DNA of 64,000 nt from Halovulum dunhuangense (GTDB taxonomy: Bacteria > Pseudomonadota > Alphaproteobacteria > Rhodobacterales > Rhodobacteraceae): contig NZ_JABFBC010000001.1 of assembly GCF_013093415.1 (NCBI RefSeq), forward strand, positions 372,001 through 436,000, given 5' to 3'. Positions 1 to 64,000 of the stretch are shown here, in pieces (the first letter of the stretch is position 1; every line of letters starts with the position of its first letter). The notes beneath the pieces were generated by a model. The model was not told the origin of the DNA and ran no database searches. It was given only the letters and a program-made list of their open reading frames with translations. A program made the translations under genes and the position numbers.

Positions 1-376
1 AGCCCGGAAAGACGATGTTGCCGCTGATCCGCCGCCAGTCGGGGGCGGCGTCCATCTCGGCCGCCTCGACATGGGCGCGGGTGTCGTTCCAGAGGATGCA
101 GGGGCGCAGCACCTCGCCGCTGGCATCGACCAGCACGGCCCCGTGCATCTGTCCCGAAAGCCCGATCCCGCGGACCTTCGACAGGGGTTGCGCCGCCGCC
201 AGCTCGTCCAGCGCGCGGGCGGTCGCGGCAATCCAGTCCGCGGGCGATTGTTCCGACCAGCCGGGATGCGGCCGACTGACCGAGAGCGGGGCCTGCGCCT
301 CGCCCCGGACGGTCTGGGCGTCGTCCATCAGCAGGACCTTGACGCCCGAGGTGCCCAGATCGATGCCAAGGTACAT
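1..376 (-). CDS. xylB: xylulokinase, N-terminal part (cut by window edge)
   Basis: Phosphorylates D-xylulose to xylulose 5-phosphate for the pentose phosphate pathway, in the cytoplasm. About 125 N-terminal residues are present. They begin [13 protein letters not shown], the FGGY-kinase phosphate loop, and include GLSGQMHG near residue 70 and ILWNDTRA near residue 94, all typical of XylB. The ATG lies one base after the stop of the ABC ATPase gene, so it is the fourth gene of the xylF-H-G-B operon. The rest, and perhaps xylA, lies beyond the left edge. Family is secure; xylulose rather than another ketose as substrate is inferred from context. Confidence 0.9.
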
Positions 377-377
377 G

Positions 378-1133
378 TCAGGCCGCCTTTTCCGGCGCCT
401 TGCCCAGAATGATCATGCCCAGCAGATCGTCTTCGGTGACATCGGCGATGTTGACGGTGCCGACAAGCTGGCCGTTCTTCATCACGCTGGCCCGGTCGCA
501 GAGGTTCATCACCTGGTGGACATCGTGGTCGATCAGGAAGATCCCGAGGCCCTGGCGCTTCAGTTCCTGGATCAGTTCTGCGACCATCTGCGTTTCCTGC
601 ACGCCAAGCGCCGCGGTGGGCTCGTCCATGATCAGGACGCGCGCATTGAAATAGACCGCGCGCGCGATCGCCACGGACTGCCGCTGGCCGCCCGAAAGTG
701 CCGAGACGGGCGACGAATAGCGGCGGAAATTGGGGTTCAGCCGACCCATGATCTTGCGGGTCTCCGCCTCCATCCGGGCATCGTCCACCAGGCCGAGCGG
801 AGAAACCAGTTCCCGCCCCAGGAACAGGTTGGAGGCGGCATCGAGATTGTCCGCCAGCGCGAGGGTCTGGTAGATCGTCTCGATGTTGTGGTTCCGCGCG
901 TCGCGGGGGTTGTTGATCACGACCTTTTCGCCGTTGACCCTGATTTCCCCGCTGTCGGCCTTGTACGCGCCCGACAGGCACTTGATCAGGGTCGATTTCC
1001 CGGCGCCGTTGTGACCCAGAAGGCCAACCACCTCGCCGGGGTAGAGATCGACGGTGACATCGTCCACCGCCTTGATGCCGCCGAAAGACAGCGACATGTT
1101 GCGCATTTCCACGAGGGGCGTGCCACGGTTCAT
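378..1133 (-). CDS. xylG: sugar ABC transporter ATP-binding protein (xylose type, single nucleotide-binding domain)
   Basis: ATPase that powers uptake of a pentose, probably xylose, through the neighbouring permease. Walker A (GHNGAGKS, near residue 40), signature LSGGQRQ and Walker B (VLIMDEP) are all present once. At about 251 residues it is a single-domain ATPase, like FrcA of the fructose system, not the duplicated ~500-residue XylG of enterics; it presumably acts as a homodimer. The ATG at 1133 overlaps the permease stop by one base (TGATG), which favours it over the GTG one codon upstream. Confidence 0.88.
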
Positions 1134-2431
1134 CACTTGGCTCCCAGACGCTTGCGGTAGATGATGTCGATGAGAACGGCGGCGACCAGCACGCTGCCGA
1201 CGACGATGTTCTGGAACGGCGCGTCAACGCCGACCATGGCCATGCCGGACTGTAGCGACTGCATGATCAGCGCACCGAGGATGGCGCCATAGATCGTGCC
1301 CATCCCGCCAGACAGCGCGGTGCCGCCGATGACCGCCGCGGCGATCACGCGCAACTCGTCCAGCGTGCCGATGTCGTTCGAGTGAAAGGTCAGGCGCGCC
1401 GAGGCGACCACCGCCGAGATGGCGCAGAGTGCGCCCATGATGGCGAATACCTTGACGGTCAGCAGCCTTGTGTTGATGCCCGAAAGGGCCGCTGCGTCCG
1501 GGTTGCCGCCGGTGGCGAAGATGTAGCGCCCAAGCCGCGTGCGGGTGGCGACGACCGTCATCACGATGGCCACGATCACCAGCAGAACGACCGAATAGGG
1601 TACGCCGTAGCCGGTGGTGTAGCCCTCGGGCATCACCTCTCCATTCGCGGCGAACATGCGCTCCAGGCGGGCCTGGGGGATCTCGTAGGCGTTCAGCACC
1701 GCGACGAAGCCCAGGATTGCGGCCGAGATGAGAAGTGCCAGCACGGCCTCGGCCCAGAGCGGCTTCACCGGGAAGTCGTGCGCGATCTTGTTGCGCCGCG
1801 CGGCCCAGAGCCCCCAGAGCGCGCCCGCGGTGGCGATCAGTCCGAGGATCCAGCTTGCGGTCACGCCCAGCGTGCCCTCTATCCCGCCCAGTTCCAGGAA
1901 ATTGCTGTCCAGCGGGCCGATCGTCTGACCGTTGGTCAGGTACCAGGCCACGTTGCGCCAGACCAGCAGACCGCCCAGGGTCACGATGAAGGCCGGTATG
2001 CCCAGGTAGCCGACCAGCCAGCCGTGAAAGACCCCGATCAGCGCTCCCGCAGCGACGCCCACAAGGATGGTCAGCGGTGCCGTCAGGGGATGGTCCAGCC
2101 CCAGGCCCAGCCATTGCGGTGTGATGACCGTCTGCGTCATCGCCATGACCGCCGAACAGGTTGCCAGCAACGAGCCGACGGACAGATCGATGTGCCGGGT
2201 AACGATGATGAAGACCATGCCTGTCGCCATGATCGCGACGGAAACGGTCTGGATCGTCAGGTTGAATATGTTGCGCGGGGTCAGGAACCGGCCGTCCGTC
2301 AGCAGGTGGAAGCCGATGCAAAGCAGGATGAACGCGCCGATCATGCCCATCAGGCGCATGTCTATTTCAAGCGCCTCGACGAAAGTGCGGCGTTTGGCGC
2401 GCGCCGGGTTGGCGGCGGACGTGTCGGTCAT
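1133..2431 (-). CDS. xylH: sugar ABC transporter permease (xylose type)
   Basis: Inner-membrane channel of a CUT2-class sugar importer. The 432-residue product has a cytoplasmic N-terminus followed by about ten hydrophobic segments, and the conserved late region with [17 protein letters not shown] near residue 375 seen in XylH/RbsC permeases. It is longer than RbsC (~320), like XylH. It sits between the binding protein gene (96 nt upstream, with a stem-loop in the gap) and the ATPase gene (1-nt overlap). Xylose as substrate is inferred from xylF, xylB and the ROK regulator. Confidence 0.9.
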
Positions 2432-2457
2432 GGCCTCTGTCTCCGGGGTGCAGGTGC

Positions 2458-2483
2458 GCCCCGCCGCGCAGCTGCGGCGGGGC
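2458..2483. promoter_or_regulatory. intercistronic stem-loop between xylF and xylH
   Basis: A perfect 10-bp inverted repeat (GCCCCGCCGC and GCGGCGGGGC) with a 6-nt loop lies between the binding-protein and permease genes, with no T-run after it. Stem-loops here commonly protect the upstream binding-protein message or attenuate readthrough, so binding protein exceeds permease. The role is inferred; the repeat is directly visible. Confidence 0.6.
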
Positions 2484-2527
2484 CTGTGTCGCTGCGGGCG
2501 CCCGGTCTCGGGCTGCCCGCGCGATCC

Positions 2528-3550
2528 TCAGTTGCAGGGGGCGGGGCCGCCCGTCACGCCCTGGCAAAGGGCTTCCTGCGTGATCCACCCGGCATCCACG
2601 ACGACCGAGAGATTGTCCGCTGTGATCGGCACCGGGGCCAGGAACAGCGAGGTCATGGTGGTCCCGCCGGGCGAAGTCCACTCCGCCGCTCCCTCGATGT
2701 CGGCCATGGCGGTGCCGCCCGCCAGAGCAAGGGCGATCTCGCCCGCGGCGCGGCCCAGTTCGCGTGCGTCCTTCCACACCGAAACGGTCTGCGTGCCCTG
2801 CGCGATGCGGTTCAGCGCGGCATGGTCGCCGTCCTGACCCGACACCGGAACCACCAGGCCCTGTGCCTGAAGCGCCGCAACCGCGCCACCGGCGGTGCCG
2901 TCGTTCGAGGCGACGACCGCGTCCACGTCGTTGTTGTTGGCGGTCAGGATCTGTTCCATGTTGCGCTGCGCGTTGGCGGGCAGCCACTGGTCGGTATAGG
3001 CTTCGCCGACGATGGTGATGCGCCCGGCGTCGATCGCCTCCTGCAACACCTCCTGCTGACCGCCGCGCAGGAAGTCTGCGTTCGGGTCGGTGGGCGAGCC
3101 CTTGATCATGACGTAGTTGCCTTCGGGCGCCGCTTCGAGCACGGCGCGGGCCTGCATGCGGCCGACCTCGACGTTGTCGAAGGTCAGGTAGAAGGCGCGC
3201 GGATCCTCGATCAGGCGGTCATAGGCGATCACCGGGATGCCTTCGTCCGCCGCGGCCTGGACCGCCGGGATGATGGCCTGGGTGTCCTGGGCCAGAACGA
3301 TCAGCGCGTCCACGCCCTGCGCCATGAGGCTTTCGATGTCGGACAGCTGCTTGGCCGAGGACGACTGCGCGTCGGCCGAGACGTATTCGGCACCGGCTGC
3401 CTCGAGCGCGGCGACGATGGCCGCCTCGTCGGTCTTCCAGCGCTCTTCCTGGAAGTTGGACCAGCTCACACCGACGGTGATGTCCTGCGCGAAGGCGGAC
3501 GGAGCGAAGGAAGCGGAGGCAAGGGCCGCCGCCATGAAAAGCTTACGCAT
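2528..3550 (-). CDS. xylF: periplasmic D-xylose-binding protein of ABC transporter
   Basis: Captures the sugar in the periplasm and delivers it to XylHG. 340 residues: signal peptide of about 21 residues ending AFA before QDITVGVSW, then a two-lobe periplasmic binding protein fold with features typical of XylF (VIAYDRLI near residue 115, a conserved SNDGTAGG stretch, and the QDGD motif near the hinge). The ATG at 3550 follows a clear GGGAGGAA ribosome site; an in-frame ATG 75 nt upstream would put extra residues before the signal peptide. First gene of the xyl operon, read divergently from the ROK regulator. Confidence 0.92.
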
Positions 3551-3637
3551 ATGTTCCTCCCATAAGGCGACACCCGGAATCTCGGGTGCGTGCGGTTTTC
3601 CCGCAACGATCGCGAGAATGCCCAAAATAATTCAGTT

Positions 3638-3654
3638 GTCAAAATTAATTTGAC
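3638..3654. promoter_or_regulatory. candidate operator in the xylF / ROK regulator intergenic region
   Basis: The only AT-rich patch in the 157-nt divergent spacer holds the inverted repeat GTCAAA-N5-TTTGAC. TTGAC hexamers occur within it on both strands (TTGACG forward at 3650, TTGACA reverse ending near 3637), so it would cover the -35 regions of both genes. It is a natural site for the adjacent ROK repressor, which would explain xylose induction and autoregulation. The palindrome is seen; the binding protein is inferred. Confidence 0.55.
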
Positions 3655-3707
3655 GCGGATCGCAAAATATCTGCTGATACCGCGAGCAGCCCGCAGGAGA
3701 TGGGCTG

Positions 3708-5024
3708 ATGATGGGCGGAAACGGCTGCTGCACGGAAGGCTTAAATTTGGCTGTCGAAAAAATTGAACCCGAGCGGCAGCTTGCGGACATGCTGGATGCG
3801 CAGCCCACGGATGGTTGTGGTCCGATCCGCAAGGGGCCCGGTGCGCCGCCGCTCAAGCAGCAGATCTTCGAGTGCATCCGCTCGGCCGGACGGATCGCGC
3901 GGGTCGATGTGGCAAAGGAACTGGGCGTCAGCGCCGGATCCGTCACCACCCTGTCTTCGGAACTGATTCGCGATGGCTTCCTGATCGAGGCCGAGGGACC
4001 GCCACGCGACACCGGCCGTGGCCGCCCCCCTGTGGCGCTTGGTGTGCGTCCCGAAGCAGGCCACGTCGTCGGCATCAAGCTGAGCGACGAGATGCACACC
4101 GCCGTGGTGGTCGATTTCGCTGGCCGCCCCGTTGCCGAGGCCAGCCTGCCCGCGGCGGTTACCGGCCGAAGCCTGGCGACCACGCTTGACGAGGCCGAGA
4201 CCATCTTCCGGATGGCGCTGGACCAGGCGAACCTGCCCGAGGGCGCGGTGCAGGCGGCAGGCGTCGGGCTGCCCGGGCTGGTCGATCATGTAGAGGGCAT
4301 GCTGCTCTGGTCGCCGATCTTCCGCGACCGGCGAGTGCCGCTCAGGTCCATGCTGGCCGACCGCCTGGGCCTGCGGGTACAGATCGACAACGATGTGAAC
4401 CTGCTGACGCTGGCCGAGCTATGGTACGGCTCCGGCCGTGCGCTGTCGAATTTTGCCGTGGTCACGATCGAGCAGGGCGTCGGCATGGGGCTGGTGCTGG
4501 GTGACAAGCTCTATCGCGGCGCGCATGGCTATGGCACCGAGTTGGGCCATACCAAGGTGCAACTCGACGGGGCGCTGTGCCGATGCGGCCAGCGCGGCTG
4601 CCTCGAGGCCTATGTCTCGGATTACGCGCTGGTGCGCGAGGCGACCGCGGCGCTGGGGCTTTGGGGGCGCGCCCCCGGTTCAACGCGGGTGCTGCTGGAG
4701 GCGCTGTTCGACGAGGCCAAGGCCGGCAACGAGGCGGCGCGCAGCATCTTCCGCCGGGCCGGCCGGTTCCTGTCGGTGGGACTTGCCAATGTCGTGACGC
4801 TGTTCGATCCGCCGCTGGTGATCCTGTCCGGGGCACGGATGCGCTACGACTATCTTTATGCCTCGGAGATGCTGGAAGAGGCGCGGCGCCTGACGCTGGA
4901 CCAGGGTCGCCCGGCAGCCAGGGTCGAGATCCACGCCTGGGGCGACTGGGTCTGGGCGCGGGGCGCCGCCACCCTTGCGCTGGCGGACCTGACCGACGTG
5001 CTGATCTCCGGGGAGGCCGCATGA
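3708..5024 (+). CDS. xylR: ROK-family transcriptional repressor of the xyl operon
   Basis: 438 residues. The N-terminal part (about 45-100) is a winged helix-turn-helix (QQIFECIRSAGRIARVDVAK...SVTTLSSELI). The rest is a sugar-kinase-like ROK domain with the zinc-binding signature CRCGQRGCLEAY near residue 295. ROK repressors of this layout (XylR, NagC, Mlc) release DNA on sensing a sugar; divergence from xylF points to xylose. AGGAGAT precedes the ATG at 3708. The stop overlaps the next gene (ATGA). Confidence 0.85.
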   Translation: MMGGNGCCTEGLNLAVEKIEPERQLADMLDAQPTDGCGPIRKGPGAPPLKQQIFECIRSAGRIARVDVAKELGVSAGSVTTLSSELIRDGFLIEAEGPPRDTGRGRPPVALGVRPEAGHVVGIKLSDEMHTAVVVDFAGRPVAEASLPAAVTGRSLATTLDEAETIFRMALDQANLPEGAVQAAGVGLPGLVDHVEGMLLWSPIFRDRRVPLRSMLADRLGLRVQIDNDVNLLTLAELWYGSGRALSNFAVVTIEQGVGMGLVLGDKLYRGAHGYGTELGHTKVQLDGALCRCGQRGCLEAYVSDYALVREATAALGLWGRAPGSTRVLLEALFDEAKAGNEAARSIFRRAGRFLSVGLANVVTLFDPPLVILSGARMRYDYLYASEMLEEARRLTLDQGRPAARVEIHAWGDWVWARGAATLALADLTDVLISGEAA

Positions 5025-6544
5025 TGCGTGCGGCGCTTTTCCTGCTGTTGTGGCCTGCCGTCCTTCAGGCCGGGCCGCGTTTCCAGGATGTGTCGGCGGA
5101 TCTTCCGGTTGCCCATGTCTATGACGGCGGGTGGGAGCATTTCGTCGGCGGCGGCGTCGCCGTGTTCGACTGCAACGGCGATGCCTTGCCCGAATTCCTG
5201 GCCGCGGGCGGCGAGAACCCGGCGCGGTTGTTCGTGAACCGGGGCGGGATGGCGTTTGTCCTTGGAAACGGTATCCCGCAGCTTGATGGAGTGACCGGGG
5301 CCTATCCGCTGGACATCGACTCCGACGGGCTGCTCGACCTGGCGGTGCTTCGCGTGGGGCCGAACCTGCTGCTGAAGGGCATGGGCGACTGCCGCTTCGA
5401 GGATCGCACCACTGAGTGGGGCTTCGATCCGGGCGACCGCTGGTCGACCGCCTTCTCCGCGACCTGGGAGCCGGGGCAGGACTGGCCGACGCTCGCCGTT
5501 GGAAACTACGTCGACCGCAGCGATCCTGCGGGGCCGTTCGAGGCCTGCGACGCAAACACCCTGCACCGGCCGGACGGGACGGGATACGCCACCCCCATCC
5601 TGCTGGAGCCCGGGTTCTGTGCGCTGTCGATCCTGTTTTCGGACCGGATGCTGACGGGCCGCGCGGATCTGCGTGTGTCGAATGACCGCCACTACTATGT
5701 CCGTGGCGGGTCCGAGCAGATGTGGCGGATGGAGCCGCTTGCCCTGATGGGCCCCGAGGAGGGTTGGCAGCCCATCTCCATCTGGGGCATGGGGATCGCC
5801 AGCCGCGACCTGAACGGCGACCGCCTGCCGGAAGTGGTACTGACATCCATGGGCGACCAGCTGATGCTGATCGCCCAGCCCGACGGCAGCTATCGCGGCG
5901 CGCCCTATGACATTGGCACCTATGCCCAACGCCCGCATGTTGGCGATGATGGGCGGCCCGCGACGGGCTGGCATGCCGAGTTCGCCGATGTGGACAATGA
6001 CGGGCGCGACGACCTGTTCATTGCCAAGGGCAATGTGGACCAGATGCCGACCAACGCGATGCGGGACCCGAACAACCTGCTGATGCAAGGGCCGGATGGC
6101 CGTTTCACCGAGGCGTCGGTCGAGGCGGGCGTCGCCACGGTCGAGCGTGCGCGCGGCGCGTCGCTGGCGGATTTCGACGGCGACGGGCGGCTCGACCTGG
6201 TCGTCGTCAACCGCCGGGCGCCGCTTGAGCTGTACCGGAACGTCACCTCCGACACCGGCAACTGGCTGGCGCTGGAGCCGCGGCAGGCCGGGCCGAACGG
6301 CTTTGCGGTCGGCGCCTTCCTCGAGGTCGAGACGCCCGGTGGCGTCACGCACCTGCGCGAGATCACGGTGGGCGGCGGCCATGTCGGCGGGCAGGCCGGG
6401 CCGCAGCATTTCGGGCTTGGGCCAGACACTGCGGCAAAGGTCCGGGTGCGCTGGCCCGATGGCGGCGTGTCGGACTGGGTGGGGGTTGAGGCGAACCGCC
6501 GCCTCTCGCTGTGGCGCGACGGTGCCGGGCTGGACCTGCGCTAG
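5021..6544 (+). CDS. exported CRTAC1-like protein with FG-GAP/VCBS repeats and ASPIC/UnbV C-terminus
   Basis: 507 residues with a signal peptide (MMRAALFLLLWPAVLQA). It carries repeated acidic calcium-loop motifs typical of FG-GAP/VCBS beta-propeller blades: DCNGDALPE, DIDSDGLLDL, DLNGDRLPE, DVDNDGRDDL and DFDGDGRLDL. The last ~80 residues resemble the ASPIC/UnbV domain (VGAFLEVETPGG, VRWPDGG). Function is unknown; such proteins are extracytoplasmic and bind calcium. The ATG overlaps the xylR stop (ATGA), so it may be co-transcribed with xylR. Its 3' end overlaps by 4 nt the convergent MauG-like gene; this pairing may be functional. Confidence 0.8.
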   Translation: MMRAALFLLLWPAVLQAGPRFQDVSADLPVAHVYDGGWEHFVGGGVAVFDCNGDALPEFLAAGGENPARLFVNRGGMAFVLGNGIPQLDGVTGAYPLDIDSDGLLDLAVLRVGPNLLLKGMGDCRFEDRTTEWGFDPGDRWSTAFSATWEPGQDWPTLAVGNYVDRSDPAGPFEACDANTLHRPDGTGYATPILLEPGFCALSILFSDRMLTGRADLRVSNDRHYYVRGGSEQMWRMEPLALMGPEEGWQPISIWGMGIASRDLNGDRLPEVVLTSMGDQLMLIAQPDGSYRGAPYDIGTYAQRPHVGDDGRPATGWHAEFADVDNDGRDDLFIAKGNVDQMPTNAMRDPNNLLMQGPDGRFTEASVEAGVATVERARGASLADFDGDGRLDLVVVNRRAPLELYRNVTSDTGNWLALEPRQAGPNGFAVGAFLEVETPGGVTHLREITVGGGHVGGQAGPQHFGLGPDTAAKVRVRWPDGGVSDWVGVEANRRLSLWRDGAGLDLR

Positions 6545-7860
6545 CGGGTGACAGGCAGGCCGCTCGGCACCGCATCGGGGATGCCAAGAACGCCCGTCTC
6601 GGCATTCGGATCCGTCAGCGTGTCGAGAAAGGCCAGGATCGCTGCAAGTTCCGCATCCGACAGCGGCTCTTGCGTGCGGGTGCCGGCGGCGTCCGTAATG
6701 GCCTGCATCTCCTCGGGGGAATTCAGGATCGCGAGGTCCTCGACCCCTGCAAGGTCCGGCAGCAGGGCGTTTTCCGGATTGTAGCGCGACAGCGCCGCGG
6801 CACCCTCGGCGTGATCCCTTACAAAGGCGCCAAGCTGGCTGTGGCCCCCGGCATGCCCGTATGGCGCGGTCAGCGCGATATTGCGCAGGCTGGGCGTGCG
6901 GAAGGCGAAGGCATCCTCGGGGCGGCCGGTCACTTCCATGCGGCCCATGTCCCGATGGTCGCTTTCGAAGCGCGCCACCTTGCCCGGCCCGATCTGTGGC
7001 GCAGCCATCGCGTGAAAGCGGTGGTCGGTCAGGAAGGGGCCGGAATGGCAGGTACCGCAACCCGCATCGCCGTAGAACAGAGCCATGCCCTCCCGCGCCA
7101 GCGGCGGAAGGTCACCCTCGCCGCGCAGATAGGCGTCGAAGGGGCTGGCGTCCGAGCGCCATTCCAGTTCCATGAAGGCGGCGATCGCGTTCGAGATATC
7201 GGTAAAGCCGAGGGGGCGACCGGCGGCGATGTCGGGATAGACGGCGGCGAAGCGCGCCTCGTAGTCCGGGATCGCCCGCACCCGGGCCGAGATCAGGTCC
7301 CAGGCACCACCCTCGCCAGTCAGGCGGCCCTGGCGCACGGCCTGCGCGATCTCGTTCTCGCTGTAATGGCCCGCCATCTCGTCGGGGCTGAGGACCGGGA
7401 ACATGGTCTGCGCGGAAAGGATGCCGTCGAAGCCGACGGTCATGTCGTCCTCCAGCGGGGTGCGGATGCCGGACTTGCGGGCCGGGTCCGCCTCGATCCG
7501 CCCGTCATGGAACAGGACGGTGAATTCGTGGGCGCCCAGGTTGAACAGCGCCGGCGCATTCCGGGGGATGCGTTCCTCTGGCAGGTTGTCGGGGTCGGCG
7601 ACGCGATCGGGCCCCAGCCCCTTGCCGCCATCCCCGATGCCCAGCGACAGCCCGTCCGAGGTGCCGAACCGCGGATGATGGCAGGTGGCGCAGGAAACCT
7701 CGCGGTTGCCGGACAGGATCGGGTCGTAGAAGAGCAGCTGGCCCAGCTCCGCCTCGCGGCGGTCCACGGGACGGAACATGTCGTCGGTCACCGGGCCGGG
7801 AGGACCGGCAAGCGCGGGTAAGGCCAGAACGAGCAGGGCAACGAGCAAAGCGTATCTCAT
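6541..7860 (-). CDS. di-heme cytochrome c peroxidase / MauG-family protein
   Basis: 439 residues, signal peptide of 18 residues, two CxxCH haem-binding motifs (CATCH at 57-61, CGTCH at 268-272) in the spacing of bacterial di-heme peroxidases and MauG/MbnH enzymes. The family either reduces peroxide in the periplasm or oxidises residues of a partner protein; sequence alone does not decide. A perfect 8-bp inverted repeat ends directly at the ATG, leaving no normal ribosome site. It lies 48 nt after the hemerythrin gene on the same strand and is convergent with the CRTAC1-like gene. Confidence 0.82.
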   Translation of the reverse strand: MRYALLVALLVLALPALAGPPGPVTDDMFRPVDRREAELGQLLFYDPILSGNREVSCATCHHPRFGTSDGLSLGIGDGGKGLGPDRVADPDNLPEERIPRNAPALFNLGAHEFTVLFHDGRIEADPARKSGIRTPLEDDMTVGFDGILSAQTMFPVLSPDEMAGHYSENEIAQAVRQGRLTGEGGAWDLISARVRAIPDYEARFAAVYPDIAAGRPLGFTDISNAIAAFMELEWRSDASPFDAYLRGEGDLPPLAREGMALFYGDAGCGTCHSGPFLTDHRFHAMAAPQIGPGKVARFESDHRDMGRMEVTGRPEDAFAFRTPSLRNIALTAPYGHAGGHSQLGAFVRDHAEGAAALSRYNPENALLPDLAGVEDLAILNSPEEMQAITDAAGTRTQEPLSDAELAAILAFLDTLTDPNAETGVLGIPDAVPSGLPVTR

Positions 7861-7880
7861 GGCGAGAGAATACTCTCGCC
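7861..7880. promoter_or_regulatory. perfect inverted repeat abutting the start codon of the di-heme protein gene
   Basis: GGCGAGAG and CTCTCGCC flank a 4-nt centre, and the repeat ends at the base before the reverse-strand ATG at 7860. It could be a regulator site or an RNA hairpin that blocks translation initiation. It has no T-run, so it is a poor terminator for the hemerythrin gene that ends 29 nt away. Confidence 0.6.
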
Positions 7881-7908
7881 GTGCAACCGCGCAACGCCTC
7901 TTGCGGGC

Positions 7909-8469
7909 CTAGTCGCGGATGGCGTGTTCAAGGATCACCGGGACGACGATTTCCTCCTCGTCGGCCAGGTGGCGGTCGAGAAAGCCCGCGAAGGCATCGA
8001 CGGATCGGTGGAAGACGCCCGCCTCGTTCCGGGCCGGCTTGCCGGCGGCAAGCGCCTGTAGCAGCGCGTTCGTGTGCCCGGTCAGGTCCGCCAGCAGTCC
8101 ATCCATCGCGTGATGGTCCGCGTCCAGCAGCTCGAACGCCTCTTTCAGGCGCTTTTCGCGGTCACAGAGCATCGGGAAGTAATGCGCGTCCTCGATGTTG
8201 TGGTGGCCGTGCAGCTCGTTGATGAAGAACCCGGCCAGCCGATAGATGTTCTGCCCGAACTGGCGCGCATCTGCGTTGCGGTCCAGGTAGAGCTTCGTCT
8301 CCTGCTGCATGCGCTCCTGCACGTTGCGGAACATCAGGTGGCGGTCCAGCCAGAAGCTGGTCAGCCCGTTGAAGTTGGGATGGCCGGTCCACATCTCGCG
8401 CGGGTACTTGTCGGCAAGATAGCGAAGATGTTCGGGCAGGCCCGCCCGGCTGCGCAGGTCGAAGTCCAT
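7909..8469 (-). CDS. hemerythrin HHE-domain protein
   Basis: 186 residues, all-helical, with the HHE pattern for a di-iron site: HGHHNIEDAH at 87-96, DADHH near 116-120, and HLADEEE near the C-terminus. No signal peptide, so cytoplasmic. Such proteins bind oxygen or nitric oxide or sense iron. It starts 17 nt after the ABC permease stop, so it is probably the last or next-to-last gene of that operon. The ATG at 8469 begins MDFDLRSRAG; upstream in-frame sequence lies inside the permease gene in another frame and is not real. Confidence 0.82.
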   Translation of the reverse strand: MDFDLRSRAGLPEHLRYLADKYPREMWTGHPNFNGLTSFWLDRHLMFRNVQERMQQETKLYLDRNADARQFGQNIYRLAGFFINELHGHHNIEDAHYFPMLCDREKRLKEAFELLDADHHAMDGLLADLTGHTNALLQALAAGKPARNEAGVFHRSVDAFAGFLDRHLADEEEIVVPVILEHAIRD

Positions 8470-8486
8470 CGGGGATCGTCCAGGGT

Positions 8487-9251
8487 TCAGGTTTCCGCGC
8501 GCTCCGCCCATCCGGCGAAAATACGCTCGAGCATGACCACGATGTAGTAGAGAACGATGCCGAGAAAAGCCAGCGCGATCAGGACAGCGAACATCAGCGG
8601 ATAGTCGGCGCTGATCTTGCCCGAGTCGAACAGGTGGCCCAGCCCGCGACCGTGCGGTTCGACGATCTCCATCAGGTTGGTGCCGATGAAAGCCAGCGTC
8701 ACCGCCACCTTGAGCGCGCCGAAGAATTCCGGCAGCGTCTTGGGCAGGGCGATCTTCCAGAAGATCTGCATTCGCGTGGCCCCGAGTGCCCGCAGGATGT
8801 CGCGGTATTCCGGTTCCAGCGTGGAAAGCCCGATCGAGATCGACACCGCGATCGGAAAGAACGAGATCATGAAGGCGATGAGCACCGTGTTCAGGTCGTG
8901 CTGGCCGATGAAGATCAACGCGATCACCGGCACCACGGTTGCCTTGGGAACCGCGTTGAAGCCGACCAGCAGCGGGTAGAGCGCGTCCCGCATGGTGCGG
9001 GAAAAGCCCATCACCACGCCGAGTGCCACACCCACCACCACCGCCAGCAGCAGGCCCACCACCGTGCGCCAGAGCGTGTCCCAGCCATATTCGAGGAACA
9101 GCCAGCGGAATTTCCAGAAGGCAGGGCCAAGGTCCGAGGGCGACGCCATCTTGTAGTTTGGCCACTGGTTGACCCAGACCAGCCATTCCCACAGCAGCAC
9201 GAAGACCAGCATCGCCGTCAACGGCACGAGGATCTTGCGCAGGTTTGTCAT
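8487..9251 (-). CDS. ABC transporter permease, NitT/TauT (SsuC-like) family
   Basis: 254 residues with about six membrane helices and the EAA loop (EYRDILRALGATRMQIFWKIALPKTLPE, residues ~150-177, interrupted here for length: ends KIALPKTLPE). This is the membrane component of an importer of the nitrate/taurine/sulfonate/pyrimidine class. ATG overlaps the ATPase stop by 4 nt. The transported compound cannot be told from the permease. Confidence 0.85.
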   Translation of the reverse strand: MTNLRKILVPLTAMLVFVLLWEWLVWVNQWPNYKMASPSDLGPAFWKFRWLFLEYGWDTLWRTVVGLLLAVVVGVALGVVMGFSRTMRDALYPLLVGFNAVPKATVVPVIALIFIGQHDLNTVLIAFMISFFPIAVSISIGLSTLEPEYRDILRALGATRMQIFWKIALPKTLPEFFGALKVAVTLAFIGTNLMEIVEPHGRGLGHLFDSGKISADYPLMFAVLIALAFLGIVLYYIVVMLERIFAGWAERAET

Positions 9252-10045
9252 GCTGCCACCCGCCCCTGGGCGATCTTGATCTGGTCGCGCAGGATGTGAA
9301 GGTTCTCGGCCGACTCGGCGGTATAGAGATCGTCAAGCGTGCGGTCCGGGCCGAGCGGTACCTCCATCACGTATTGCGTGGTCGCGGGGCGGCCCGACAG
9401 CACGACCACCTGGTCGCCCAGGAACAGCGACTCGCGCAGGTCATGCGTTATCAGCACGCAGGTGAAGCTTTCCGCCTTTCGCAGGTCGTGCATGGTCTGC
9501 CACAGATCCTCGCGCGTGAAATTGTCCAGCGCGCCGAAGGGCTCGTCCAGGATCAGCACCTCGGGCTTGTGCACGATCGATCGGCAGAGCGAGGCGCGCT
9601 GGCGCATGCCGCCCGACAGTTCCGAGGGGCGCTTGTTCTCGAACCCCTCCAACCCGACCAGCCGCAGGAGCGACATGGCCCGCTCGCGCTGTTCGGTCCG
9701 CGACATGCTGGTGCCGACGATTTCCAGCGGAAGAAGCACGTTGTCGATGATCGTGCGCCATTCCAGGAGTACCGGGTTCTGGAACGCCATCCCCACCGTC
9801 TTGCGCGGGCCGCTCACTTTCTGCCCGTGCAGGCGCACCTCGCCCTGGTCGGGGGTCATCAGGCCGGCGATCAGGCGGGTGAGGGTGGACTTGCCACAAC
9901 CCGAGGGGCCGACCACGGCGGTGAATGTGCCCGCCTGCGCCCGTATGTTCAGGTCGTTCAGAACGGGAAGCGGACCCGACGCCGTCTTGTAGGCGTGGGT
10001 GACGTGCGAAATCTCGATCAGTGGGTTGGGGTCTGGCATGGTCAT
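9248..10045 (-). CDS. ABC transporter ATP-binding protein, NitT/TauT family
   Basis: 265 residues: Walker A GPSGCGKST, signature LSGGMRQR, Walker B VLILDEPFGALD and the H-loop ITHDLRES. This is the SsuB/TauB type. The ATG at 10045 is preferred over an upstream GTG at 10063 that would add six residues; neither has a strong ribosome site. Partner of the adjacent permease and binding protein. Confidence 0.87.
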   Translation of the reverse strand: MTMPDPNPLIEISHVTHAYKTASGPLPVLNDLNIRAQAGTFTAVVGPSGCGKSTLTRLIAGLMTPDQGEVRLHGQKVSGPRKTVGMAFQNPVLLEWRTIIDNVLLPLEIVGTSMSRTEQRERAMSLLRLVGLEGFENKRPSELSGGMRQRASLCRSIVHKPEVLILDEPFGALDNFTREDLWQTMHDLRKAESFTCVLITHDLRESLFLGDQVVVLSGRPATTQYVMEVPLGPDRTLDDLYTAESAENLHILRDQIKIAQGRVAA

Positions 10046-10090
10046 GCAAGCTGACCCCGGCACGGACGGGCCGCGCCGGGGATCACAAGG

Positions 10091-11098
10091 TCACTGAAGC
10101 ATCAGGCTGCCATCATCGGGCAGGAAGGCATCGGTGAAGTAAAGCGACGCGTCGGGCGCATTCTGGAACTCGTAGGTCTCGGCGATCTGTTCCAGTGCAC
10201 GGGCCATCCGGTCCGGATCGACCTTGCCCATGCCGTTTTCCTTTACCCAGTCGGTCAGCACGGTGTCGCGGATCGCAAGTTCCAGCCGGCGCTGTTCCAG
10301 CGCCACGTCTGCGGCGGGGTTGCGTTCCGCCACCATCTGCGCGCCGGCGGCGGGGTCGGCGATCACGTCCTTCCAGCCCTGGGCGACCGCGCGCAGGAAG
10401 CCGGTCACCACTTCCGGGTTGGCTTCGGCGAATTCGGTGTTCGCGATGATGACGTTGCCGTAAAGCTCCAGGCCGTGGTCGGCCATCAGGATCACGGCGA
10501 TATCCTCTTCGGGCACGCCCAGCCGCACCAGGTTGAGGAAGGACGAGAACGAGAAGCCGGTGATCGCGTCGACCTGGCCCTCGGCCAGCATCGGCTCGCG
10601 CGTCGGGAAGCCGACCGGCTCTACCGTGATCTGCGACATGTCCAGATCGTTGGCCGAGGCGAAGGCCGGGAACTGCGCCCAGGCCCCGTCGGGCGGCGGT
10701 GCGCCCAGCACCTTGCCTTCAAGATCCTTGGGCTCGGTCACGCCCCGGCTGACGCGGCCGACGACGGAAAAGGCGGGCTTGTCATAGACCATCATCACCC
10801 CGGTCACCGGTGCGCCGGGGTTCTGGTCGAGAAAGCGGACAAGGCTGTTGATGTCGGCAAAGCCCACCGGGAAGGCGCCTGTCGCCACCTTGGGGATCGC
10901 GTCGAGCGAGCCGGAACCGGCCGAGACTTCGACCTCGAGCCCCTCGGCGGCGAAATGGCCGTTGTCGATGGCCGCGAAATACGCGGCGCTGGGCCCTTCG
11001 AACACCCAGTCGAGCGCGAAGGGCACCTTGGTCTGCGCCGACGCGACGCCAGCCGCAAGGGCGGCGCCAAGCGTGGCGATGGCGATTGATCTGAACAT
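10091..11098 (-). CDS. ABC transporter substrate-binding protein, NMT1/THI5-like
   Basis: 335 residues with a signal peptide ending ASA before QTKVPFALDW. The N-terminal block (ALDWVFEGPSAAYFAAIDNGHF) and GFADINSLVRFL are typical of the NMT1/THI5/SsuA superfamily, which binds pyrimidine precursors, nitrate, sulfonates or taurine. It resembles the pyrimidine-type members, but no thiamine genes and no TPP riboswitch are visible nearby, so substrate is left open. First gene of the set SBP-ATPase-permease-hemerythrin. A GGGGG-rich ribosome site precedes the ATG. Confidence 0.85.
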   Translation of the reverse strand: MFRSIAIATLGAALAAGVASAQTKVPFALDWVFEGPSAAYFAAIDNGHFAAEGLEVEVSAGSGSLDAIPKVATGAFPVGFADINSLVRFLDQNPGAPVTGVMMVYDKPAFSVVGRVSRGVTEPKDLEGKVLGAPPPDGAWAQFPAFASANDLDMSQITVEPVGFPTREPMLAEGQVDAITGFSFSSFLNLVRLGVPEEDIAVILMADHGLELYGNVIIANTEFAEANPEVVTGFLRAVAQGWKDVIADPAAGAQMVAERNPAADVALEQRRLELAIRDTVLTDWVKENGMGKVDPDRMARALEQIAETYEFQNAPDASLYFTDAFLPDDGSLMLQ

Positions 11099-11226
11099 GA
11101 AAGACCCCCTGTTGAACTGGTCCGGGCAAACGTCAGAGCATTGGATGCGGGCCTGCCGCACGGTCAAGGGCAAACGCCCAGCCCGACGGCAAACCGACCC
11201 GCCTGCCCGTTAATTGTGCAGTATTG

Positions 11227-11577
11227 TCAGGACCCGGGCAGCCTGTAAACGAATTCCGCACTCTGGCCGTGAAGGTTGTCGTTGGCGCGCAGGATGACTT
11301 CGGTCGTGCCCTCGGGAATGACCACGTCGAACAGGCTGCGGGTAAAGGGCTGTTCCGCGACATGCGGGTGCAGCAGATCCCTCGCCCCGAGCATGGTGCC
11401 GTCCGGAAGGTGGACCGTCCAGCCGTCGACGTAATGCTCCCAGCCGGTGTCCGCGTGCTCGACCGTCACATCGAAGCGCCAGCCGAAGCGGCCCTCGCGA
11501 GCCTCGACAGCAAGGATCTGCGGCACGTCGGCAAACGCCACCGCGGGAAACATCAGGACAGGGACCAGCCACCTCAT
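11227..11577 (-). CDS. small exported protein of unknown function
   Basis: 116 residues: signal peptide (MRWLVPVLMFPAVAFA) then a compact beta-rich domain (FDVTVEHADTGWEHYVDGWTV, EVILRANDNLHGQSAEFVYRLP). I do not recognise a named family. Three ATGs occur in a row; the third (11577) has AGGA at a 6-nt spacing. It lies 128 nt upstream of the ABC binding-protein gene on the same strand, so co-transcription is possible but not shown. Acts outside the cytoplasm if the signal is real. Confidence 0.65.
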   Translation of the reverse strand: MRWLVPVLMFPAVAFADVPQILAVEAREGRFGWRFDVTVEHADTGWEHYVDGWTVHLPDGTMLGARDLLHPHVAEQPFTRSLFDVVIPEGTTEVILRANDNLHGQSAEFVYRLPGS

Positions 11578-11707
11578 CATCATTCCTGTTACCGCGACTG
11601 GCGCCCGGCCGCGCATAACCATCGCGTGAGCGGAAAATCCGCAATCCGCTTTCCTTTCGGGGGCCAAGACGGTAAGACACGCCCGCATTTTCCGAAAGGA
11701 GTCTCTT

Positions 11708-12730
11708 GTGGGCTATCGAGTTGTCGTTGTCGGCGCCACGGGTAACGTGGGCCGCGAAATGCTGAACATCCTGGCCGAGCGCCAGTTCCCGGTGGACGAG
11801 CTTGCCGCTCTGGCGAGCCGCCGTTCGCTGGGCACCGAGTGCAGCTTCGGCGACAAGACCGTCAAGACCCAGGACCTTGACACCTTCGACTTCACCGGCT
11901 GGGACATGGCGCTTTTCGCGATCGGCTCGGACGCGACGAAGATCTATGCGCCAAAGGCCGCCAAGGCCGGCTGCGTGGTGATCGACAACTCGTCGCTCTA
12001 TCGCTACGACGCCGATGTTCCGCTGATCGTGCCGGAAGTGAACCCCGACGCGATCGAGGGCTATTCCAAGCGCAACATCATCGCCAATCCCAACTGCTCG
12101 ACCGCGCAGATGGTGGTGGCGCTGAAGCCGCTGCACGATCGCGCGAAGATCAAGCGCGTGGTCGTCTCGACCTACCAGTCGGTTTCGGGGGCGGGCAAGG
12201 AAGCCATGGACGAGCTGTGGAACCAGACCAAGGGCATGTATGTCCCCGGTCAGGAGGTCGAGCCGTCCAAGTTCACCAAGCAGATCGCCTTCAACGTCAT
12301 TCCCCATATCGACAAGTTCATGGAGGACGGGTCGACCAAGGAAGAGTGGAAGATGGTCGCCGAGACCAAGAAGATCGTGGATCCCGCAATCAAGCTTACC
12401 GCGACCTGCGTCCGCGTTCCCGTCTTTGTGGGCCACTCCGAGGCGCTGAACATCGAGTTCGAGGATTTCCTCGACGAAGAGGAAGCCCGCGAGATCCTGC
12501 GCGAAAGCCCGGGCATCATGGTCGTAGACAAGCGCGAGGATGGCGGCTACGTCACCCCGGTCGAATGCGTGGGCGATTTTGCGACCTATATCAGCCGCAT
12601 CCGGCAGGATCCCACCATTGAGAACGGCCTGAACCTGTGGTGCGTCAGCGACAACCTGCGCAAGGGCGCCGCGCTGAACGCCGTGCAGATCGCAGAGCTG
12701 TTGGGCCGGCGCGTCCTGAAGAAGGGCTGA
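11708..12730 (+). CDS. asd: aspartate-semialdehyde dehydrogenase
   Basis: NADPH-dependent reduction of aspartyl phosphate to the semialdehyde, the branch point to lysine/diaminopimelate, threonine and methionine. 340 residues (usual size), Rossmann motif GATGNVGRE at 9-17 and catalytic Cys130 in NPNCST. Starts with GTG preceded by AAGGAG at good spacing. Single gene followed by a strong terminator. Confidence 0.95.
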   Translation: MGYRVVVVGATGNVGREMLNILAERQFPVDELAALASRRSLGTECSFGDKTVKTQDLDTFDFTGWDMALFAIGSDATKIYAPKAAKAGCVVIDNSSLYRYDADVPLIVPEVNPDAIEGYSKRNIIANPNCSTAQMVVALKPLHDRAKIKRVVVSTYQSVSGAGKEAMDELWNQTKGMYVPGQEVEPSKFTKQIAFNVIPHIDKFMEDGSTKEEWKMVAETKKIVDPAIKLTATCVRVPVFVGHSEALNIEFEDFLDEEEAREILRESPGIMVVDKREDGGYVTPVECVGDFATYISRIRQDPTIENGLNLWCVSDNLRKGAALNAVQIAELLGRRVLKKG

Positions 12731-12747
12731 GCGCAGCCATATCGAAA

Positions 12748-12786
12748 AAACGGGCCGTCGCCTCCTGCATGGGCGGCGGCCCGTTT
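12748..12786 (+). terminator. terminator after asd (possibly bidirectional)
   Basis: 15-bp stem (AAACGGGCCGTCGCC against GGCGGCGGCCCGTTT, one G-U pair) with a 9-nt loop. An A-run on the left and a T-rich right end let it serve both asd and the convergent sbtB-like gene. Confidence 0.8.
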
Positions 12787-12805
12787 CGTCTTGCTGCGCG
12801 CGTTG

Positions 12806-13117
12806 TCAGAAACGCTCGGCCCTGAGCACCTGGCAGTCGGTGATCGACACCACGCCGACATGACGCTCGACCACGGCGAAGGCCGCGTCGAGTAGGGTGT
12901 CCACCCGCTCGGGCCGCACGATGCAGACCACGGCAACCATGCCGCCCGCCCGGCTGACCTGCCCTTCGCGGGACCAACGGCCGGACCTGCCGGAGCCGCC
13001 CAGCACCGGCAGCACGGTGAAGCCGGTGACCCCCGCCTTCGCCAGCGCCCGGGTCAGGCGTTCCTCCATCGGGGCTTCGATGATGATCTCCACCCGCTTC
13101 GCGGCATGGGTCTGCAT
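12806..13117 (-). CDS. sbtB: PII-like regulator of bicarbonate transporter (SbtB-type)
   Basis: 103 residues, small PII fold. GVTGFTVLPVLGGSGRSG (from ~29) matches the SbtB/PII T-loop region, but there is no uridylylated Tyr as in GlnB. Immediately follows the SbtA gene (15 nt), as SbtB does in cyanobacteria, where it senses cAMP/adenine nucleotides and controls SbtA. It ends QVLRAERF and lacks the C-terminal Cys-pair loop of many cyanobacterial SbtBs, so redox gating through that loop is not expected. Confidence 0.8.
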   Translation of the reverse strand: MQTHAAKRVEIIIEAPMEERLTRALAKAGVTGFTVLPVLGGSGRSGRWSREGQVSRAGGMVAVVCIVRPERVDTLLDAAFAVVERHVGVVSITDCQVLRAERF

Positions 13118-13132
13118 GCCTCTCTCTCCTTG

Positions 13133-14107
13133 TCAGGCCACCAGCCCGCCGGCGGCAATGTAGATCGGTATCCCCACCGTCAGGTTGAAGGGAAAGGTCA
13201 CGCCAAGCGACAGCGTCAGATAGATCGACGGGTTCGCCTCGGGCAGCGCCACGCGCATCGCGGCGGGCACGGCGATATACGAGGACGACGCCGCCAGCGT
13301 GACCAGCAGGGCCGCGCCGCCCGCCGACAGGCCCAGCAGCGCCGCGCAGCCAAGCGCCAGCGTGCCACCGATCAGCGGCATTGCAAGCCCGAACAGGATC
13401 ACCGGCGGGCGCAGTTCGTTGCTGGCGTTGCGGAAACCGCGACCCGCGACCAATCCCATGTCCAGCAGGAACAGGCAGAGCACCCCCTTGAACGGCGCCA
13501 CGATGAAGCTGGAGATTTCCTCAAGCCCGGCCGGGCCGGTGATCCAGCCGATCGCGAAGGAGCCGACCAGCAGCACGATGGAGCCGTTCAGCAGGATCTC
13601 GCGCAGAAGCCCGTCCTCGTTGGGGTGCGTCTCCTTGCGCCCGCGGCTGACCAGCCACAACGCCGACAGGATCGCCGGCGCCTCCATCGCGGCGGCCACG
13701 GCGACCATGTAGCCCTCGTACAGGATCCCGGCGCTGCCCAGCGCCGATGTCGCCGCCACGAAGGTGACGACCGAGATCGACCCGTAATGCGCCGCCACCG
13801 CGGCGGCATCGACCACCGACAGGCCCGAGACGGTTCGCAGGATGCCGAAGGCGATCAGCGGGATGGCGAAGGACAGTGCCACGCCCGCCAGAAGCGTCGC
13901 CACGAGATCTGCTCCGACGCCGCTTTCGGCGACGCTGACACCGCCCTTGAAGCCGATGGCGAACAGCAGGTAGAGCGACAGCGCCTTCGCCGCCGCCTCG
14001 GGCACGGTCAGGTCCGAGCGCGCGAGCGCCGCCGCGAAGCCGAGCGCGAAGCTGAGCACCATGGGCGACAGGACGTTGGCGGCGGCGAGTGAGAGCAGGC
14101 TATCCAT
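13133..14107 (-). CDS. sbtA: sodium-dependent bicarbonate transporter, SbtA family
   Basis: 324 residues, about ten membrane helices in two inverted halves, with conserved AAHYGSISVVTFV (mid-protein), LDMGLVAGR and the SSSYIAVPAAMR stretch characteristic of SbtA (formerly DUF897). Predicted Na+-coupled HCO3- uptake at the inner membrane. Sits between a beta carbonic anhydrase gene and the PII-like gene, which supports bicarbonate as substrate and regulation by the PII-like partner. Confidence 0.87.
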   Translation of the reverse strand: MDSLLSLAAANVLSPMVLSFALGFAAALARSDLTVPEAAAKALSLYLLFAIGFKGGVSVAESGVGADLVATLLAGVALSFAIPLIAFGILRTVSGLSVVDAAAVAAHYGSISVVTFVAATSALGSAGILYEGYMVAVAAAMEAPAILSALWLVSRGRKETHPNEDGLLREILLNGSIVLLVGSFAIGWITGPAGLEEISSFIVAPFKGVLCLFLLDMGLVAGRGFRNASNELRPPVILFGLAMPLIGGTLALGCAALLGLSAGGAALLVTLAASSSYIAVPAAMRVALPEANPSIYLTLSLGVTFPFNLTVGIPIYIAAGGLVA

Positions 14108-14149
14108 GTCCGTTCCCGAGGTTGACCGGCATCGTTCCGGCGCGATCCA

Positions 14150-14803
14150 TCAGACGTGAAGGAATTTGTCCAGATACGCGTCGTAATGTTCCAGCGCGCC
14201 GGTGCCGATATCGTTCCAGAGCCCGTGAAGCGCAAGATCCCCGCTATCCACCCCGTCGCTGACATAGGGAAAGGTCAGCACGTTGCGCAGGCTGACCAGC
14301 ACCGCCGCCTTTTCCAACGCCTGAAGCCGCGCCGGCTTGTCGTTCATGCCGGCCACCGCCGCGTGCTCTCCTCGCAGAAGATCCAGCCAGCGGCCGACGA
14401 AGCTGGTAGGCTCCTCGAGTTCCGCGGCTTCGCCCCGGCACATGCCGTCGCAGGCGTCCACGCCGCCGCAATTGGAATGACCGAGCACAAGAAGATGCGA
14501 GACCCGCAGCACCCGCACCGCGTATTCGATCGCGGCGGAAGTGCCGTGCAGGTCGCCGTCAGGGTTGTAGGGCGGGATCAGGCTGGCGATGTTGCGGTGG
14601 ATGAAGAACTCGCCCATGTCCGCCCCGAAGATCGAGGTGACATGGACCCGGCTGTCGCAGCACGACACGACCATCGCCCTGGGCCGCTGGCCTTCGTCGG
14701 CAAGCCGCTTGTACCAGCTGTGGTTTTCCTCGAAATCCGTGGCCTTCCATCCCTTGTAGCGCTGGACAAGGAATTTCGGCAGGGGGCGCGCCGGAAGGGG
14801 CAT
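14150..14803 (-). CDS. beta-class carbonic anhydrase
   Basis: Interconverts CO2 and bicarbonate. 217 residues with the zinc ligands and catalytic dyad: Cys48, Asp50 and Arg52 in CCDSR, His109 and Cys112 in GHSNCGG. Cytoplasmic, no signal peptide. First gene of a three-gene reverse-strand unit with sbtA (42 nt) and sbtB; together they could supply bicarbonate for carboxylases. Confidence 0.93.
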   Translation of the reverse strand: MPLPARPLPKFLVQRYKGWKATDFEENHSWYKRLADEGQRPRAMVVSCCDSRVHVTSIFGADMGEFFIHRNIASLIPPYNPDGDLHGTSAAIEYAVRVLRVSHLLVLGHSNCGGVDACDGMCRGEAAELEEPTSFVGRWLDLLRGEHAAVAGMNDKPARLQALEKAAVLVSLRNVLTFPYVSDGVDSGDLALHGLWNDIGTGALEHYDAYLDKFLHV

Positions 14804-14928
14804 GGCAGGCTATCCTATCGTTTGTGGCCCGAGACTATCGCCTGCCGCCAGACGTGACCAGCCGAAGCTAACCCATTCTTCAATCTTGCGGCCTAGTTGT
14901 GGGGTGGGGAAACAAAAGGGGTACGGGC

Positions 14929-15297
14929 ATGGCACAGGTCGTGCGCATCCGAAGGCGTGAGGCCGTGGTTCTGGATCACGGGGTTCTCGCGGCGCTGCGG
15001 GCCGATCATGGCCCTCACGGCGGGGCAGAGATCGTCCATGACGCCTGTTTCGGCATTGTCGAGGCGTTGACCCGCTTCGAGATCGCCACCGCCTGCGGGC
15101 TGAGGGACGAGGCGAAGGCGCTTGCCGGACGGGTGGCGGGGCTTGCCGGCGGTGTCGGGCTGAGCGGGTTGGCGGCGGCAGCCCGCGCTGCCGAGGACGG
15201 GCAGGCGTCGGTCGATACGGTGACGCGCATCGCCACGGCCCAGCGCATGATCAGGGTGGCCGAAGCGGCGCTTTCGGAGGTGCTCGACAGGTCCTGA
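14929..15297 (+). CDS. small helical protein, possibly a degenerate Hpt-like domain
   Basis: 122 residues, alanine-rich and almost certainly all-helical. The stretch AGRVAGLAGGVGLSGLAAAARAAE (two halves: AGRVAGLAGG and VGLSGLAAAARAAE) resembles the core of histidine phosphotransfer domains, but the phospho-accepting His of HxxKG is absent. No function can be assigned. ATG at 14929 follows AAAAGGGG. It precedes the aminopeptidase gene by 83 nt in the same direction. Confidence 0.55.
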   Translation: MAQVVRIRRREAVVLDHGVLAALRADHGPHGGAEIVHDACFGIVEALTRFEIATACGLRDEAKALAGRVAGLAGGVGLSGLAAAARAAEDGQASVDTVTRIATAQRMIRVAEAALSEVLDRS

Positions 15298-15380
15298 CGG
15301 GCCTGCGGGAACCGCTTGGCATTTCCGGTGGCGGGATTAGGCTGTGGCGCGAGCCGAACCAGCCCGAAGGAGTCCCCCCG

Positions 15381-16769
15381 ATGTCCGAACGTTTCGCCGC
15401 CCCCGCGCAGGATACCATTCCGCTGCGCGTCCTCTCGCCCGGCGAGGTCGAGGGCTGGCGCGCGACCCTGTCCGGCTTTGAACTTGCCCAGATCGACGCG
15501 CATGGATTTTCCGGCAAGCTGGGCGAGGTGCGCATCCTGTTCGATGCCAAGGGTCGCGTCGCTTCCGGTGTGGTCGGCTTCGGCACCCCGAAGGATCGCG
15601 CCCGCCAGCAGTACCCGCTGGGCGGCGTTGCCGCCAGACTGCCCGCCGGCACCTATGCGCTGTCGGAAGGGATCGCCGGTGCGGATCTTGAGAATGCGGC
15701 GCTTGCCTGGCTGCTGTCGGCCTATCGTTTCACCCGCTACAAGGACGCAAGCGCGCAGGGCGCCCGGCTGGTCGCGCCCGAGGGTCTGGATGCCGCGCGG
15801 CTCGAGGCAGAGGCCGCCGCCGTCGCGCTGACCTCCGATCTTGTCAATACTCCTGCGAACGAGATGGGACCGGAGGCGCTGGAATACGCCGCGCTGGACC
15901 TGGCCGAGCGTTTCGCCGCGCCGGTTTCGGTGATCCGTGGCGCCGATCTTCTGGCGCGCGACCTGCCGATGATCCACACCGTCGGCCGCGCCGCAGCGCA
16001 AGAGCCGCGGCTGATCGATTTCAGCTGGGGCGATCCCTCGCACCCCAGGGTGACGCTGGTGGGCAAGGGGGTCTGCTTCGACACCGGCGGCCTGAACCTG
16101 AAACCGGGTTCGTCCATGGGCCTGATGAAAAAGGACATGGGCGGTGCCGCGACAGTGCTGGGGCTGGCGCAGCTGATCATGGGCCTGAAGCTGCCGGTGC
16201 GGCTGCGCGTCCTGATCCCCGCTGTGGAGAATTCCGTTTCGGGCCCTTCCTTTCGCCCCGGCGACGTGCTGCGCGCCCGCAACGGTCTGACGGTCGAGAT
16301 CAACAACACCGATGCCGAGGGCCGGCTGATCCTGGCCGATGCGCTGGCGCTCGCCTGCGAGGAAAAGCCCGAGATCCTCGTCTCGATGGCCACGCTGACG
16401 GGCGCAGCCCGCGTCGCGCTGGGCCCCGATGTGCCGCCCTTCTTCACCGATGACGAGGCGGTCGCCACGGATCTTGCCGGCGCCTCTGTCCGCCGCTGGG
16501 ATCCGCTATGGCGACTGCCTTTCTGGAACCCCTACGAGGAGATGATCGAGCCAGACATCGCCGATCTGGACAACGCGCCGAAGGGCGGCTTCGCGGGGGC
16601 GATCACGGCGGCCCTGTTCCTGCGCCGCTTCACCGAAGGCGCGGGCGCCTATGTCCATGTCGACTGCTACGCCTGGACGCCGACGGCCAAGCCCGGCCGA
16701 CCGAAGGGCGGCGCCAGCCAGGGCGCGCGGGCCCTGTTCGACATGCTGTCCCGTCGCTACGCGGCATGA
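15381..16769 (+). CDS. pepA: M17 leucyl aminopeptidase family protein
   Basis: 462 residues. Cytosolic di-metal aminopeptidase that removes N-terminal residues. The C-terminal catalytic half has VGKGVCFDTGGL (metal/active-site Lys), KKDMGGAA and the family signature NTDAEGRL. The N-terminal domain is shorter than in E. coli PepA (503 residues), as in alphaproteobacterial PepA/PepB-like forms. AAGGAG precedes the ATG. Stop overlaps the NlpC/P60 gene start (ATGA). Confidence 0.9.
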   Translation: MSERFAAPAQDTIPLRVLSPGEVEGWRATLSGFELAQIDAHGFSGKLGEVRILFDAKGRVASGVVGFGTPKDRARQQYPLGGVAARLPAGTYALSEGIAGADLENAALAWLLSAYRFTRYKDASAQGARLVAPEGLDAARLEAEAAAVALTSDLVNTPANEMGPEALEYAALDLAERFAAPVSVIRGADLLARDLPMIHTVGRAAAQEPRLIDFSWGDPSHPRVTLVGKGVCFDTGGLNLKPGSSMGLMKKDMGGAATVLGLAQLIMGLKLPVRLRVLIPAVENSVSGPSFRPGDVLRARNGLTVEINNTDAEGRLILADALALACEEKPEILVSMATLTGAARVALGPDVPPFFTDDEAVATDLAGASVRRWDPLWRLPFWNPYEEMIEPDIADLDNAPKGGFAGAITAALFLRRFTEGAGAYVHVDCYAWTPTAKPGRPKGGASQGARALFDMLSRRYAA

Positions 16770-17599
16770 GCGACCCGCGTCTCACACCGGCCCGGGCGGA
16801 CCTTGCGGCGGCGCATCTTCGCGGCGTGATCGACGCGCCGCGCTACGCCGAGGGGCGGCCGATGCGGGTGTGCGTGCCGGTGCTGGGAATGACGGCCGAC
16901 CCGGCGGGACAAGGCGCCTTTGTGACCGAACTGGTCTTCGGCGAGGAAGTGACCGTCTATGACGAGGATCGCGAGACGGGCCTCGCCTGGGCGCAGGTCG
17001 TGGCCGACGGCTATGTCGGCTATGTCCGGGCCGAAGGGCTTGAACCGGCCGCCGCTGCCACGCATCTGATCGCCACCCGCAGCGCGCAACTTTATACCGC
17101 CCCGCGGCTGAAGCTGCCGCCCGTGCTGACCCTGCCCCACTTGGCGCGGGTGACGGTGGTCCGAACCACGGAGGGATATGCGCAACTCGATGGCGGGTTG
17201 TGGTGTCCGCTGCCCTGTCTGACTGGGGCCGCCACGACAGGTCCCGATTTTGTCGCCATCGCCGAACGGTTCCTTGGCGCGCCCTATCTCTGGGGCGGGC
17301 GCAGCATCTTCGGGCTGGACTGTTCGGCGCTGGTGCAACTTTCGCTGTCCGCAGCCGGGACTGCCGCGCCGCGCGACTCCGACCAGCAGGAGGCGGCGCT
17401 CGGCAATCCGGTCACAGGCCAGTGGCGGCGTGGGGACCTGGTGTTCTGGAGGGGCCATGTCGGGATCATGCTTGACGAAGGCCGGCTGATCCATGCCAAT
17501 GCGCACCACATGGCTGTCGTGATCGAACCCGTCGCCGACACGATCGCCCGTGTCGCGGGCACCCCGACGGGACAGGTGACTTCGGTCCGGCGACTCTAG
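16766..17599 (+). CDS. NlpC/P60 peptidase with N-terminal SH3 domains
   Basis: 277 residues. Two SH3-like segments (about 30-150) precede an NlpC/P60 domain with Cys186 (GLDCSALV), His231 (GHVGIM) and His243 (LIHANAHH), the papain-like triad. These enzymes cut gamma-D-Glu-diaminopimelate peptides of peptidoglycan. No signal peptide is visible, so it may act on recycled muropeptides in the cytoplasm, which fits translational coupling to the aminopeptidase. Its stop overlaps that of the convergent DUF2794 gene. Confidence 0.87.
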   Translation: MSDPRLTPARADLAAAHLRGVIDAPRYAEGRPMRVCVPVLGMTADPAGQGAFVTELVFGEEVTVYDEDRETGLAWAQVVADGYVGYVRAEGLEPAAAATHLIATRSAQLYTAPRLKLPPVLTLPHLARVTVVRTTEGYAQLDGGLWCPLPCLTGAATTGPDFVAIAERFLGAPYLWGGRSIFGLDCSALVQLSLSAAGTAAPRDSDQQEAALGNPVTGQWRRGDLVFWRGHVGIMLDEGRLIHANAHHMAVVIEPVADTIARVAGTPTGQVTSVRRL

Positions 17600-17946
17600 T
17601 CGCCGACGGCGCGGATCAGCTTCTTCTCAAGTACCCGCAATACGGTGCGCAGGTCGTTGCCGCGCTTCAGCACGCGGCCGTCCATGCCGATCACCGAATA
17701 CTGCCCCTGCCGCTGGGCGAGCGCGGGGCGCTTCTCGATCCGGTAAAGCGGGTGTTCCGTGGCGCGGCGGAAGACCGAGAACACGGCCACCTCGCGCAGC
17801 ATCGAGATGCCGTAGTCACGCCATTCCCCTATCGCCACCATCCGCCCGTAGAGCGGCATGATGATCGACAGCTCGTTGCGGTGAAAGCTCACCTGGTCCG
17901 GTGTTGTCTGGATCGGGGTGACCGTCGCTAGGGGGGGCTGTACCAT
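17596..17946 (-). CDS. DUF2794 family protein
   Basis: 116 residues, conserved alphaproteobacterial protein of unknown function. Recognised by LYGRMVAIGEWRDYGI, AVFSVFRRA, PLYRIEKRP and GQYSVIG. No signal or membrane segment. The ATG at 17946 is chosen over a TTG two codons upstream. Monocistronic as far as can be seen; its 3' end overlaps the NlpC/P60 stop by 4 nt. Confidence 0.8.
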   Translation of the reverse strand: MVQPPLATVTPIQTTPDQVSFHRNELSIIMPLYGRMVAIGEWRDYGISMLREVAVFSVFRRATEHPLYRIEKRPALAQRQGQYSVIGMDGRVLKRGNDLRTVLRVLEKKLIRAVGD

Positions 17947-18225
17947 ACGCAAAACTGTCGGTCATACGACAGGCTTTGGCAAGCCGCATCGCGGCTTCAC
18001 AAATCCTAATCTGACCACAATTAGAGCAACGCTTTGCCCTGATGGCACGGCATCCAAAGGTTGTGGCTCTTGTGTGAGCTTCGCTCTGGTGCTGCCAGAT
18101 CCCAGCCCCCACACGGTCTGGCGGCACCAGAGGCAAAAACCCCAACGGTTTCCTCGAATTGCATGACGCGAGCGGTTCTGGTGCTATACCGGCCATAATG
18201 TTGTCCCTTGCAACCGAGCCGATCG
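17947..18225. other. 279-nt divergent spacer with two inverted repeats
   Basis: No gene seen. It holds a 7-bp hairpin (AAGCCGC-ATC-GCGGCTT, 17981-17997) and a long inverted repeat at 18084-18132. A weak promoter-like pair (TTGCAT at 18159, GCTATA at 18183) stands before the gamma-glutamyltransferase gene. Confidence 0.45.
18084..18132. repeat. 16-bp inverted repeat
   Basis: CTCTGGTGCTGCCAGA and TCTGGCGGCACCAGAG pair with a single G-U/mismatch position around a 17-nt centre, upstream of the ggt gene. No T-run follows, so it is not a standard terminator; could be an operator pair or a transcript hairpin. Confidence 0.55.
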
Positions 18226-19809
18226 ATGCGTGACTTCCATGCCCCTGAGCGTTCCCTTGTTCTTGCCGTGAACGGCATGGCGGCCACGTCGCACCCGCTT
18301 GCCTCGCAGGTGGCGATTGAGCTGCTGCGACAGGGTGGAAACGCCGTCGATGCCGCCATCGGTGCCGCCGTTCTTCTGGGGATATGCGAGCCGCACATGA
18401 CCGGGCTGGGCGGCGATTGCTTCGTGCTGCTGAAGCGCCCCGGCAGTGACGAGGTGATCGGGCTGAACGGATCCGGCCCCGCGCCGCGTGGCTTCGATGC
18501 AGAGCGGCTGCGCGCGGCTGGCCATACCGCGATCCCGCTGCACAGCGCCGATGCGGTGACGGTACCGGGCGCGGTCGATGCCTTCGTGCGGATGGCGCGC
18601 GATCACGGGCGGCTGGGGCTTGATGCGGTACTGGCGCCCGCGATTCGATATGCCGAGGAAGGGGTGCCGGTCGCACCGCGGGTGGCCTTCGACTGGGCGG
18701 CGGAACAGGGCGCGCTGCAGGGCGCCGCGCGGGATCTGTTCCTGAGCGATGGCCAAGCGCCGCGCCAGGGCCAGATCTTTCGGGCGCCGCGGCAGGCGGC
18801 GCTCTTGCGGCGCATCGCGAAGGAAGGGCGCGCGGGATTCTATGAGGGGCCGGCGGCCGAGGACATGGTCGCCGCCCTCCGGGCTGCTGGCGGCAGTCAC
18901 ACGCTCGAGGATTTCGCGGCGGCCGAGACGGAGTATGTCACCCCCATCCGCGGCCCTTATCGCGGAACCGAACTGATCGAACTGCCACCCAACGGCCAGG
19001 GGGCCACGGCGCTTCTGATGGCGCGGATTCTGGAGCGGTTCGAGATAGCGACGCTCGACCCGACGGGTGCCGCAAGGATCCATCTTGAGGCCGAGGCCGC
19101 GAAGCTTGCCTATGATGCGCGCGACCGCTTCATCGGGGATCCGGCGCTGTCCATGCGGTATCTCGACCATATGCTGAGCGATGACACCGCCGAGGGGCTT
19201 GCGGCGCTGATCGATCCCGGGCGGGCGATGCAAGGCCCTGCCGCACTGACCGAGTCGGTGCATCGCGACACGGTCTACCTGACGGTCGTGGACCGCGACC
19301 GGATGGCGGTGTCGCTGATCTATTCGCTGTTCCACGCCTTCGGGTCTGGTATCGCCGCGCCCGGGGCCGGGATCCTGTTCCAGAACCGTGGCGCCGGCTT
19401 TACCCTTGCGGCGGGCCATCCGAACGAGGCGGGTCCGGGCAAGCGGCCGATGCACACGATCATCCCCGCCATGCTCGCACGCGAGGGGCGCGTTCTCATG
19501 CCGTTCGGTGTGATGGGCGGCCAGTACCAGGCGGCGGGGCATGTGCGGTTCCTGTCGAACATGCTGGATTTCGGAATGGACCCGCAGCAGGCGATCAACC
19601 ATCCGCGCAGCTTCCCGCAGGACGGTGCCTTGCGGCTGGAGCGGGGGTATCCGGCAGCACTTCACGCCGAACTGGCGGCACTTGGCCATCGGATCGAGGT
19701 GCCGGATGGACCGATGGGCGGCGCGCAGGCCATCGCGATCGACGATGAACTCGGCATCCTTGTCGGCGCATCCGATCCGCGCAAGGACGGCTGCGCGCTG
19801 GGTTACTGA
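18226..19809 (+). CDS. ggt: gamma-glutamyltransferase family protein
   Basis: 527 residues. N-terminal nucleophile hydrolase that self-cleaves at a Thr and transfers or hydrolyses gamma-glutamyl groups, e.g. of glutathione. Thr349 in RDTVYLTVVD aligns with the catalytic Thr of E. coli GGT (TTHYSVVD). ASHPLAS-like and QGGNAVDAAI near the N-terminus are also diagnostic. Unlike E. coli GGT there is no signal peptide, so it may be cytoplasmic or belong to a GGT-like subgroup with another substrate. The 3' end overlaps the convergent ABC gene by 7 nt. Confidence 0.87.
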   Translation: MRDFHAPERSLVLAVNGMAATSHPLASQVAIELLRQGGNAVDAAIGAAVLLGICEPHMTGLGGDCFVLLKRPGSDEVIGLNGSGPAPRGFDAERLRAAGHTAIPLHSADAVTVPGAVDAFVRMARDHGRLGLDAVLAPAIRYAEEGVPVAPRVAFDWAAEQGALQGAARDLFLSDGQAPRQGQIFRAPRQAALLRRIAKEGRAGFYEGPAAEDMVAALRAAGGSHTLEDFAAAETEYVTPIRGPYRGTELIELPPNGQGATALLMARILERFEIATLDPTGAARIHLEAEAAKLAYDARDRFIGDPALSMRYLDHMLSDDTAEGLAALIDPGRAMQGPAALTESVHRDTVYLTVVDRDRMAVSLIYSLFHAFGSGIAAPGAGILFQNRGAGFTLAAGHPNEAGPGKRPMHTIIPAMLAREGRVLMPFGVMGGQYQAAGHVRFLSNMLDFGMDPQQAINHPRSFPQDGALRLERGYPAALHAELAALGHRIEVPDGPMGGAQAIAIDDELGILVGASDPRKDGCALGY

Positions 19810-21569
19810 GCGGCGGCTTCCGTGTCGCGGAACTGGAGCGCGTAGAGCTGGGCATAAAGCCCGCCGCGCGACAGCAACTCTTCGTGGCGGCCCTCATCCA
19901 CCAGCTGGCCGCGGTCCATCACGAGGATGCGGTCCGCATCGCGGATCGTGGCCAGCCGGTGTGCGATCACCAGCGTGGTGCGGCCGTGTGCCAGCCGGTC
20001 GAGCGCCGTCTGGATCACCTGTTCGGACCGCGCGTCCAGCGCCGATGTCGGCTCGTCCAGCAGCAGAACGGGCGCGTCCCGCAGCATCGCGCGGGCGATG
20101 GCCACGCGCTGGCGTTGCCCGCCCGAAAGGTTGGACCCGCGCGGCCCCGCCGGGCTTTCCAGCCCCTTCGCAAGGTCGCGGGCGAAGTCCGTGACCATGG
20201 CGCGCTCGGCCGCGGCCTCGACTTCGCTGTCGGTCGCGTCGAGGCGGCCGAGAAGGATGTTCTGGCGGATCGTCTCGTCGAAAAGCGCCGCGTCCTGGCT
20301 GACCTGCGCGAAATGGGACCGCAGGGCGGCGACGTCGAAATCCTGGACACTGGTTCCACCGATGGTCACCCGTCCCGATTGCGGTTCGATCAGGCGGGTC
20401 AGCAGGTTGAACACCGTGCTCTTGCCCGCGCCGGAAGCCCCCACGAGCGCGGTCGTCTGACCGGCCCGCGCGGTGAAGCTCAGGCCGCGCAGGACGGGTT
20501 GCCCGTCATAGGCGAATTCCACGTTCTCGAAGACCAGATCCCCGTCGCGCGCCGGACGGACGGCAGGCGCGACCGGCCGGTTGATGATCGTCGGGCGCTC
20601 GTCGAACAGGGTGTAGAGCCGTTCAAGACTGGCCATGGCCGCCTGGATGAGGCCGCTGACGCCGGACAGCCTGCGCATCGGGTCGAGCAAGAGCGCCATG
20701 GCGGTGAAGAAGGACATGAATTCGCCGACGGTCTTGTCCCCGGCGATGATCTGCTGGCCGCCGAAATAGAGCACGCCCAGAAAGCCGATCGCTGCCAGAA
20801 GGTCGATCATGGCAGGCATCGCCGCCTGCCGCGCCTGGTTCGACCGTTCGGACTTGAAATAGCGGTCGACGGATTCGGTAAAGCGGGCGCGCTCGTGTTC
20901 CTCGAGCGTGTTCACCTTGATCGCGAGGATGCCGTGAAAGATCTCGTCCAGCCGGTTGGATATCCCGGCCGAGCGTTCGCGCGCGGCCCGTGCCGTGCGC
21001 CGGATGCCCTTTTGCAGGCGCAGCAGCGGAAGCGCGATCAGCGGCAGGCCCACGAAGACCAGGAGCGCCCAGCGCCAGTCGATCCAGAACACGACCGCCG
21101 CAAGGGAGATCATGCTGACCGTGTCGCGGCCGAGTGTGATGAGCACCCCGCTTGCCGCGCCCTGAAGGGCCTGCGCATCGCCGCGCACCCTTTCGATCAG
21201 GGCGCCGGGCGGGTTGCGCTGGAAGAACAGCGTATCGAGTTGCAGCAGGTGCGCGGTCAGATCCTTCTGGATCGAGGTGACGATCCGCAGGCCCGTCCGC
21301 ACCACCAGGTAGCGATGCACGAAGCCGGAAACGGCGCGCAGCGTGAAGAGCACGAAGATTGATCCGGCGATCAGCCCGACCGCGGCCTGGTCCCCGCCCA
21401 GGAACACCCGGTCGAACATCGGCTGGATCATGTAGCTGAGCAGGCCCAGCATGCCCCCCTCGATCGTCATGAGAACGAGCGCGACAAGCAGAACGGCCTT
21501 GTGACGCGAGATGTATTCCTGCCACACCCGTCCGAGCAGGGCGCGCGGGGGTGTAGGGGCTGGTGTCAT
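19803..21569 (-). CDS. ABC exporter, MsbA-like permease-ATPase fusion
   Basis: 588 residues: six-helix membrane domain (about 20-310), then an ATPase with Walker A GASGAGKST, signature LSGGQRQR and Walker B VLLLDEPTSALD. This half-transporter size and layout fit MsbA-type lipid flippases or multidrug exporters; homodimer expected in the inner membrane. The ATG overlaps the phosphatase stop by 4 nt, so the two are co-translated. Confidence 0.88.
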   Translation of the reverse strand: MTPAPTPPRALLGRVWQEYISRHKAVLLVALVLMTIEGGMLGLLSYMIQPMFDRVFLGGDQAAVGLIAGSIFVLFTLRAVSGFVHRYLVVRTGLRIVTSIQKDLTAHLLQLDTLFFQRNPPGALIERVRGDAQALQGAASGVLITLGRDTVSMISLAAVVFWIDWRWALLVFVGLPLIALPLLRLQKGIRRTARAARERSAGISNRLDEIFHGILAIKVNTLEEHERARFTESVDRYFKSERSNQARQAAMPAMIDLLAAIGFLGVLYFGGQQIIAGDKTVGEFMSFFTAMALLLDPMRRLSGVSGLIQAAMASLERLYTLFDERPTIINRPVAPAVRPARDGDLVFENVEFAYDGQPVLRGLSFTARAGQTTALVGASGAGKSTVFNLLTRLIEPQSGRVTIGGTSVQDFDVAALRSHFAQVSQDAALFDETIRQNILLGRLDATDSEVEAAAERAMVTDFARDLAKGLESPAGPRGSNLSGGQRQRVAIARAMLRDAPVLLLDEPTSALDARSEQVIQTALDRLAHGRTTLVIAHRLATIRDADRILVMDRGQLVDEGRHEELLSRGGLYAQLYALQFRDTEAAAQ

Positions 21570-22285
21570 TCTCGCAGCAGGATCCTTGTGGCTATGCGTT
21601 CCGAGTGCCGGCATTCCTTGAATGCCGCTTCGATACGGTCAGGGGCATACTCTGTTCTGATCCACTCCACAAATCCGATCTGCCGCGCGGCATTGGCTGC
21701 TCTGTAGCATTCGAAGAAGGCGTCGAGCACGCCTGCCCGGCTGCGGCGAAAATGGAGGTAGCGCGGCGAAAGCTGGCGGGCGGCTGCCTCGGGCGTCGCG
21801 CCCTCGATTGCGAGCATCCAGATCCCGGCGGCAAAGCCGGCGCGATCCGCACCAGACTTGCAATGGATCATCACTGGGCGCTGAAGGGATTTCAGCATGT
21901 CGATGAAGTCGAGCAGGGTCTGCGGATCGGGCAGCTTGCGCGAGCTCATGGGAAAGTTTATCAGCCCGACGCCTTCGGCGGTGCAGGCTTCCCTCTCGTA
22001 GAAATAGGGGCCGCCCTTGCTCTCGCCACGCAGGTTCACGATCGTTTTCAGGCCCCGCCGTGCCATCCGGCGAACGGTCAGCGGTCCTGGCTGGCTGCCG
22101 CATGTCACGCCCTGTGCGATTTCCCGCCGGTTCGGGTTGATCGCCCGCAGGACCCCGTGATCGACGAACATCATGTCGATCCAGGCATGCCAGCGTGCCG
22201 AGGGATCATCTAGACGGTCGCACCAACCTTGACGCCACGCGGTCTTGAGTGACCGTCGCGGCGTAGTGCCCGCGATTTCAACCAT
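21566..22285 (-). CDS. dual-specificity/tyrosine phosphatase family protein
   Basis: 239 residues. The loop HCKSGADRAG (Cys142, Arg148) is the CX5R active site of protein tyrosine phosphatases. The likely general acid Asp lies in the preceding region (LPDPQ or INFP segment). No signal peptide. Coupled to an MsbA-like exporter gene, which hints at a role in cell-envelope lipid or polysaccharide metabolism rather than protein signalling. ATG follows a GGGGGAA ribosome site. Confidence 0.82.
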   Translation of the reverse strand: MVEIAGTTPRRSLKTAWRQGWCDRLDDPSARWHAWIDMMFVDHGVLRAINPNRREIAQGVTCGSQPGPLTVRRMARRGLKTIVNLRGESKGGPYFYEREACTAEGVGLINFPMSSRKLPDPQTLLDFIDMLKSLQRPVMIHCKSGADRAGFAAGIWMLAIEGATPEAAARQLSPRYLHFRRSRAGVLDAFFECYRAANAARQIGFVEWIRTEYAPDRIEAAFKECRHSERIATRILLRE

Positions 22286-22358
22286 CTGCAGTGTTCCCCC
22301 TAATAATCGTTATTCTCGTCAATCCCTGCACAAGGGGCAACGCCAACAGACTTCCGCT

Positions 22359-22685
22359 TCAATGAAGCGGGCCACCAAGATCATACTTGCCGTCATTCAG
22401 ATGGCCGAAGAGTTCGCCGACTTCCGGATGGTCGACAGGTTCTCCGCTGTCGTCCCTGACAAGGTTCTGCTCTGAGACGTAGGCCGTGTAGTAGGACGTC
22501 TCGTTCTCGGCCAGGAGATGATAGAAGGGCTGGTTCTTTGCCGGCCGGTTTTCCGCCGGAATCGAGTTGTACCATTCCTCTGTATTGTTGAAGACCGGGT
22601 CGACATCGAAGATTACACCGCGAAACGGGTGAAACCGATGGCGGACGACCTGCCCGATAGCGAATTTGGCCTGGGTCTTCAGCAT
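22359..22685 (-). CDS. hspQ: heat shock protein HspQ
   Basis: 108 residues, hemimethylated-DNA-binding/YccV-like fold. The start MLKTQAKFAIGQVVRHRFHPFRGVI matches HspQ in its FxIGQxVRH and GVxxDxDP core (here GVIFDVDP). In E. coli it is a heat-induced specificity factor for Lon. An in-frame ATG 18 nt upstream is possible, but homology and the AGGTGA site favour 22685. A 7-bp hairpin (22354-22370) overlaps the stop codon. Confidence 0.85.
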   Translation of the reverse strand: MLKTQAKFAIGQVVRHRFHPFRGVIFDVDPVFNNTEEWYNSIPAENRPAKNQPFYHLLAENETSYYTAYVSEQNLVRDDSGEPVDHPEVGELFGHLNDGKYDLGGPLH

Positions 22686-22909
22686 TCCGTCACCTGCACT
22701 CATCTCGGGCCCTTGGTAATGGCCAAAGCCGCGTGTGTCCATATCGACGCCATGAAGCAGAGCCGTCAGGTTCTGCCAGACACAACCCTGCCTTGCCGCT
22801 TTGCCGGTCGTCATGACGATTCCGGGAAGCCGGATGATCAGTACTTCAAGAATTTGGCAAAATCAGGCATACTGCCCGTCAAAAGTGCAAAAGCACGGAT
22901 CGAGCAGAC

Positions 22910-23506
22910 ATGGCACATTCCTTCAGGCGGGCGCTGACCCGTTTCGCTGTAATTTCCCTTGTGGTCCTCACAGCCTGCTCCGGCGGCAGCGAAGGGCCGC
23001 CCAGCAACGCCGAAAATGCGTGCATGATCAAGCGCGAGCGGCCGTCGTGGTTCCGCGCCATGGCGGCCACGGAAAAGCGCTGGGGCGTTCCGGTGAACGT
23101 GCAGCTTGCGACCTTCTATCAGGAAAGCTCGTTCCGACCCAAGGCGCGGACGCCACGCCGGTACTTTCTGGGCTTCATCCCTGCGGGCCGCGTCTCGACG
23201 GCCTATGGATACGCGCAAGCGATCGACGGCACCTGGGAATGGTATCAGCGCGATACCGGAAAACGCCGGGCAAAGCGGGACCGCTTTGCGGATGCAAGCG
23301 ACTTCATGGGCTGGTACATGGCCCGCACGACCCAGACGGCCGGCGTGCACCCGCACGATGCCTATAACCAGTACCTCGCCTATCACGAGGGGCACAGCGG
23401 GTTTCAGCGCGGCAGCTACAACCGCAAGCCCTGGCTGCAGAATACCGCCGCGCGGGTGCAGTCGCGGGCCAACACTTACGCCGCGCAGCTGGCCAGCTGT
23501 TCCTGA
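22910..23506 (+). CDS. lytic-transglycosylase-like (SLT fold) lipoprotein
   Basis: 198 residues. Lipoprotein signal with lipobox LTAC (Cys23). The mature domain has Glu72 in YQESSF, the expected catalytic acid of SLT-type lytic transglycosylases, and AYGYAQA, equivalent to the GLMQ/GxxQ motif. C-terminal YNQYLAYHEG is also typical. Probably cleaves peptidoglycan glycan strands from the outer membrane side of the periplasm. Single gene, divergent from hspQ. Confidence 0.82.
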   Translation: MAHSFRRALTRFAVISLVVLTACSGGSEGPPSNAENACMIKRERPSWFRAMAATEKRWGVPVNVQLATFYQESSFRPKARTPRRYFLGFIPAGRVSTAYGYAQAIDGTWEWYQRDTGKRRAKRDRFADASDFMGWYMARTTQTAGVHPHDAYNQYLAYHEGHSGFQRGSYNRKPWLQNTAARVQSRANTYAAQLASCS

Positions 23507-23524
23507 GATAAACGGCGAAGCTTC

Positions 23525-23562
23525 TTGAATTGTTGCGCCTGTCGCCAATATACCGGCGACAG
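23525..23562 (+). promoter_or_regulatory. promoter and palindrome before first LysR gene
   Basis: TTGAAT at 23525 and TATACC at 23549 (18-nt spacing) form a plausible promoter. The -10 region is inside a perfect inverted repeat (CTGTCGCC-N8-GGCGACAG, 23539-23562), as expected for autorepression by the LysR protein. A GGAG ribosome site follows at 23572. Confidence 0.5.
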
Positions 23563-23582
23563 TCGTTTATTGGAGTTCCTGC

Positions 23583-24494
23583 ATGGACAGACTCAGCGAG
23601 ATGGAGGCTTTTGTCGCCGTCGTGGATCAGGGGGGGTTCACCGACGCCGCGAAAAAGCTGGGAATGTCCAAGTCGGCGATCTCCAAGCATGTCTCATCGC
23701 TCGAGGCGCGGCTGGGTGCGCGGCTGCTCAATCGCACCACGCGGCGGGTCAACCCGACCGAGATCGGTCTTGCCTATTACGACCGTGCGACCACGGTCCT
23801 GACCGGCGCGCTTGAGGCGGACGAGATGGTCAATGCCATGCAGACCGCCCCGCGCGGGGCGCTGCGCGTGTCCGTCCCGGTCAGCTTCGGCATCAGCCAG
23901 GTGTCCGGCCTGGTGGGCGAATTCCTGAACGAGTACCCGGAAGTGTCGGTGAACATGGTGCTCGATGACCGTTTCGTGGAACTGGTCGCCGAGGGCTTCG
24001 ATGTCGCCATCCGCATCGGCCGGCTGGAGGACAGCACGCTGCGCGCACGCAAGCTGGCCGAAAGCCGGGCGCTGATCGTGGCAAGCCCGGGCTACCTGGC
24101 AATGCATGGCACGCCCGAGACCATCGACGATCTGGCCGATCACACGCTGCTTCACTATTCCAACCTGTCCACAGGCAACTTCTGGCGCCTGCGGACGAAA
24201 TCCGGCGAAGAGCGTCACGTCCGCGTGGGCGGGCGGCTGACCGCGAACAATGGCGAAAGCCTGCGGCGTGCTGCCGAAAGCGGGCTGGGAATCGGGCTGG
24301 TGCCGTCCTTCATCCTGGGCCGTGCGGTCGAAGAGGGGCGGCTGGTGGCGCTTCTGCCGGATGTCGAACAGGACATGCTGGGGATCTATGCCGTCTACCC
24401 GCCGGGTCGGTTCACCCAGCCAAAGGTCCGTGCCTTCATCGACTTCCTTGCGGACCGTCTGAAGGGCCGTGGCCCGGACGTCTGGCCCGAGTAA
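23583..24494 (+). CDS. LysR-family transcriptional regulator
   Basis: 303 residues. N-terminal winged helix-turn-helix (residues ~1-60; GGFTDAAKKLGMSKSAISKHV), then a LysR substrate-binding domain of the CrgA/DsdC-like subgroup (PEVSVNMVLDDRFVELVAEGFDVAIRIG, broken here: VLDDRFVELVAEGFDVAIRI). Effector unknown. The next gene codes for a second regulator of the same type. Confidence 0.88.
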   Translation: MDRLSEMEAFVAVVDQGGFTDAAKKLGMSKSAISKHVSSLEARLGARLLNRTTRRVNPTEIGLAYYDRATTVLTGALEADEMVNAMQTAPRGALRVSVPVSFGISQVSGLVGEFLNEYPEVSVNMVLDDRFVELVAEGFDVAIRIGRLEDSTLRARKLAESRALIVASPGYLAMHGTPETIDDLADHTLLHYSNLSTGNFWRLRTKSGEERHVRVGGRLTANNGESLRRAAESGLGIGLVPSFILGRAVEEGRLVALLPDVEQDMLGIYAVYPPGRFTQPKVRAFIDFLADRLKGRGPDVWPE

Positions 24495-24507
24495 CGCATC
24501 TGCCAGT

Positions 24508-24544
24508 CAGAATCGTTGCATCGCAGCAGAATTGTTGCAACGCA
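24508..24544. repeat. two 18-bp direct repeats before second LysR gene
   Basis: CAGAATCGTTGCATCGCA (24508-24525) and CAGAATTGTTGCAACGCA (24527-24544) differ at two positions and repeat with a 19-nt period. The core GAATTGTTGC also occurs at 23527-23536 before the first LysR gene. Likely regulator-binding sites. Confidence 0.6.
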
Positions 24545-24609
24545 CAAGTACCGGTCCGCCGGCGCAGACGGCCTGCGCCCTTCTCCGGACCGAAGCCACA
24601 GGTGGGCAT

Positions 24610-25527
24610 ATGGAACTTTCATCGCAGATGATCCTTTTTGCCCGGGTGGCAGAGCAGGGCAGCTTTTCCGCCGCCGCCCGCGACCTGAGCCTGACGCCCT
24701 CGGCGGTCAGCAAGCAGATCAGCGCGCTCGAGGACAGTCTGGGGATCCGGCTGTTGACCCGCACCCAGCAGGGCATCTGCCTGACCGAAGAGGGGCGCGT
24801 GTTCTACGACCGTTGCCATTCCGTCGCGGCAATGGTCGCAGAGACGCGCGACCTGTTCGAATCGATGTCCGACCATCCGCGGGGCGTGCTGCGGGTGCAT
24901 TGCACGGTCGCCTTCGGCAAGGCGCAGATCCTGCCGATCCTGCCCGCCTATCTGGAAACCGTGCCGGAGGTGACCGTCGATCTGGAACTGACCGACCGGC
25001 AGGTGGATATCGTCAGCGAAGAGGTTGACGTCAGCATCCGGTTTTCCGAGCAGATCGACAATTCGACGCTAATCGCGCGAAAGCTGGCGCCGAACAGGCG
25101 GGTGATCTGTGCCGCGCCCTCGTACATAGAGCGTCGTGGCCTGCCGGAACGGCCATCCGACCTGGCGGGACACAATTGCCTGCGCCTGTCCACGGTCGAG
25201 AAATGGAACGACTGGCGCTTCGTCGAGGGCGGCGACCCGATCAGCGTCCAGGTGACGGGTAATTTCGAGGCGAACAGCGCCGATGCCGTCTATCACGCGG
25301 CGCTGGCAGGCATGGGGATCGCACGGCTTTCCACCTATCTGGTCGGCGACGACATCGCCGAGGGCCGGCTGTTGCGGCTTCTGCCCGACTATGTCCAGAC
25401 CGGGTCGTCCATCTACGCGATATACCCCGAGCGGCGGAACCTTGCGCCCAAGCTGCGCAGTTTTCTCGATTATCTGACGGGCCATTTCGGCAAGGTGCCA
25501 CCGTGGGAGCGGCGGGCCGGGCTTTGA
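24610..25527 (+). CDS. LysR-family transcriptional regulator (second of a pair)
   Basis: 305 residues. Helix-turn-helix at ~1-60 (GSFSAAARDLSLTPSAVSKQIS), C-terminal effector domain with VDVSIRFSEQIDNSTLIARKLAPN and similar spacing to its neighbour (broken: VDVSIRFSEQ, STLIARKLAPN). Same subgroup as the preceding LysR, probably an old duplication. ATG at 24610 is preceded by AGGTGG. Followed by a strong terminator. Confidence 0.87.
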   Translation: MELSSQMILFARVAEQGSFSAAARDLSLTPSAVSKQISALEDSLGIRLLTRTQQGICLTEEGRVFYDRCHSVAAMVAETRDLFESMSDHPRGVLRVHCTVAFGKAQILPILPAYLETVPEVTVDLELTDRQVDIVSEEVDVSIRFSEQIDNSTLIARKLAPNRRVICAAPSYIERRGLPERPSDLAGHNCLRLSTVEKWNDWRFVEGGDPISVQVTGNFEANSADAVYHAALAGMGIARLSTYLVGDDIAEGRLLRLLPDYVQTGSSIYAIYPERRNLAPKLRSFLDYLTGHFGKVPPWERRAGL

Positions 25528-25533
25528 CCGCAG

Positions 25534-25623
25534 GGCAAAGCGGCTTTGCCGATTCCGGGGCTGTCGTCCATGGGCTGATCGGTTATTTATCAATCATCGC
25601 TTCGGCGATTGCCCGTTCCGGGC
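25534..25623 (+). other. three hairpins in the LysR 3' region
   Basis: Between the LysR stop and its terminator lie GGCAAAG-CGG-CTTTGCC (25534-25550), ATCGC-TTCG-GCGAT (25596-25609) and GCCCG-TTC-CGGGC (25611-25623). No coding region is seen. This could be a structured 3' UTR or a small RNA ending at the terminator at 25641. Confidence 0.4.
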
Positions 25624-25640
25624 ATTTCCTCCCTAGACTT

Positions 25641-25669
25641 GGGCCGCAGTTTTGCGGCCCATTTTTTTT
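25641..25669 (+). terminator. intrinsic terminator after the LysR pair
   Basis: GGGCCGCA-GTTT-TGCGGCCC, a perfect 8-bp stem, followed by A and eight T residues. Forward direction. Confidence 0.88.
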
Positions 25670-25677
25670 GCCCGTTC

Positions 25678-26610
25678 CTACCGCGGGATTACCTCGACCC
25701 GCCGGTTCAGCGCGCGACCCTCGGGGGTCGTGTTGCTGGCGCGGGGGGCAAGAAAGCCCGCGCCTTCCGCGGACAGGCGTTCGGCGGGGATGCCGTGACT
25801 TTCGATCAGCGCACGGCGCACCGCCTCTGCCCTGATGCGGGAAACCTCGATGTTGGCGGCAAGCCCGCCTTCGTTGTCCGTGTGTCCCACGAGGATCACC
25901 GAAAGCGCCGGATCCGCGCGCAAGAGGGCCGCCAGCGGCTCGAGAGCCGCGATCGCCTCGGCTTCCAGGCGGCGGGCGCCTGGCGCGAAGGCGACCCTTT
26001 CCAGCACGGCCCGCCCCTCCTGTCGCAGCCTGGCCCCCAGGTCGTCCGTCGATGACGGGTTCGCAGCGCCCGTTAGGCCCGACGCTTCCGGTACGCGCAG
26101 GACTGGCAGCGCCTCGGCCGCTTCCGTCACCTCTATCGCCTGCACGAAACCGCCGCGTGGCGAGCGTGACAGGATCAGCCCGATATGCGCGCCATCCCGC
26201 CGGGCGGTCAGAGCCCGAAAATCGGTCAGATCGAACTCCATCGCGGGGGCCGGGAGCACGCGGTTTGCAAAGCGGAAATCGAAGCCGCCGCAGCCCTCGG
26301 ACTCGCACTCGAAGACCGGGCGGTATCCGGCACTCTCCAGTTGCGGCCGAAGCCCCCGAAGGACGCTCAGGGGCTCGCCGCTCCCGGCGGGGATGCGCCA
26401 GGTCCGGATCAGGACCCGGCCCTCCAGCGTGATGCCGGGGGTGTCGTCTGCGCCGTGCCGCCCGGTCGGCAGGCGCACCGAACCCGGATCCTCGACAAGG
26501 CGCGCGGTCTCGACCGTACCCTCGGGCAGCGCCAGCGGCGTTTCCTGCGCCGTTGCCGGGGGCACGAACAGCAGGGCCGCCACGATACAGGCGATGGCTG
26601 CGCGGTTCAT
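25678..26610 (-). CDS. OmpA-family peptidoglycan-binding protein
   Basis: 310 residues. Signal peptide (MNRAAIACIVAALLFVPPATA). The N-terminal part is unassigned. The C-terminal OmpA-like domain (about 195-310) has LVGHTDNEGG, VSRIRAEAVRRAL and LSAEGAGFLAP...NRRVEV, the peptidoglycan-binding signature. No beta-barrel is evident, so periplasmic. ATG overlaps the stop of the AhpD-like gene (ATGA). Confidence 0.83.
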   Translation of the reverse strand: MNRAAIACIVAALLFVPPATAQETPLALPEGTVETARLVEDPGSVRLPTGRHGADDTPGITLEGRVLIRTWRIPAGSGEPLSVLRGLRPQLESAGYRPVFECESEGCGGFDFRFANRVLPAPAMEFDLTDFRALTARRDGAHIGLILSRSPRGGFVQAIEVTEAAEALPVLRVPEASGLTGAANPSSTDDLGARLRQEGRAVLERVAFAPGARRLEAEAIAALEPLAALLRADPALSVILVGHTDNEGGLAANIEVSRIRAEAVRRALIESHGIPAERLSAEGAGFLAPRASNTTPEGRALNRRVEVIPR

Positions 26611-27182
26611 CTGCCGCGGGCGTGATATTCCGGGTTGGGCTGCATGCCCACCGCCGAGGCAAGCCGGTTCGACATGTTGAAGAATGCGGCGACTGCGGCG
26701 ATGTCCCAGATGTCTCGGTCCGAGAAGCCGGCATCGCGCAGCTTCCGGCGATCCGCCTCCTCGATGCTGGCGCTGTCCGTGGTGATCCTGACCGCGAAAT
26801 CCAGCATGGCGCGCTGGCGCGGGCTCAGGTCGGCCACGCGGTAGTTCATCACCAGTGCCTCGCCCAGTTCCGGGTTGCCCGACAACTCGCGTACCGCTGC
26901 GCCATGCGCGACCTGGCAATACCAGCAGCGGTTGGCCGAAGAGACCGCCACCGCGATCATCTCCCGCTCGAGCTTGGAAAGCCCGCTCTGCCCCAGCATC
27001 AGGTCGTTGTAGACGGCGGTGAAGGCGTTGAGCTTCTCCACGTCGAAGGCATGCGCCTTCAGGACGTTGGGGACTAGGCCCAGCTTCTCCTCGCAGATCC
27101 TGAAGTATTTCGCCGTCGCGTCCGGCAACGGATCGACCATCGGCAGGTCCAGCGCGGTCGGACTGTCGGTATCCATATGCAT
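26607..27182 (-). CDS. AhpD-like / peroxidase-related carboxymuconolactone decarboxylase family protein
   Basis: 191 residues, all-helical AhpD fold. The redox pair Cys86 and Cys89 with His93 (CWYCQVAH) matches the active site of AhpD-type alkylhydroperoxidases and the uncharacterised peroxidase-related family. Likely a cytoplasmic peroxide reductase or disulfide carrier. GAGGAA precedes the ATG at 27182. It follows a GNAT gene by 11 nt and overlaps the OmpA gene. Confidence 0.83.
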   Translation of the reverse strand: MHMDTDSPTALDLPMVDPLPDATAKYFRICEEKLGLVPNVLKAHAFDVEKLNAFTAVYNDLMLGQSGLSKLEREMIAVAVSSANRCWYCQVAHGAAVRELSGNPELGEALVMNYRVADLSPRQRAMLDFAVRITTDSASIEEADRRKLRDAGFSDRDIWDIAAVAAFFNMSNRLASAVGMQPNPEYHARGR

Positions 27183-27193
27183 CGCCGTGTTCC

Positions 27194-27919
27194 TCACTCG
27201 GGTGCCTGACGGTAATGATAGTGGCCGACCGGGACCATGCCCAGCCCGACATAAAGCGCGTTCGCCCCCGTATTCGCATCCGTGACCGCCAGCGCAAGTC
27301 TGGTGCAACCGTTCTCTGCCGCCCATTCCGCCGCCGCAGCCAGCAGAAGCCGTGCCAGCCCCTGGCGGCGCAACTCGGGCCGCACCTCGATCGCGTGGAT
27401 CATCGCGATGCCCCGGTCCGCCGCGACGAACGCAACCCCGCCGGGGGCGTCGGATGTCCGGGTAAGCAGATAGGCCTTGGGCACGGCCACCCGGTCCATC
27501 ACCGCGAGCCGGCCGGGCCCGATGCCGCCCCCGGCCCAGATCTCCGCCATCACCGGCATCAGCAGATCGCCGATCACAGCACGAAAGCCGGGGCCACCTG
27601 TCGCCAGAAGTGTCGCGACGGGCGCCATGTAGAGCGTGACCGGATCGACGATCCGGTAGCCCCGCGCAGCCAGCGCGGTATCGAGCGCGCCGCCCTGTTC
27701 CCCGAGCATGAAAAGCGGCGTCTGACCCATCTTGCGCATCCGGGTTTCGGCGAAGGCCGGATCTGGATGCGCGGCAACCGCCGTCGCGGCCGATACCCGC
27801 TTGCCGCCGCCTGCCCCTTCGCGAAAGGTCCAGCCGCCCTCGGTGAACATCCGCAGTGGCGCCCATGTCGCATCCATGGCGGCCAGCAGATCCGGCAGGT
27901 CGGGCGTGTTCGCGGTCAT
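27194..27919 (-). CDS. GNAT-family N-acetyltransferase
   Basis: 241 residues; GNAT core in the C-terminal half, with AIEVRPELRRQGLARLLL (acetyl-CoA loop RxxGxA) and the terminal NALYVGLGMVPVGHYHYR. Substrate unknown. The ATG at 27919 has AGGGAGA upstream. First of three reverse-strand genes (GNAT, AhpD-like, OmpA-like). Confidence 0.8.
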   Translation of the reverse strand: MTANTPDLPDLLAAMDATWAPLRMFTEGGWTFREGAGGGKRVSAATAVAAHPDPAFAETRMRKMGQTPLFMLGEQGGALDTALAARGYRIVDPVTLYMAPVATLLATGGPGFRAVIGDLLMPVMAEIWAGGGIGPGRLAVMDRVAVPKAYLLTRTSDAPGGVAFVAADRGIAMIHAIEVRPELRRQGLARLLLAAAAEWAAENGCTRLALAVTDANTGANALYVGLGMVPVGHYHYRQAPE

Positions 27920-28021
27920 GCGCTCTCCCTCTGGGTTGGGCTCGCGCTGACCGTGCACAAGGCCCCCGGGCTTTTCCAGTCCGTTTTCGGCCAGCCTTTG
28001 TCGCATGTCCGAAATTAGTAT

Positions 28022-28059
28022 TTGACCTCGGCGGCTGCCTGGGTATGTTACCGCTAACA
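28022..28059 (+). promoter_or_regulatory. gap promoter with overlapping LacI-type operator
   Basis: TTGACC at 28022-28027 and TATGTT at 28044-28049 (16-nt spacing) look like a promoter. TGTTACCGCTAACA at 28046-28059 is a palindrome with a central CG, the form of LacI-family operators and close to the gluconate-repressor type. It covers the -10 region, so repression by a central-carbon regulator (CceR-like) is expected. Inference from sequence only. Confidence 0.5.
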
Positions 28060-28260
28060 CACCGGGGCAACCCGGCAGGAATGGGGTTCAGCCTTATTAG
28101 GGCCTTGGCTGATACCTCTCCTCTGCAAGGGGTGTTTGCGTGGCTCTCCCCACACGCATCCCTTGCAGATACCCTTTTCGCGGGTCTCGCGCCCCTTGCA
28201 GGACGCGCCGCAGCGTGTAGACAGTCGGGCGCACCTTCGACGGGTGCGCCCGATTGGGTT
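28060..28260 (+). ncRNA. structured leader or small RNA upstream of gap
   Basis: No convincing protein. The segment can form CCGGG-GCAA-CCCGG (28062-28075), TCAGCC/GGCTGA (28088-28112), a 10-bp stem TCTGCAAGGG/CCCTTGCAGA (28122-28169), CGCG-GGTCT-CGCG (28179-28191) and a terminator-like stem TCGGGCGCACC/GGTGCGCCCGA (28225-28253) followed by TTGGGTTT. The 5' arm CTGCAAGGGG can instead pair with CCCCTTGCAG at 28192-28201. It may be a cis-acting gap leader or a separate terminated RNA; 6S RNA cannot be excluded. Confidence 0.5.
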
Positions 28261-28296
28261 TCACGGGACCGGTTTCGCATCGAAAGGAAAGCCGTC

Positions 28297-29298
<1,002 letters not shown>

Positions 29299-29326
29299 GG
29301 CATCGCCCAAAGTTAAAACTCTAACG

Positions 29327-29354
29327 ATCCGGCCCCACGGGGCCGGATTTTTTT
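29327..29354 (+). terminator. intrinsic terminator after gap
   Basis: Perfect stem ATCCGGCCC / GGGCCGGAT with a tetraloop CACG, then seven T residues. Confidence 0.92.
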
Positions 29355-29435
29355 CATCCTGTGTTCAGACTCTCCGGGCGATACCTGCCCGACGCCCGAA
29401 CGGCATTCCGGCCCGGGCCGGCTGGGAGACTGACG

Positions 29436-29480
29436 ATGACCGATACCGCCCCCCTCCATTCCAAGCCCGGACCCGCGTGA
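29436..29480 (+). CDS. possible 14-codon leader ORF before chemotaxis operon
   Basis: ATG...TGA encoding MTDTAPLHSKPGPA, whose stop overlaps the ATG of the STAS gene (TGATG). It could couple translation into the operon or be chance. No family. Confidence 0.2.
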   Translation: MTDTAPLHSKPGPA

Positions 29481-29755
29481 TGAGCGCCGGTCTCCGGATC
29501 GACGTGCCCGAAAGCGCGGGGCTCGACGCGGCGCTCGCGCTTCAGTCGGCATTGGCGGGCGCTGCCGGCCCGGTCACCCTTGTGGCAGGCGGGGCGCGAA
29601 GCCTGTCCACGCCTTACGTCCTGACGATCTGTGCGGCACTTCGCGACGCCAACGGCCCCGCGATCGCGGTCGAGGGCGCGGGCCCCGGCTTCATGGATGC
29701 GTTCTCGGATCTTGGCCTTTTTGGCGACCTGATGAAGATGGAGTTCCCTGGATGA
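29480..29755 (+). CDS. STAS-domain protein of chemotaxis operon
   Basis: 91 residues, one STAS fold (VTLVAGGARSLSTPYVLTICAAL ... FSDLGLFGDLMKMEF; parts given). STAS proteins are phospho-regulated partners like anti-anti-sigma factors, and a small one heads many alphaproteobacterial che operons; its role there is not well defined. ATG at 29480 overlaps a tiny ORF and a GTG lies one codon upstream. The stop overlaps the cheY start (ATGA). Confidence 0.72.
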   Translation: MSAGLRIDVPESAGLDAALALQSALAGAAGPVTLVAGGARSLSTPYVLTICAALRDANGPAIAVEGAGPGFMDAFSDLGLFGDLMKMEFPG

Positions 29756-30111
29756 GCCGCGTACTTGCCGTGGACGACACCCGCGCCCTGCGCGCGATGC
29801 TTGCCGATTGTCTGACCCGCGCCGGACACGAGGTCATTCTCGCCGCCGACGGGATCGAGGCGCTGGACCAGCTGCGCCGCCACAAGCCCGATATCGTCAT
29901 CACGGATCTGAACATGCCGCGGATGAACGGGCTCGACTTCATCGAGGCGGCCCGCCAGGAGCCGGAGGGGCAGAGCCTGCCGATGCTGTTGCTGACGACG
30001 GAAACCGCGCAGGCGCTGAAGGATCGCGCCCGCGCCGTGCGGGCGACGGGCTGGATCACCAAGCCCTTCGATCCCAAGCAGATCCTCTCCCTTGTCGATC
30101 AGCTCGCCTGA
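29752..30111 (+). CDS. cheY: chemotaxis response regulator CheY (first copy)
   Basis: 119 residues, single receiver domain with the acidic pair Asp8-Asp9, phospho-acceptor Asp52, Thr82/83 and Lys104 (TKPF). No output domain, so it acts by binding a partner such as the flagellar motor or by draining phosphate from CheA. Second gene of the operon, 9 nt before cheA. Confidence 0.9.
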   Translation: MSRVLAVDDTRALRAMLADCLTRAGHEVILAADGIEALDQLRRHKPDIVITDLNMPRMNGLDFIEAARQEPEGQSLPMLLLTTETAQALKDRARAVRATGWITKPFDPKQILSLVDQLA

Positions 30112-30120
30112 GGTACCCAG

Positions 30121-32157
30121 ATGGACGAGGACGAGGATTTCGAGGCGCTGTTCTTCTCAGAAGCAAAGGAGTTGCTGGAAGCGCTGATCGAGCATCTGAA
30201 CCTGCTGGCAGCGGATGCGGGCGATCCCGACACGGTCCACGCCGCGTTTCGCGCCGTGCATTCCGTGAAAGGCGGGGCCGCCGCCTTCGGGTTCGAGCAG
30301 CTGATCGGTTTTGCCCACCAGTTCGAAACGGTCATGGACCTGGTTCGTTCCGGCAGCCTTCCCCTCGATGCGGAGCTTTGTGCGCTTCTTCTGCGCTCGG
30401 GCGACATGATGCAGACGCTGGTCGAGATGGCCGAGGCAGGCGATACCGGCCCAGCCCCGGGGATGCAGCGGCTTCAGTCCGACCTGGCCGCACGGGCCGG
30501 CCTATCGGACGCCCCGAAGCCCGCGCCGGAGATCCCCGACGCCTGCGCCCTTCCCCCGCCCACCCTGCGGGAGGTGGAAATCCGCTTCACTCCCGATGCC
30601 GGTTTCTTCGAATCCGGCCACGATATGCTTCGCCTCGTGCGGGCGGCGCGCGAGCACGGGCTTGCCGAGGTGCATGCAACCGGAACGCTGCCCCCGATCG
30701 CCACCTTCGATCCGCGCCTGTGCCCGCTTGGCTGGGATCTCATGTTTCGAACGGACCGCCCGGACGATGCCCTGACGGCCTTTTTCGCGATCTACGAACA
30801 CACCGCCCGGGTCGAGTTTGCCGGGCTTGCGGACGAGCCCGAGCAGGTTGCGCCGGAAGCCCCACCACCACTCGCGTCGGCCGAGGAGGCAGCCCCCTCA
30901 TCCGGCCCCGCGGGTGCCGTCGGAACCGAGGCCGCGACGCCGGGCAGCCCGACGCGCGGCGATTCGGGCAAGTCGTTGCGGGTGGATATCGTGCGGATCG
31001 ACCGGCTGGTGAACCTGGTGGGTGAAATGCTCATTACCCAGGCCGCGCTCGCACAGAACCTGTTCGAGGGTGGCGAAGGGCGCAGCCTGGCTGACATCGC
31101 CCATACCGTCGATGCCATGTCGCGGCAGCTGCGGGAATTGCAGGAAAGCGTCATGGCGATCCGCGCCCAGCCGGTGCGGTCGGTCTTCCGCCGGATGCCG
31201 CGGGTGGTTCGCGATCTTGCCGACAAGCTGGGAAAGAACGCGCGGCTCGACCTCGAGGGCGAGGCCACCGAGGTGGACGCAACGGTGATCGAGGAACTGG
31301 CAGAGCCCCTGACCCACATGATCCGGAACGCGATGGATCACGGGCTGGAGGCCGCGGAGGAGCGACTGGCGCTCGGCAAGTCCGGCACTGGCCGGATCCG
31401 GCTTGCCGCCGAGCACCGTGGCGAGCGTGTCATCATCACCGTCGAGGATGACGGGCGTGGGGTGAACCGCGAAAGGGTCCTGGCCAAGGCGCTGGAACGC
31501 GGCCTTGTCGGACCCGACGACCGCCTGAGCCCCGAGGAGATCGACATGCTGATATTCCACCCGGGGTTCTCCACTGCCGAGGAAATTTCTTCGGTTTCGG
31601 GGCGCGGCGTCGGCATGGATGTGGTGAAGAAGAAGATCCTGTCGCTTGGCGGGCGCTTCAGCATGGTCAGCACGCCGGGCCGGGGCACCCGCTTCGACAT
31701 CACGTTGCCGCTGACGCTTGCCGTCATGGACGGCATGACCATCAGCGTCGGGGATCAGAAGTTCATCCTCCCGCTGTCCGAGGTGATCGAGGCGCTGCAT
31801 GTCACCGCCGGCAGCGGCAAGCGGCTACCCGACGGATCCAGCCTGCTCGAGCGGCGCGGCGAATATCTTCGCCTCGTCAGCCTGCGCGACGCGCTGTCCA
31901 TGCCGCCCTCGGACACCGACGGGCAGATGGCCATCGTCGTCGATACCGAAACGTCCGGGCCAGTCGCGCTGATCGTCGACGAGTTGATCGGCCAGCGTCA
32001 GATCGTGCTGAAGTCCCTCGAGGCGAATTTCCGCAAGGTCGAGGGCGTCTCGGGCGCAACCATTCTGGGTGATGGTCAGGTGGCGCTTATCCTGGACATC
32101 GCCCGACTTCTGCAACTTCAGGGGCCCGGCTCGGGTCCGCGGGAGGTATTCCATTGA
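30121..32157 (+). CDS. cheA: chemotaxis histidine kinase CheA
   Basis: 678 residues. P1 phosphotransfer domain with His47 (HSVKGGAAAFG), a variable middle with a proline/alanine linker near 235-280, P3 dimerisation helices (~285-340), P4 ATPase with N box HMIRNAMDHGLE, G boxes DDGRGVN and GRGVGMDVV, and a C-terminal CheW-like P5 domain. Autophosphorylates under receptor control and passes phosphate to CheY and CheB, both encoded here. Confidence 0.94.
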   Translation: MDEDEDFEALFFSEAKELLEALIEHLNLLAADAGDPDTVHAAFRAVHSVKGGAAAFGFEQLIGFAHQFETVMDLVRSGSLPLDAELCALLLRSGDMMQTLVEMAEAGDTGPAPGMQRLQSDLAARAGLSDAPKPAPEIPDACALPPPTLREVEIRFTPDAGFFESGHDMLRLVRAAREHGLAEVHATGTLPPIATFDPRLCPLGWDLMFRTDRPDDALTAFFAIYEHTARVEFAGLADEPEQVAPEAPPPLASAEEAAPSSGPAGAVGTEAATPGSPTRGDSGKSLRVDIVRIDRLVNLVGEMLITQAALAQNLFEGGEGRSLADIAHTVDAMSRQLRELQESVMAIRAQPVRSVFRRMPRVVRDLADKLGKNARLDLEGEATEVDATVIEELAEPLTHMIRNAMDHGLEAAEERLALGKSGTGRIRLAAEHRGERVIITVEDDGRGVNRERVLAKALERGLVGPDDRLSPEEIDMLIFHPGFSTAEEISSVSGRGVGMDVVKKKILSLGGRFSMVSTPGRGTRFDITLPLTLAVMDGMTISVGDQKFILPLSEVIEALHVTAGSGKRLPDGSSLLERRGEYLRLVSLRDALSMPPSDTDGQMAIVVDTETSGPVALIVDELIGQRQIVLKSLEANFRKVEGVSGATILGDGQVALILDIARLLQLQGPGSGPREVFH

Positions 32158-32654
32158 CCCAAGTACAAGAAACCCTGCCACATCTGCTTGGTCAGGGGCC
32201 GGAATCGCATGGTCCGAAGCTGCGCCAGTACGTGACCTTCCTCGTCGGTGACAGCATCTACGGCGTGGACATCAATCTCGTTCGCGAGATCAAGCAGTGG
32301 TCGCCCACGACGGTGCTGCCGAACCAGCCGCATTTCACCCGAGGCGTCCTGAACCTGCGCGGCACCATCGTGCCGGTCCATGACCTGCGCGCGCGCTTCG
32401 GCGGTGCCATGACCGCCCCGACCGAGACACATGTGGTCGTCATAGTCTGGATCGGGTCCAAGACGGTCGGCATCCTGGTTGACGCGGTGTCCGACATCCT
32501 GGGCGTCCCATCCGAGGAAATCCGGCCCGTGCCCATGGGGCAGTCCATGGGCGACATGTCCGCCATCGGGGGGCTTGTCAGCACCCAGGCCGGAATGGTC
32601 GCGCTGCTCGATCTGAACACGCTTTTTCCCGGGGGCGACGAGGATGCGTTCTGA
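32154..32654 (+). CDS. cheW: chemotaxis coupling protein CheW
   Basis: 166 residues, CheW fold (QYVTFLVGDSIYGVDI, PHFTRGVLNLRGTIVPVHDLR in part). Links CheA to chemoreceptors. The start is TTG, overlapping the cheA stop (TTGA), with GGGAGG upstream; the first in-frame ATG is far inside the conserved domain, so the TTG is well supported. Confidence 0.9.
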   Translation: MTQVQETLPHLLGQGPESHGPKLRQYVTFLVGDSIYGVDINLVREIKQWSPTTVLPNQPHFTRGVLNLRGTIVPVHDLRARFGGAMTAPTETHVVVIVWIGSKTVGILVDAVSDILGVPSEEIRPVPMGQSMGDMSAIGGLVSTQAGMVALLDLNTLFPGGDEDAF

Positions 32655-32666
32655 GGCGTGCCGGTC

Positions 32667-33503
32667 ATGAACCAGACCGCACCGGTTTCCCCTCCGTCGT
32701 TGATGACCGACCGCGATTTCGCGCGCATCGCCGAGCGCATCGCGCGGATGGCGGGGATCGTTCTGGAAGAGCACAAGCGACAGATGATCCATTCGCGCCT
32801 GTCGCGCCGGCTTCGTGCCCTGGGGATGGGCAGCTTCACCGCCTATCTCGACCATCTGGACGCAGGAAGGGATCCGGCCGAGCTGCAGGAATTCGTCAAC
32901 AGCCTGACGACCAACCTGACCTCTCTCTATCGCGAGGCGCATCATTTCGCCCATCTCGAAAAACACGTTCTCGCCCCGCTCAGCCAGCAGACCGCGCCCC
33001 GGCTTCGGATCTGGTCGGCCGGTTGCTCGAGCGGGGAGGAGCCAGCCTCCATCGCGCTGACCGCACTGGAGGCGATGGGGAATGCGCCGGCCGATATCCG
33101 GATCCTTGCGACCGATCTCGACACGGGGATGCTTGCGCGTGCGGCGGCGGGCCAGTATCCGGCCGACCGCGCGGCGGATATCCCGCAGCGCTTTGCCCGC
33201 CACCTTGTCCGGTCGGAATGCCGCCGGTTCGTCTCCCTGCCTCCAGCGGCGCAGGGCATGATCGCCTATCGCTGCCTGAACCTGCTCGAGCCGTGGCCGA
33301 TGACCGGGCGCTTCGACGCGGTCTTCTGCCGGAACGTCATGATCTATTTCAGCCAGCCGACCAAGGCAGCGCTGATCGACCGGTTCGCCGCGCTTCTGAC
33401 CCCGGGCGGCTACCTCTATCTTGGCCATTCGGAGTCCATTCTCGGCCAGCACGGCGATCTCGAAGCCTGCGGCGAGACGGTCTACCGGCGGAGAACGCCA
33501 TGA
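32667..33503 (+). CDS. cheR: chemoreceptor methyltransferase CheR
   Basis: 278 residues. N-terminal helical CheR domain, then an SAM-dependent methyltransferase domain with WSAGCSSGEEPAS (SAM loop) and FDAVFCRNVMIYF. Methylates receptor glutamates for adaptation. ATG at 32667 is preferred to a GTG at 32658, whose ribosome site would be too close. Stop overlaps cheD (ATGA). Confidence 0.92.
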   Translation: MNQTAPVSPPSLMTDRDFARIAERIARMAGIVLEEHKRQMIHSRLSRRLRALGMGSFTAYLDHLDAGRDPAELQEFVNSLTTNLTSLYREAHHFAHLEKHVLAPLSQQTAPRLRIWSAGCSSGEEPASIALTALEAMGNAPADIRILATDLDTGMLARAAAGQYPADRAADIPQRFARHLVRSECRRFVSLPPAAQGMIAYRCLNLLEPWPMTGRFDAVFCRNVMIYFSQPTKAALIDRFAALLTPGGYLYLGHSESILGQHGDLEACGETVYRRRTP

Positions 33504-34096
33504 TGCAGGCGATTGGCACCGGCGGGCAACCCGGCCATTTCGACTACCGGGTCGATGCACGGGTATTCCCCGTCCTTCCGGGCGCGCACCGGGTGATTGC
33601 CGAGCCAGGGGCGGCGGTCGGAACGCTGCTCGGTTCCTGCGTGTCCGCCTGCATCCGCAACCGCGAGACGGGGCGCGGCGGGCTCAACCATTTCCTGCTT
33701 CCCGGCAGCGATGGCAGCCATTCCGCCCGGTATGGGGCCTATGCGATGGAATTGCTGGTCAACGACATCCTCTCGGCGGGTGGCCTGCGCCGCGACCTCG
33801 AGGCCAAGGTTTTCGGCGGCGCAGAGGTCATCGGGACCACGACGCGGACCCGGAGCGTCGGCGCCTCCAATGCGCGGTTCGTGCGCGATTACCTGAAGGG
33901 CGAGGGCATCGCGATCCTTGCCGAGGACTTGGGCGGCAAGCTGGCCCGAAGAGTCTACTATTTCCCTGACAACGGGCAGGTCCGTGTCCAGTACCTTGCC
34001 CAGACCGAAACGCGGCAAGCCGCGCGCAGCGAGGAGGCCTATCGCAACCGTCTCTCCGCCACGCCGCAGACCGGAAGCGTGGAGCTTTTCCAATGA
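33500..34096 (+). CDS. cheD: chemoreceptor glutamine deamidase CheD
   Basis: 198 residues. Catalytic Cys47 (GSCVSACI) and His64 (GLNHFLLP) have the 17-residue spacing of Thermotoga CheD. Deamidates receptor glutamines and may bind CheY-type phosphatases. ATGA overlaps on both sides, with cheR and cheB. Confidence 0.92.
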   Translation: MMQAIGTGGQPGHFDYRVDARVFPVLPGAHRVIAEPGAAVGTLLGSCVSACIRNRETGRGGLNHFLLPGSDGSHSARYGAYAMELLVNDILSAGGLRRDLEAKVFGGAEVIGTTTRTRSVGASNARFVRDYLKGEGIAILAEDLGGKLARRVYYFPDNGQVRVQYLAQTETRQAARSEEAYRNRLSATPQTGSVELFQ

Positions 34097-35175
34097 TTTC
34101 TCCGAGCGGTCCGGTTCGTGTGCTGGTCGTCGACGACAGCGCCCTCATGCGGCGCATGATCCGCGCGGGACTCGAGGCCGGGGCAGACATAGAGGTGATA
34201 GCCGAGGCCGCAAACACGGCCGAGGCGCGGCAGATGATCCGCCAGCACGATCCCGATGTCGTGACCCTCGATGTCGAGATGCCGGGCATGAACGGCATCG
34301 AGTTCCTGAAGAAGATCATGGAATTGCGGCCCACGCCCGTGATCATGGTCTCGACCCTGACCGCTGCCGGCACCGAGGTCAGCCTCGCCGCGCTTCAGAT
34401 CGGCGCGATCGATGCGATCCCGAAGCCCTCGGGCCGAGAGGAGGTGGCGAGGTTCGGGCGCGCGTTGCGCGAGAGTGTGCTGCTGGCACGAATGGCGTGG
34501 CCGCGCGGGCAGGGTGCGGCAACGAAGTCTGCCCCTGCGGATTCCAATCCGCCGCTGGCGGCGCTGCGGTCAAGACGCATCGCGCGGCCGGAACTGATTG
34601 CCATCGGCGCCTCGACCGGCGGTGTGGCGGCTCTGAGCGAGTTGCTTGCGATGCTGCCGCCGACGCTTCCTCCCGTCGTGGTGACGCAGCACATGCCGCC
34701 CATGTTCACGGAGCGGTTCGCGGGCCGGCTGGACGCATTGCTGCCGCATGCGGTGTCTCAGGCGGTTCCCGGAGAGGTGCTTGCCCCCGGGCAGATCCGG
34801 ATCGCGCCCGGCGACATGCATCTGACGGTCGCGCGGGCAGGCGGGCGTCTTGTGACGCGGCTCGATGGGTCCGGCCCGATTTCGGGACACCGGCCATCGG
34901 TGGATGTGCTCTTCAATTCCGTGGCGACCGCCGTCGGGGGACGGGCGCTGGGCGTGATCCTGACCGGAATGGGCCGTGATGGCGCAGCGGGAATGCGGGC
35001 GCTGCACAATACGGGCGCGTGGTGCATCGGGCAGTCGCAGGAAAGTTGCGTCGTCTATGGCATGCCACGGGCCGCACGGGAGTTGCAGGCCGTCGACGAG
35101 GAGGCGGATCTTCCGGGGATTGCGCGGCGCATGAGTGAAATTCTTAACACGCGGTCCGCTATCAGGACCGCATGA
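34093..35175 (+). CDS. cheB: chemotaxis methylesterase CheB
   Basis: 360 residues: receiver domain with Asp60, a short linker (~130-165), and the methylesterase domain with Ser174 (GASTGG), His200 (TQHMP) and Asp296 (GMGRDG). Removes methyl groups from receptors when phosphorylated by CheA. Confidence 0.94.
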   Translation: MISPSGPVRVLVVDDSALMRRMIRAGLEAGADIEVIAEAANTAEARQMIRQHDPDVVTLDVEMPGMNGIEFLKKIMELRPTPVIMVSTLTAAGTEVSLAALQIGAIDAIPKPSGREEVARFGRALRESVLLARMAWPRGQGAATKSAPADSNPPLAALRSRRIARPELIAIGASTGGVAALSELLAMLPPTLPPVVVTQHMPPMFTERFAGRLDALLPHAVSQAVPGEVLAPGQIRIAPGDMHLTVARAGGRLVTRLDGSGPISGHRPSVDVLFNSVATAVGGRALGVILTGMGRDGAAGMRALHNTGAWCIGQSQESCVVYGMPRAARELQAVDEEADLPGIARRMSEILNTRSAIRTA

Positions 35176-35194
35176 GGCAGGAGGGACGGGTGCG

Positions 35195-35575
35195 ATGCCA
35201 GCGGCAAAGTCACTGAAGATACTGGTCGTGGACGATCAGCAAAGCATGCGGGGCCTGGCCCGCCAGTGCCTCAAGAAACTGGGGGTGCTGGACGTGGCGC
35301 TCGCCGCCTCGGGCGATCAGGCGCTGGAGGTGATGGCACAGCAGAAATTCGATGCCGTGATCTCGGACCTGAACATGCCGGGGTTGAGCGGGGTGGAACT
35401 TGCGCAACGGATCAAGAGCCACCCTGTGCTGCGGTCGACGCCGGTGTTTCTGGCCACATCGGAGTCCTATCGCGACCGGGCCAGCGATCAGACGGTCGAC
35501 CATTTCGTGGCCAAGCCCTTCAGCGTCGCCGACATGCGCGAGGCGATCGAGCAGCACCTGGGGGTCCTGACCTGA
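35195..35575 (+). CDS. cheY: chemotaxis response regulator CheY (second copy)
   Basis: 126 residues, single receiver domain with Asp58, Thr88 and Lys107 (AKPF). It differs clearly from the first CheY, so one may drive the motor and the other act as phosphate sink, as in Sinorhizobium and Rhodobacter. AGGAGGGAC ribosome site. Last gene of the operon, after which a 266-nt spacer follows. Confidence 0.88.
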   Translation: MPAAKSLKILVVDDQQSMRGLARQCLKKLGVLDVALAASGDQALEVMAQQKFDAVISDLNMPGLSGVELAQRIKSHPVLRSTPVFLATSESYRDRASDQTVDHFVAKPFSVADMREAIEQHLGVLT

Positions 35576-35841
35576 TCGCCGAGGCATTCGTGGCCAGGCT
35601 GGGGGCCCGTGCTCCGGGTGCCCTTTGGCGCGACAAGTGACGCCAGCCGATGGAATCTTGTCCGGTATCGCCCCTGCATGCGCCGGCGCCCGCGCGGCCC
35701 CGGCGCATGGATGTCACCCGCGACCCGGCGGCGATGCCGGGGGTGCCGCTTGCCGCCGCGCCGCCTTGAACCCGGCGCGCGACTGTGATCCTGTATCGGC
35801 GTCTGCGGCACGACCGCAAAACCGCATCCAGGGGGGAACCC
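35576..35841. other. intergenic region with a 10-bp inverted repeat
   Basis: 266 nt without a convincing gene. CATGCGCCGG (35677-35686) and CCGGCGCATG (35700-35709) form a GC-rich stem with a 13-nt loop and no T-run. It may end the che transcript or be a regulator site for gabD. Confidence 0.4.
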
Positions 35842-37317
35842 ATGCTCGATCAGACCAATCTCGCCGATCTGCTGAAGGATCCGTCGCTGCTGGTGACCAA
35901 GGGGTATATCGGCGGCGAATGGGTCGATGCCGCCTCGGGCAAGACATTCGAGGTGACCAACCCGGCCCGTGGGGACGTGATCTGTGCCATCGCCGACATG
36001 GACGAGACCGATGCGCGCCGCGCCATCGACGCGGCCCATGCGGCGCAGAAGGACTGGGCGGCGCGCACCGGCAAGGAACGTGCCGCCGTTCTGCGCAAGT
36101 GGTACGAGCTGATGGTCGAGAATGCGGACGACCTTGCCGCGATCCTGACCGCCGAGATGGGCAAGCCGCTGGCCGAGGCCAAGGGCGAGATCATGTACGG
36201 CGCCAGCTTCATCGAATGGTTCTCGGAAGAGGCCAAGCGCGCCTATGGCGAGACGATCCCCGGCCACCAGCGCGACAAGCGTATCGTGGTGATCAAGCAG
36301 CCGGTGGGTGTCGTTGCCTCGATCACGCCCTGGAACTTTCCCAATGCGATGATCGCCCGCAAGGTGGGGCCCGCGCTTGCGGTCGGCTGCGCCTTCGTCG
36401 CCAAGCCCGCGGCCGAGACGCCGCTCTCGGCGCTGGCGATGGCCGTGCTGGCCGAGCGCGCTGGCGTGCCCGCGGGCATCCTGAACGTTGTCACCTCGAA
36501 GCGCAGCTCGGTCATCGGGCAGGAATTCTGCGCCAACCCCAAGGTGCGCAAGCTGACCTTTACCGGATCGACAGAGGTGGGCCGCATCCTGCTGCGCCAG
36601 GGCGCCGATCAGATCATGAAGATGTCGATGGAACTGGGCGGGAACGCGCCCTTCATCGTGTTCGACGACGCGGATCTGGACGCCGCCGTCGAGGGGGCGA
36701 TGATCTCCAAGTATCGCAACAATGGCCAGACCTGTGTCTGCGCGAACCGCATCTATGTGCAGGCGGGTGTCTATGACGCCTTTGCCGAGAAGCTTTCGGC
36801 GGCGGTCGCGAAAATGAAGCTGGGCGACGGGTTCGAGGCGGGCGTCAGCACCGGCCCGCTGATAAACACGGCCGCGCTGGAAAAGGTGGAGGAGCATATC
36901 TCCGACGCCGTGTCCAAGGGCGCGAAGGTGGTCACGGGCGGCAAGCGCTCGGCGCTGGGCGGTACCTTTTTCGAGCCGACGGTCCTGACCGGTGTGACCA
37001 GCGACATGATGGTCACACATGACGAAACCTTTGGCCCGGTAGCGCCGCTCTTCCGCTTCGAGGACGAGGCCGACGTGATCGCCCAGGCCAACGACACGAT
37101 CTATGGCCTTGCGTCCTATTTCTATGCCCGCGACCTGAGCCGCGTCTGGCGCGTGGCCGAGGCGCTGGAATACGGGATGGTCGGTGTCAACACGGGCCTG
37201 ATCTCGACCGAGGTTGCGCCCTTCGGGGGCGTGAAGCAGTCGGGACTTGGCCGCGAGGGATCGAGCCACGGGATCGAGGACTATCTGGAGATGAAATACA
37301 TCTGCATGTCGGTCTGA
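35842..37317 (+). CDS. gabD: NAD(P)-dependent succinate-semialdehyde dehydrogenase
   Basis: 491 residues, aldehyde dehydrogenase fold. Catalytic Cys298 (NNGQTCVC), general base Glu264 (MELGGNAP), cofactor region TPWNFPNAM and KPAAETP. The double Cys TCVC and overall length match GabD of the GABA/4-hydroxybutyrate route, giving succinate. GGGGGGAA ribosome site before the ATG. Other semialdehyde or glutarate-type substrates remain possible. Followed by a terminator. Confidence 0.88.
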
Positions 37318-37350
37318 ACCGGGCGGACGCCGTACCCCGTTGAGGGGGCA

Positions 37351-37420
37351 GATGCCTCCGGCGGGGATATTTGAAGAAAGTGGAAGGCGGGGTCATGCCG
37401 CGCCTTCCACTTCTCGTTTT
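37351..37420. terminator. Rhodobacterales-type intergenic motif and bidirectional terminator
   Basis: GCCTCCGGCGGGGATATTTG starts near 37354, a motif I recall as common between genes in Rhodobacterales. It runs into a perfect 12-bp stem AAGTGGAAGGCG (37378-37389) / CGCCTTCCACTT (37401-37412), then TTTT. It separates gabD from the convergent fpr gene. Confidence 0.7.
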
Positions 37421-37428
37421 GGCCTGGC

Positions 37429-38235
37429 CTAGCCGACGAAGGCCTTCTCCAGCACGAATTCGCCCGGGTTGGCGTTCGAGCCTTCGCGCAGGCCTGCAGT
37501 CTCGAGCAGCGCCTTCACGTCGGTGTTCAGGCCCATGGAGCCGCAGATCATCACGCGGTCCGTCTCTGGGTCCAAGGGCGGTGTGCCGAGGTGGTCGAAC
37601 AGGCGCCCCGAGGCGATCCAGTCGGTGATCCGGCCCGTGTTTGGGCTGTCTTCCTGGGTGGTGGTGGGCAGGTATTTCACCTTGCCGGCGACAAGCTCTC
37701 CGATCAGCGGGTCGTCCGGAAGGGCCGCGACAATGCGGCGGCCGTATTCCAGTTCCGCGACCTGCCGGCAGGTATGCGTCAGGATCACCTCGTCGAACTT
37801 CTCATGCACCTCGGGGTCGCGCAGGAGCGAGGCGAAGGGCGCGATGCCGGTCCCAGTCGCGACCATGTAGAGCCGCCGGCCCGGCAGCAGCGCGTCCACG
37901 ACAAGCGTGCCGACGGGTTTCGGGCGCAGGATCACCTGGTCGCCGGGCCGGATCCGCTGAAGCCGGGACGTGAGCGGCCCGTCGGGCACCTTGATCGAAT
38001 AGAATTCCAGCGTCTCGTCCCAGGAGGGCGAGGCGATGGAATAGGCGCGCAGGATCGGTTTGCCGTTCTCGCCGGGCAGGCCGATCATCACGAACTCGCC
38101 CGAGCGGAACCGCAGCGAACGCGGGCGGGTCAGCCGGAACGAGAACAGCCGGTCGGTCCAGTGGATCACCTCGGTCACGTCCTGTGCATCGGGCAGGACG
38201 GGGGTGGCGGCGGCGGCCGGGGCGTGCTGGTTCAT
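37429..38235 (-). CDS. fpr: ferredoxin-NADP+ reductase
   Basis: 268 residues, plant-type-unrelated bacterial FPR. FAD-binding LRAYSIASPSWDETLEFYSI (RxYS motif) near 65-85, NADP-binding MVATGTGIAPF near 125 and the MICGSMGLN segment. Supplies electrons, via ferredoxin, probably to the ferredoxin-dependent sulfite reductase encoded in the same reverse-strand run. Confidence 0.9.
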   Translation of the reverse strand: MNQHAPAAAATPVLPDAQDVTEVIHWTDRLFSFRLTRPRSLRFRSGEFVMIGLPGENGKPILRAYSIASPSWDETLEFYSIKVPDGPLTSRLQRIRPGDQVILRPKPVGTLVVDALLPGRRLYMVATGTGIAPFASLLRDPEVHEKFDEVILTHTCRQVAELEYGRRIVAALPDDPLIGELVAGKVKYLPTTTQEDSPNTGRITDWIASGRLFDHLGTPPLDPETDRVMICGSMGLNTDVKALLETAGLREGSNANPGEFVLEKAFVG

Positions 38236-38262
38236 CGGGGTAATCCTGTCTTTAGGGGGTCT

Positions 38263-38694
38263 TCAGGCGGCGAAGAGACGGTTCTGGTAGCCCTCGACAT
38301 GGCGGACGGCCAGCCACTGGGCCTCGGGATTGCGCAGAGCCTGCGCATCCGAAATCGCGATCTCGTCCACGCCGACCCGCAGGGCGGCGCGGAACTGGTC
38401 CACCAGAACATGGCCTTCGGCACGGATGCGGCCCCGATAGCCGAGCTGGCGCAGGCGCCGCGCAAGGCTGAAGCCGCGCCCATCCGCGCTGCTGGCGAAA
38501 GGAATGATGGCGAGGCTGATCTTGCCGAACCACGGCCTCAGCCGCTCCGGGTCCGCGTCCACCGGCAGGCGCACGCCAAGCGGCACGTCGATGGGCAGGT
38601 CCTGCCCCGTCCAGTAGGCATCGAGGTCGAGGATCACGCCGTGGCGTGGGAAGCTGTCGGCGACGAACCCGTCGCGGGTGACGATCTGGGTCAT
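38263..38694 (-). CDS. DUF934 family protein of sulfite-reduction cluster
   Basis: 143 residues. DUF934 proteins are found almost only next to cysI/cysH and are thought to assist sulfite reduction; the biochemical role is unknown. Conserved SLAIIPFASSADGRGFSLAR-type block (here the FGKIS...DGRGFS region). ATG overlaps the cysH stop by 4 nt. Confidence 0.8.
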   Translation of the reverse strand: MTQIVTRDGFVADSFPRHGVILDLDAYWTGQDLPIDVPLGVRLPVDADPERLRPWFGKISLAIIPFASSADGRGFSLARRLRQLGYRGRIRAEGHVLVDQFRAALRVGVDEIAISDAQALRNPEAQWLAVRHVEGYQNRLFAA

Positions 38695-39440
38695 GGATGT
38701 CTCCTCTCTTTCCGTTCGGCCCGGCCGTCGGGGCCGAAATGGATGCCGCACTCTGTCTTGTCCCGGCCGCGCCAGCGCCCGGCGCGGGTGTCCTCTCCGG
38801 GGGCCACCCGCGTGGTGCAGGGGGCGCATCCGATCGAGGCGTAGCCACGCGCGACCAGCGGGTGGCGCGGAAGGGCATGGCGATCCATGTAGGCCGCGAG
38901 TTCCCGTGGCCCCCAGTCGGCCAGCGGGTTCACCTTGATCGCACCCCCGGCATCCTGCTCGAAGGGCCGAAGCCGTGCCCGCGTGCCGGACTGGTACCGC
39001 TTGCGCCCGTTCACATGCGCCTCGAACGGGGCAAGCGCGCGGGACAGCGGCGCCACCTTGCGCAGCCGGCAGCAAGCATCGGGGTCGGACAGGTGCAGTG
39101 CGTCCCAGGGGTCGCCGGCGGAAAGCGCGCCGGCATCCGGGGTGATGCGGTGCACGTCGGTAAGGCCAAGCGCCGCGCCGAGCCTGCGCTGGTAGTCCAG
39201 CGTCTCGGGGAACAGCATGAGCGTGTCGATCATCAGCACCGGCGCATGCGGATTGATCTGCGCCAGCATGTGCAGAAGCACGGCGGACTCCGCCCCGAAG
39301 GACGAGACGACCGCGATGCGCCCGGCATAGAGCCTGAGCGCCGCGTGCAGCACCTCGTCCGCGGGGGCGCCTTCGTAGCGCGTGTTCAGGGCCGCGACGG
39401 CAAGGTCCGGGGTGAAGCGGATGGAGGGTTCAAGCAGCAT
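38691..39440 (-). CDS. cysH: adenylyl-/phosphoadenylyl-sulfate reductase
   Basis: 249 residues. Reduces activated sulfate to sulfite with thioredoxin. PP-loop region VVSSFGAESAVLLH, and the cysteines Cys123-Cys124 and Cys205/Cys208 that bind a 4Fe-4S cluster, marking the APS-reductase type used by many alphaproteobacteria rather than the cluster-free PAPS type. Catalytic Cys231 (ECGIH). Overlaps cysI by 11 nt. Confidence 0.92.
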   Translation of the reverse strand: MLLEPSIRFTPDLAVAALNTRYEGAPADEVLHAALRLYAGRIAVVSSFGAESAVLLHMLAQINPHAPVLMIDTLMLFPETLDYQRRLGAALGLTDVHRITPDAGALSAGDPWDALHLSDPDACCRLRKVAPLSRALAPFEAHVNGRKRYQSGTRARLRPFEQDAGGAIKVNPLADWGPRELAAYMDRHALPRHPLVARGYASIGCAPCTTRVAPGEDTRAGRWRGRDKTECGIHFGPDGRAERKERRHP

Positions 39441-41091
39441 CGGCCCGCCGCTCCTGCGCGTAGAGCGCGTCTTTGAAGGGGGCCATGCCCAGCCGGCGAT
39501 AGGCCTGGAGGAAGGTCTCCGACCGGTCCTCGCGCAGCCGCAGATAGGTCTCGATCAGACGGGTGATCGCCGGCACGATCTCGTCATAGGCGAAGCCGGG
39601 GCCGGTCCGTTCCCCAAGGGTCGCTGTCTCGGTTCCGTCGCCGCCCAGGGTGATCTGGTAGTTCTCCACACCCGCCCGGTCGAGACCGAGGACCCCGATA
39701 TGGCCGACATGGTGATGCCCGCAGGCGTTGATGCAGCCCGAGATCTTGATCTTGAGCGGCCCGATATCGGCCTGCGCATCGAGATCGGCAAAGGTCGTGC
39801 CGATCTGCTGGGCGATCGGGATCGAGCGCGCGGTGGCCAGCGCGCAATAATCCATGCCGGGGCAGGCGATGATGTCAGACACAAGCCCGATATTGGCCGT
39901 GGCAAGCCCGGCCGCGCGCAGGGCGTCATAGACCGCCGGCAGGTCCGCGCGGTGGACATGGGGCAGGATCACGTTCTGCTCGTGGCTGATGCGCAGCTCG
40001 TCATGGGAATACCGCTCGGCGATATCCGCAAGCGCGCGCATCTGGTCCGAGGTGGCGTCGCCCGGCGTCCCGCCCACGGGTTTCATCGAGACGCTGACGA
40101 TGGCATGGTCCGGATCCCGGTGCGCCATGACATTGGTGTCGATGAAGCTGCGCAGCCCCGCATCCGCACGGGAAAGATCCGGAACCGGTCGCCGGGCAAG
40201 TGCCGGCGGCGCGAAGGCGGCCTCGATGCTGGACAGAAGCGCCGGATCGACCGGGGGCAGTTCCGCGCGTGTGCGCTGGAATTCCGCCTCGATCAGGTCT
40301 CGGATTTCCTCGAGCCCGGTCTCGTGCACAAGGATCTTGATCCGCGCCTTGTACTTGTTGTCCCGCCGCCCGGACAGGTTGTAGACGCGCAGGATCGCTT
40401 CGAGATAGGGCAAGAGGTCGGCCTTGGGCAGGAAGTCCCGGACCACCTTGCCGATCATCGGCGTGCGGCCCAGGCCGCCGCCCACGATCACCTCGTAGCC
40501 GGGCGCGCCGGTCTCGTCGCGCAGCATCCGCAGCCCGATATCATGCGCCTTCGTCACCGCGCGGTCGTTGGGGCTGCCGGTGACCGCCACCTTGAACTTG
40601 CGCGGCAGGTAGGCGAATTCGGGATGGTCGGTGGACCATTGCCGGATCAGCTCGGCCGTGGGGCGCGGATCCTCGATCTCGTCGGCGGCCGCGCCCGCGA
40701 AATGGTCGGCGGTCACGTTCCGGATGCAGTTTCCGCTTGTCTGGATCGCGTGCAGGCCCACATCGGCCAGCGCGTCCAGTATGTCGGGCACGTCGCGCAG
40801 CTTCGGCCAGTTGAACTGGATGTTCTGTCGCGTGGTGAAATGGCCGTAGCCCTTGTCCCAGGTGTCGGCGATATGGGCCAGCTGGCGCATCTTGCGCGCG
40901 TTCAGCGTGCCGTAGGGGATCGCCACCCGCAGCATGTAGGCGTGCAGTTGCAGGTATAGCCCGTTCATCAGCCGCAGCGGCTTGAACTCGTCCTCGGTCA
41001 GGCTGCCATCCAGCCTGCGGGCCACCTGGTCGCGGAACTCGGCCACCCGGTTGCGGACGAAGGCGGCATCGAAATCGGTGTAGTCGTACAT
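39430..41091 (-). CDS. cysI: ferredoxin-type sulfite reductase (nitrite/sulfite reductase family)
   Basis: 553 residues. Two ferrodoxin-like halves; siroheme and 4Fe-4S ligands in ACPGMDYC and SGCINACGHHH. RQNIQFNW and the GGGLGRTP motif fit sulfite/nitrite reductases. Linkage to cysG, cysH and DUF934 supports sulfite as substrate; sulfide produced feeds cysteine synthesis. No flavoprotein subunit (CysJ) is present, so ferredoxin reduced by Fpr is the likely donor. Confidence 0.91.
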   Translation of the reverse strand: MYDYTDFDAAFVRNRVAEFRDQVARRLDGSLTEDEFKPLRLMNGLYLQLHAYMLRVAIPYGTLNARKMRQLAHIADTWDKGYGHFTTRQNIQFNWPKLRDVPDILDALADVGLHAIQTSGNCIRNVTADHFAGAAADEIEDPRPTAELIRQWSTDHPEFAYLPRKFKVAVTGSPNDRAVTKAHDIGLRMLRDETGAPGYEVIVGGGLGRTPMIGKVVRDFLPKADLLPYLEAILRVYNLSGRRDNKYKARIKILVHETGLEEIRDLIEAEFQRTRAELPPVDPALLSSIEAAFAPPALARRPVPDLSRADAGLRSFIDTNVMAHRDPDHAIVSVSMKPVGGTPGDATSDQMRALADIAERYSHDELRISHEQNVILPHVHRADLPAVYDALRAAGLATANIGLVSDIIACPGMDYCALATARSIPIAQQIGTTFADLDAQADIGPLKIKISGCINACGHHHVGHIGVLGLDRAGVENYQITLGGDGTETATLGERTGPGFAYDEIVPAITRLIETYLRLREDRSETFLQAYRRLGMAPFKDALYAQERRADAA

Positions 41092-41118
41092 CTCGCTCTC
41101 CGGTCTTCGGGGCGCGTG

Positions 41119-41421
41119 TCAGGCGCGGGCCTGTCGGCCATGATGGGGGTAGTTGGAGGGGCCGCGGGTGCGGAAAACCTCGCGGAAATGGACCGGGGCG
41201 GGACGGCCGTTCACGATCCTGGCCTCGGCGAGGTAGACACCCACGACCTGCTGTGGAAACCCGCTCGCGCGGGACAGCAGCGCCTGCGCCTGTTCTTCCG
41301 TTCCGGCAACGGCGGCGTCGCCATGGTCGCGGGTCCAGTCGCCGCTTTCGGTGAAGTAGACGACATCGCCTTCCAGCAGGTCGTTGCCGGTCGCGATCTT
41401 CGGTATGAAGTCCCGGGCCAT
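41119..41421 (-). CDS. DUF2849 family protein
   Basis: 100 residues. Small conserved alphaproteobacterial protein found between cysG and cysI; function unknown. ATGNDLLEGDVVYF near the start is diagnostic. ATG overlaps the cysG stop by one base (TGATG). Confidence 0.82.
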   Translation of the reverse strand: MARDFIPKIATGNDLLEGDVVYFTESGDWTRDHGDAAVAGTEEQAQALLSRASGFPQQVVGVYLAEARIVNGRPAPVHFREVFRTRGPSNYPHHGRQARA

Positions 41422-42815
41422 CAGAGCGCCTCCGCCTGGGGACGAAGCTGTCGCGCCGAAAGTTCCGCCGCGCGCGGGGACAGGCCCAGGAACAGCATCA
41501 CCGGGCCATGCGGTGCGGCCTCGTCCAGCGCCTGAGGCAGGTCTATCAGCCGGGTCGCGATCACCCGTTGGTCGGGGCGCGAGGCGTTCTCCACCGCTGT
41601 CACCGGTGTATCCTCGGGGCAGCCGGCGATCATCAGGCGGCCGCGGATGAAGGTCGAGGCGCGGACCCCCATGTAGATCGCGGCGACCGTGCCGGGCCTT
41701 GCCAGTGCGCGCCAGTCGTGATCGGCAAAGCCTTTCACGTCATGCCCGGTCAGGATGCGCAGGCTGCCATTGCGCCCGCGCCGGGTCAGGCTGGTCTTGA
41801 TCGACGCCGCCGCGGCCGAGGCGGATGTGACACCGGGCACCACCTCGAAGGGGATGCCGGCCGCGTCCAGCGCGTCCATTTCCTCGTCCAGCCGACCGAA
41901 GATGCCCGGATCGCCGGATTTCAGCCGGACCACCTTGGATCCGCGGCCATGTTCGACGATCAGCGCGTTGATGTCGTCCTGGCTCCAGGATCGGCCATAG
42001 GGGGTCTTTCCGACCTCGATCACCGTGGCTTCGCGGCGGGCCAGTTCCAGGATGGGCTGCGGGACCAGCCGGTCATGGATCACCACGTCCGCCTCGTGCA
42101 GCAGGCGGCGCGCCTTGAGCGTCATCAGTTCCGGATCGCCCGGCCCGGTGCCGACCAGCCAGACATGGCCCGTCTCGGGGCCGGCATCGAGTTCTTCGGC
42201 CAGAAGCGTCTCCAGCGCGTTGCGCACGGCCGCGTCACCGGATTTCACCGCCTCGGGGCCGCGCTCGAAATAGAAGCGCGACCAGAAGCGGCGGCGCGGC
42301 AGGCCATGGCGCAGCGCCTCGGCCTGCGGGCGAAAGGACTGGCCGATCCGGGCAAGGATCCCAAGCGAGGCGGGCAGCCGTTCCTCCAGATCGGCCTTGA
42401 TCCGGCGTGCCAGCACCGGGGCAGCCCCCTCGGTGCCGATGGCGACGGTGACGGGGTCACGGTCCACGATGGCGGGGGTGATGAACTGGCTATCCTCGAG
42501 GTTGTCGACGATGTTGGTCAGCGCGCCCGCGCGCCGGCCGATGGCGACCGCGCGGGCGTCCAGCGCCGCATCCTCGTTCGCGCCGTAGACCAGCGCGGCG
42601 CAGACCGCATCGCCTTCTTCGAGGGGGCGCTCGATCAGCGTCAGGCGGCCGTCGGCGGCCCAGTCGCGGACCTGTTCCGCGGGTTCGGTGCCGAACACGC
42701 TGATCCGCGCCTCGGTCTTGAGCAGCAGCCGCAGCTTTGCCACGGCGCATTCCCCCGCACCCGAGACGATGACGCGCCGGCCGGACAGGTTCAGAAAGAT
42801 CGGGAAGTGCCGCAT
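41421..42815 (-). CDS. cysG: siroheme synthase CysG (fused dehydrogenase/ferrochelatase and methyltransferase)
   Basis: 464 residues. N-terminal CysG^B part (1-~205; VIVSGAGECAVAKLRLLL NAD-binding) makes siroheme from precorrin-2. C-terminal CysG^A part (from ~215; VWLVGTGPGDPELMTLKA) is the SAM-dependent uroporphyrinogen-III methyltransferase. Makes the sulfite reductase cofactor. First gene of cysG-DUF2849-cysI-cysH-DUF934-fpr. AAGGAT ribosome site. Confidence 0.92.
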   Translation of the reverse strand: MRHFPIFLNLSGRRVIVSGAGECAVAKLRLLLKTEARISVFGTEPAEQVRDWAADGRLTLIERPLEEGDAVCAALVYGANEDAALDARAVAIGRRAGALTNIVDNLEDSQFITPAIVDRDPVTVAIGTEGAAPVLARRIKADLEERLPASLGILARIGQSFRPQAEALRHGLPRRRFWSRFYFERGPEAVKSGDAAVRNALETLLAEELDAGPETGHVWLVGTGPGDPELMTLKARRLLHEADVVIHDRLVPQPILELARREATVIEVGKTPYGRSWSQDDINALIVEHGRGSKVVRLKSGDPGIFGRLDEEMDALDAAGIPFEVVPGVTSASAAAASIKTSLTRRGRNGSLRILTGHDVKGFADHDWRALARPGTVAAIYMGVRASTFIRGRLMIAGCPEDTPVTAVENASRPDQRVIATRLIDLPQALDEAAPHGPVMLFLGLSPRAAELSARQLRPQAEAL

Positions 42816-42830
42816 GGGTGAAATCCTTTC

Positions 42831-42855
42831 TTCGATAAGCTCGAATCTAGTCGAA
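42831..42855. promoter_or_regulatory. three phased TCGAA half-sites between cysG and Lrp regulator
   Basis: TTCGA (42831), TCGAA (42841) and TCGAA (42851) repeat with an exact 10-nt period, so all lie on one face of the helix. The first two form an inverted repeat TTCGA-N5-TCGAA. Lrp/AsnC proteins bind such phased sites, so this is a likely operator for the divergent regulator and the cys operon. Confidence 0.55.
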
Positions 42856-42953
42856 AGTTCCTGAATTTGGCGAGTATGCCTTGCAAATAAGGAATATGTC
42901 CCGGATACTGGGTGCCGCTTGAACACGCGTTCGCCTTTCGGGAGAAGTCTGGA

Positions 42954-43430
42954 ATGTCCATCGCACTCGACCCGCTCGACCGGAAAATCCTCGACGTGCT
43001 GCAACGGGACTCTTCCCGTTCTCTCGACGACATCGCGCGCGAGGTGGGGGCGTCCAAGACCCCGGTCTGGAACCGGATTCGCAAGCTGAAGGATGCGGGC
43101 GTCATCCGCGGAGAGGTGGCGCTGCTCGACCCCGAGAAGATCGGGCTCGACGCCTGCTTCTTCGTGCTGATCCGGACATCCCAGCACGACAAGGACTGGC
43201 TGGAGCGCTTCCTTGGCGCGATCCGCCGCCGCCCCGAGGTTCTGGAGGCGCACCGCCTTGCCGGGGATATCGACTACATCCTCAAGGTCCGGGTGCCCAA
43301 CCCCAAAGCCTATGACGATTTCTACCGCGCGCTCATCTCCGAGGTGAGCATCTTCAACGTCACCTCCACCCTATCGATGGAAGAGATGAAGAGTACCACC
43401 GCGCTGCCGCTGCCGGCCGACGCGGAGTGA
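42954..43430 (+). CDS. Lrp/AsnC-family regulator of the cys operon
   Basis: 158 residues. Helix-turn-helix at ~5-60 (LDPLDRKILDVLQRDSSRSL, ASKTPVWNRIRKL), then an effector-binding RAM domain (LAGDIDYILKVRVPNPKAYDD, part). Divergent from cysG, with phased half-sites between; probably controls sulfite reduction in response to a sulfur amino acid. ATG at 42954 follows GGGAGAAG. Confidence 0.85.
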   Translation: MSIALDPLDRKILDVLQRDSSRSLDDIAREVGASKTPVWNRIRKLKDAGVIRGEVALLDPEKIGLDACFFVLIRTSQHDKDWLERFLGAIRRRPEVLEAHRLAGDIDYILKVRVPNPKAYDDFYRALISEVSIFNVTSTLSMEEMKSTTALPLPADAE

Positions 43431-43478
43431 CGCGCAAGGCCATTGCCGCCCATGACGCTGCGCGCTAGGTCTGCGGGC

Positions 43479-44066
43479 ATGATCGACTTCCGCAGGACAG
43501 AGCGCATCCTTGGACGTACGGCGCTCGCGGCGCTTGCGGTGCTTGCGGCTGTGGTGATCTGGACCGTGCGTCCGTGGTCCGGGGATCCGGTGGCCCTGCG
43601 GCCCGATACCGGGGCTGCGGCGCGCGACTTGTCCGAGCCCGAGATGGCGGAGGTCCTGATCGCCCTTCTGACCCGCGTCTACGCCGCCTTCGGGCAGGAG
43701 GAAGAGGGCGCGATCTATGACGGCCTTGTCGCCGCCGTCGCGCCCGGTCTGGTAACGGATCTCTATCTCCAGCGCCGCGCGGCGCAGGTGAACGAGCCGC
43801 CCGAAATGGCCGGCAGCGCCGAAATCCTGGACGTGACGCTGGACGAGATGACCCTGCTTGGACGCACCGCGGACGGCTACCGTCTCGATGCGACCTGGAC
43901 GGTCATCGGCATCCTGGGCCACGAGGATCACCGGCATGAACGGGTGAACCGCTATTCCGCGACCATGACGCTGGGCCCTGCCGCGGGCGAGTGGCGGCTG
44001 ACGGCCTTCGATCTGAACCAGGTGCGCCGGCAGGACGTGCCGCTTTTCCTGGACATGCTGCAATGA
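43479..44066 (+). CDS. membrane-anchored protein of unknown function, first gene of metal-type ABC operon
   Basis: 195 residues: one N-terminal membrane helix (about 12-32, ALAALAVLAAVVIWTV), then a periplasmic domain of mixed structure (ILDVTLDEMTLLGRTADGYR, WTVIGILGHEDHRHERVNRY). No family recognised. A small His cluster, HEDHRHE at ~147, is notable given the context. An ATG 27 nt upstream is possible. Stop overlaps the ATPase gene (ATGA), so it is probably the operon head and may be a helper subunit. Confidence 0.65.
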   Translation: MIDFRRTERILGRTALAALAVLAAVVIWTVRPWSGDPVALRPDTGAAARDLSEPEMAEVLIALLTRVYAAFGQEEEGAIYDGLVAAVAPGLVTDLYLQRRAAQVNEPPEMAGSAEILDVTLDEMTLLGRTADGYRLDATWTVIGILGHEDHRHERVNRYSATMTLGPAAGEWRLTAFDLNQVRRQDVPLFLDMLQ

Positions 44067-44728
44067 TCCGCGCCGAGCATCTGCACTTCGCCCATCCCGG
44101 CGGCGGCTTCCGGCTGGAAATCCCGCATCTCAACGTCGAGGCCGGAGAGCGTGTCGCCGTGGTCGGCCCGTCCGGCACCGGCAAGACGACGCTCCTGAAC
44201 CTCGTCGCCGGCATCCTTCTGCCCGGGCGGGGGCGGCTGGTGGTCCATGACACGGAACTGGCACGCCTGTCGGATGCACGGCGACGCGCGTTCCGTATCA
44301 ACACCATCGGCTTCATCTTCCAGAATTTCGAACTGGTCGACTACCTGACCGCCGCCGAGAACATCCTCTACCCCTATCGCATCACGGACAGCCTGCAGCT
44401 GGATCGTGCCGTGCGCAGCCGGGCCGAGGAACTGGCCGCCGCGGTGGGCCTGTCGGACAAGCTGGGGCGCAAGCCCTCGGCGCTCAGCCAGGGCGAGAAG
44501 CAGCGCGTGGCGATCTGCCGGGCGCTGGTCACGCGGCCCGCGCTTCTGCTGGCGGACGAGGCGACGGGCAATCTCGACCCGGACAACAAGGAACTGATTC
44601 TCGACCTGCTGTTCGCTCAGGCCGCAGCCGAGGGGGCGACGCTTCTGGCGGTGACGCATGACCACGCGCTGCTGCCGCGCTTCGACCGGGTGGTCGATTT
44701 CGCCGCCTTCCGGACAAGGGCTGCCTGA
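44063..44728 (+). CDS. ABC transporter ATP-binding protein, LolD/MacB type
   Basis: 221 residues. Walker A GPSGTGKTT, signature LSQGEKQRV (Q replaces the usual first G of LSGGQ), Walker B LLLADEATGNLD. It matches LolD/FtsE/MacB ATPases, which drive FtsX-type permeases. Overlaps the permease gene (TGATG) and the gene before it (ATGA). Confidence 0.86.
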   Translation: MIRAEHLHFAHPGGGFRLEIPHLNVEAGERVAVVGPSGTGKTTLLNLVAGILLPGRGRLVVHDTELARLSDARRRAFRINTIGFIFQNFELVDYLTAAENILYPYRITDSLQLDRAVRSRAEELAAAVGLSDKLGRKPSALSQGEKQRVAICRALVTRPALLLADEATGNLDPDNKELILDLLFAQAAAEGATLLAVTHDHALLPRFDRVVDFAAFRTRAA

Positions 44729-45903
44729 TGCGGGGGGCGTTCTTCCTTGCGCTGGCCTATCTGCGCCACAACGCGGGCCGCAGCCTGGTGCTGGTGCTGG
44801 CGCTTGCCCTGATCCTGTTCGTGCCGGTGGCCACGCGGCTGGTGCTGAACGCCGCCGAAGACCAGCTGACCGCCCGGGCCGAGGCGACGCCGCTGATGAT
44901 CGGCGCGCGGGGGTCGGCGCTGGACCTGATGATGAACGGGCTCTATTTCAGTGCCGACCGGCCCGAGCCGGTGTCGATGGCCGCCGTGGACAGGGTTTGG
45001 GACAGTGGCCTTGCCGTCGCGATCCCGCTCTATGTCCGCTACAGCGCGGGCGGCGCCCCGGTGGTGGGCACGACGCTGGACTACTTCGACTTTCGCGGGC
45101 TGGAATTCGCCGAAGGTCGCGGCCTTGCGGTGCTGGGCGAGGCGGTTCTTGGCGCCCGGGCCGCGCAACGTCTGGGCCTGCGGACCGGCGATCCGCTGAT
45201 TTCCGACCCCGAGAACCTGTTCGACCTTGCGGGCAGCTACCCGCTAGAGATGCTGGTCGTGGGCGTGCTTGCACCGACCGGCACCGCTGACGACGATGCG
45301 GTTTTCGTCGACATGAACACCGCCTGGGTGATCGAGGGCCTGGGCCATGGACATGACGACGTGATCGAGCAGGGCATGGCCGTCTCGGTTCAGGACGGCA
45401 ACGTGCTGGCCAATGCCGCGCTCACGCAGTTCACGCGCATCACGGCCGACAACATAGACAGTTTCCACTTCCACGGCGCGCCGGAAACCTATCCCGTTTC
45501 GTCGGTGATCGCGGTGCCCTGGGATGACCGCGCCGGCACCATCCTGCGCGGCCGCTATCTCGGCCCCGAAGAGCAGACGCGCATCGTTGTCCCCGCGCAG
45601 GTGGTCGAGGGGTTGTTGCAGACCATCTTCCGCATCGGACGGGTGCTGGACGCGGTGTTCGTGATTGTCGGCGCCGCTGCGCTGATCGCGCTGGGCCTTG
45701 CGGTGTTCCTGTCGCTGCGCCTGCGGGCGGACGAGATGGCGACCGCCACGCGGCTAGGCTGTCACCGCCTTGCGATTGCCCGGATGCTGTCGGCGGAAAT
45801 CATCCTGATCGTCGTCGCGGCACTGTCAGTTGCAACCATATCCGTGCTGGTTACGTTGCCTTACATGAATGACGTTGCCGTCTGGCTGGTCACCAATGCG
45901 TAA
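44728..45903 (+). CDS. FtsX-like ABC permease
   Basis: 391 residues: N-terminal helix (~15-37), a large periplasmic domain (~40-295), helix 2 (~304-325), cytoplasmic coupling segment RADEMATATRLGC, helix 3 (~350-372) and only ~18 more residues. MacB/FtsX permeases have four helices; the last one appears absent. Works with the LolD-like ATPase. Such pairs transmit force to or from periplasmic partners, which here would be the metal-binding-type proteins that follow. Confidence 0.78.
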   Translation: MRGAFFLALAYLRHNAGRSLVLVLALALILFVPVATRLVLNAAEDQLTARAEATPLMIGARGSALDLMMNGLYFSADRPEPVSMAAVDRVWDSGLAVAIPLYVRYSAGGAPVVGTTLDYFDFRGLEFAEGRGLAVLGEAVLGARAAQRLGLRTGDPLISDPENLFDLAGSYPLEMLVVGVLAPTGTADDDAVFVDMNTAWVIEGLGHGHDDVIEQGMAVSVQDGNVLANAALTQFTRITADNIDSFHFHGAPETYPVSSVIAVPWDDRAGTILRGRYLGPEEQTRIVVPAQVVEGLLQTIFRIGRVLDAVFVIVGAAALIALGLAVFLSLRLRADEMATATRLGCHRLAIARMLSAEIILIVVAALSVATISVLVTLPYMNDVAVWLVTNA

Positions 45904-45912
45904 GGATTACTC

Positions 45913-46671
45913 ATGACAAAACGCCTTCTCCTGCTGACTGCCGCCCTTCTGCCCGCGCCGGCGCTTGCCCATTTCGGCTTGATCCTGCCGCCTGCGTCCA
46001 TGGTCGAGCAGGAGGATGGCCGTAGCATCGACGTGACCTTCGCCTTCCTGCACCCGTTCGAGCAGTACGGCATGGAACTGGCGCGACCCGAAAGCGTCGT
46101 GGTCCACAGCGGGGGCGAGACCACCGACATCACCGCCAGCCTTTCGCCGACCCAGGTCTTCGGCGAGGCGGCCTATACCGCCACGATCGAGTTGGGCCGC
46201 CCCGGCGCCTATGCCATCGCGATGAGCCCGCAGCCCTACTGGGAACCGGCCGAGGACTCCTACATCATCCACTACACCAAGACCTATGTCGCGGCCTTCG
46301 GCGATGACGAGGGCTGGGATGCGGAACTGGGTCTTCCGACAGAGATCATTCCGCTGAGCAAGCCCCTGGGCCTGTGGGAGGGCAACGTCTTCCAGGGGAT
46401 CGTCCACCGCGACGGCCAGCCGGTGCCCTATGCCGAGGTCGAGATCGAGAAGTGGAACACCGACAACGTGCCTGCCCCGTCCGACCTGATGATCACCCAG
46501 ACCATAAAGGCCGATGCGAACGGGGTCTTTACTTACGCGGTGCCGGATGACGGCTGGTGGGGCTTTGCCGCGCTCAGCGAGGCGGATTACACGCTGGCGC
46601 GGGATGGCGTGGAAAAGCCCGTCGAGCTGGGCGCCGTCATCTGGGTCAAGTTCGAGGAATGGGACGACTGA
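45913..46671 (+). CDS. DUF4198 periplasmic protein (NikK-like)
   Basis: 252 residues. Signal peptide of ~19 residues ending ALA, leaving mature N-terminal His20 (HFGLILPPAS). DUF4198 proteins occur with nickel/cobalt uptake genes (NikK) and copper-type loci; beta-rich domain with KTYVAAFGDDEGW and PVPYAEVEIE. An N-terminal His can form a metal-binding histidine brace. Starts 9 nt after the permease gene with an AAGGA site. Confidence 0.78.
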   Translation: MTKRLLLLTAALLPAPALAHFGLILPPASMVEQEDGRSIDVTFAFLHPFEQYGMELARPESVVVHSGGETTDITASLSPTQVFGEAAYTATIELGRPGAYAIAMSPQPYWEPAEDSYIIHYTKTYVAAFGDDEGWDAELGLPTEIIPLSKPLGLWEGNVFQGIVHRDGQPVPYAEVEIEKWNTDNVPAPSDLMITQTIKADANGVFTYAVPDDGWWGFAALSEADYTLARDGVEKPVELGAVIWVKFEEWDD

Positions 46672-46672
46672 C

Positions 46673-47002
46673 ATGCGCCGCCTGCTGCTCTCGCTGCCGC
46701 TGATGCTTGCCCTCGCCCTGCCTGCGACCGCTCATCGGCTGGTCGTCTATGCCCATGTCGAGGGCGGGGAGATCGTGGTGGAGGCGAAGTTCTCCAACGG
46801 AAACCCCGCGAAGCTGGGCGAGATCCGGGTGATCGACGCCGCCGCGGCCGAGCTGGCGGTACTGCCGCTCGATGATGATGGCGAGACGCGTTTCGCCATA
46901 CCGGCGGGGGCCGGGCAGGGCGTCACCGTCGAGGTGCGAACCGACGAGGGGCACGACGACTACTGGATCCTGTCGCCCGCCGACCTGGGAGTCCGTCAAT
47001 GA
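46673..47002 (+). CDS. small exported protein (NikL-like)
   Basis: 109 residues. Signal peptide ending PATA, leaving His21 at the mature N-terminus (HRLVVYAHVEGG). Beta-sandwich-like pattern VVEAKFSNGNPAKLGEIRV, FAIPAGAGQGVTVEVR. Resembles NikL-type small periplasmic proteins but lacks the C-terminal membrane helix they often have. One base after the DUF4198 gene; stop overlaps the ZnuA-like gene (ATGA). Confidence 0.62.
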   Translation: MRRLLLSLPLMLALALPATAHRLVVYAHVEGGEIVVEAKFSNGNPAKLGEIRVIDAAAAELAVLPLDDDGETRFAIPAGAGQGVTVEVRTDEGHDDYWILSPADLGVRQ

Positions 47003-47877
47003 AACGCATCGCGCTGACCATCGCCCTTCTTGCCCTGTCGGGGCCGGCGCAGGCCGACGGACCGCGTATCGCCGCGGTCAGCGGCCCGCTTGCCGACTGG
47101 GCGGCGACGCTTGCCGGGGATGCCGCCGAAGTGGTGTATCCGGTGCCCGAGGGCGTCGATCCGATGTTCTGGCGGCCCGCGATCGCTGACATCAGCACGA
47201 TCCAGTCCGCCGACCTGATCCTTCTGAATGGCGCGGGCTTTGCGCAATGGACGGCGAAGGTGTCTCTGCCGCGCGCGCGCACCATCGTCACATCCGCCGC
47301 GTTCGAGGGCGCGCTGATCGAGATCCAGACCGGCGTCACCCATTCCCACGGCGCCGAGGGCGAGCATTCCCACACCGGGACCGCGCCGCAGACCTGGCTC
47401 GATTTCGGCCAGGCGAAGGCGCAGGTCGAGGCAACCGCGCAGGGCCTGAACCGCGTGCTGCCCGGTGAGGCCGACGCGATCGCCGCGAATGCGGCTGCGC
47501 TGATCGCGGAACTCGACGCGCTCGACCAGCGCGCGGCGTCGCTGGGCGCGCAGCTCGAGGGGCGGACCGTGTTCGCCGCCGTGCCGGGGCTCGAGTATTT
47601 CGACCGGGCCTATGGCATCGGGCTGGTGACGCTTGGCTGGGACGCTGGCAATGCCGCGACAGACGCGGAATGGGCCGCGCTGGATGCGCAATTGGCCACC
47701 GCGACGGCGCCGCTGTTTCTGTGGCAGGAAGCCCCATCCGACGCCGCGGCCGTCGCGCTGTCAGGGCGCGGCGTGCCTTTCGCGGTGATCGACCCGGGCA
47801 CTGCAGCGACCCAGGGCTTCATCGCCCGGATGCAAGGCAATCTCGACAGTCTGGAGTCGGCGCTGGCCGGGCAGTGA
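46999..47877 (+). CDS. ZnuA-like periplasmic protein with altered metal site
   Basis: 292 residues, signal peptide of 19 residues, ZnuA/TroA two-lobe fold with the long helix. The three usual zinc histidines are replaced: Met56 in DPMFWRP (normally xHD), Gln131 in APQTWLD (normally HxWL), and Ala193 in TVFAAVPGLEYF (normally VFHDAYGYF). The Asp of IDPGT remains. A His loop HSHGAEGEHSH (115-125) is kept. So it probably does not carry zinc in the standard way. No znuB/znuC nearby. Confidence 0.78.
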   Translation: MKRIALTIALLALSGPAQADGPRIAAVSGPLADWAATLAGDAAEVVYPVPEGVDPMFWRPAIADISTIQSADLILLNGAGFAQWTAKVSLPRARTIVTSAAFEGALIEIQTGVTHSHGAEGEHSHTGTAPQTWLDFGQAKAQVEATAQGLNRVLPGEADAIAANAAALIAELDALDQRAASLGAQLEGRTVFAAVPGLEYFDRAYGIGLVTLGWDAGNAATDAEWAALDAQLATATAPLFLWQEAPSDAAAVALSGRGVPFAVIDPGTAATQGFIARMQGNLDSLESALAGQ

Positions 47878-47892
47878 CCCGGCCCGACCGGC

Positions 47893-48687
47893 TTAGCCGC
47901 CGATTTCGTAGGTCAGCGCCGCCCACAGCGTCTGCCAGTGGGCACGGGTAACTTCACGGATGCGCGTGTCGGGTTCGGAGATGTGGACCGCGTTGACCAT
48001 GAAGGCGCCGGGCTGACGGGGAACGCTCACTTCTCCGTTCGCGTCTGTGCGCAGCTTCAGCTCCTCCACCTCGGTACCGACCTTGTGGAAGACGAAAACC
48101 GGCGCGCCGGCTTCCGGCGCGCCGCGGAACAGCAGCCGGAAGCGCATGTCGCCATTGTCGGTGTAGGGATTGGTCAGCGCCACCAGCTCGTAGGACATGC
48201 CCACCGCCCTGTCCGATCCCGCGCCGGAGCCGACGCCGACCAGCGTCTTGACGAAGCGGAAATAGACCTCGCGGATATCCTCCTTGGGAAAACCCTTGGC
48301 GGCATGCTCTTCCAGCGTCGCCTCCAGACGCTTGCCTTCGAGAAAGATCTTGAACTTCGCCAGGGTAGGGTAGCTGAGCGTCGCAGCGCCCGACGCGTGA
48401 TAGACCACGTTCAGCCCTTCGGCCAAAGGCGCCGCCTGGATCGCGGGCTTCATGCCCAGCGTGCCAGTCACGGCGGCACGGGTGTCGCCCGCAAAGATCC
48501 CGGACTGGCGGTAGCCCTGCTCGGAATAGCCGTACTCGATCCCGAAGAAGTTCTCGCCGTTGATGGCCCGGGCGCGGATCTGCCCGTCCGGCGCGATGGT
48601 GTAGTCCTCGGGCTCGAACCAGAACTCATGTGCCGCCACCGGCAGCGTGGGCAGCACAAGGGCAAGGGCGAGAATGGCAAGGCGCAT
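47893..48687 (-). CDS. second DUF4198 periplasmic protein
   Basis: 264 residues. Signal peptide of ~19 residues ending VAA, leaving mature His20 in HEFWFEPEDY, a hallmark start of DUF4198 proteins. Middle YELVALTNPYTDNGDMRFR and C-terminal LRTDANGEVSVPRQPGAFMV are beta-rich. Reverse strand, convergent with the ZnuA-like gene (15 nt apart), so a separate transcript. AAGGAT ribosome site at 48687; a further ATG upstream would precede the signal peptide. Confidence 0.78.
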   Translation of the reverse strand: MRLAILALALVLPTLPVAAHEFWFEPEDYTIAPDGQIRARAINGENFFGIEYGYSEQGYRQSGIFAGDTRAAVTGTLGMKPAIQAAPLAEGLNVVYHASGAATLSYPTLAKFKIFLEGKRLEATLEEHAAKGFPKEDIREVYFRFVKTLVGVGSGAGSDRAVGMSYELVALTNPYTDNGDMRFRLLFRGAPEAGAPVFVFHKVGTEVEELKLRTDANGEVSVPRQPGAFMVNAVHISEPDTRIREVTRAHWQTLWAALTYEIGG

Positions 48688-48830
48688 GGGGGATCCTTCC
48701 TGCGGTCGTGTCTTCACATTCTTTCAGCTTGGTCCGCGTGCTGCAATCGCCGGTTGCCCGCGGCCATGTCGGGCATGTATCCCTGAGCCCGAAGCCGTCC
48801 ACCACAACAGGCAAACGGGACCACAGGCGC

Positions 48831-49592
48831 ATGGAACACATTACCGGCAAATCCGTCATCGTAACCGGCGCCAGCCGCGGAATCGGCGCCGCAACGGCCC
48901 GCGCCTTCGCGCGGGCGGGCGCGCGGGTGGTCCTGTCGGCCCGCAGCGCCGAGGCGATCGACACCATTGCCGGGGAAATCCGCAAGGCGGGCGGCGTGGC
49001 CGTCGCACAGTCGGCCGATGTCGCGAAATGGGACGACGTGGCCGCGCTCGTCGCGCGGGCTCGGTCCGAGTTCGGCGCACTGGACGTTCTGGTCAACAAC
49101 GCCGGCGTGATCGAGCCGATCGGTCCGCTGGCGAAATCCGATCCCGCTGCCTGGGGCCATGCCGCGGACATCAACTTCAAGGGCACCTATCACGGGCTGC
49201 GCGCGGCGCTGCCCGTGATGCAGCGCCAGGGCGGGGGCGTGATCGTCAACCTTTCCTCGGGCGCGGCCACCAGCCCGCTGGAAGGCTGGAGCCATTATTG
49301 CGCCGCCAAGGCCGCCGCCGCGATGCTGACCCGCTGCGCCGACCGCGAAAGCCCGGCAAGCATCCGGGTCGTGGGCCTTTCGCCCGGCACCGTGGCGACC
49401 GAGATGCAGGTCCGGATCCGCGCCTCGGGCATCAATCCGGTCAGCCAGCTCGACCCTTCGGTGCACATTCCCGCCGAGTGGCCCGCCAAGGCGATCCTGT
49501 GGCTTTGTGGCCCCGACGCGGCCGAGTACGCCGGTACCGATGTCAGCCTGCGCGATCCCGAGATCCGCAAGCGTGTCGGGCTGGTGGGCTGA
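48831..49592 (+). CDS. SDR-family NAD(P)-dependent oxidoreductase
   Basis: 253 residues. Cofactor motif TGASRGIG near 12, NNAG near 88, catalytic Ser in NLSSGAA, and Tyr/Lys in YCAAK. Classical short-chain dehydrogenase; substrate unknown. Occupies the place downstream of senC where regA is usually found. Confidence 0.85.
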   Translation: MEHITGKSVIVTGASRGIGAATARAFARAGARVVLSARSAEAIDTIAGEIRKAGGVAVAQSADVAKWDDVAALVARARSEFGALDVLVNNAGVIEPIGPLAKSDPAAWGHAADINFKGTYHGLRAALPVMQRQGGGVIVNLSSGAATSPLEGWSHYCAAKAAAAMLTRCADRESPASIRVVGLSPGTVATEMQVRIRASGINPVSQLDPSVHIPAEWPAKAILWLCGPDAAEYAGTDVSLRDPEIRKRVGLVG

Positions 49593-49601
49593 CGCGCCAG
49601 C

Positions 49602-50219
49602 CTACAGCCGTTCGGCGAAGCACTGCACGCTGTCGGCCAGCTGCGCGGCCGGCAGGTCGCCGCGGAAGAAGCCCAGGAAGCCTTCCTCGGGGTGCATCAG
49701 GTAACTCAGGTTCGTGTGGTCGACGAGGTAGTTGTCCCCCTCGCCCGGCCCTGAAGCATAGACGCGATAGGCGGACTTTGCGGCCTCGACCTGTTCGCGC
49801 GTCCCGCTCAGGCCGACCATGCGCGGATGCAGGTAGTCGGTGAAGCTTGCCATGACCTCGGGCGTGTCGCGTTCGGGATCCACGGTGATGAATACCGGGT
49901 CGATCATCACGCCGCGCTGTTCCAGCAGGTCAACCGCCTCGGCGTTGCGGGTCAGGTCCAGCGGGCAGACATCAGGGCAGAAGGTGTAGCCGAAATAGAC
50001 CAGCGTCAGGTCGTCGATCACCTCTGCCTCGGATACCTCGACGCCGTCCTCGCGCATCAGGGTGAACGGGCCGCCGATCAGGTCGCCGCCGCCGGCAACC
50101 TGCCCGCCGCCGCAGCCCGCGAACCGGTCGGCGCGGTCGCTCAGCAGGATGAAGCCGGCCGTTCCCCCCAGAAGGGCTGCGACGGCTCCGGCGGCGATCA
50201 GGGCATAGGTTCGGGTCAT
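49602..50219 (-). CDS. senC: SCO1/SenC/PrrC copper-chaperone-like protein
   Basis: 205 residues, N-terminal membrane anchor, thioredoxin-like fold. Copper ligands in FCPDVCP and the distal His in VDHTN, as in Sco proteins that deliver copper to cytochrome oxidase Cu-A/Cu-B sites. Divergent from regB as in Rhodobacter, where senC is followed by regA; here no regA follows. Confidence 0.9.
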   Translation of the reverse strand: MTRTYALIAAGAVAALLGGTAGFILLSDRADRFAGCGGGQVAGGGDLIGGPFTLMREDGVEVSEAEVIDDLTLVYFGYTFCPDVCPLDLTRNAEAVDLLEQRGVMIDPVFITVDPERDTPEVMASFTDYLHPRMVGLSGTREQVEAAKSAYRVYASGPGEGDNYLVDHTNLSYLMHPEEGFLGFFRGDLPAAQLADSVQCFAERL

Positions 50220-50238
50220 GGTGCAATCTCCTCGGCGC

Positions 50239-50280
50239 CGATATGGTCCTTCGGTGCCCGCGTCGCAAATGCCCATATCG
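50239..50280. promoter_or_regulatory. spaced inverted repeat in regB / senC promoter region
   Basis: CGATATGG (50239-50246) and CCATATCG (50273-50280), perfect arms 34 nt apart (about three helical turns), in the 93-nt divergent spacer. Possible cooperative regulator sites for both genes. Confidence 0.45.
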
Positions 50281-50312
50281 TCGCGCCGCCCTGATGGAGT
50301 AGCTTTCCGCCC

Positions 50313-51731
50313 ATGACGCTTACCCCCGCCTTTCTCGCGAACCCCAGGCCAAGGGCCAGCTCGGTCCGGCTGCGCACGCTGATCTACCTGCGATGGCTGG
50401 CGGTCCTGGGGCAGAGCGTGGCGGTCATCATCGCGTCCCAGTACCTGGACATCCGGCTGCGGCTGGATCTGATCGCGGTCCTGATCGGCGCATCGGCGGC
50501 GTTCAACATCGGGGCGACGCTGATCCACCCGGAAAACAAGCGCCTGACCCAGCGCGACGCGATGCTGACCATGCTGTTCGACCTGGGCCAGCTGGCGGCG
50601 CTGCTGTACCTGACGGGCGGGCTCAACAACCCCTTCGCCGCGCTGATACTTGCGCAGACGATCATCTCGGCAACGGTGCTGACGCTGAACGCGACGCTGT
50701 TCCTGGGGCTGGTCAGCCTTGGTGTGATCGGCGTGCTGTCGGTGTTCTACATGCCGCTTGTCCAGTCCGACGGACAGGCGCTGGAAACCCCGCGCCTGCT
50801 GATCACCGGCAGCTGGGCCGCGCTGTCGATCGCGGTGGTGTTCCTTGGCGTCTATGCGCGCCTCGTCTCGACCGAGACCTACAACATGTCCGAGGCGCTG
50901 ACCGCCACGCAGCTCGCGCTCGAGCGGGAGCAGAAGCTCACGGCGCTGGGCGGCGTGGTGGCGGCGGCGGCGCACGAGCTTGGAACGCCGCTTGCCACGA
51001 TCATGCTGGTATCGTCCGAGTTGGCCGACGAGCTGGAGGACCGGCCCGAGCTGCGCGAGGATATCGAGCTGATCCGCGAGCAGGCGAGGCGGTGTCGGTC
51101 GATCCTCTCCTCGATGGGCCGGACCGGAAAGGACGATCTTCTGCTGCGGCACGCGCCCGTAGCCGCCGTCGTCGAAGAGGCGGCAGAGCCGCACATGGCG
51201 CGCGGCAAGCGGGTGATCCTGCGTGTGCGCGGTGCCATCGGCGCCGAGGCCGCGCAGGACCAGCCAGAGATCCCGCGCCGGTCGGAGGTCATCCACGGCG
51301 TCCGCAACCTTGTCCAGAACGCGGTCGATTTCGCGACCAGCACGGTCTGGATCGACATCGACTGGACCGACGAGCGGCTGATGCTGTGGGTGGGCGATGA
51401 CGGTCTGGGCTATCCGCAGGATCTGCTTGGCCGGATCGGCGATCCCTTTCTGCGCCGGCGCGGTGCCGGGCGAATGCTGGACGAGGCGCAGCGCCCCGAC
51501 TATGCCGGCATGGGGCTGGGGCTTTTCATCGCCAAGACCCTGCTGGAGCGGACCGGCGCGAAGCTGACCTTTGCCAACGGAATCCCGGCATCGGGCGCAC
51601 AGCCCGACCCCGAAGAACGCCGCGCCTCGGGCGCCATTGTCGAGGTGGTCTGGGAGCGCAAGGACATCGAGGTCCGGCGCGAGGACGTGCGCGGCGCCCT
51701 GGGCGAGAACCGCCCGGTCGCGACGGGTTGA
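50313..51731 (+). CDS. regB: redox sensor histidine kinase RegB/PrrB
   Basis: 472 residues. About six membrane helices with the ubiquinone-sensing motif GGLNNPF (102-108), dimerisation/phosphoacceptor His221 (AHELGTPL), redox Cys261 (ARRCRSIL) and an ATPase domain (NLVQNAVDFA; DDGLGYP; GMGLGLFIAKTLL). All functional residues known from Rhodobacter RegB are present. Activates RegA under low oxygen to control respiration, carbon and nitrogen fixation. The regA gene is not adjacent. Confidence 0.93.
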   Translation: MTLTPAFLANPRPRASSVRLRTLIYLRWLAVLGQSVAVIIASQYLDIRLRLDLIAVLIGASAAFNIGATLIHPENKRLTQRDAMLTMLFDLGQLAALLYLTGGLNNPFAALILAQTIISATVLTLNATLFLGLVSLGVIGVLSVFYMPLVQSDGQALETPRLLITGSWAALSIAVVFLGVYARLVSTETYNMSEALTATQLALEREQKLTALGGVVAAAAHELGTPLATIMLVSSELADELEDRPELREDIELIREQARRCRSILSSMGRTGKDDLLLRHAPVAAVVEEAAEPHMARGKRVILRVRGAIGAEAAQDQPEIPRRSEVIHGVRNLVQNAVDFATSTVWIDIDWTDERLMLWVGDDGLGYPQDLLGRIGDPFLRRRGAGRMLDEAQRPDYAGMGLGLFIAKTLLERTGAKLTFANGIPASGAQPDPEERRASGAIVEVVWERKDIEVRREDVRGALGENRPVATG

Positions 51732-51815
51732 GGGGAACGGCGGTTAACCGCTGATTAACCTGCTGCGGCGCATCCTTCCTGCGATCTTTTGGGACGTGGT
51801 AAGGACATGACTGCC

Positions 51816-53231
51816 ATGACGAGCCTTGTCGGTCTGCTGTGGCGCCGGGCGCGCCCGCGCGATGGTGCAGCCTGCGTGCTGACCTTTCGCGGCGAGACGT
51901 TGCGTGGCGTCCGCGGCCGGCCACCCGAAGGGATCGAGCTGTCGGTGGGATGTCACTGGACCGCGCTGGCCACCCTGTTCGGGCCCGAGGTGAAGCCGCT
52001 TCTCGGTGCGCTGATGGAACGGGGCGAAGGGTTTCACGCCCACGTCCGGATGGCCGCCGGCGATCTGCTTGCGCTCGAGGGGCAGGTCTCGGGGCTATGC
52101 GCGCTTCTCAGCCTGCGGCACGCCACCCCCGGAGAAGGCGTGCTCCATGCCCGTCTGGAGGAACTTGCCTCTTTCGCGACGGTCAGGCTGCGTGCGGAGC
52201 GTTGCCCCGTCGCGATGATCGAACTCGACGCGGGCGGCAACGTGCGCTGGTCCAACGCCGCGGCGGCGCCGCTTCTGGGTGCTGCCTTCCCCGGCTCCGA
52301 CGGGCAATTGCTGCTGCGCAATCCTGACGGTGCGGCGCTGGGCTGGCATGCGATCACCTCGGTGCCCCTGCCGGGTGGCGCGCGGTTGCTTTATCTCGAG
52401 AACATCCAGGCCCGCGTCGCCAGCGAACAGGCCCTGCAAGGGCTTCTGGCCACGCTGGCCGATACCTTCGCCCATCTGGGCGAGGGACTTGCCATCTTCG
52501 ACCGGGAGCGGCGGCTGAGCCTGTTCAACCCCGCCCTTGCCGAGATTTTCGGGCTGGATGCCGCGGGGCTCGCCGCCCGGCCCAGCCTTCGCGAGTTTCT
52601 TGCCGCGCTGCGCGACCGGCGCATGATCCCCGAGCCAGCCAGTTTCACCGAGTGGCGCGACAAGCTGATCGCCGCCACCTCCAGCGTGACCGGCACCCCC
52701 CACACCGAGGACTGGAGCCTGCCGTCGGGTCATACCCTGCGCCTGACCGTTCGGCCGCATCCCGACGGCGCGGCGGCCTTCGTGTTCGAGGACATCTCGC
52801 GCGATGTCGCGCTCGAGCGGCGCTACCGCCGAGAGATGGAGCAGGGCCAGACAACGCTCGACAGGCTGTCCGAGGCGGTGGCGATCTTCGGCCCGTCGGG
52901 GCGGCTGGTGCTGGCCAATCCCGCCTTCTGCGACCTGACGGGTCACGGCGGGCTGGCCGACCTTGCCGGCAGTCCGATCGGGGCAGTTCTCGAACGCGCC
53001 GAGGCGCATCTGGGTCCGGCTCCCGCATGGGAGGAATGCCGCTCCTTCGCCCTCGATCCCGGTCGCCCGGATCGCTGGGACAGTGTCCTGCCCACCCGCA
53101 CCGGCGGCTACCTGATGCGCGCCAGCGCCTTGCCAGACGGATCCACCCTGCTCTGCCTGTCGTCCGTTTCCGCCGCCGAGAGCGCCGCCAGCCCGGTCAC
53201 TGCGCGCGCCACCCTGTCGCGCGCCTCCTGA
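51816..53231 (+). CDS. PAS-domain protein (kinase-less sensor)
   Basis: 471 residues with two or three PAS-like segments (about 130-215, 240-340, 360-450; e.g. LGEGLAIFDRERRLSLFNPA and LSEAVAIFGPSGRLVLANPA). No histidine kinase, GGDEF or other output domain is seen, so it ends after the PAS array; in relatives similar PAS regions precede a kinase. Start is uncertain: ATG at 51816 has AAGGA at 10 nt, ATG at 51807 lies too close. 84 nt after regB in the same direction. Confidence 0.72.
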   Translation: MTSLVGLLWRRARPRDGAACVLTFRGETLRGVRGRPPEGIELSVGCHWTALATLFGPEVKPLLGALMERGEGFHAHVRMAAGDLLALEGQVSGLCALLSLRHATPGEGVLHARLEELASFATVRLRAERCPVAMIELDAGGNVRWSNAAAAPLLGAAFPGSDGQLLLRNPDGAALGWHAITSVPLPGGARLLYLENIQARVASEQALQGLLATLADTFAHLGEGLAIFDRERRLSLFNPALAEIFGLDAAGLAARPSLREFLAALRDRRMIPEPASFTEWRDKLIAATSSVTGTPHTEDWSLPSGHTLRLTVRPHPDGAAAFVFEDISRDVALERRYRREMEQGQTTLDRLSEAVAIFGPSGRLVLANPAFCDLTGHGGLADLAGSPIGAVLERAEAHLGPAPAWEECRSFALDPGRPDRWDSVLPTRTGGYLMRASALPDGSTLLCLSSVSAAESAASPVTARATLSRAS

Positions 53232-53306
53232 GGGCGCGCGCCCGGGCTTGCAACGGCGCCTGTGCCCCGCCAGAAAGGGCGGGAGGGCAGGAAAGAGGCG
53301 CATCCA

Positions 53307-53789
53307 TTGGGCAAGTCCCTGACACTGGGATCCGAGGCGGAAACCGCCGCGCTGGCCACCCGGCTGGCGCCCGTGCTGCGTCGTGGCGACACGGTGCTGC
53401 TGTCCGGGCCCGTCGGTGCCGGCAAGACCGCGTTCGCGCGCGCGACGATCCGGGCCATGCAGGCGGCAGCCGGCCAGACGCCCGAGGAGGTGCCCTCGCC
53501 CAGCTACACGCTGGTGCAGGAATATGCGGTCGGCGACGTTCCGGTCTGGCACGCCGATCTCTACCGGCTGTCCGATCCGGACGAGGTGATCGAACTGGGG
53601 CTCGAGCAGGCCTTCGCCGAGGCGGTGGTGCTTGTGGAATGGCCTGACCTTCTGGGCCCGGCAACCCCCGAGCGGCACCTTTCGCTGGCGTTCGCGCCGC
53701 TGGCCGAGGGGCCCGACCTGCGGCGCCTGACCGTCACCGCGCACGGCCCCGGATGGGAGGCGGCGCTGGACGCCCTGCGGGCAGCATGA
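53307..53789 (+). CDS. tsaE: tRNA threonylcarbamoyladenosine biosynthesis ATPase TsaE
   Basis: 160 residues. Walker A GPVGAGKTAFAR, SPSYTLVQEY and VLVEWPDLL are diagnostic. ATPase that works with TsaB/TsaD in t6A modification of tRNA. TTG start at 53307 (LGKSLTLGS...) with AGGAAAGAGG upstream; a GTG at 53262 would add 15 basic residues absent from most homologues. Overlaps the next gene (ATGA). Confidence 0.88.
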   Translation: MGKSLTLGSEAETAALATRLAPVLRRGDTVLLSGPVGAGKTAFARATIRAMQAAAGQTPEEVPSPSYTLVQEYAVGDVPVWHADLYRLSDPDEVIELGLEQAFAEAVVLVEWPDLLGPATPERHLSLAFAPLAEGPDLRRLTVTAHGPGWEAALDALRAA

Positions 53790-54802
53790 GCATGCGCGAC
53801 GAAGCCATCGCCGACTTCCTGGCCGCCGGTCCGTTCAAGGGGGCGAGCCGCGCGCCGCTGGCGGGCGACGCCTCGAACCGCCGCTACGAGCGGATCAGCC
53901 ATCCCCGCCTGGGCCGCGCGGTGCTGATGGACGCGCCCCCGGAAAAGGGAGAGGATGTGCGCCCCTTTCTCGACGTGACCGCGCGGCTGCGCGCCCTGGG
54001 ACTATCCGCACCCGAGGTGCTGGACGCAGACGAGACGCGGGGCTTTCTTCTGCTCGAGGATCTGGGCGACGCTCTTTTTGCCCGCGTGCTCGCCCGCGCC
54101 GAGGCGGAAGAGACCGAACTCTATGCCGCCGCCATCGACCTGCTGGTGGCCCTGCATGCAAGCCACGAGGCGGCGGATGGGCTGGCGCCCTATGACCTTG
54201 CCACCTGCCGGCGCGAAGCCGCGCTGCTGACGGACTGGTATCTTCCGGCCGCGACCGGCCACACGGTCACGCCGGGGTTGACCGAGGACTATCTGGGGCG
54301 GCTGACCCGGGCGCTGTCGGACCTGCCACCGGCCCCGACCGTCTGCGTGCTGCGCGACTACCATGCCGAGAACCTGATCTGGCTGCCCGACCGCAAGGGC
54401 CATGCGCGGATCGGCCTGCTCGACTACCAGGATGCGCTGGCGGGGCATCCGGCCTATGACATCGTCTCGCTGCTCGAGGATGCGCGCCGCGACACTTCCG
54501 CGGACCTGCGGGCCGCCATGCTCAGCGGCTACGCGGCCGCCACCGGCATGGACCAGGCGGTCCTGGCCCAGGCGTATGCGGTTCATGGCGCGCAGCGGAA
54601 CCTGAAGATCATGGGCATCTTTGCCCGGCTCTGGCTGCGCGACGGAAAGCCCGCCTATCTGGCGCTCATGCCGCGTGTCTGGGCGCATCTGGAACGTGAC
54701 CTGTCGCATCCGTCCCTTGCCGCGCTGCGCGACTGGGTGGGCGCCCATGTGCCACCGCCCGAATCCGACCTGATCGCCCGTCTGCGCGGGGCGCGGCCAT
54801 GA
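53786..54802 (+). CDS. amgK: N-acetylmuramate/N-acetylglucosamine kinase AmgK
   Basis: 338 residues, aminoglycoside-phosphotransferase fold with GDASNRRYERI, catalytic DYHAENLIWL and metal-binding LLDYQDA. Its coupling to a MurU-like nucleotidyltransferase matches the AmgK-MurU peptidoglycan recycling route, in which MurNAc is phosphorylated at C1. ATGA overlaps with tsaE and murU. Confidence 0.85.
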   Translation: MSMRDEAIADFLAAGPFKGASRAPLAGDASNRRYERISHPRLGRAVLMDAPPEKGEDVRPFLDVTARLRALGLSAPEVLDADETRGFLLLEDLGDALFARVLARAEAEETELYAAAIDLLVALHASHEAADGLAPYDLATCRREAALLTDWYLPAATGHTVTPGLTEDYLGRLTRALSDLPPAPTVCVLRDYHAENLIWLPDRKGHARIGLLDYQDALAGHPAYDIVSLLEDARRDTSADLRAAMLSGYAAATGMDQAVLAQAYAVHGAQRNLKIMGIFARLWLRDGKPAYLALMPRVWAHLERDLSHPSLAALRDWVGAHVPPPESDLIARLRGARP

Positions 54803-55500
54803 CCCCGGACACGGTGATGATATTCGCCGCGGGGCGCGGCACCCGGATGCGGACGCTGACGCAGGACCGGCCGAAGCCGATGATCCCGGTGGCGGGAAGG
54901 CCGTTGATCGAGCACGCGCTCGACATGGCGGTGGCGGCCGGGCTGCGCCGGGCGGTCGTCAACACCCATTACCTGCCCGCCCCGCTTGAGGCGCATCTGT
55001 CCCGCGAAACCCGGCTTTCCATAACGCTCTCGCCCGAGACGGAGTTGCTGGAAACCGGCGGCGGGCTGAAACGGGCGGCGCCGCTTCTGGGCCTGGGTCC
55101 GGTGTTCACGATGAACGCCGATGTGGTATGGCAGGGGCCGGACCCCTTCGGCGCGCTCGTCTCGGGCGGGGTGCCCGGGCCGGGCGGCGCGCGGCTGCTG
55201 CTGGTGCCCCGGGCCAACGCGGTGGGGCATCCCGGCGCGGGGGATTTCGCGCTGGACCAATCTGGCCGCCCGGTTCGGCGCGGTGACGCGCCGGAAGCGC
55301 CTTTCGTCTATACCGGGCTGCAACTGATCGATCCTGCCGCGGCGCTGGCGGTGCCGGAGCCGGTGTTCTCGCTGAACCGGCTGTGGGATGCGATGCTGGC
55401 GCAGGGACGCCTGCGGGCGACGGTCTGGACCGGGCGCTGGTGTGATGTGGGCCAGCCCGGCTCGATCCCGCTTGCCGAGGCGATGCTGGCCGATGGCTGA
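54799..55500 (+). CDS. murU: N-acetylmuramate-1-phosphate uridylyltransferase MurU
   Basis: 233 residues. Nucleotidyltransferase signature MIFAAGRGTRMRTLTQDRPKP near the N-terminus (in part: AAGRGTRM, RPKPMIPVAG), TMNADV for metal binding. Makes UDP-MurNAc from MurNAc-1-P, bypassing MurA/MurB. Partner of the preceding kinase gene. Confidence 0.85.
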   Translation: MTPDTVMIFAAGRGTRMRTLTQDRPKPMIPVAGRPLIEHALDMAVAAGLRRAVVNTHYLPAPLEAHLSRETRLSITLSPETELLETGGGLKRAAPLLGLGPVFTMNADVVWQGPDPFGALVSGGVPGPGGARLLLVPRANAVGHPGAGDFALDQSGRPVRRGDAPEAPFVYTGLQLIDPAAALAVPEPVFSLNRLWDAMLAQGRLRATVWTGRWCDVGQPGSIPLAEAMLADG

Positions 55501-58447
55501 GCGGCTTTTCCCCGCCGCCGACGGCCCCCGCGTCTTCGGCCTGCCGCCCGGCGTCGATTTCGGGGCCGAGCTTCTGGCGGGCCTGGATGCCCGTATCGCG
55601 GATTGGTCGCCCGAGGCCGTCGCGCGGATCGAGGTGGTGGTGAACACCGCCCGCGCCCGCCGACGGCTTCTGGCGCTGGCCGAGGATCGCGGCGTCTGGT
55701 TCCCGCCCCGGATCCGCGTGCTGTCGGACATGGTGCGCGACGACCCCGCCCTGCCGCCGCTGCTGCCGCCCATCCGGCGCCGGCTTGAACTGGCCCGGTT
55801 GGTCCGCGCCCTGCTGGCCGAGGTGCCCGAGGCAGGGGCCCGCGCCTCTGCCTATGCGATGGCGGACGGGCTGGCCACGATCCTGGCCGAGATGCAGATC
55901 GAGGGCGTCTCGTTCCAGCGTCTCGCCACGCTCGATGCGCCGGAGGATGCCGGTCACTGGCAGCGCAGCCTGCGCTTCCTGACCCTGATCCGCCCGGTGC
56001 TGGAGGCACCCGAGGGCGATGCCGCCGATCCGGACCGGCGGCTGGCGCTGGCGATGGCGCGGCGTGCCGCGGCCTGGATCGACGCGCCGCCCGTGCATCC
56101 GGTGATCGTGGCGGGCTCTACCGGTTCGCGCGGCGCGACGGCGCGTTTCATGGCTGCGGTGGCGGCGCTGCCGCAGGGCGCCGTGGTGCTGCCGGGTCTG
56201 GATGCGGAATTGCCTGCCGAAGTCTGGGCGGAACTGGCCGAGGGCGACGCCGCTGCCGACCACCCGCAGGCCGGGCTTGCGCGGTTCTCCGCGGGCCTTG
56301 GCATCGCGCCAGGTGCGGTCGAGAACTGGAGCGGGGGCGCCCCACCAAGCACGGCGCGCAACGCTCTCGTCTCGCTGGCGATGCGGCCTGCGCCGGTCAC
56401 CGACCAGTGGCTGCGCGACGGGCCTGCGCTGGTGCCGTCGCTTGACGCGGCGACCGAGGGCCTGACCCTGATGGAGGCGCGCGACCCGCGCGAAGAGGCC
56501 GGGGCGATCGCGCTTGCGCTGCGCCGCGTGCTGGCGCAGGGGCAGCGCGCGGCGCTTGTCACCCCGGACCGTACGCTGGCGCGGCAGGTGCGCGCCATGC
56601 TCGACCGTTGGGGGATCGAACCCGATGACAGCGCAGGCCGGCCGCTGGACCTTACCCCGCCCGGCGGGTTCCTGCGGCTGAGCGCGGCCCTGCTGTCCGG
56701 ACCCGTGGACCCGGTCACGCTGATCGCCCTACTCAAGCACCCGCTGACTGCCAGCACCGAAGGCGCGCGCGGGCGGCACATGCACTGCACCGGCTTTCTA
56801 GAACGGCGGTTCCGGTCCGACGGGGGGCCGGTGGCGCATCCGGGTCGGATCGCGGAATGGGCCGGGCATGCGGGCGCACCCCCGGGCTTCGCCGACTGGG
56901 CGGCATGGCTGGCCGCCTGCCACCCCGCGCCGCTGAAGGGCGCCCAGCCGCTGGGCGCGTTCCTGACGGCGCATCTGGCGCTGGCCGAGAAACTGGCCGC
57001 GGGGCCGGGGCAGATGGGCAGCGGTACGCTCTGGGAGGAAAGGCCGGGACAGGCGGCGCGGCTGCTGGCCGACCAGCTGACCGCCCATGCCGAGGCGGCC
57101 GGCGAGATGCCCGTCGCCGAATACCGCGCGCTTCTGCGGTCCGCCATGGCGGGGGTGGACGTGCCCGAACCCGCCTATCTGCCGGATCCCCGCGTGGCGA
57201 TCTGGGGAACGCTCGAGGCGCGGACGCAAAGCGCCGACCTGATCATCCTGGGTGGCCTGAACGAAGGCACCTGGCCGCGTCTGCCGCGCCCGGATCCGTG
57301 GCTGTCGCGGACCATGCGCGCCGCGGCGGGCATGCCCCAGCCGGAACGGCAGATCGGCCTTTCGGCGCATGACTTCCAGCAGGCGATAGGCGGCCCGCAG
57401 GTGATCCTGTCGCGCGCGATCCGTGATGGCGAGGCGCCGACCGTGCCCGCCCGCTGGCTGTTGCGGCTGACGAACCTGATGACCGGGCTCGGGCCCGAGG
57501 GGGCGGCGGCGTTGCAGGCAATGCGCAGGCGGGGCGATGACCTGCTTGCCGTCGCCAGGCGGCTGGACGACGGCGATCCGTCGATCCGCGCGCGCAGGCC
57601 GGCGCCCGTGGTGCCCGCTTCGATGTTCCCGGCGCAGCTTCCCGTCACCACGATCGAACGGCTGGTGCGCGATCCCTATGCCGTCTATGCGCGCCACATC
57701 CTGCGGCTGCGCAAGCTGGACCCGCTGGCGCGGGTGCCCGACCACATGGAACGCGGCATCCGCATCCATGCCGTGCTGGAGAAATTCGTCACCCGCACCG
57801 CGCAGGGCCTGCCCGCCGATGCCGAAGCGCTGTTCCGCCAGACCGTCGAGGAGGTGCTGGAGGCGACCGTGCCCTGGCCCGCCGCCCGCCGCATCTGGAT
57901 CGCGCGGTTGCAGGCGCTGGCGGCCTGGTTCGTTCAGACCGAAGCCGACCGCCGCAGGATCGCCCTGCCCCACAGCATGGAGGCGCAGGGCAGCCTGACC
58001 CTCGACGGGGTGCCGTGTGACTTCACGCTGACCGCGCGGGCCGACCGGATCGACACGGATGGCGCGGGGGCCGTCGCCATCTATGACTACAAGGGCGGCC
58101 TGCCCGGCAAGGAAGAGGCGCGGCTGTTCCACAAGCAGCTGCCGCTTGAGGGGTGGATGGCGCTGAACGGCGGCTTTCCGGACGTGCAGGCCAGCCACGT
58201 CGCCGCGCTGACGCTGATCGGCACCTCCTCCGGGGGCAAGCTGCTGGAACTCGATTGCGATGCGGACAGCCTTGCGCAGACCTGGGACGGGTTGCGCCGC
58301 CTGATCGCCGCCTATCAGGCGGGCGGCCAGCCCTTCCGTGCGCGGGCGCGGATCAGGAAGCGCACCGACGCGGGCGATTACGACCAGCTTGCGCGGCTGG
58401 GCGAATGGCAGGACGGCGATCCGGTGGAACCGGAGGTGCTGGAATGA
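55493..58447 (+). CDS. addB: double-strand break repair protein AddB
   Basis: 984 residues. Subunit of the AddAB helicase-nuclease, which replaces RecBCD in alphaproteobacteria. N-terminal inactivated helicase part, C-terminal nuclease domain with TARADRIDT and IYDYKGGLPG (catalytic Asp/Lys) near 850-880. The expected Fe-S cysteine set is not evident, as in other alphaproteobacterial AddB. Start ATG at 55493 overlaps murU by 8 nt. Confidence 0.92.
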   Translation: MAERLFPAADGPRVFGLPPGVDFGAELLAGLDARIADWSPEAVARIEVVVNTARARRRLLALAEDRGVWFPPRIRVLSDMVRDDPALPPLLPPIRRRLELARLVRALLAEVPEAGARASAYAMADGLATILAEMQIEGVSFQRLATLDAPEDAGHWQRSLRFLTLIRPVLEAPEGDAADPDRRLALAMARRAAAWIDAPPVHPVIVAGSTGSRGATARFMAAVAALPQGAVVLPGLDAELPAEVWAELAEGDAAADHPQAGLARFSAGLGIAPGAVENWSGGAPPSTARNALVSLAMRPAPVTDQWLRDGPALVPSLDAATEGLTLMEARDPREEAGAIALALRRVLAQGQRAALVTPDRTLARQVRAMLDRWGIEPDDSAGRPLDLTPPGGFLRLSAALLSGPVDPVTLIALLKHPLTASTEGARGRHMHCTGFLERRFRSDGGPVAHPGRIAEWAGHAGAPPGFADWAAWLAACHPAPLKGAQPLGAFLTAHLALAEKLAAGPGQMGSGTLWEERPGQAARLLADQLTAHAEAAGEMPVAEYRALLRSAMAGVDVPEPAYLPDPRVAIWGTLEARTQSADLIILGGLNEGTWPRLPRPDPWLSRTMRAAAGMPQPERQIGLSAHDFQQAIGGPQVILSRAIRDGEAPTVPARWLLRLTNLMTGLGPEGAAALQAMRRRGDDLLAVARRLDDGDPSIRARRPAPVVPASMFPAQLPVTTIERLVRDPYAVYARHILRLRKLDPLARVPDHMERGIRIHAVLEKFVTRTAQGLPADAEALFRQTVEEVLEATVPWPAARRIWIARLQALAAWFVQTEADRRRIALPHSMEAQGSLTLDGVPCDFTLTARADRIDTDGAGAVAIYDYKGGLPGKEEARLFHKQLPLEGWMALNGGFPDVQASHVAALTLIGTSSGGKLLELDCDADSLAQTWDGLRRLIAAYQAGGQPFRARARIRKRTDAGDYDQLARLGEWQDGDPVEPEVLE

Positions 58448-61400
58448 CCCAGCCCCGCGATGCCGCCACCGAGGCGCAGGTCCGCGCCGCCCGTCCCGAT
58501 GCGACCACCTGGGTTGCGGCCAATGCCGGGTCCGGCAAGACCCGCGTGCTGACCGACCGCGTGGCGCGGCTGCTGCTGCGCGGCACCGATCCCCAGCGCA
58601 TCCTGTGCCTGACCTTCACCAAGGCCGCCGCCGGAGAGATGCAGAACCGCCTGTTCCGCCGGCTGGGCGAATGGGCGATGCTGGAGGATGGCGCGCTGCG
58701 CACGGAGCTTGGCAAGCTCGACGAGGGGGCGCAGGCGATATCCGCCGCGCATCTGGCGCGCGCCCGCACCCTGTTCGCCCGCGCGCTCGAAACGCCCGGC
58801 GGGCTGAAGATCCAGACCATCCATTCCTTCTGCGAGGCGCTCTTGCGCCGCTTCCCGCTGGAGGCGGGCGTCTCGCCGCAATTCGAGGTGCTGGAGGAAC
58901 GGCAGGGCGCGCAGTTGCGCGCGGGCATCCTCGAACGGCTGGCCGACGATCCGGCCAGCGGTTTCGCCGACCTGGCCCCGCATGTGCTGGCCGCCGACGT
59001 AGAGCCGGACGGGCTGCTGACCGATATCCTGTCCTTGCGCGACCGCTTCGGCCTCGATCCCGATGGGGCCGAACTGGGCCGTGTCTTCGGGTTGGACCGG
59101 CCCGCGCCAGACCCGTTGGCGGTGCTGGACGCAGCGACGCTCGCCACGTTGATCTCCGTGCTCGACGAAAAGGGCGGCAAGGTGGAAAAGACCTGCTGCC
59201 TGGCACTGATTGCGCAGCGCGATGGGCTGCCGGGCGCCATCGAGCAGATGCAGGCGGCGTTCCTGACCGCGACCGGGGCGCCGCGCAAGCTGAAGGCCAC
59301 GAAGGCCGTGGAGGCGGCCCTGCCGCAGACGGGCGATCTGCTTGCCGCCCTCGCCGAGGGGCTGCTTGCGCATCTCGATCACGGCAAGGCGGTGGCTGCC
59401 CATGCCAAGGCGCGGGCGCTGATCCGCTTCGGGCGGGTTTTCCTTGATGCCTACGAGGCCGCAAAGCTTGAGCTTGGCGTGCTGGAATTCGATGACCTGA
59501 TCCGGGGCGCCGACGCGCTGCTGTCGCGGGCCGAGGCGGCGGAATGGGTCAAGTACAAGCTCGACGGCGGGATCGACCATGTGCTGGTGGACGAGGCGCA
59601 GGACACCAGCCCCGAGCAATGGCGGGTGATCGACGCGCTGGTGGCCGAGTTCTTCGCCGGGCTGTCGGCCAGGAACGAGGCGCGCACCCTGTTCGTCGTC
59701 GGCGACGAGAAGCAGTCGATCTATTCCTTCCAGGGGGCCGATCCCCGCGCCTTCGGCGCACAGGCGACGCGTTACCGCGGCCAGCTTGCGGACGTGGCGC
59801 AGGCGCTCGAGGAATGCGACCTGCTGCACAGTTTCCGCTCTGCCCCGCCGGTGCTGGCGCTGGTGGACAAGGTGTTCGAAAGCCGCAGCCAGGCCGAGGG
59901 TGGCGGCGGCACGCGGCACATCCCGTTCCACGGCGACATGCCGGGCCGGGTGGAACTCTGGCCCTTCGTGACCCGCGACGATGCCCCGGACGACGCCGAG
60001 TGGTGGCAGCCCATCGACCGGCCGCTGCCGTCCGATCCGCCGCAGGTGCTGGCGGCCCGGATCGCCGCGCGGCTGCGCGACATGCTGGACCGCGGCGCGA
60101 TGCTGCCGCTGAAGGGCGGGGCCGCGCGCCCGGTCTCGGCCGGCGACGTGCTGATCCTGGTGCGCAGTCGTGGCACGCTGTTCCATGCGATCCTGAAGGC
60201 GCTGAAGGACGCCCGGATCCCCGTGGCGGGCGCCGATCGGCTGAAGGTGATGGCACATCTGGCGGTGCGGGACCTGTTGTCGCTGCTCAAGGCGGTGGCG
60301 ACCGAGGGCGACGACCTGTCGCTGGCCGAGGCGCTGCGCTCGCCACTGATGGGCGTGTCCGAGGCCGGGCTCTACCGGCTTGCGAAGGACCGCCGCGGAA
60401 CGCTGGCCGAGGCGCTGGAACAGGCGGGCGAGGATCATCCGCTTGCCGTCGCGGTCTGGCGGGATCTGCGCCGGCAGGCCGATTTCCTGCGCCCCTACGA
60501 GATGCTCGAGCGGGTCCTGATCCGTCACGGCGCCGCCGCCCGCATCCGTGCCCGGATGGGCGCCGAGGGAGAGGAGGCGGTGGCGGCCTTCCTTCAGCTG
60601 GCGCTGGATTACGAGCGGGTCGAGCCGCCCAGCCTGACCGGCTTCATCGACTGGCTGTCCTCGGCCGATCCCGAGATCAAGCGCCAGCTCGATCCGGCCT
60701 CGGGCGAGGTGCGGGTCATGACCATTCACGGCGCCAAGGGGCTCGAGGCGCCCATCGTCATCCTGCCCGACACCGCGCCGCCGCGTGGCAACCGGGGCCG
60801 GTCGATGCTGCGGCCGCTTGGGGCAAGGGCCGTGGCGCTGGCCGGCACCGCCGCCGACCGGCCGCGCGCGCTGGCGCAGGTCGAGGAACAGGCGGCGGCC
60901 CTTGCGCAGGAGGAACGCTGGCGTCTGCTTTACGTTGCCCTGACCCGCGCCGAAAGCTGGCTGATCGTGGCCGGTGCGGGCGACAAGGAGGGCGATCCGG
61001 AAACCAGCTGGTACGCCGCGATCCGCGATGCCATGGCGGCGCTGGGCCCGGTGGAAGCGGCGGACGGTGTGCAGGTACTGTCGAGCGACTGGCCCGAACT
61101 TCCGGCGCAGCGGCCGCGCGACGCGGCCCCGGCAGCGCGGCAGCCCTTGCCGGACTGGGTGCTGGAAAGGCCCGAAGCCCCGCCAGCCCCCGAACTGGCG
61201 CTTGCGCCATCGCGCGAGGGTGCGGCGGCCAAGGATGCCGCGGTGCGGGCTGCGTCCGAGGCGACGCAGGAGGCGGCGATGCTGCGCGGCACGCGGCTGC
61301 ACCTGCTGCTGGAACACCTGCCGGGGCGGGATCCGGCCACGCGCGACGCCCTGGCACGGCGACTGCTCTGCGAGGGGGACGAGCCTGCGACCCCCGAAGA

Positions 61401-61791
61401 GGCGGCGGCGCTTCTGGCAGAGGCGGCGGCGCTGGTGGACGATCCCGCGCTGGCCTGGATCTTTGCGGATCACGGGCTGGGCGAGGTCGCGCTGGCAGGG
61501 CGGGTCGATGCGTTGGGCGGGCGTATCGTGCGCGGCCAGATCGACCGGCTGCTGCCTGGGGCAGAGGAGGTCTGGGCCATCGACTTCAAGTCCGACGCCT
61601 TCGTGCCCACGACTGCGGATGAAATCCCCGAGGCCTATGCCGTGCAGATGGCGCTTTACCGGGCGGCGCTGGGCCAGATCTATCCGGGCAGGCCCGTGCG
61701 CATCGCGCTGCTCTGGACCCGTGCGCGCCGCCTGATCGAGGTGCCTCTGGCCCGGATGGATGCGGCACTGGCAACGCTCGGGGGGCATTGA
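58444..61791 (+). CDS. addA: double-strand break repair helicase-nuclease AddA
   Basis: 1115 residues. UvrD-type helicase: Walker A ANAGSGKT near 25, [21 protein letters not shown], and C-terminal motifs [11 protein letters not shown] and YVALTRAE. Then a RecB-family nuclease domain with GRVDAL, DFKSD and [10 protein letters not shown] near 1030-1080. Loads RecA at Chi-like sites. ATGA overlap with addB. Confidence 0.93.
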
Positions 61792-61816
61792 CCCGCCTCT
61801 CCGCGCTACTTACGTT
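61788..61816 (+). promoter_or_regulatory. candidate trxA promoter
   Basis: TTGACC (61788-61793), 17-nt spacer, TACGTT (61811-61816), overlapping the addA stop and 43 nt before the trxA start. Would allow trxA to be expressed apart from addAB. Confidence 0.4.
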
Positions 61817-61858
61817 GTGGCCAACGCGAATGATCGCCGCAAGATATGGAGGCCAGCA

Positions 61859-62179
61859 ATGGCAACAGTGAAAGTGACCGACGGCACCTTCGAGGCCGAG
61901 GTCGTGAATTCCGACATCCCCGTCGTGGTGGATTTCTGGGCCGAATGGTGCGGCCCCTGCAAGCAGATCGGCCCGGCGCTGGAAGAGCTGTCCGTGCTCT
62001 ACGAGGGCAAGGTCAAGATCGCCAAGGTGAACGTGGACGAGAACCCCGGCGCGCCGAGCCAGCTGGGCGTGCGCGGCATTCCGGCGCTGTTCCTGTTCAA
62101 GGATGGCAAGGTCGTGTCGAACAAGGTCGGCGCCGCGCCCAAGGCGGCCCTGCAAAGCTGGATCGACGGCGCTGTCTGA
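61859..62179 (+). CDS. trxA: thioredoxin
   Basis: 106 residues, canonical thioredoxin: [10 protein letters not shown] (Cys31, Cys34), cis-Pro in GIPALFLF. General disulfide reductant in the cytoplasm; could also serve CysH. GGAGG ribosome site. Ends with a strong terminator. Confidence 0.95.
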
Positions 62180-62206
62180 TCCGCGCCGTCAGTGCTGGAA
62201 CACACG

Positions 62207-62235
62207 AACCCCGGCGGTCCTTCGCCGGGGTTTTT
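62207..62235 (+). terminator. intrinsic terminator after trxA
   Basis: Perfect 10-bp stem AACCCCGGCG / CGCCGGGGTT with a 6-nt loop, then TTTTT. Confidence 0.92.
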
Positions 62236-62249
62236 CGTTTATGGACGCC

Positions 62250-63518
62250 TCAGCCGTTCTCGCGCAGGACGCCGCCCGCAAGGTAGAGCGAGCCACAGAT
62301 CAGGATGCGCGCATCCGGGGCGCTTGCGGTGATGGCGCGGATCGCGCTAGCCACGTCCTCGGCCCGTACGACCTCGGAAAATCCTGCGCGCGCGGCGGCC
62401 GCGGCCGTGGCGGCGGCGGGCAGGGTGGCGGTCTCGCCCGGGATGCTGACGGCATGCAGGCTTTGCGCCACGCCGGCCAGCGGCCGGAGATAGCCCTCGA
62501 CATCCTTGGTGGAAAGCATGCCACAGATCAGGTGCAGCGGGCGCGGGGACAGCCGCGTCACCGCCTCGGCCAGGGCGATCCCGGCGGCCGGGTTGTGCCC
62601 GCCATCGAGCCACAGTTCCGCCCGCCCCGCCAGGTCCACCAGCGGCCCGCGCCGCAGATGCTGCAACCGCGCGGGCCAGACCGCATCGGTCAGCGCCCGC
62701 TCGGGATTGCCGCGGCCAAGCAGCTTCAGCGCGGTGATCGCCGTGCCCGCATTGACCACCTGGTGCGCCCCGATCAGCCGCGGCAGCGGCAGGTCGATCA
62801 GCCCGTCCCCGTCCTGATAAGCGGCGCGGCCATGTTCTTCCCAGATCTGCCAGTCGCGGTTGCCGACGCGCAGCGGCGTGCCCAGCCGGTCGGCGGTGGC
62901 AAGGATCACCTCCTCGGCCTCGGCCACCTGGGGGGCTATCGCCGCCGGCACGCCGGGGCGCAGGATGCCTGCCTTTTCGCCGGCGATGGCGGCGATGGTG
63001 TTGCCCAGGTATTGCTCGTGATCGCGCGAGACGGGCGTGATCACGCAGACATCCGGAGAAATGACGTTGGTCGCATCAAGCCGGCCGCCAAGGCCCACTT
63101 CGATCACGGCGAAATCCGCGGGAACGCGGGAATAGGCCAGAAAGGCCGCCGCGGTCGTGATCTCGAAATAGGTGATCGGCGCACCGCCATTCGCGGCCTC
63201 GCATTCGGCCAGCATCTCGGCCAGGAAATCCTCGCCGATGGTCTCGCTCGCGACGGTGATCCGCTCGTGAAACCGCGCCAGGTGCGGCGAGGTGTAGGCG
63301 TGGACCTTCAGCCCCTCCGCCTCCAGCCCGGCGCGGATCATGGCCTGGGTGGAACCCTTGCCGTTTGTCCCCGCGATCAGCACCGAGGGCGGCAGCTTGC
63401 GCTCCGGGTTGCCCAGCGCGGTGAGGATGCGTTCCATCCGGCCAAGGGACAGGTCGATCACCTTGGGATGCAGCGTCATCAGCCGCGACAGCAGGCTGTC
63501 GCTGGGCTCGAGCGTCAC
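62250..63518 (-). CDS. folC: bifunctional folylpolyglutamate/dihydrofolate synthase
   Basis: 422 residues. Mur-ligase fold: ATP loop [13 protein letters not shown] near 50, HxxRxxER region ([11 protein letters not shown]), [11 protein letters not shown], and the C-terminal GHNPAAG. Adds glutamate to folates. The start is a GTG that overlaps the accD stop (GTGA), supported by length and homology at [14 protein letters not shown]. Last gene of the accD-folC unit. Confidence 0.9.
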
Positions 63519-64000
63519 TTGGTCTTTTCCTTGTCCGCGGCCTTTGCCGGCTCCGGCTTCGGCGCAGGAAGTTCCGCCGCGGCAGGGGCGGGCAGGTCGC
63601 CATGCACCATCGGCGGCTGCTTCATCAGCATGTGCGTGATGCGGCCCAATTCGTAGCGCATGTCCTTGCGGCTTACCACGCGGTCGATCATGCCGTGCTC
63701 CAGCAGGTACTCGGACCGCTGGAACCCCTCGGGCAGGGTTTCGCGTATGGTCTGCTCGATCACCCGCGGCCCGGCAAAGCAGATCAGGGCGTTCGGTTCG
63801 GCGATCTGCACGTCGCCAAGCATCGCGTAGCTGGCGGTCACCCCGCCGGTGGTCGCGTTGGTCAGGACGACAACATAGGGCAGCCCCGCCTCCTTGAGCA
63901 TCTGCACCGCCACTGTCGAGCGCGGCATCTGCATCAGCGACAGGATCCCCTCCTGCATGCGGGCGCCGCCGGCGGCCGAGAACAGGATGAGGGGGCATTT
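63515..64000 (-). CDS. accD: acetyl-CoA carboxylase carboxyltransferase beta subunit, C-terminal part
   Basis: 161 C-terminal residues are in the window; the rest is beyond the right edge. [33 protein letters not shown] and [14 protein letters not shown]-type (here [20 protein letters not shown], in part) are diagnostic of AccD. Makes malonyl-CoA with AccA and biotin carboxylase. The last 30 residues form a Pro/Ala/Glu/Lys-rich tail. Coupled to folC (GTGA), a common arrangement. Confidence 0.92.

Follow-up and report, generated by a model that had tools for sequence, protein, structure and literature searches.

FtsX/MacB-type machines have been linked to metals in two described systems: Zrg of Vibrio is regarded as serving zinc acquisition, whereas a related Pseudomonas operon is proposed to export cobalt with a metallophore. 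A V. cholerae znuA mutant grows and survives less well under zinc limitation when zrgA is lost as well (PMC9820375), a zrgA deletion strain of V. parahaemolyticus is impaired in growth when zinc is limiting (PMC9817125), and P. aeruginosa PA4063-PA4066, which has a MacB-type ABC pair, is a proposed pyochelin-cobalt exporter (PMC11481552). Synechocystis NikKLMQO is a nickel transporter (PMC5904137), and a DUF4198 protein binds Ni via its N-terminal His with a Kd of 18 nM (PMC12537917). According to a 2009 survey, NikK/NikL orthologues lacking NikMQO could not be placed from their neighbourhoods, and such orphan proteins may act in Ni-independent pathways (PMC2667541).

The locus described here is found in a 64,000-nucleotide stretch of the Halovulum dunhuangense genome (the window). 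Six genes are tightly packed on the + strand at 43479-47877, and a seventh is convergent to them:

43479..44066, + strand: orf1; no Pfam family; one N-terminal hydrophobic segment and a His-bearing domain
44063..44728, + strand: LolD/FtsE-type ATPase; PF00005 (ABC_tran), 2.3e-30
44728..45903, + strand: FtsX/MacB-type permease; PF12704 (MacB_PCD), 1.8e-10
45913..46671, + strand: NikK-like DUF4198 protein; PF10670, 1.2e-54
46673..47002, + strand: NikL-like small exported protein; NCBIfam NF058648, 3.9e-22, under the curated cut-off
46999..47877, + strand: ZnuA-like protein; PF01297, 2.7e-36
47893..48687, - strand: second DUF4198 protein, a convergent accessory gene; PF10670, 8.1e-27

Successive cluster genes are separated by -4, -1, +9, +1, and -4 nt. 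The second DUF4198 gene has an ATG start at 48687 and an alternative, longer GTG start at 48717. All seven genes, which an earlier sequence-only reading had described as six packed genes faced by a second DUF4198 gene, are confirmed. That reading had also noted the absence of ZnuB and of the nickel ECF core, and indeed none of the ZnuB, NikM, NikQ, and NikO families is found by Pfam among the eight window proteins scanned. To this it can be added that NikK/NikL-type parts of the nickel ECF system do occur in the cluster. Rfam gives no match within the cluster at gathering scores.

The cluster is found at 83 distinct loci, mostly in Rhodobacterales, Gammaproteobacteria, and Desulfobacterota-type bacteria. 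This count follows removal of the duplicates L033-L036 and includes close kin (three Mameliella) and two loci from one bin (L078 and L081). The ZnuA-like gene lies beside the FtsX/LolD pair in 77 of the 83 (76 at a stricter score, where L101 drops out), and four of the six loci without it are at contig ends. The ATPase gene is within 600 nt of the permease gene in 81/83. The complete six-gene set keeps its order in 44/83 loci, as it does in five of the first seven relatives examined, and this recurrence of gene order indicates that the cluster exceeds chance. Conserved synteny was the check proposed earlier, with missing linkage as the outcome that would speak against the idea; the linkage found is strong. 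Another count, 5/398, is possibly low, with four candidates scored per genome. Among neighbouring genes, 70 of the 157 listed ORFs were scanned with Pfam. A locus titled Fimbriimonadia (L067), on a contig of 3.6 kb, falls with Desulfuromusa and could be misbinned; the locus from Rokubacteria is short as well. Among the literature matches listed, from a search with most subscription journals outside its scope, titles and abstract openings do not describe the cluster.

FtsE and LolD are among the top NCBIfam models for the ATPase, the best 25 of 193 all being under their own cut-offs. The AF2 model of the permease (pLDDT 87.7) matches MacB in Foldseek (5gko, 4e-9) and aligns with VIA (5xu1_M; Z 17.5, 305 aligned, rmsd 8.0), LolCDE (9rld_E; Z 16.1, 308 aligned, rmsd 10.2), and HrtBA (7w7a_B; Z 15.9, 283 aligned, rmsd 7.3). 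The MacB/LolC/HrtB-like class acts on periplasmic or membrane substrates. The periplasmic part of the permease carries two motifs, H207-G-H209 and H247-F-H249-G, whose positions are His in 0.99 of 89 rows. By hydropathy only, the permease has three hydrophobic segments, with none past the third in 85/85, and 15 of 16 comparison permeases have four or more (L012 has three). Helix 347-390 of the model extends to the C-terminus.

In the permease tree, all 28 own-type sequences split from all 19 others at 100/100, with long branches within the others' side; 11 of those 19 adjoin a ZrgA gene (10 by search, L055 by eye). Of 21 weaker permease matches, 11 have a ZrgA gene no more than 1.5 kb away, so that the Zrg precedent suggested earlier proves right. 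The permease is related to the zinc-regulated Zrg permeases, which count among the closest relatives found, yet forms its own clade. The FtsX/LolD pair amid metal-type proteins, another element of the sequence-only reading, is conserved in relatives, as the 77 loci with a ZnuA-like gene show.

The ZnuA-like protein was examined in an alignment of 85 rows, three of them canonical ZnuA. Two columns, which we take to be canonical metal-ligand positions of ZnuA, carry His in each of the three canonical reference rows and in only 0/82 and 4/82 of the other rows. Since two canonical ligands are missing in nearly all members, this is not an ordinary metal substrate-binding protein (SBP). The earlier description of a ZnuA-like metal protein therefore holds for family and fold and fails for an ordinary SBP. 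The window protein has a loop, HSHGxxGxHSH, whose pattern HxHGxxGxHxH is fixed across the cluster's ZnuA-like proteins. His195, which is His in 93% of rows, is Val in the window's own protein, and in a member from a Paracoccus plasmid the second canonical site is, by eye, still His; the ligand set therefore varies. The host genome has two other, higher-scoring ZnuA-family genes with ABC-3 permeases nearby, on contig C2. A quick pattern recovered no clear ligand motif in their proteins, which are therefore not termed canonical here.

Five components of the cluster carry nearly invariant His residues. In orf1, whose best Pfam match (0.094) falls short of the cut-off, H148, H151, and H153 of the motif GHxxHxHxRxNxY are His in 79/79 rows. 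Its single hydrophobic segment (hydropathy) agrees with the single-helix membrane protein proposed before. The orf1 domain is predicted to be NTF2-like, from a model of the L112 fusion in which the orf1-homologous part (residues 454-593) matches 5d9r with Z 12.2. The idea that the orf1 membrane segment substitutes for the lost permease helix was dropped because, by eye, the two domains of the Methylomagnum homologue are not separated by a hydrophobic segment. Signal peptides and the His residues that follow them were judged by eye. By this criterion His directly follows the signal peptide in the NikK-like protein (His20), the NikL-like protein (His21), and the second DUF4198 protein. His20, H47, and H120 of the NikK-like protein are each conserved in 0.98 of 55 rows. 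The NikL-like protein, whose NF058648 match reaches 79 bits where the cut-off is 100, has H21 in 52/52 rows and H94 in 0.98 of 52. The second DUF4198 gene adjoins the cluster in 3/83 other loci (L040, L042, and L044), and on a Paracoccus plasmid it lies within the cluster in the same direction. The host genome has no CbiM/NikM (PF01891); the NikK- and NikL-like proteins therefore serve no such ECF transporter here.

Another form of the cluster, mostly outside Rhodobacterales, has a domain of about 400 residues in place of NikK. In fold, part of this large protein resembles ZrgA (Z 10.1) and also the metal domain of Ang-1 (Z 9.6), in a model whose residues before 218 are barely tested. Sequence kinship with ZrgA was rejected at 0.2% in hhalign, so the claim is limited to fold resemblance.

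Hints to the metal were looked for in regulation and in co-occurrence. Zur, NikR, Nur, Mur, Irr, RirA, and CueR-type patterns show no clear enrichment in 79 upstream regions, some of them cut by contig ends. A rescan of 70 regions gave three Zur matches (2-7 in shuffles), no NikR (0-1), and three Nur (0-3); the metal-regulator sites expected upstream of the cluster are thus not clearly enriched. No Zur site was found within the window, and a gapped-word scan of 46 upstream regions of the NikK type, the type in the window, returned GC-rich words only. A close Zur-like site occurs at L055 only, preceding a divergent zrg operon. This operon, or else an ordinary PF01297 gene (L053, L066, and L087), lies within 5 kb of the cluster in 4 of 49 NikK-type loci. 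In Methylomagnum, nikR and a gene for a TonB receptor occur on the opposite strand, no more than 3.5 kb away. NikR was rejected as a regular partner of the cluster, being found in none of 87 loci and in 4/17 of the genomes searched. Co-occurrence, with G068 (82 bits) excluded from the positives, is weak for urease (13/13 vs 97/126, p 0.07) and absent for CbiM (5/13 vs 48/126) and for ZrgA over cut-off (2/13 vs 19/126). It is not decisive for the metal.

With a probability of about 0.5, we read the cluster as a force-driven machine of the FtsX/LolD type (type VII), powered by ATP, that hands over a divalent metal in the periplasm for acquisition, Ni, Zn, or Co being likeliest. Metal would be captured by the NikK-like and NikL-like periplasmic proteins with their N-terminal His, or in the other form by the large protein with its ZrgA/Ang-1-like domain. 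The ZnuA-derived protein would carry it on the HxHGxxGxHxH loop rather than in a complete buried ZnuA site. ATP hydrolysis would move the permease's periplasmic domain, and the HGH/HFHG motifs of the permease would help to pass metal from carrier to carrier. Gene content, linkage, conservation, predicted folds, and the loss of two canonical ligands are directly seen. We infer from them that the conserved residues bind metal, that it passes between proteins, and in which direction, as well as which metal it is. Counted in favour are the linkage of the ZnuA-like and ATPase genes with the near-invariant His in five components; metal binding by helper relatives (DUF4198 with Ni, NikKLMQO); the ZrgA/Ang-1 fold match, Zrg-permease kinship, and MacB/LolC/HrtB-like fold; and the metal genes near the Methylomagnum cluster and the four NikK-type loci. 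Counted against are the lack of clear metal-site enrichment, the varying ligand set, the weak co-occurrence, a ZrgA likeness in fold only, a NikL match under cut-off, and the view of the 2009 survey. For lipoprotein-linked transfer, which had also been suggested, no supporting evidence was found. More tentatively, the cluster may be an ABC metal machine in a class of its own, in which a ZnuA-fold protein with the loop in exchange for its complete buried site and a three-helix FtsX permease with its own metal sites move metal between periplasmic proteins by mechanical force and not through a channel, and in which orphan NikK/NikL find a home.

The presence of a ZnuA-like gene with the permease, together with the zinc-limited growth defects of zrgA mutants in V. 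cholerae (in a znuA background; PMC9820375) and V. parahaemolyticus (PMC9817125), would also fit a transmembrane importer in which the FtsX-type permease takes the place of ZnuB and lets metal from the ZnuA-like protein pass straight into the cytoplasm. This is unlikely, as the permease has only three hydrophobic segments, the ZnuA-like protein misses two SBP ligands, and the genome already has ABC-3 permeases near two higher-scoring ZnuA-family genes. Moreover, we know of no inward metal path in the MacB/LolC fold. Somewhat less likely again is a metallation machine supplying metal to enzymes that are periplasmic or secreted. Of 18 loci of the other form with at least 1.5 kb upstream, 9 have a gene of the metallo-beta-lactamase fold there on the same strand; its L108 copy clears the NCBIfam GntH cut-off. 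At L103 there is an agmatinase-like gene whose product starts with a signal-like sequence, and in Paracoccus liaowanqingii the cluster directly continues a run of type II secretion genes. However, no metallo-beta-lactamase-fold gene is found in 49 NikK-type loci, a search of 87 loci, including four duplicates, did not find gspD or gspG, and no client enzyme is known.

A pump that exports or detoxifies a metal or metallophore-metal complex, as proposed for PA4063-PA4066 and pyochelin-cobalt (PMC11481552), is improbable: the eight window proteins scanned include no membrane-fusion or outer-membrane family, and ZnuA, NikK, and NikL are members of uptake systems. Least probable is an FtsX-type machine of the envelope that does not handle metal and whose exported partners have come to bind another ligand. 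The incomplete ZnuA site, upstream scans in which no metal regulation was seen, and the Ni-independence once considered for orphan NikK/NikL in the 2009 survey (PMC2667541) could be cited for it, but near-invariant His clusters in five components and metal genes near several loci speak against it.

The handover machine would couple an FtsX/MacB-type engine to ZnuA- and NikK/NikL-type parts, with the near-invariant residues as mutation targets. Since the cluster is present in environmental Rhodobacterales, such tests are practical. It also gives context to NikK/NikL orthologues lacking NikMQO, as reported in the survey (PMC2667541).

Compared with known systems, the cluster shares with Zrg and PA4063-PA4066 a separate FtsX/MacB-type permease and LolD-type ATPase, exported metal-type proteins, and related permeases, and the large protein of the cluster's other form is in part ZrgA-like in fold. 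Unlike Zrg, this cluster and genome have no ZrgA (PF10986), no DUF3299 (ZrgE) protein is found among the eight proteins scanned, a ZnuA-like protein is present instead, and the permease, which bears HGH/HFHG and lacks a fourth hydrophobic segment, falls outside the Zrg side of the tree. NikKMLQO ECF systems share the NikK-like (DUF4198) protein, and the NikL-like one matches NikL below the cut-off; however, the cluster has no NikM/NikQ/NikO family and the genome no PF01891. ZnuABC/cluster A-I importers share the family and fold of the SBP-like protein, whereas here two canonical ligand His are missing, a His loop of fixed pattern is present, and the cluster is without an ABC-3 permease (the genome's matches are on C2). 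From MacB, LolCDE, HrtBA, and FtsEX (type VII), whose permease fold and MacB-like periplasmic core it shares, the cluster differs in its three hydrophobic segments instead of four, its HxH motifs, its ZnuA-like partner, and the absence of a membrane-fusion family. The cluster thus unites parts of three known metal systems and fits none of them.

The sequence-only reading described six tightly packed genes faced by a DUF4198 gene, and both the coordinates and the Pfam matches agree with it.

43479 to 47877, forward strand: six co-directional genes; neighbours overlap three times (by 4, 1, and 4 nt) and are twice separated by short gaps (9 and 1 nt)
48687 down to 47893, reverse strand: convergent gene, opposite to the six-gene run

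Pfam identifies an ABC ATPase, a permease with a MacB-like periplasmic core, a member of the ZnuA family, and two DUF4198 proteins. It assigns no family to orf1 (43479-44066), the first gene of the run. The small exported protein resembles NikL (NCBIfam; 79 bits against a cut-off of 100). We add to the earlier description that NikK- and NikL-type parts of a nickel ECF system (NikK being the DUF4198 protein of the run) are present in the cluster. No CbiM/NikM match is found in this genome. On its contig C2, two further ZnuA-family genes score higher than the cluster's, and ABC-3 permeases are matched less than 4 kb from them. Elsewhere in the window, a suhB/mmgR-type small RNA at 25604-25675 exceeds the Rfam gathering score.

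Among 60 genomes searched, the permease is found at E < 1e-80 in seven besides the window's own. Five of the seven have the complete order orf1-ATPase-permease-NikK-NikL-ZnuA, and the remaining two retain orf1, the ATPase, the permease, and the ZnuA-like gene. Scanning genome contigs with the permease alignment gave at least 449 relatives, from which the best 80 loci were taken. These are mainly from Rhodobacterales, with others from Gamma- and Betaproteobacteria and Desulfobacterota-type bacteria; the titles Rokubacteria and Fimbriimonadia stand for one short metagenome contig each, the latter perhaps misbinned. In the 83 loci left after removing four duplicates, not all mutually independent, the ATPase gene lies within 600 nt of the permease gene in 81, a ZnuA-like gene is present in 77, and all six genes occur in the window order in 44. 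Four of the six loci lacking the ZnuA-like gene reach contig ends (L045, L047, L054, and L107) and two do not (L076 and L113). The spread is patchy at the family level (13 of 139 genomes) and at the phylum level (at least 5 of 398, counting the window's own and scoring four candidates per genome). Two plasmids carry the permease. The Methylomagnum ishizawai plasmid has the form without NikK described below. In that of Paracoccus liaowanqingii, the six genes are all present in a different order, with a co-directional relative of the second DUF4198 gene. On the latter (NZ_CP040763.1; L160, 567-10050), type II secretion genes from gspG to gspD abut the metal cluster, the gspD end being overlapped by a DUF4198 gene. 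Neither gspD nor gspG was found in the 87 other loci searched.

Conserved histidines are found in five components of the cluster. In orf1, all 79 rows have H148, H151, and H153. Permease H207, H209, H247, and H249 (motifs HGH and HFHG) are kept in 0.99 of 89 rows, NikK H20, H47, and H120 in 0.98 of 55, and NikL H21 and H94 in 52/52 and 0.98, respectively. By eye, NikK H20 and NikL H21 follow the signal-peptide end; an Ideonella DUF4198 protein is reported to use its N-terminal His as a nickel ligand (PMC12537917). In the ZnuA-like protein, the four loop histidines (HxHGxxGxHxH) are kept in 0.96 of 85 rows, a set that includes three canonical ZnuA neighbours. At two columns where all three of these have His, the ZnuA-like proteins have it in 0/82 and 4/82 rows. 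The Paracoccus plasmid member still has His at the second of these sites. At a third site, 93% of rows have His (H195), and the window protein has Val.

The permease model is MacB/LolC/HrtB-like (pLDDT 87.7, pTM 0.81). Among 21 weaker matches, 11 have a ZrgA gene within 1.5 kb, two are apparently fragments, located on other contigs of one genome (G042), and eight have no adjoining ZrgA. The permeases taken for comparison align over residues of about 4-195 and 280-373 of the new permease, in most cases skipping the HGH/HFHG segment. At the place of these motifs, four on the Zrg side (L017, L019, L024, and L028) carry a long His-rich insert; their genomes have no ZrgA match. A further FtsX-type group (L013, L014, L022, and L030) has an NGH motif near the HGH position. 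The permease tree separates 28/28 own-type from 19/19 comparison permeases with full support. By hydropathy, exactly three hydrophobic segments are present in 78 of 85 own-type permeases, the other seven having extra calls in the periplasmic domain or beside the second segment, and none of the 85 has a segment after the third; 15 of 16 comparison permeases have four or more (L012 has three).

At 24 loci, orf1 makes up the C-terminal part of an exported protein of about 600 residues, which in L062 is divided between two frames and in L105 is cut. NikK is missing from all 24, and L062 alone among them has NikL. The N-terminal domain of the fusion is absent from all 49 loci with NikK; kinship among loci would inflate the p-value for this split. 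Nine further loci, some cut, have neither, and one Rhodobacterales locus (L039) has the fusion form. In a model of the L112 fusion protein (pLDDT 80.4, pTM 0.61), residues 218-374 match V. cholerae ZrgA (Z 10.1, 134 aligned, rmsd 4.3), residues 218-387 the Ang-1 metal domain (Z 9.6, 148 aligned, rmsd 5.7), and residues 454-593 an NTF2-like fold (Z 12.2, 128 aligned, rmsd 3.5). Sequence-profile comparison gave no link to ZrgA. From these fold matches and the split, different metal-type proteins of the periplasm may fill the same role in the two forms. At L103, an agmatinase-like gene with a signal-like N-terminus (4596-5903) lies between the fusion and ATPase genes.

A metallo-beta-lactamase-fold gene lies upstream on the same strand in 9 of 18 fusion-form loci with enough sequence and in 0/49 NikK loci; in L097 it is upstream of the fusion gene on the other strand, and the L108 copy (2912-4237) exceeds the NCBIfam GntH cut-off. 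Within 5 kb of 4/49 NikK-type clusters is a ZnuA-family gene (L053, L066, and L087) or a zrg operon (L055); the zur gene of L066 and the zrgA of L055 are identifications by eye. Near the Methylomagnum cluster (L159, 10834-13526), at a distance of up to 3.5 kb and on the other strand, are nikR and a gene for a TonB-dependent receptor, hinting at nickel. No nikR was found in the 87 loci searched.

The conserved parts point to a metal as the putative substrate, and the carriers make Ni, Zn, and Co the candidates. The engine class suggests that the system probably acts in the periplasm and not by way of a channel. Taken together, they favour an ATP-driven metal handover that would serve acquisition (probability about 0.5), with metal and direction putative. 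Direct metal import is unlikely, and metallation of exported enzymes slightly more so. Export seems improbable, and a role unrelated to metal would be quite surprising.

A 2009 survey (PMC2667541) reports NikK/NikL orthologues without NikMQO whose neighbourhoods gave no clue, and suggests Ni-independent pathways for them. For such proteins, the cluster offers a testable context. It lacks defining features of Zrg, ZnuABC, and NikKMLQO, though its mode of action may resemble that of a Zrg-type machine.
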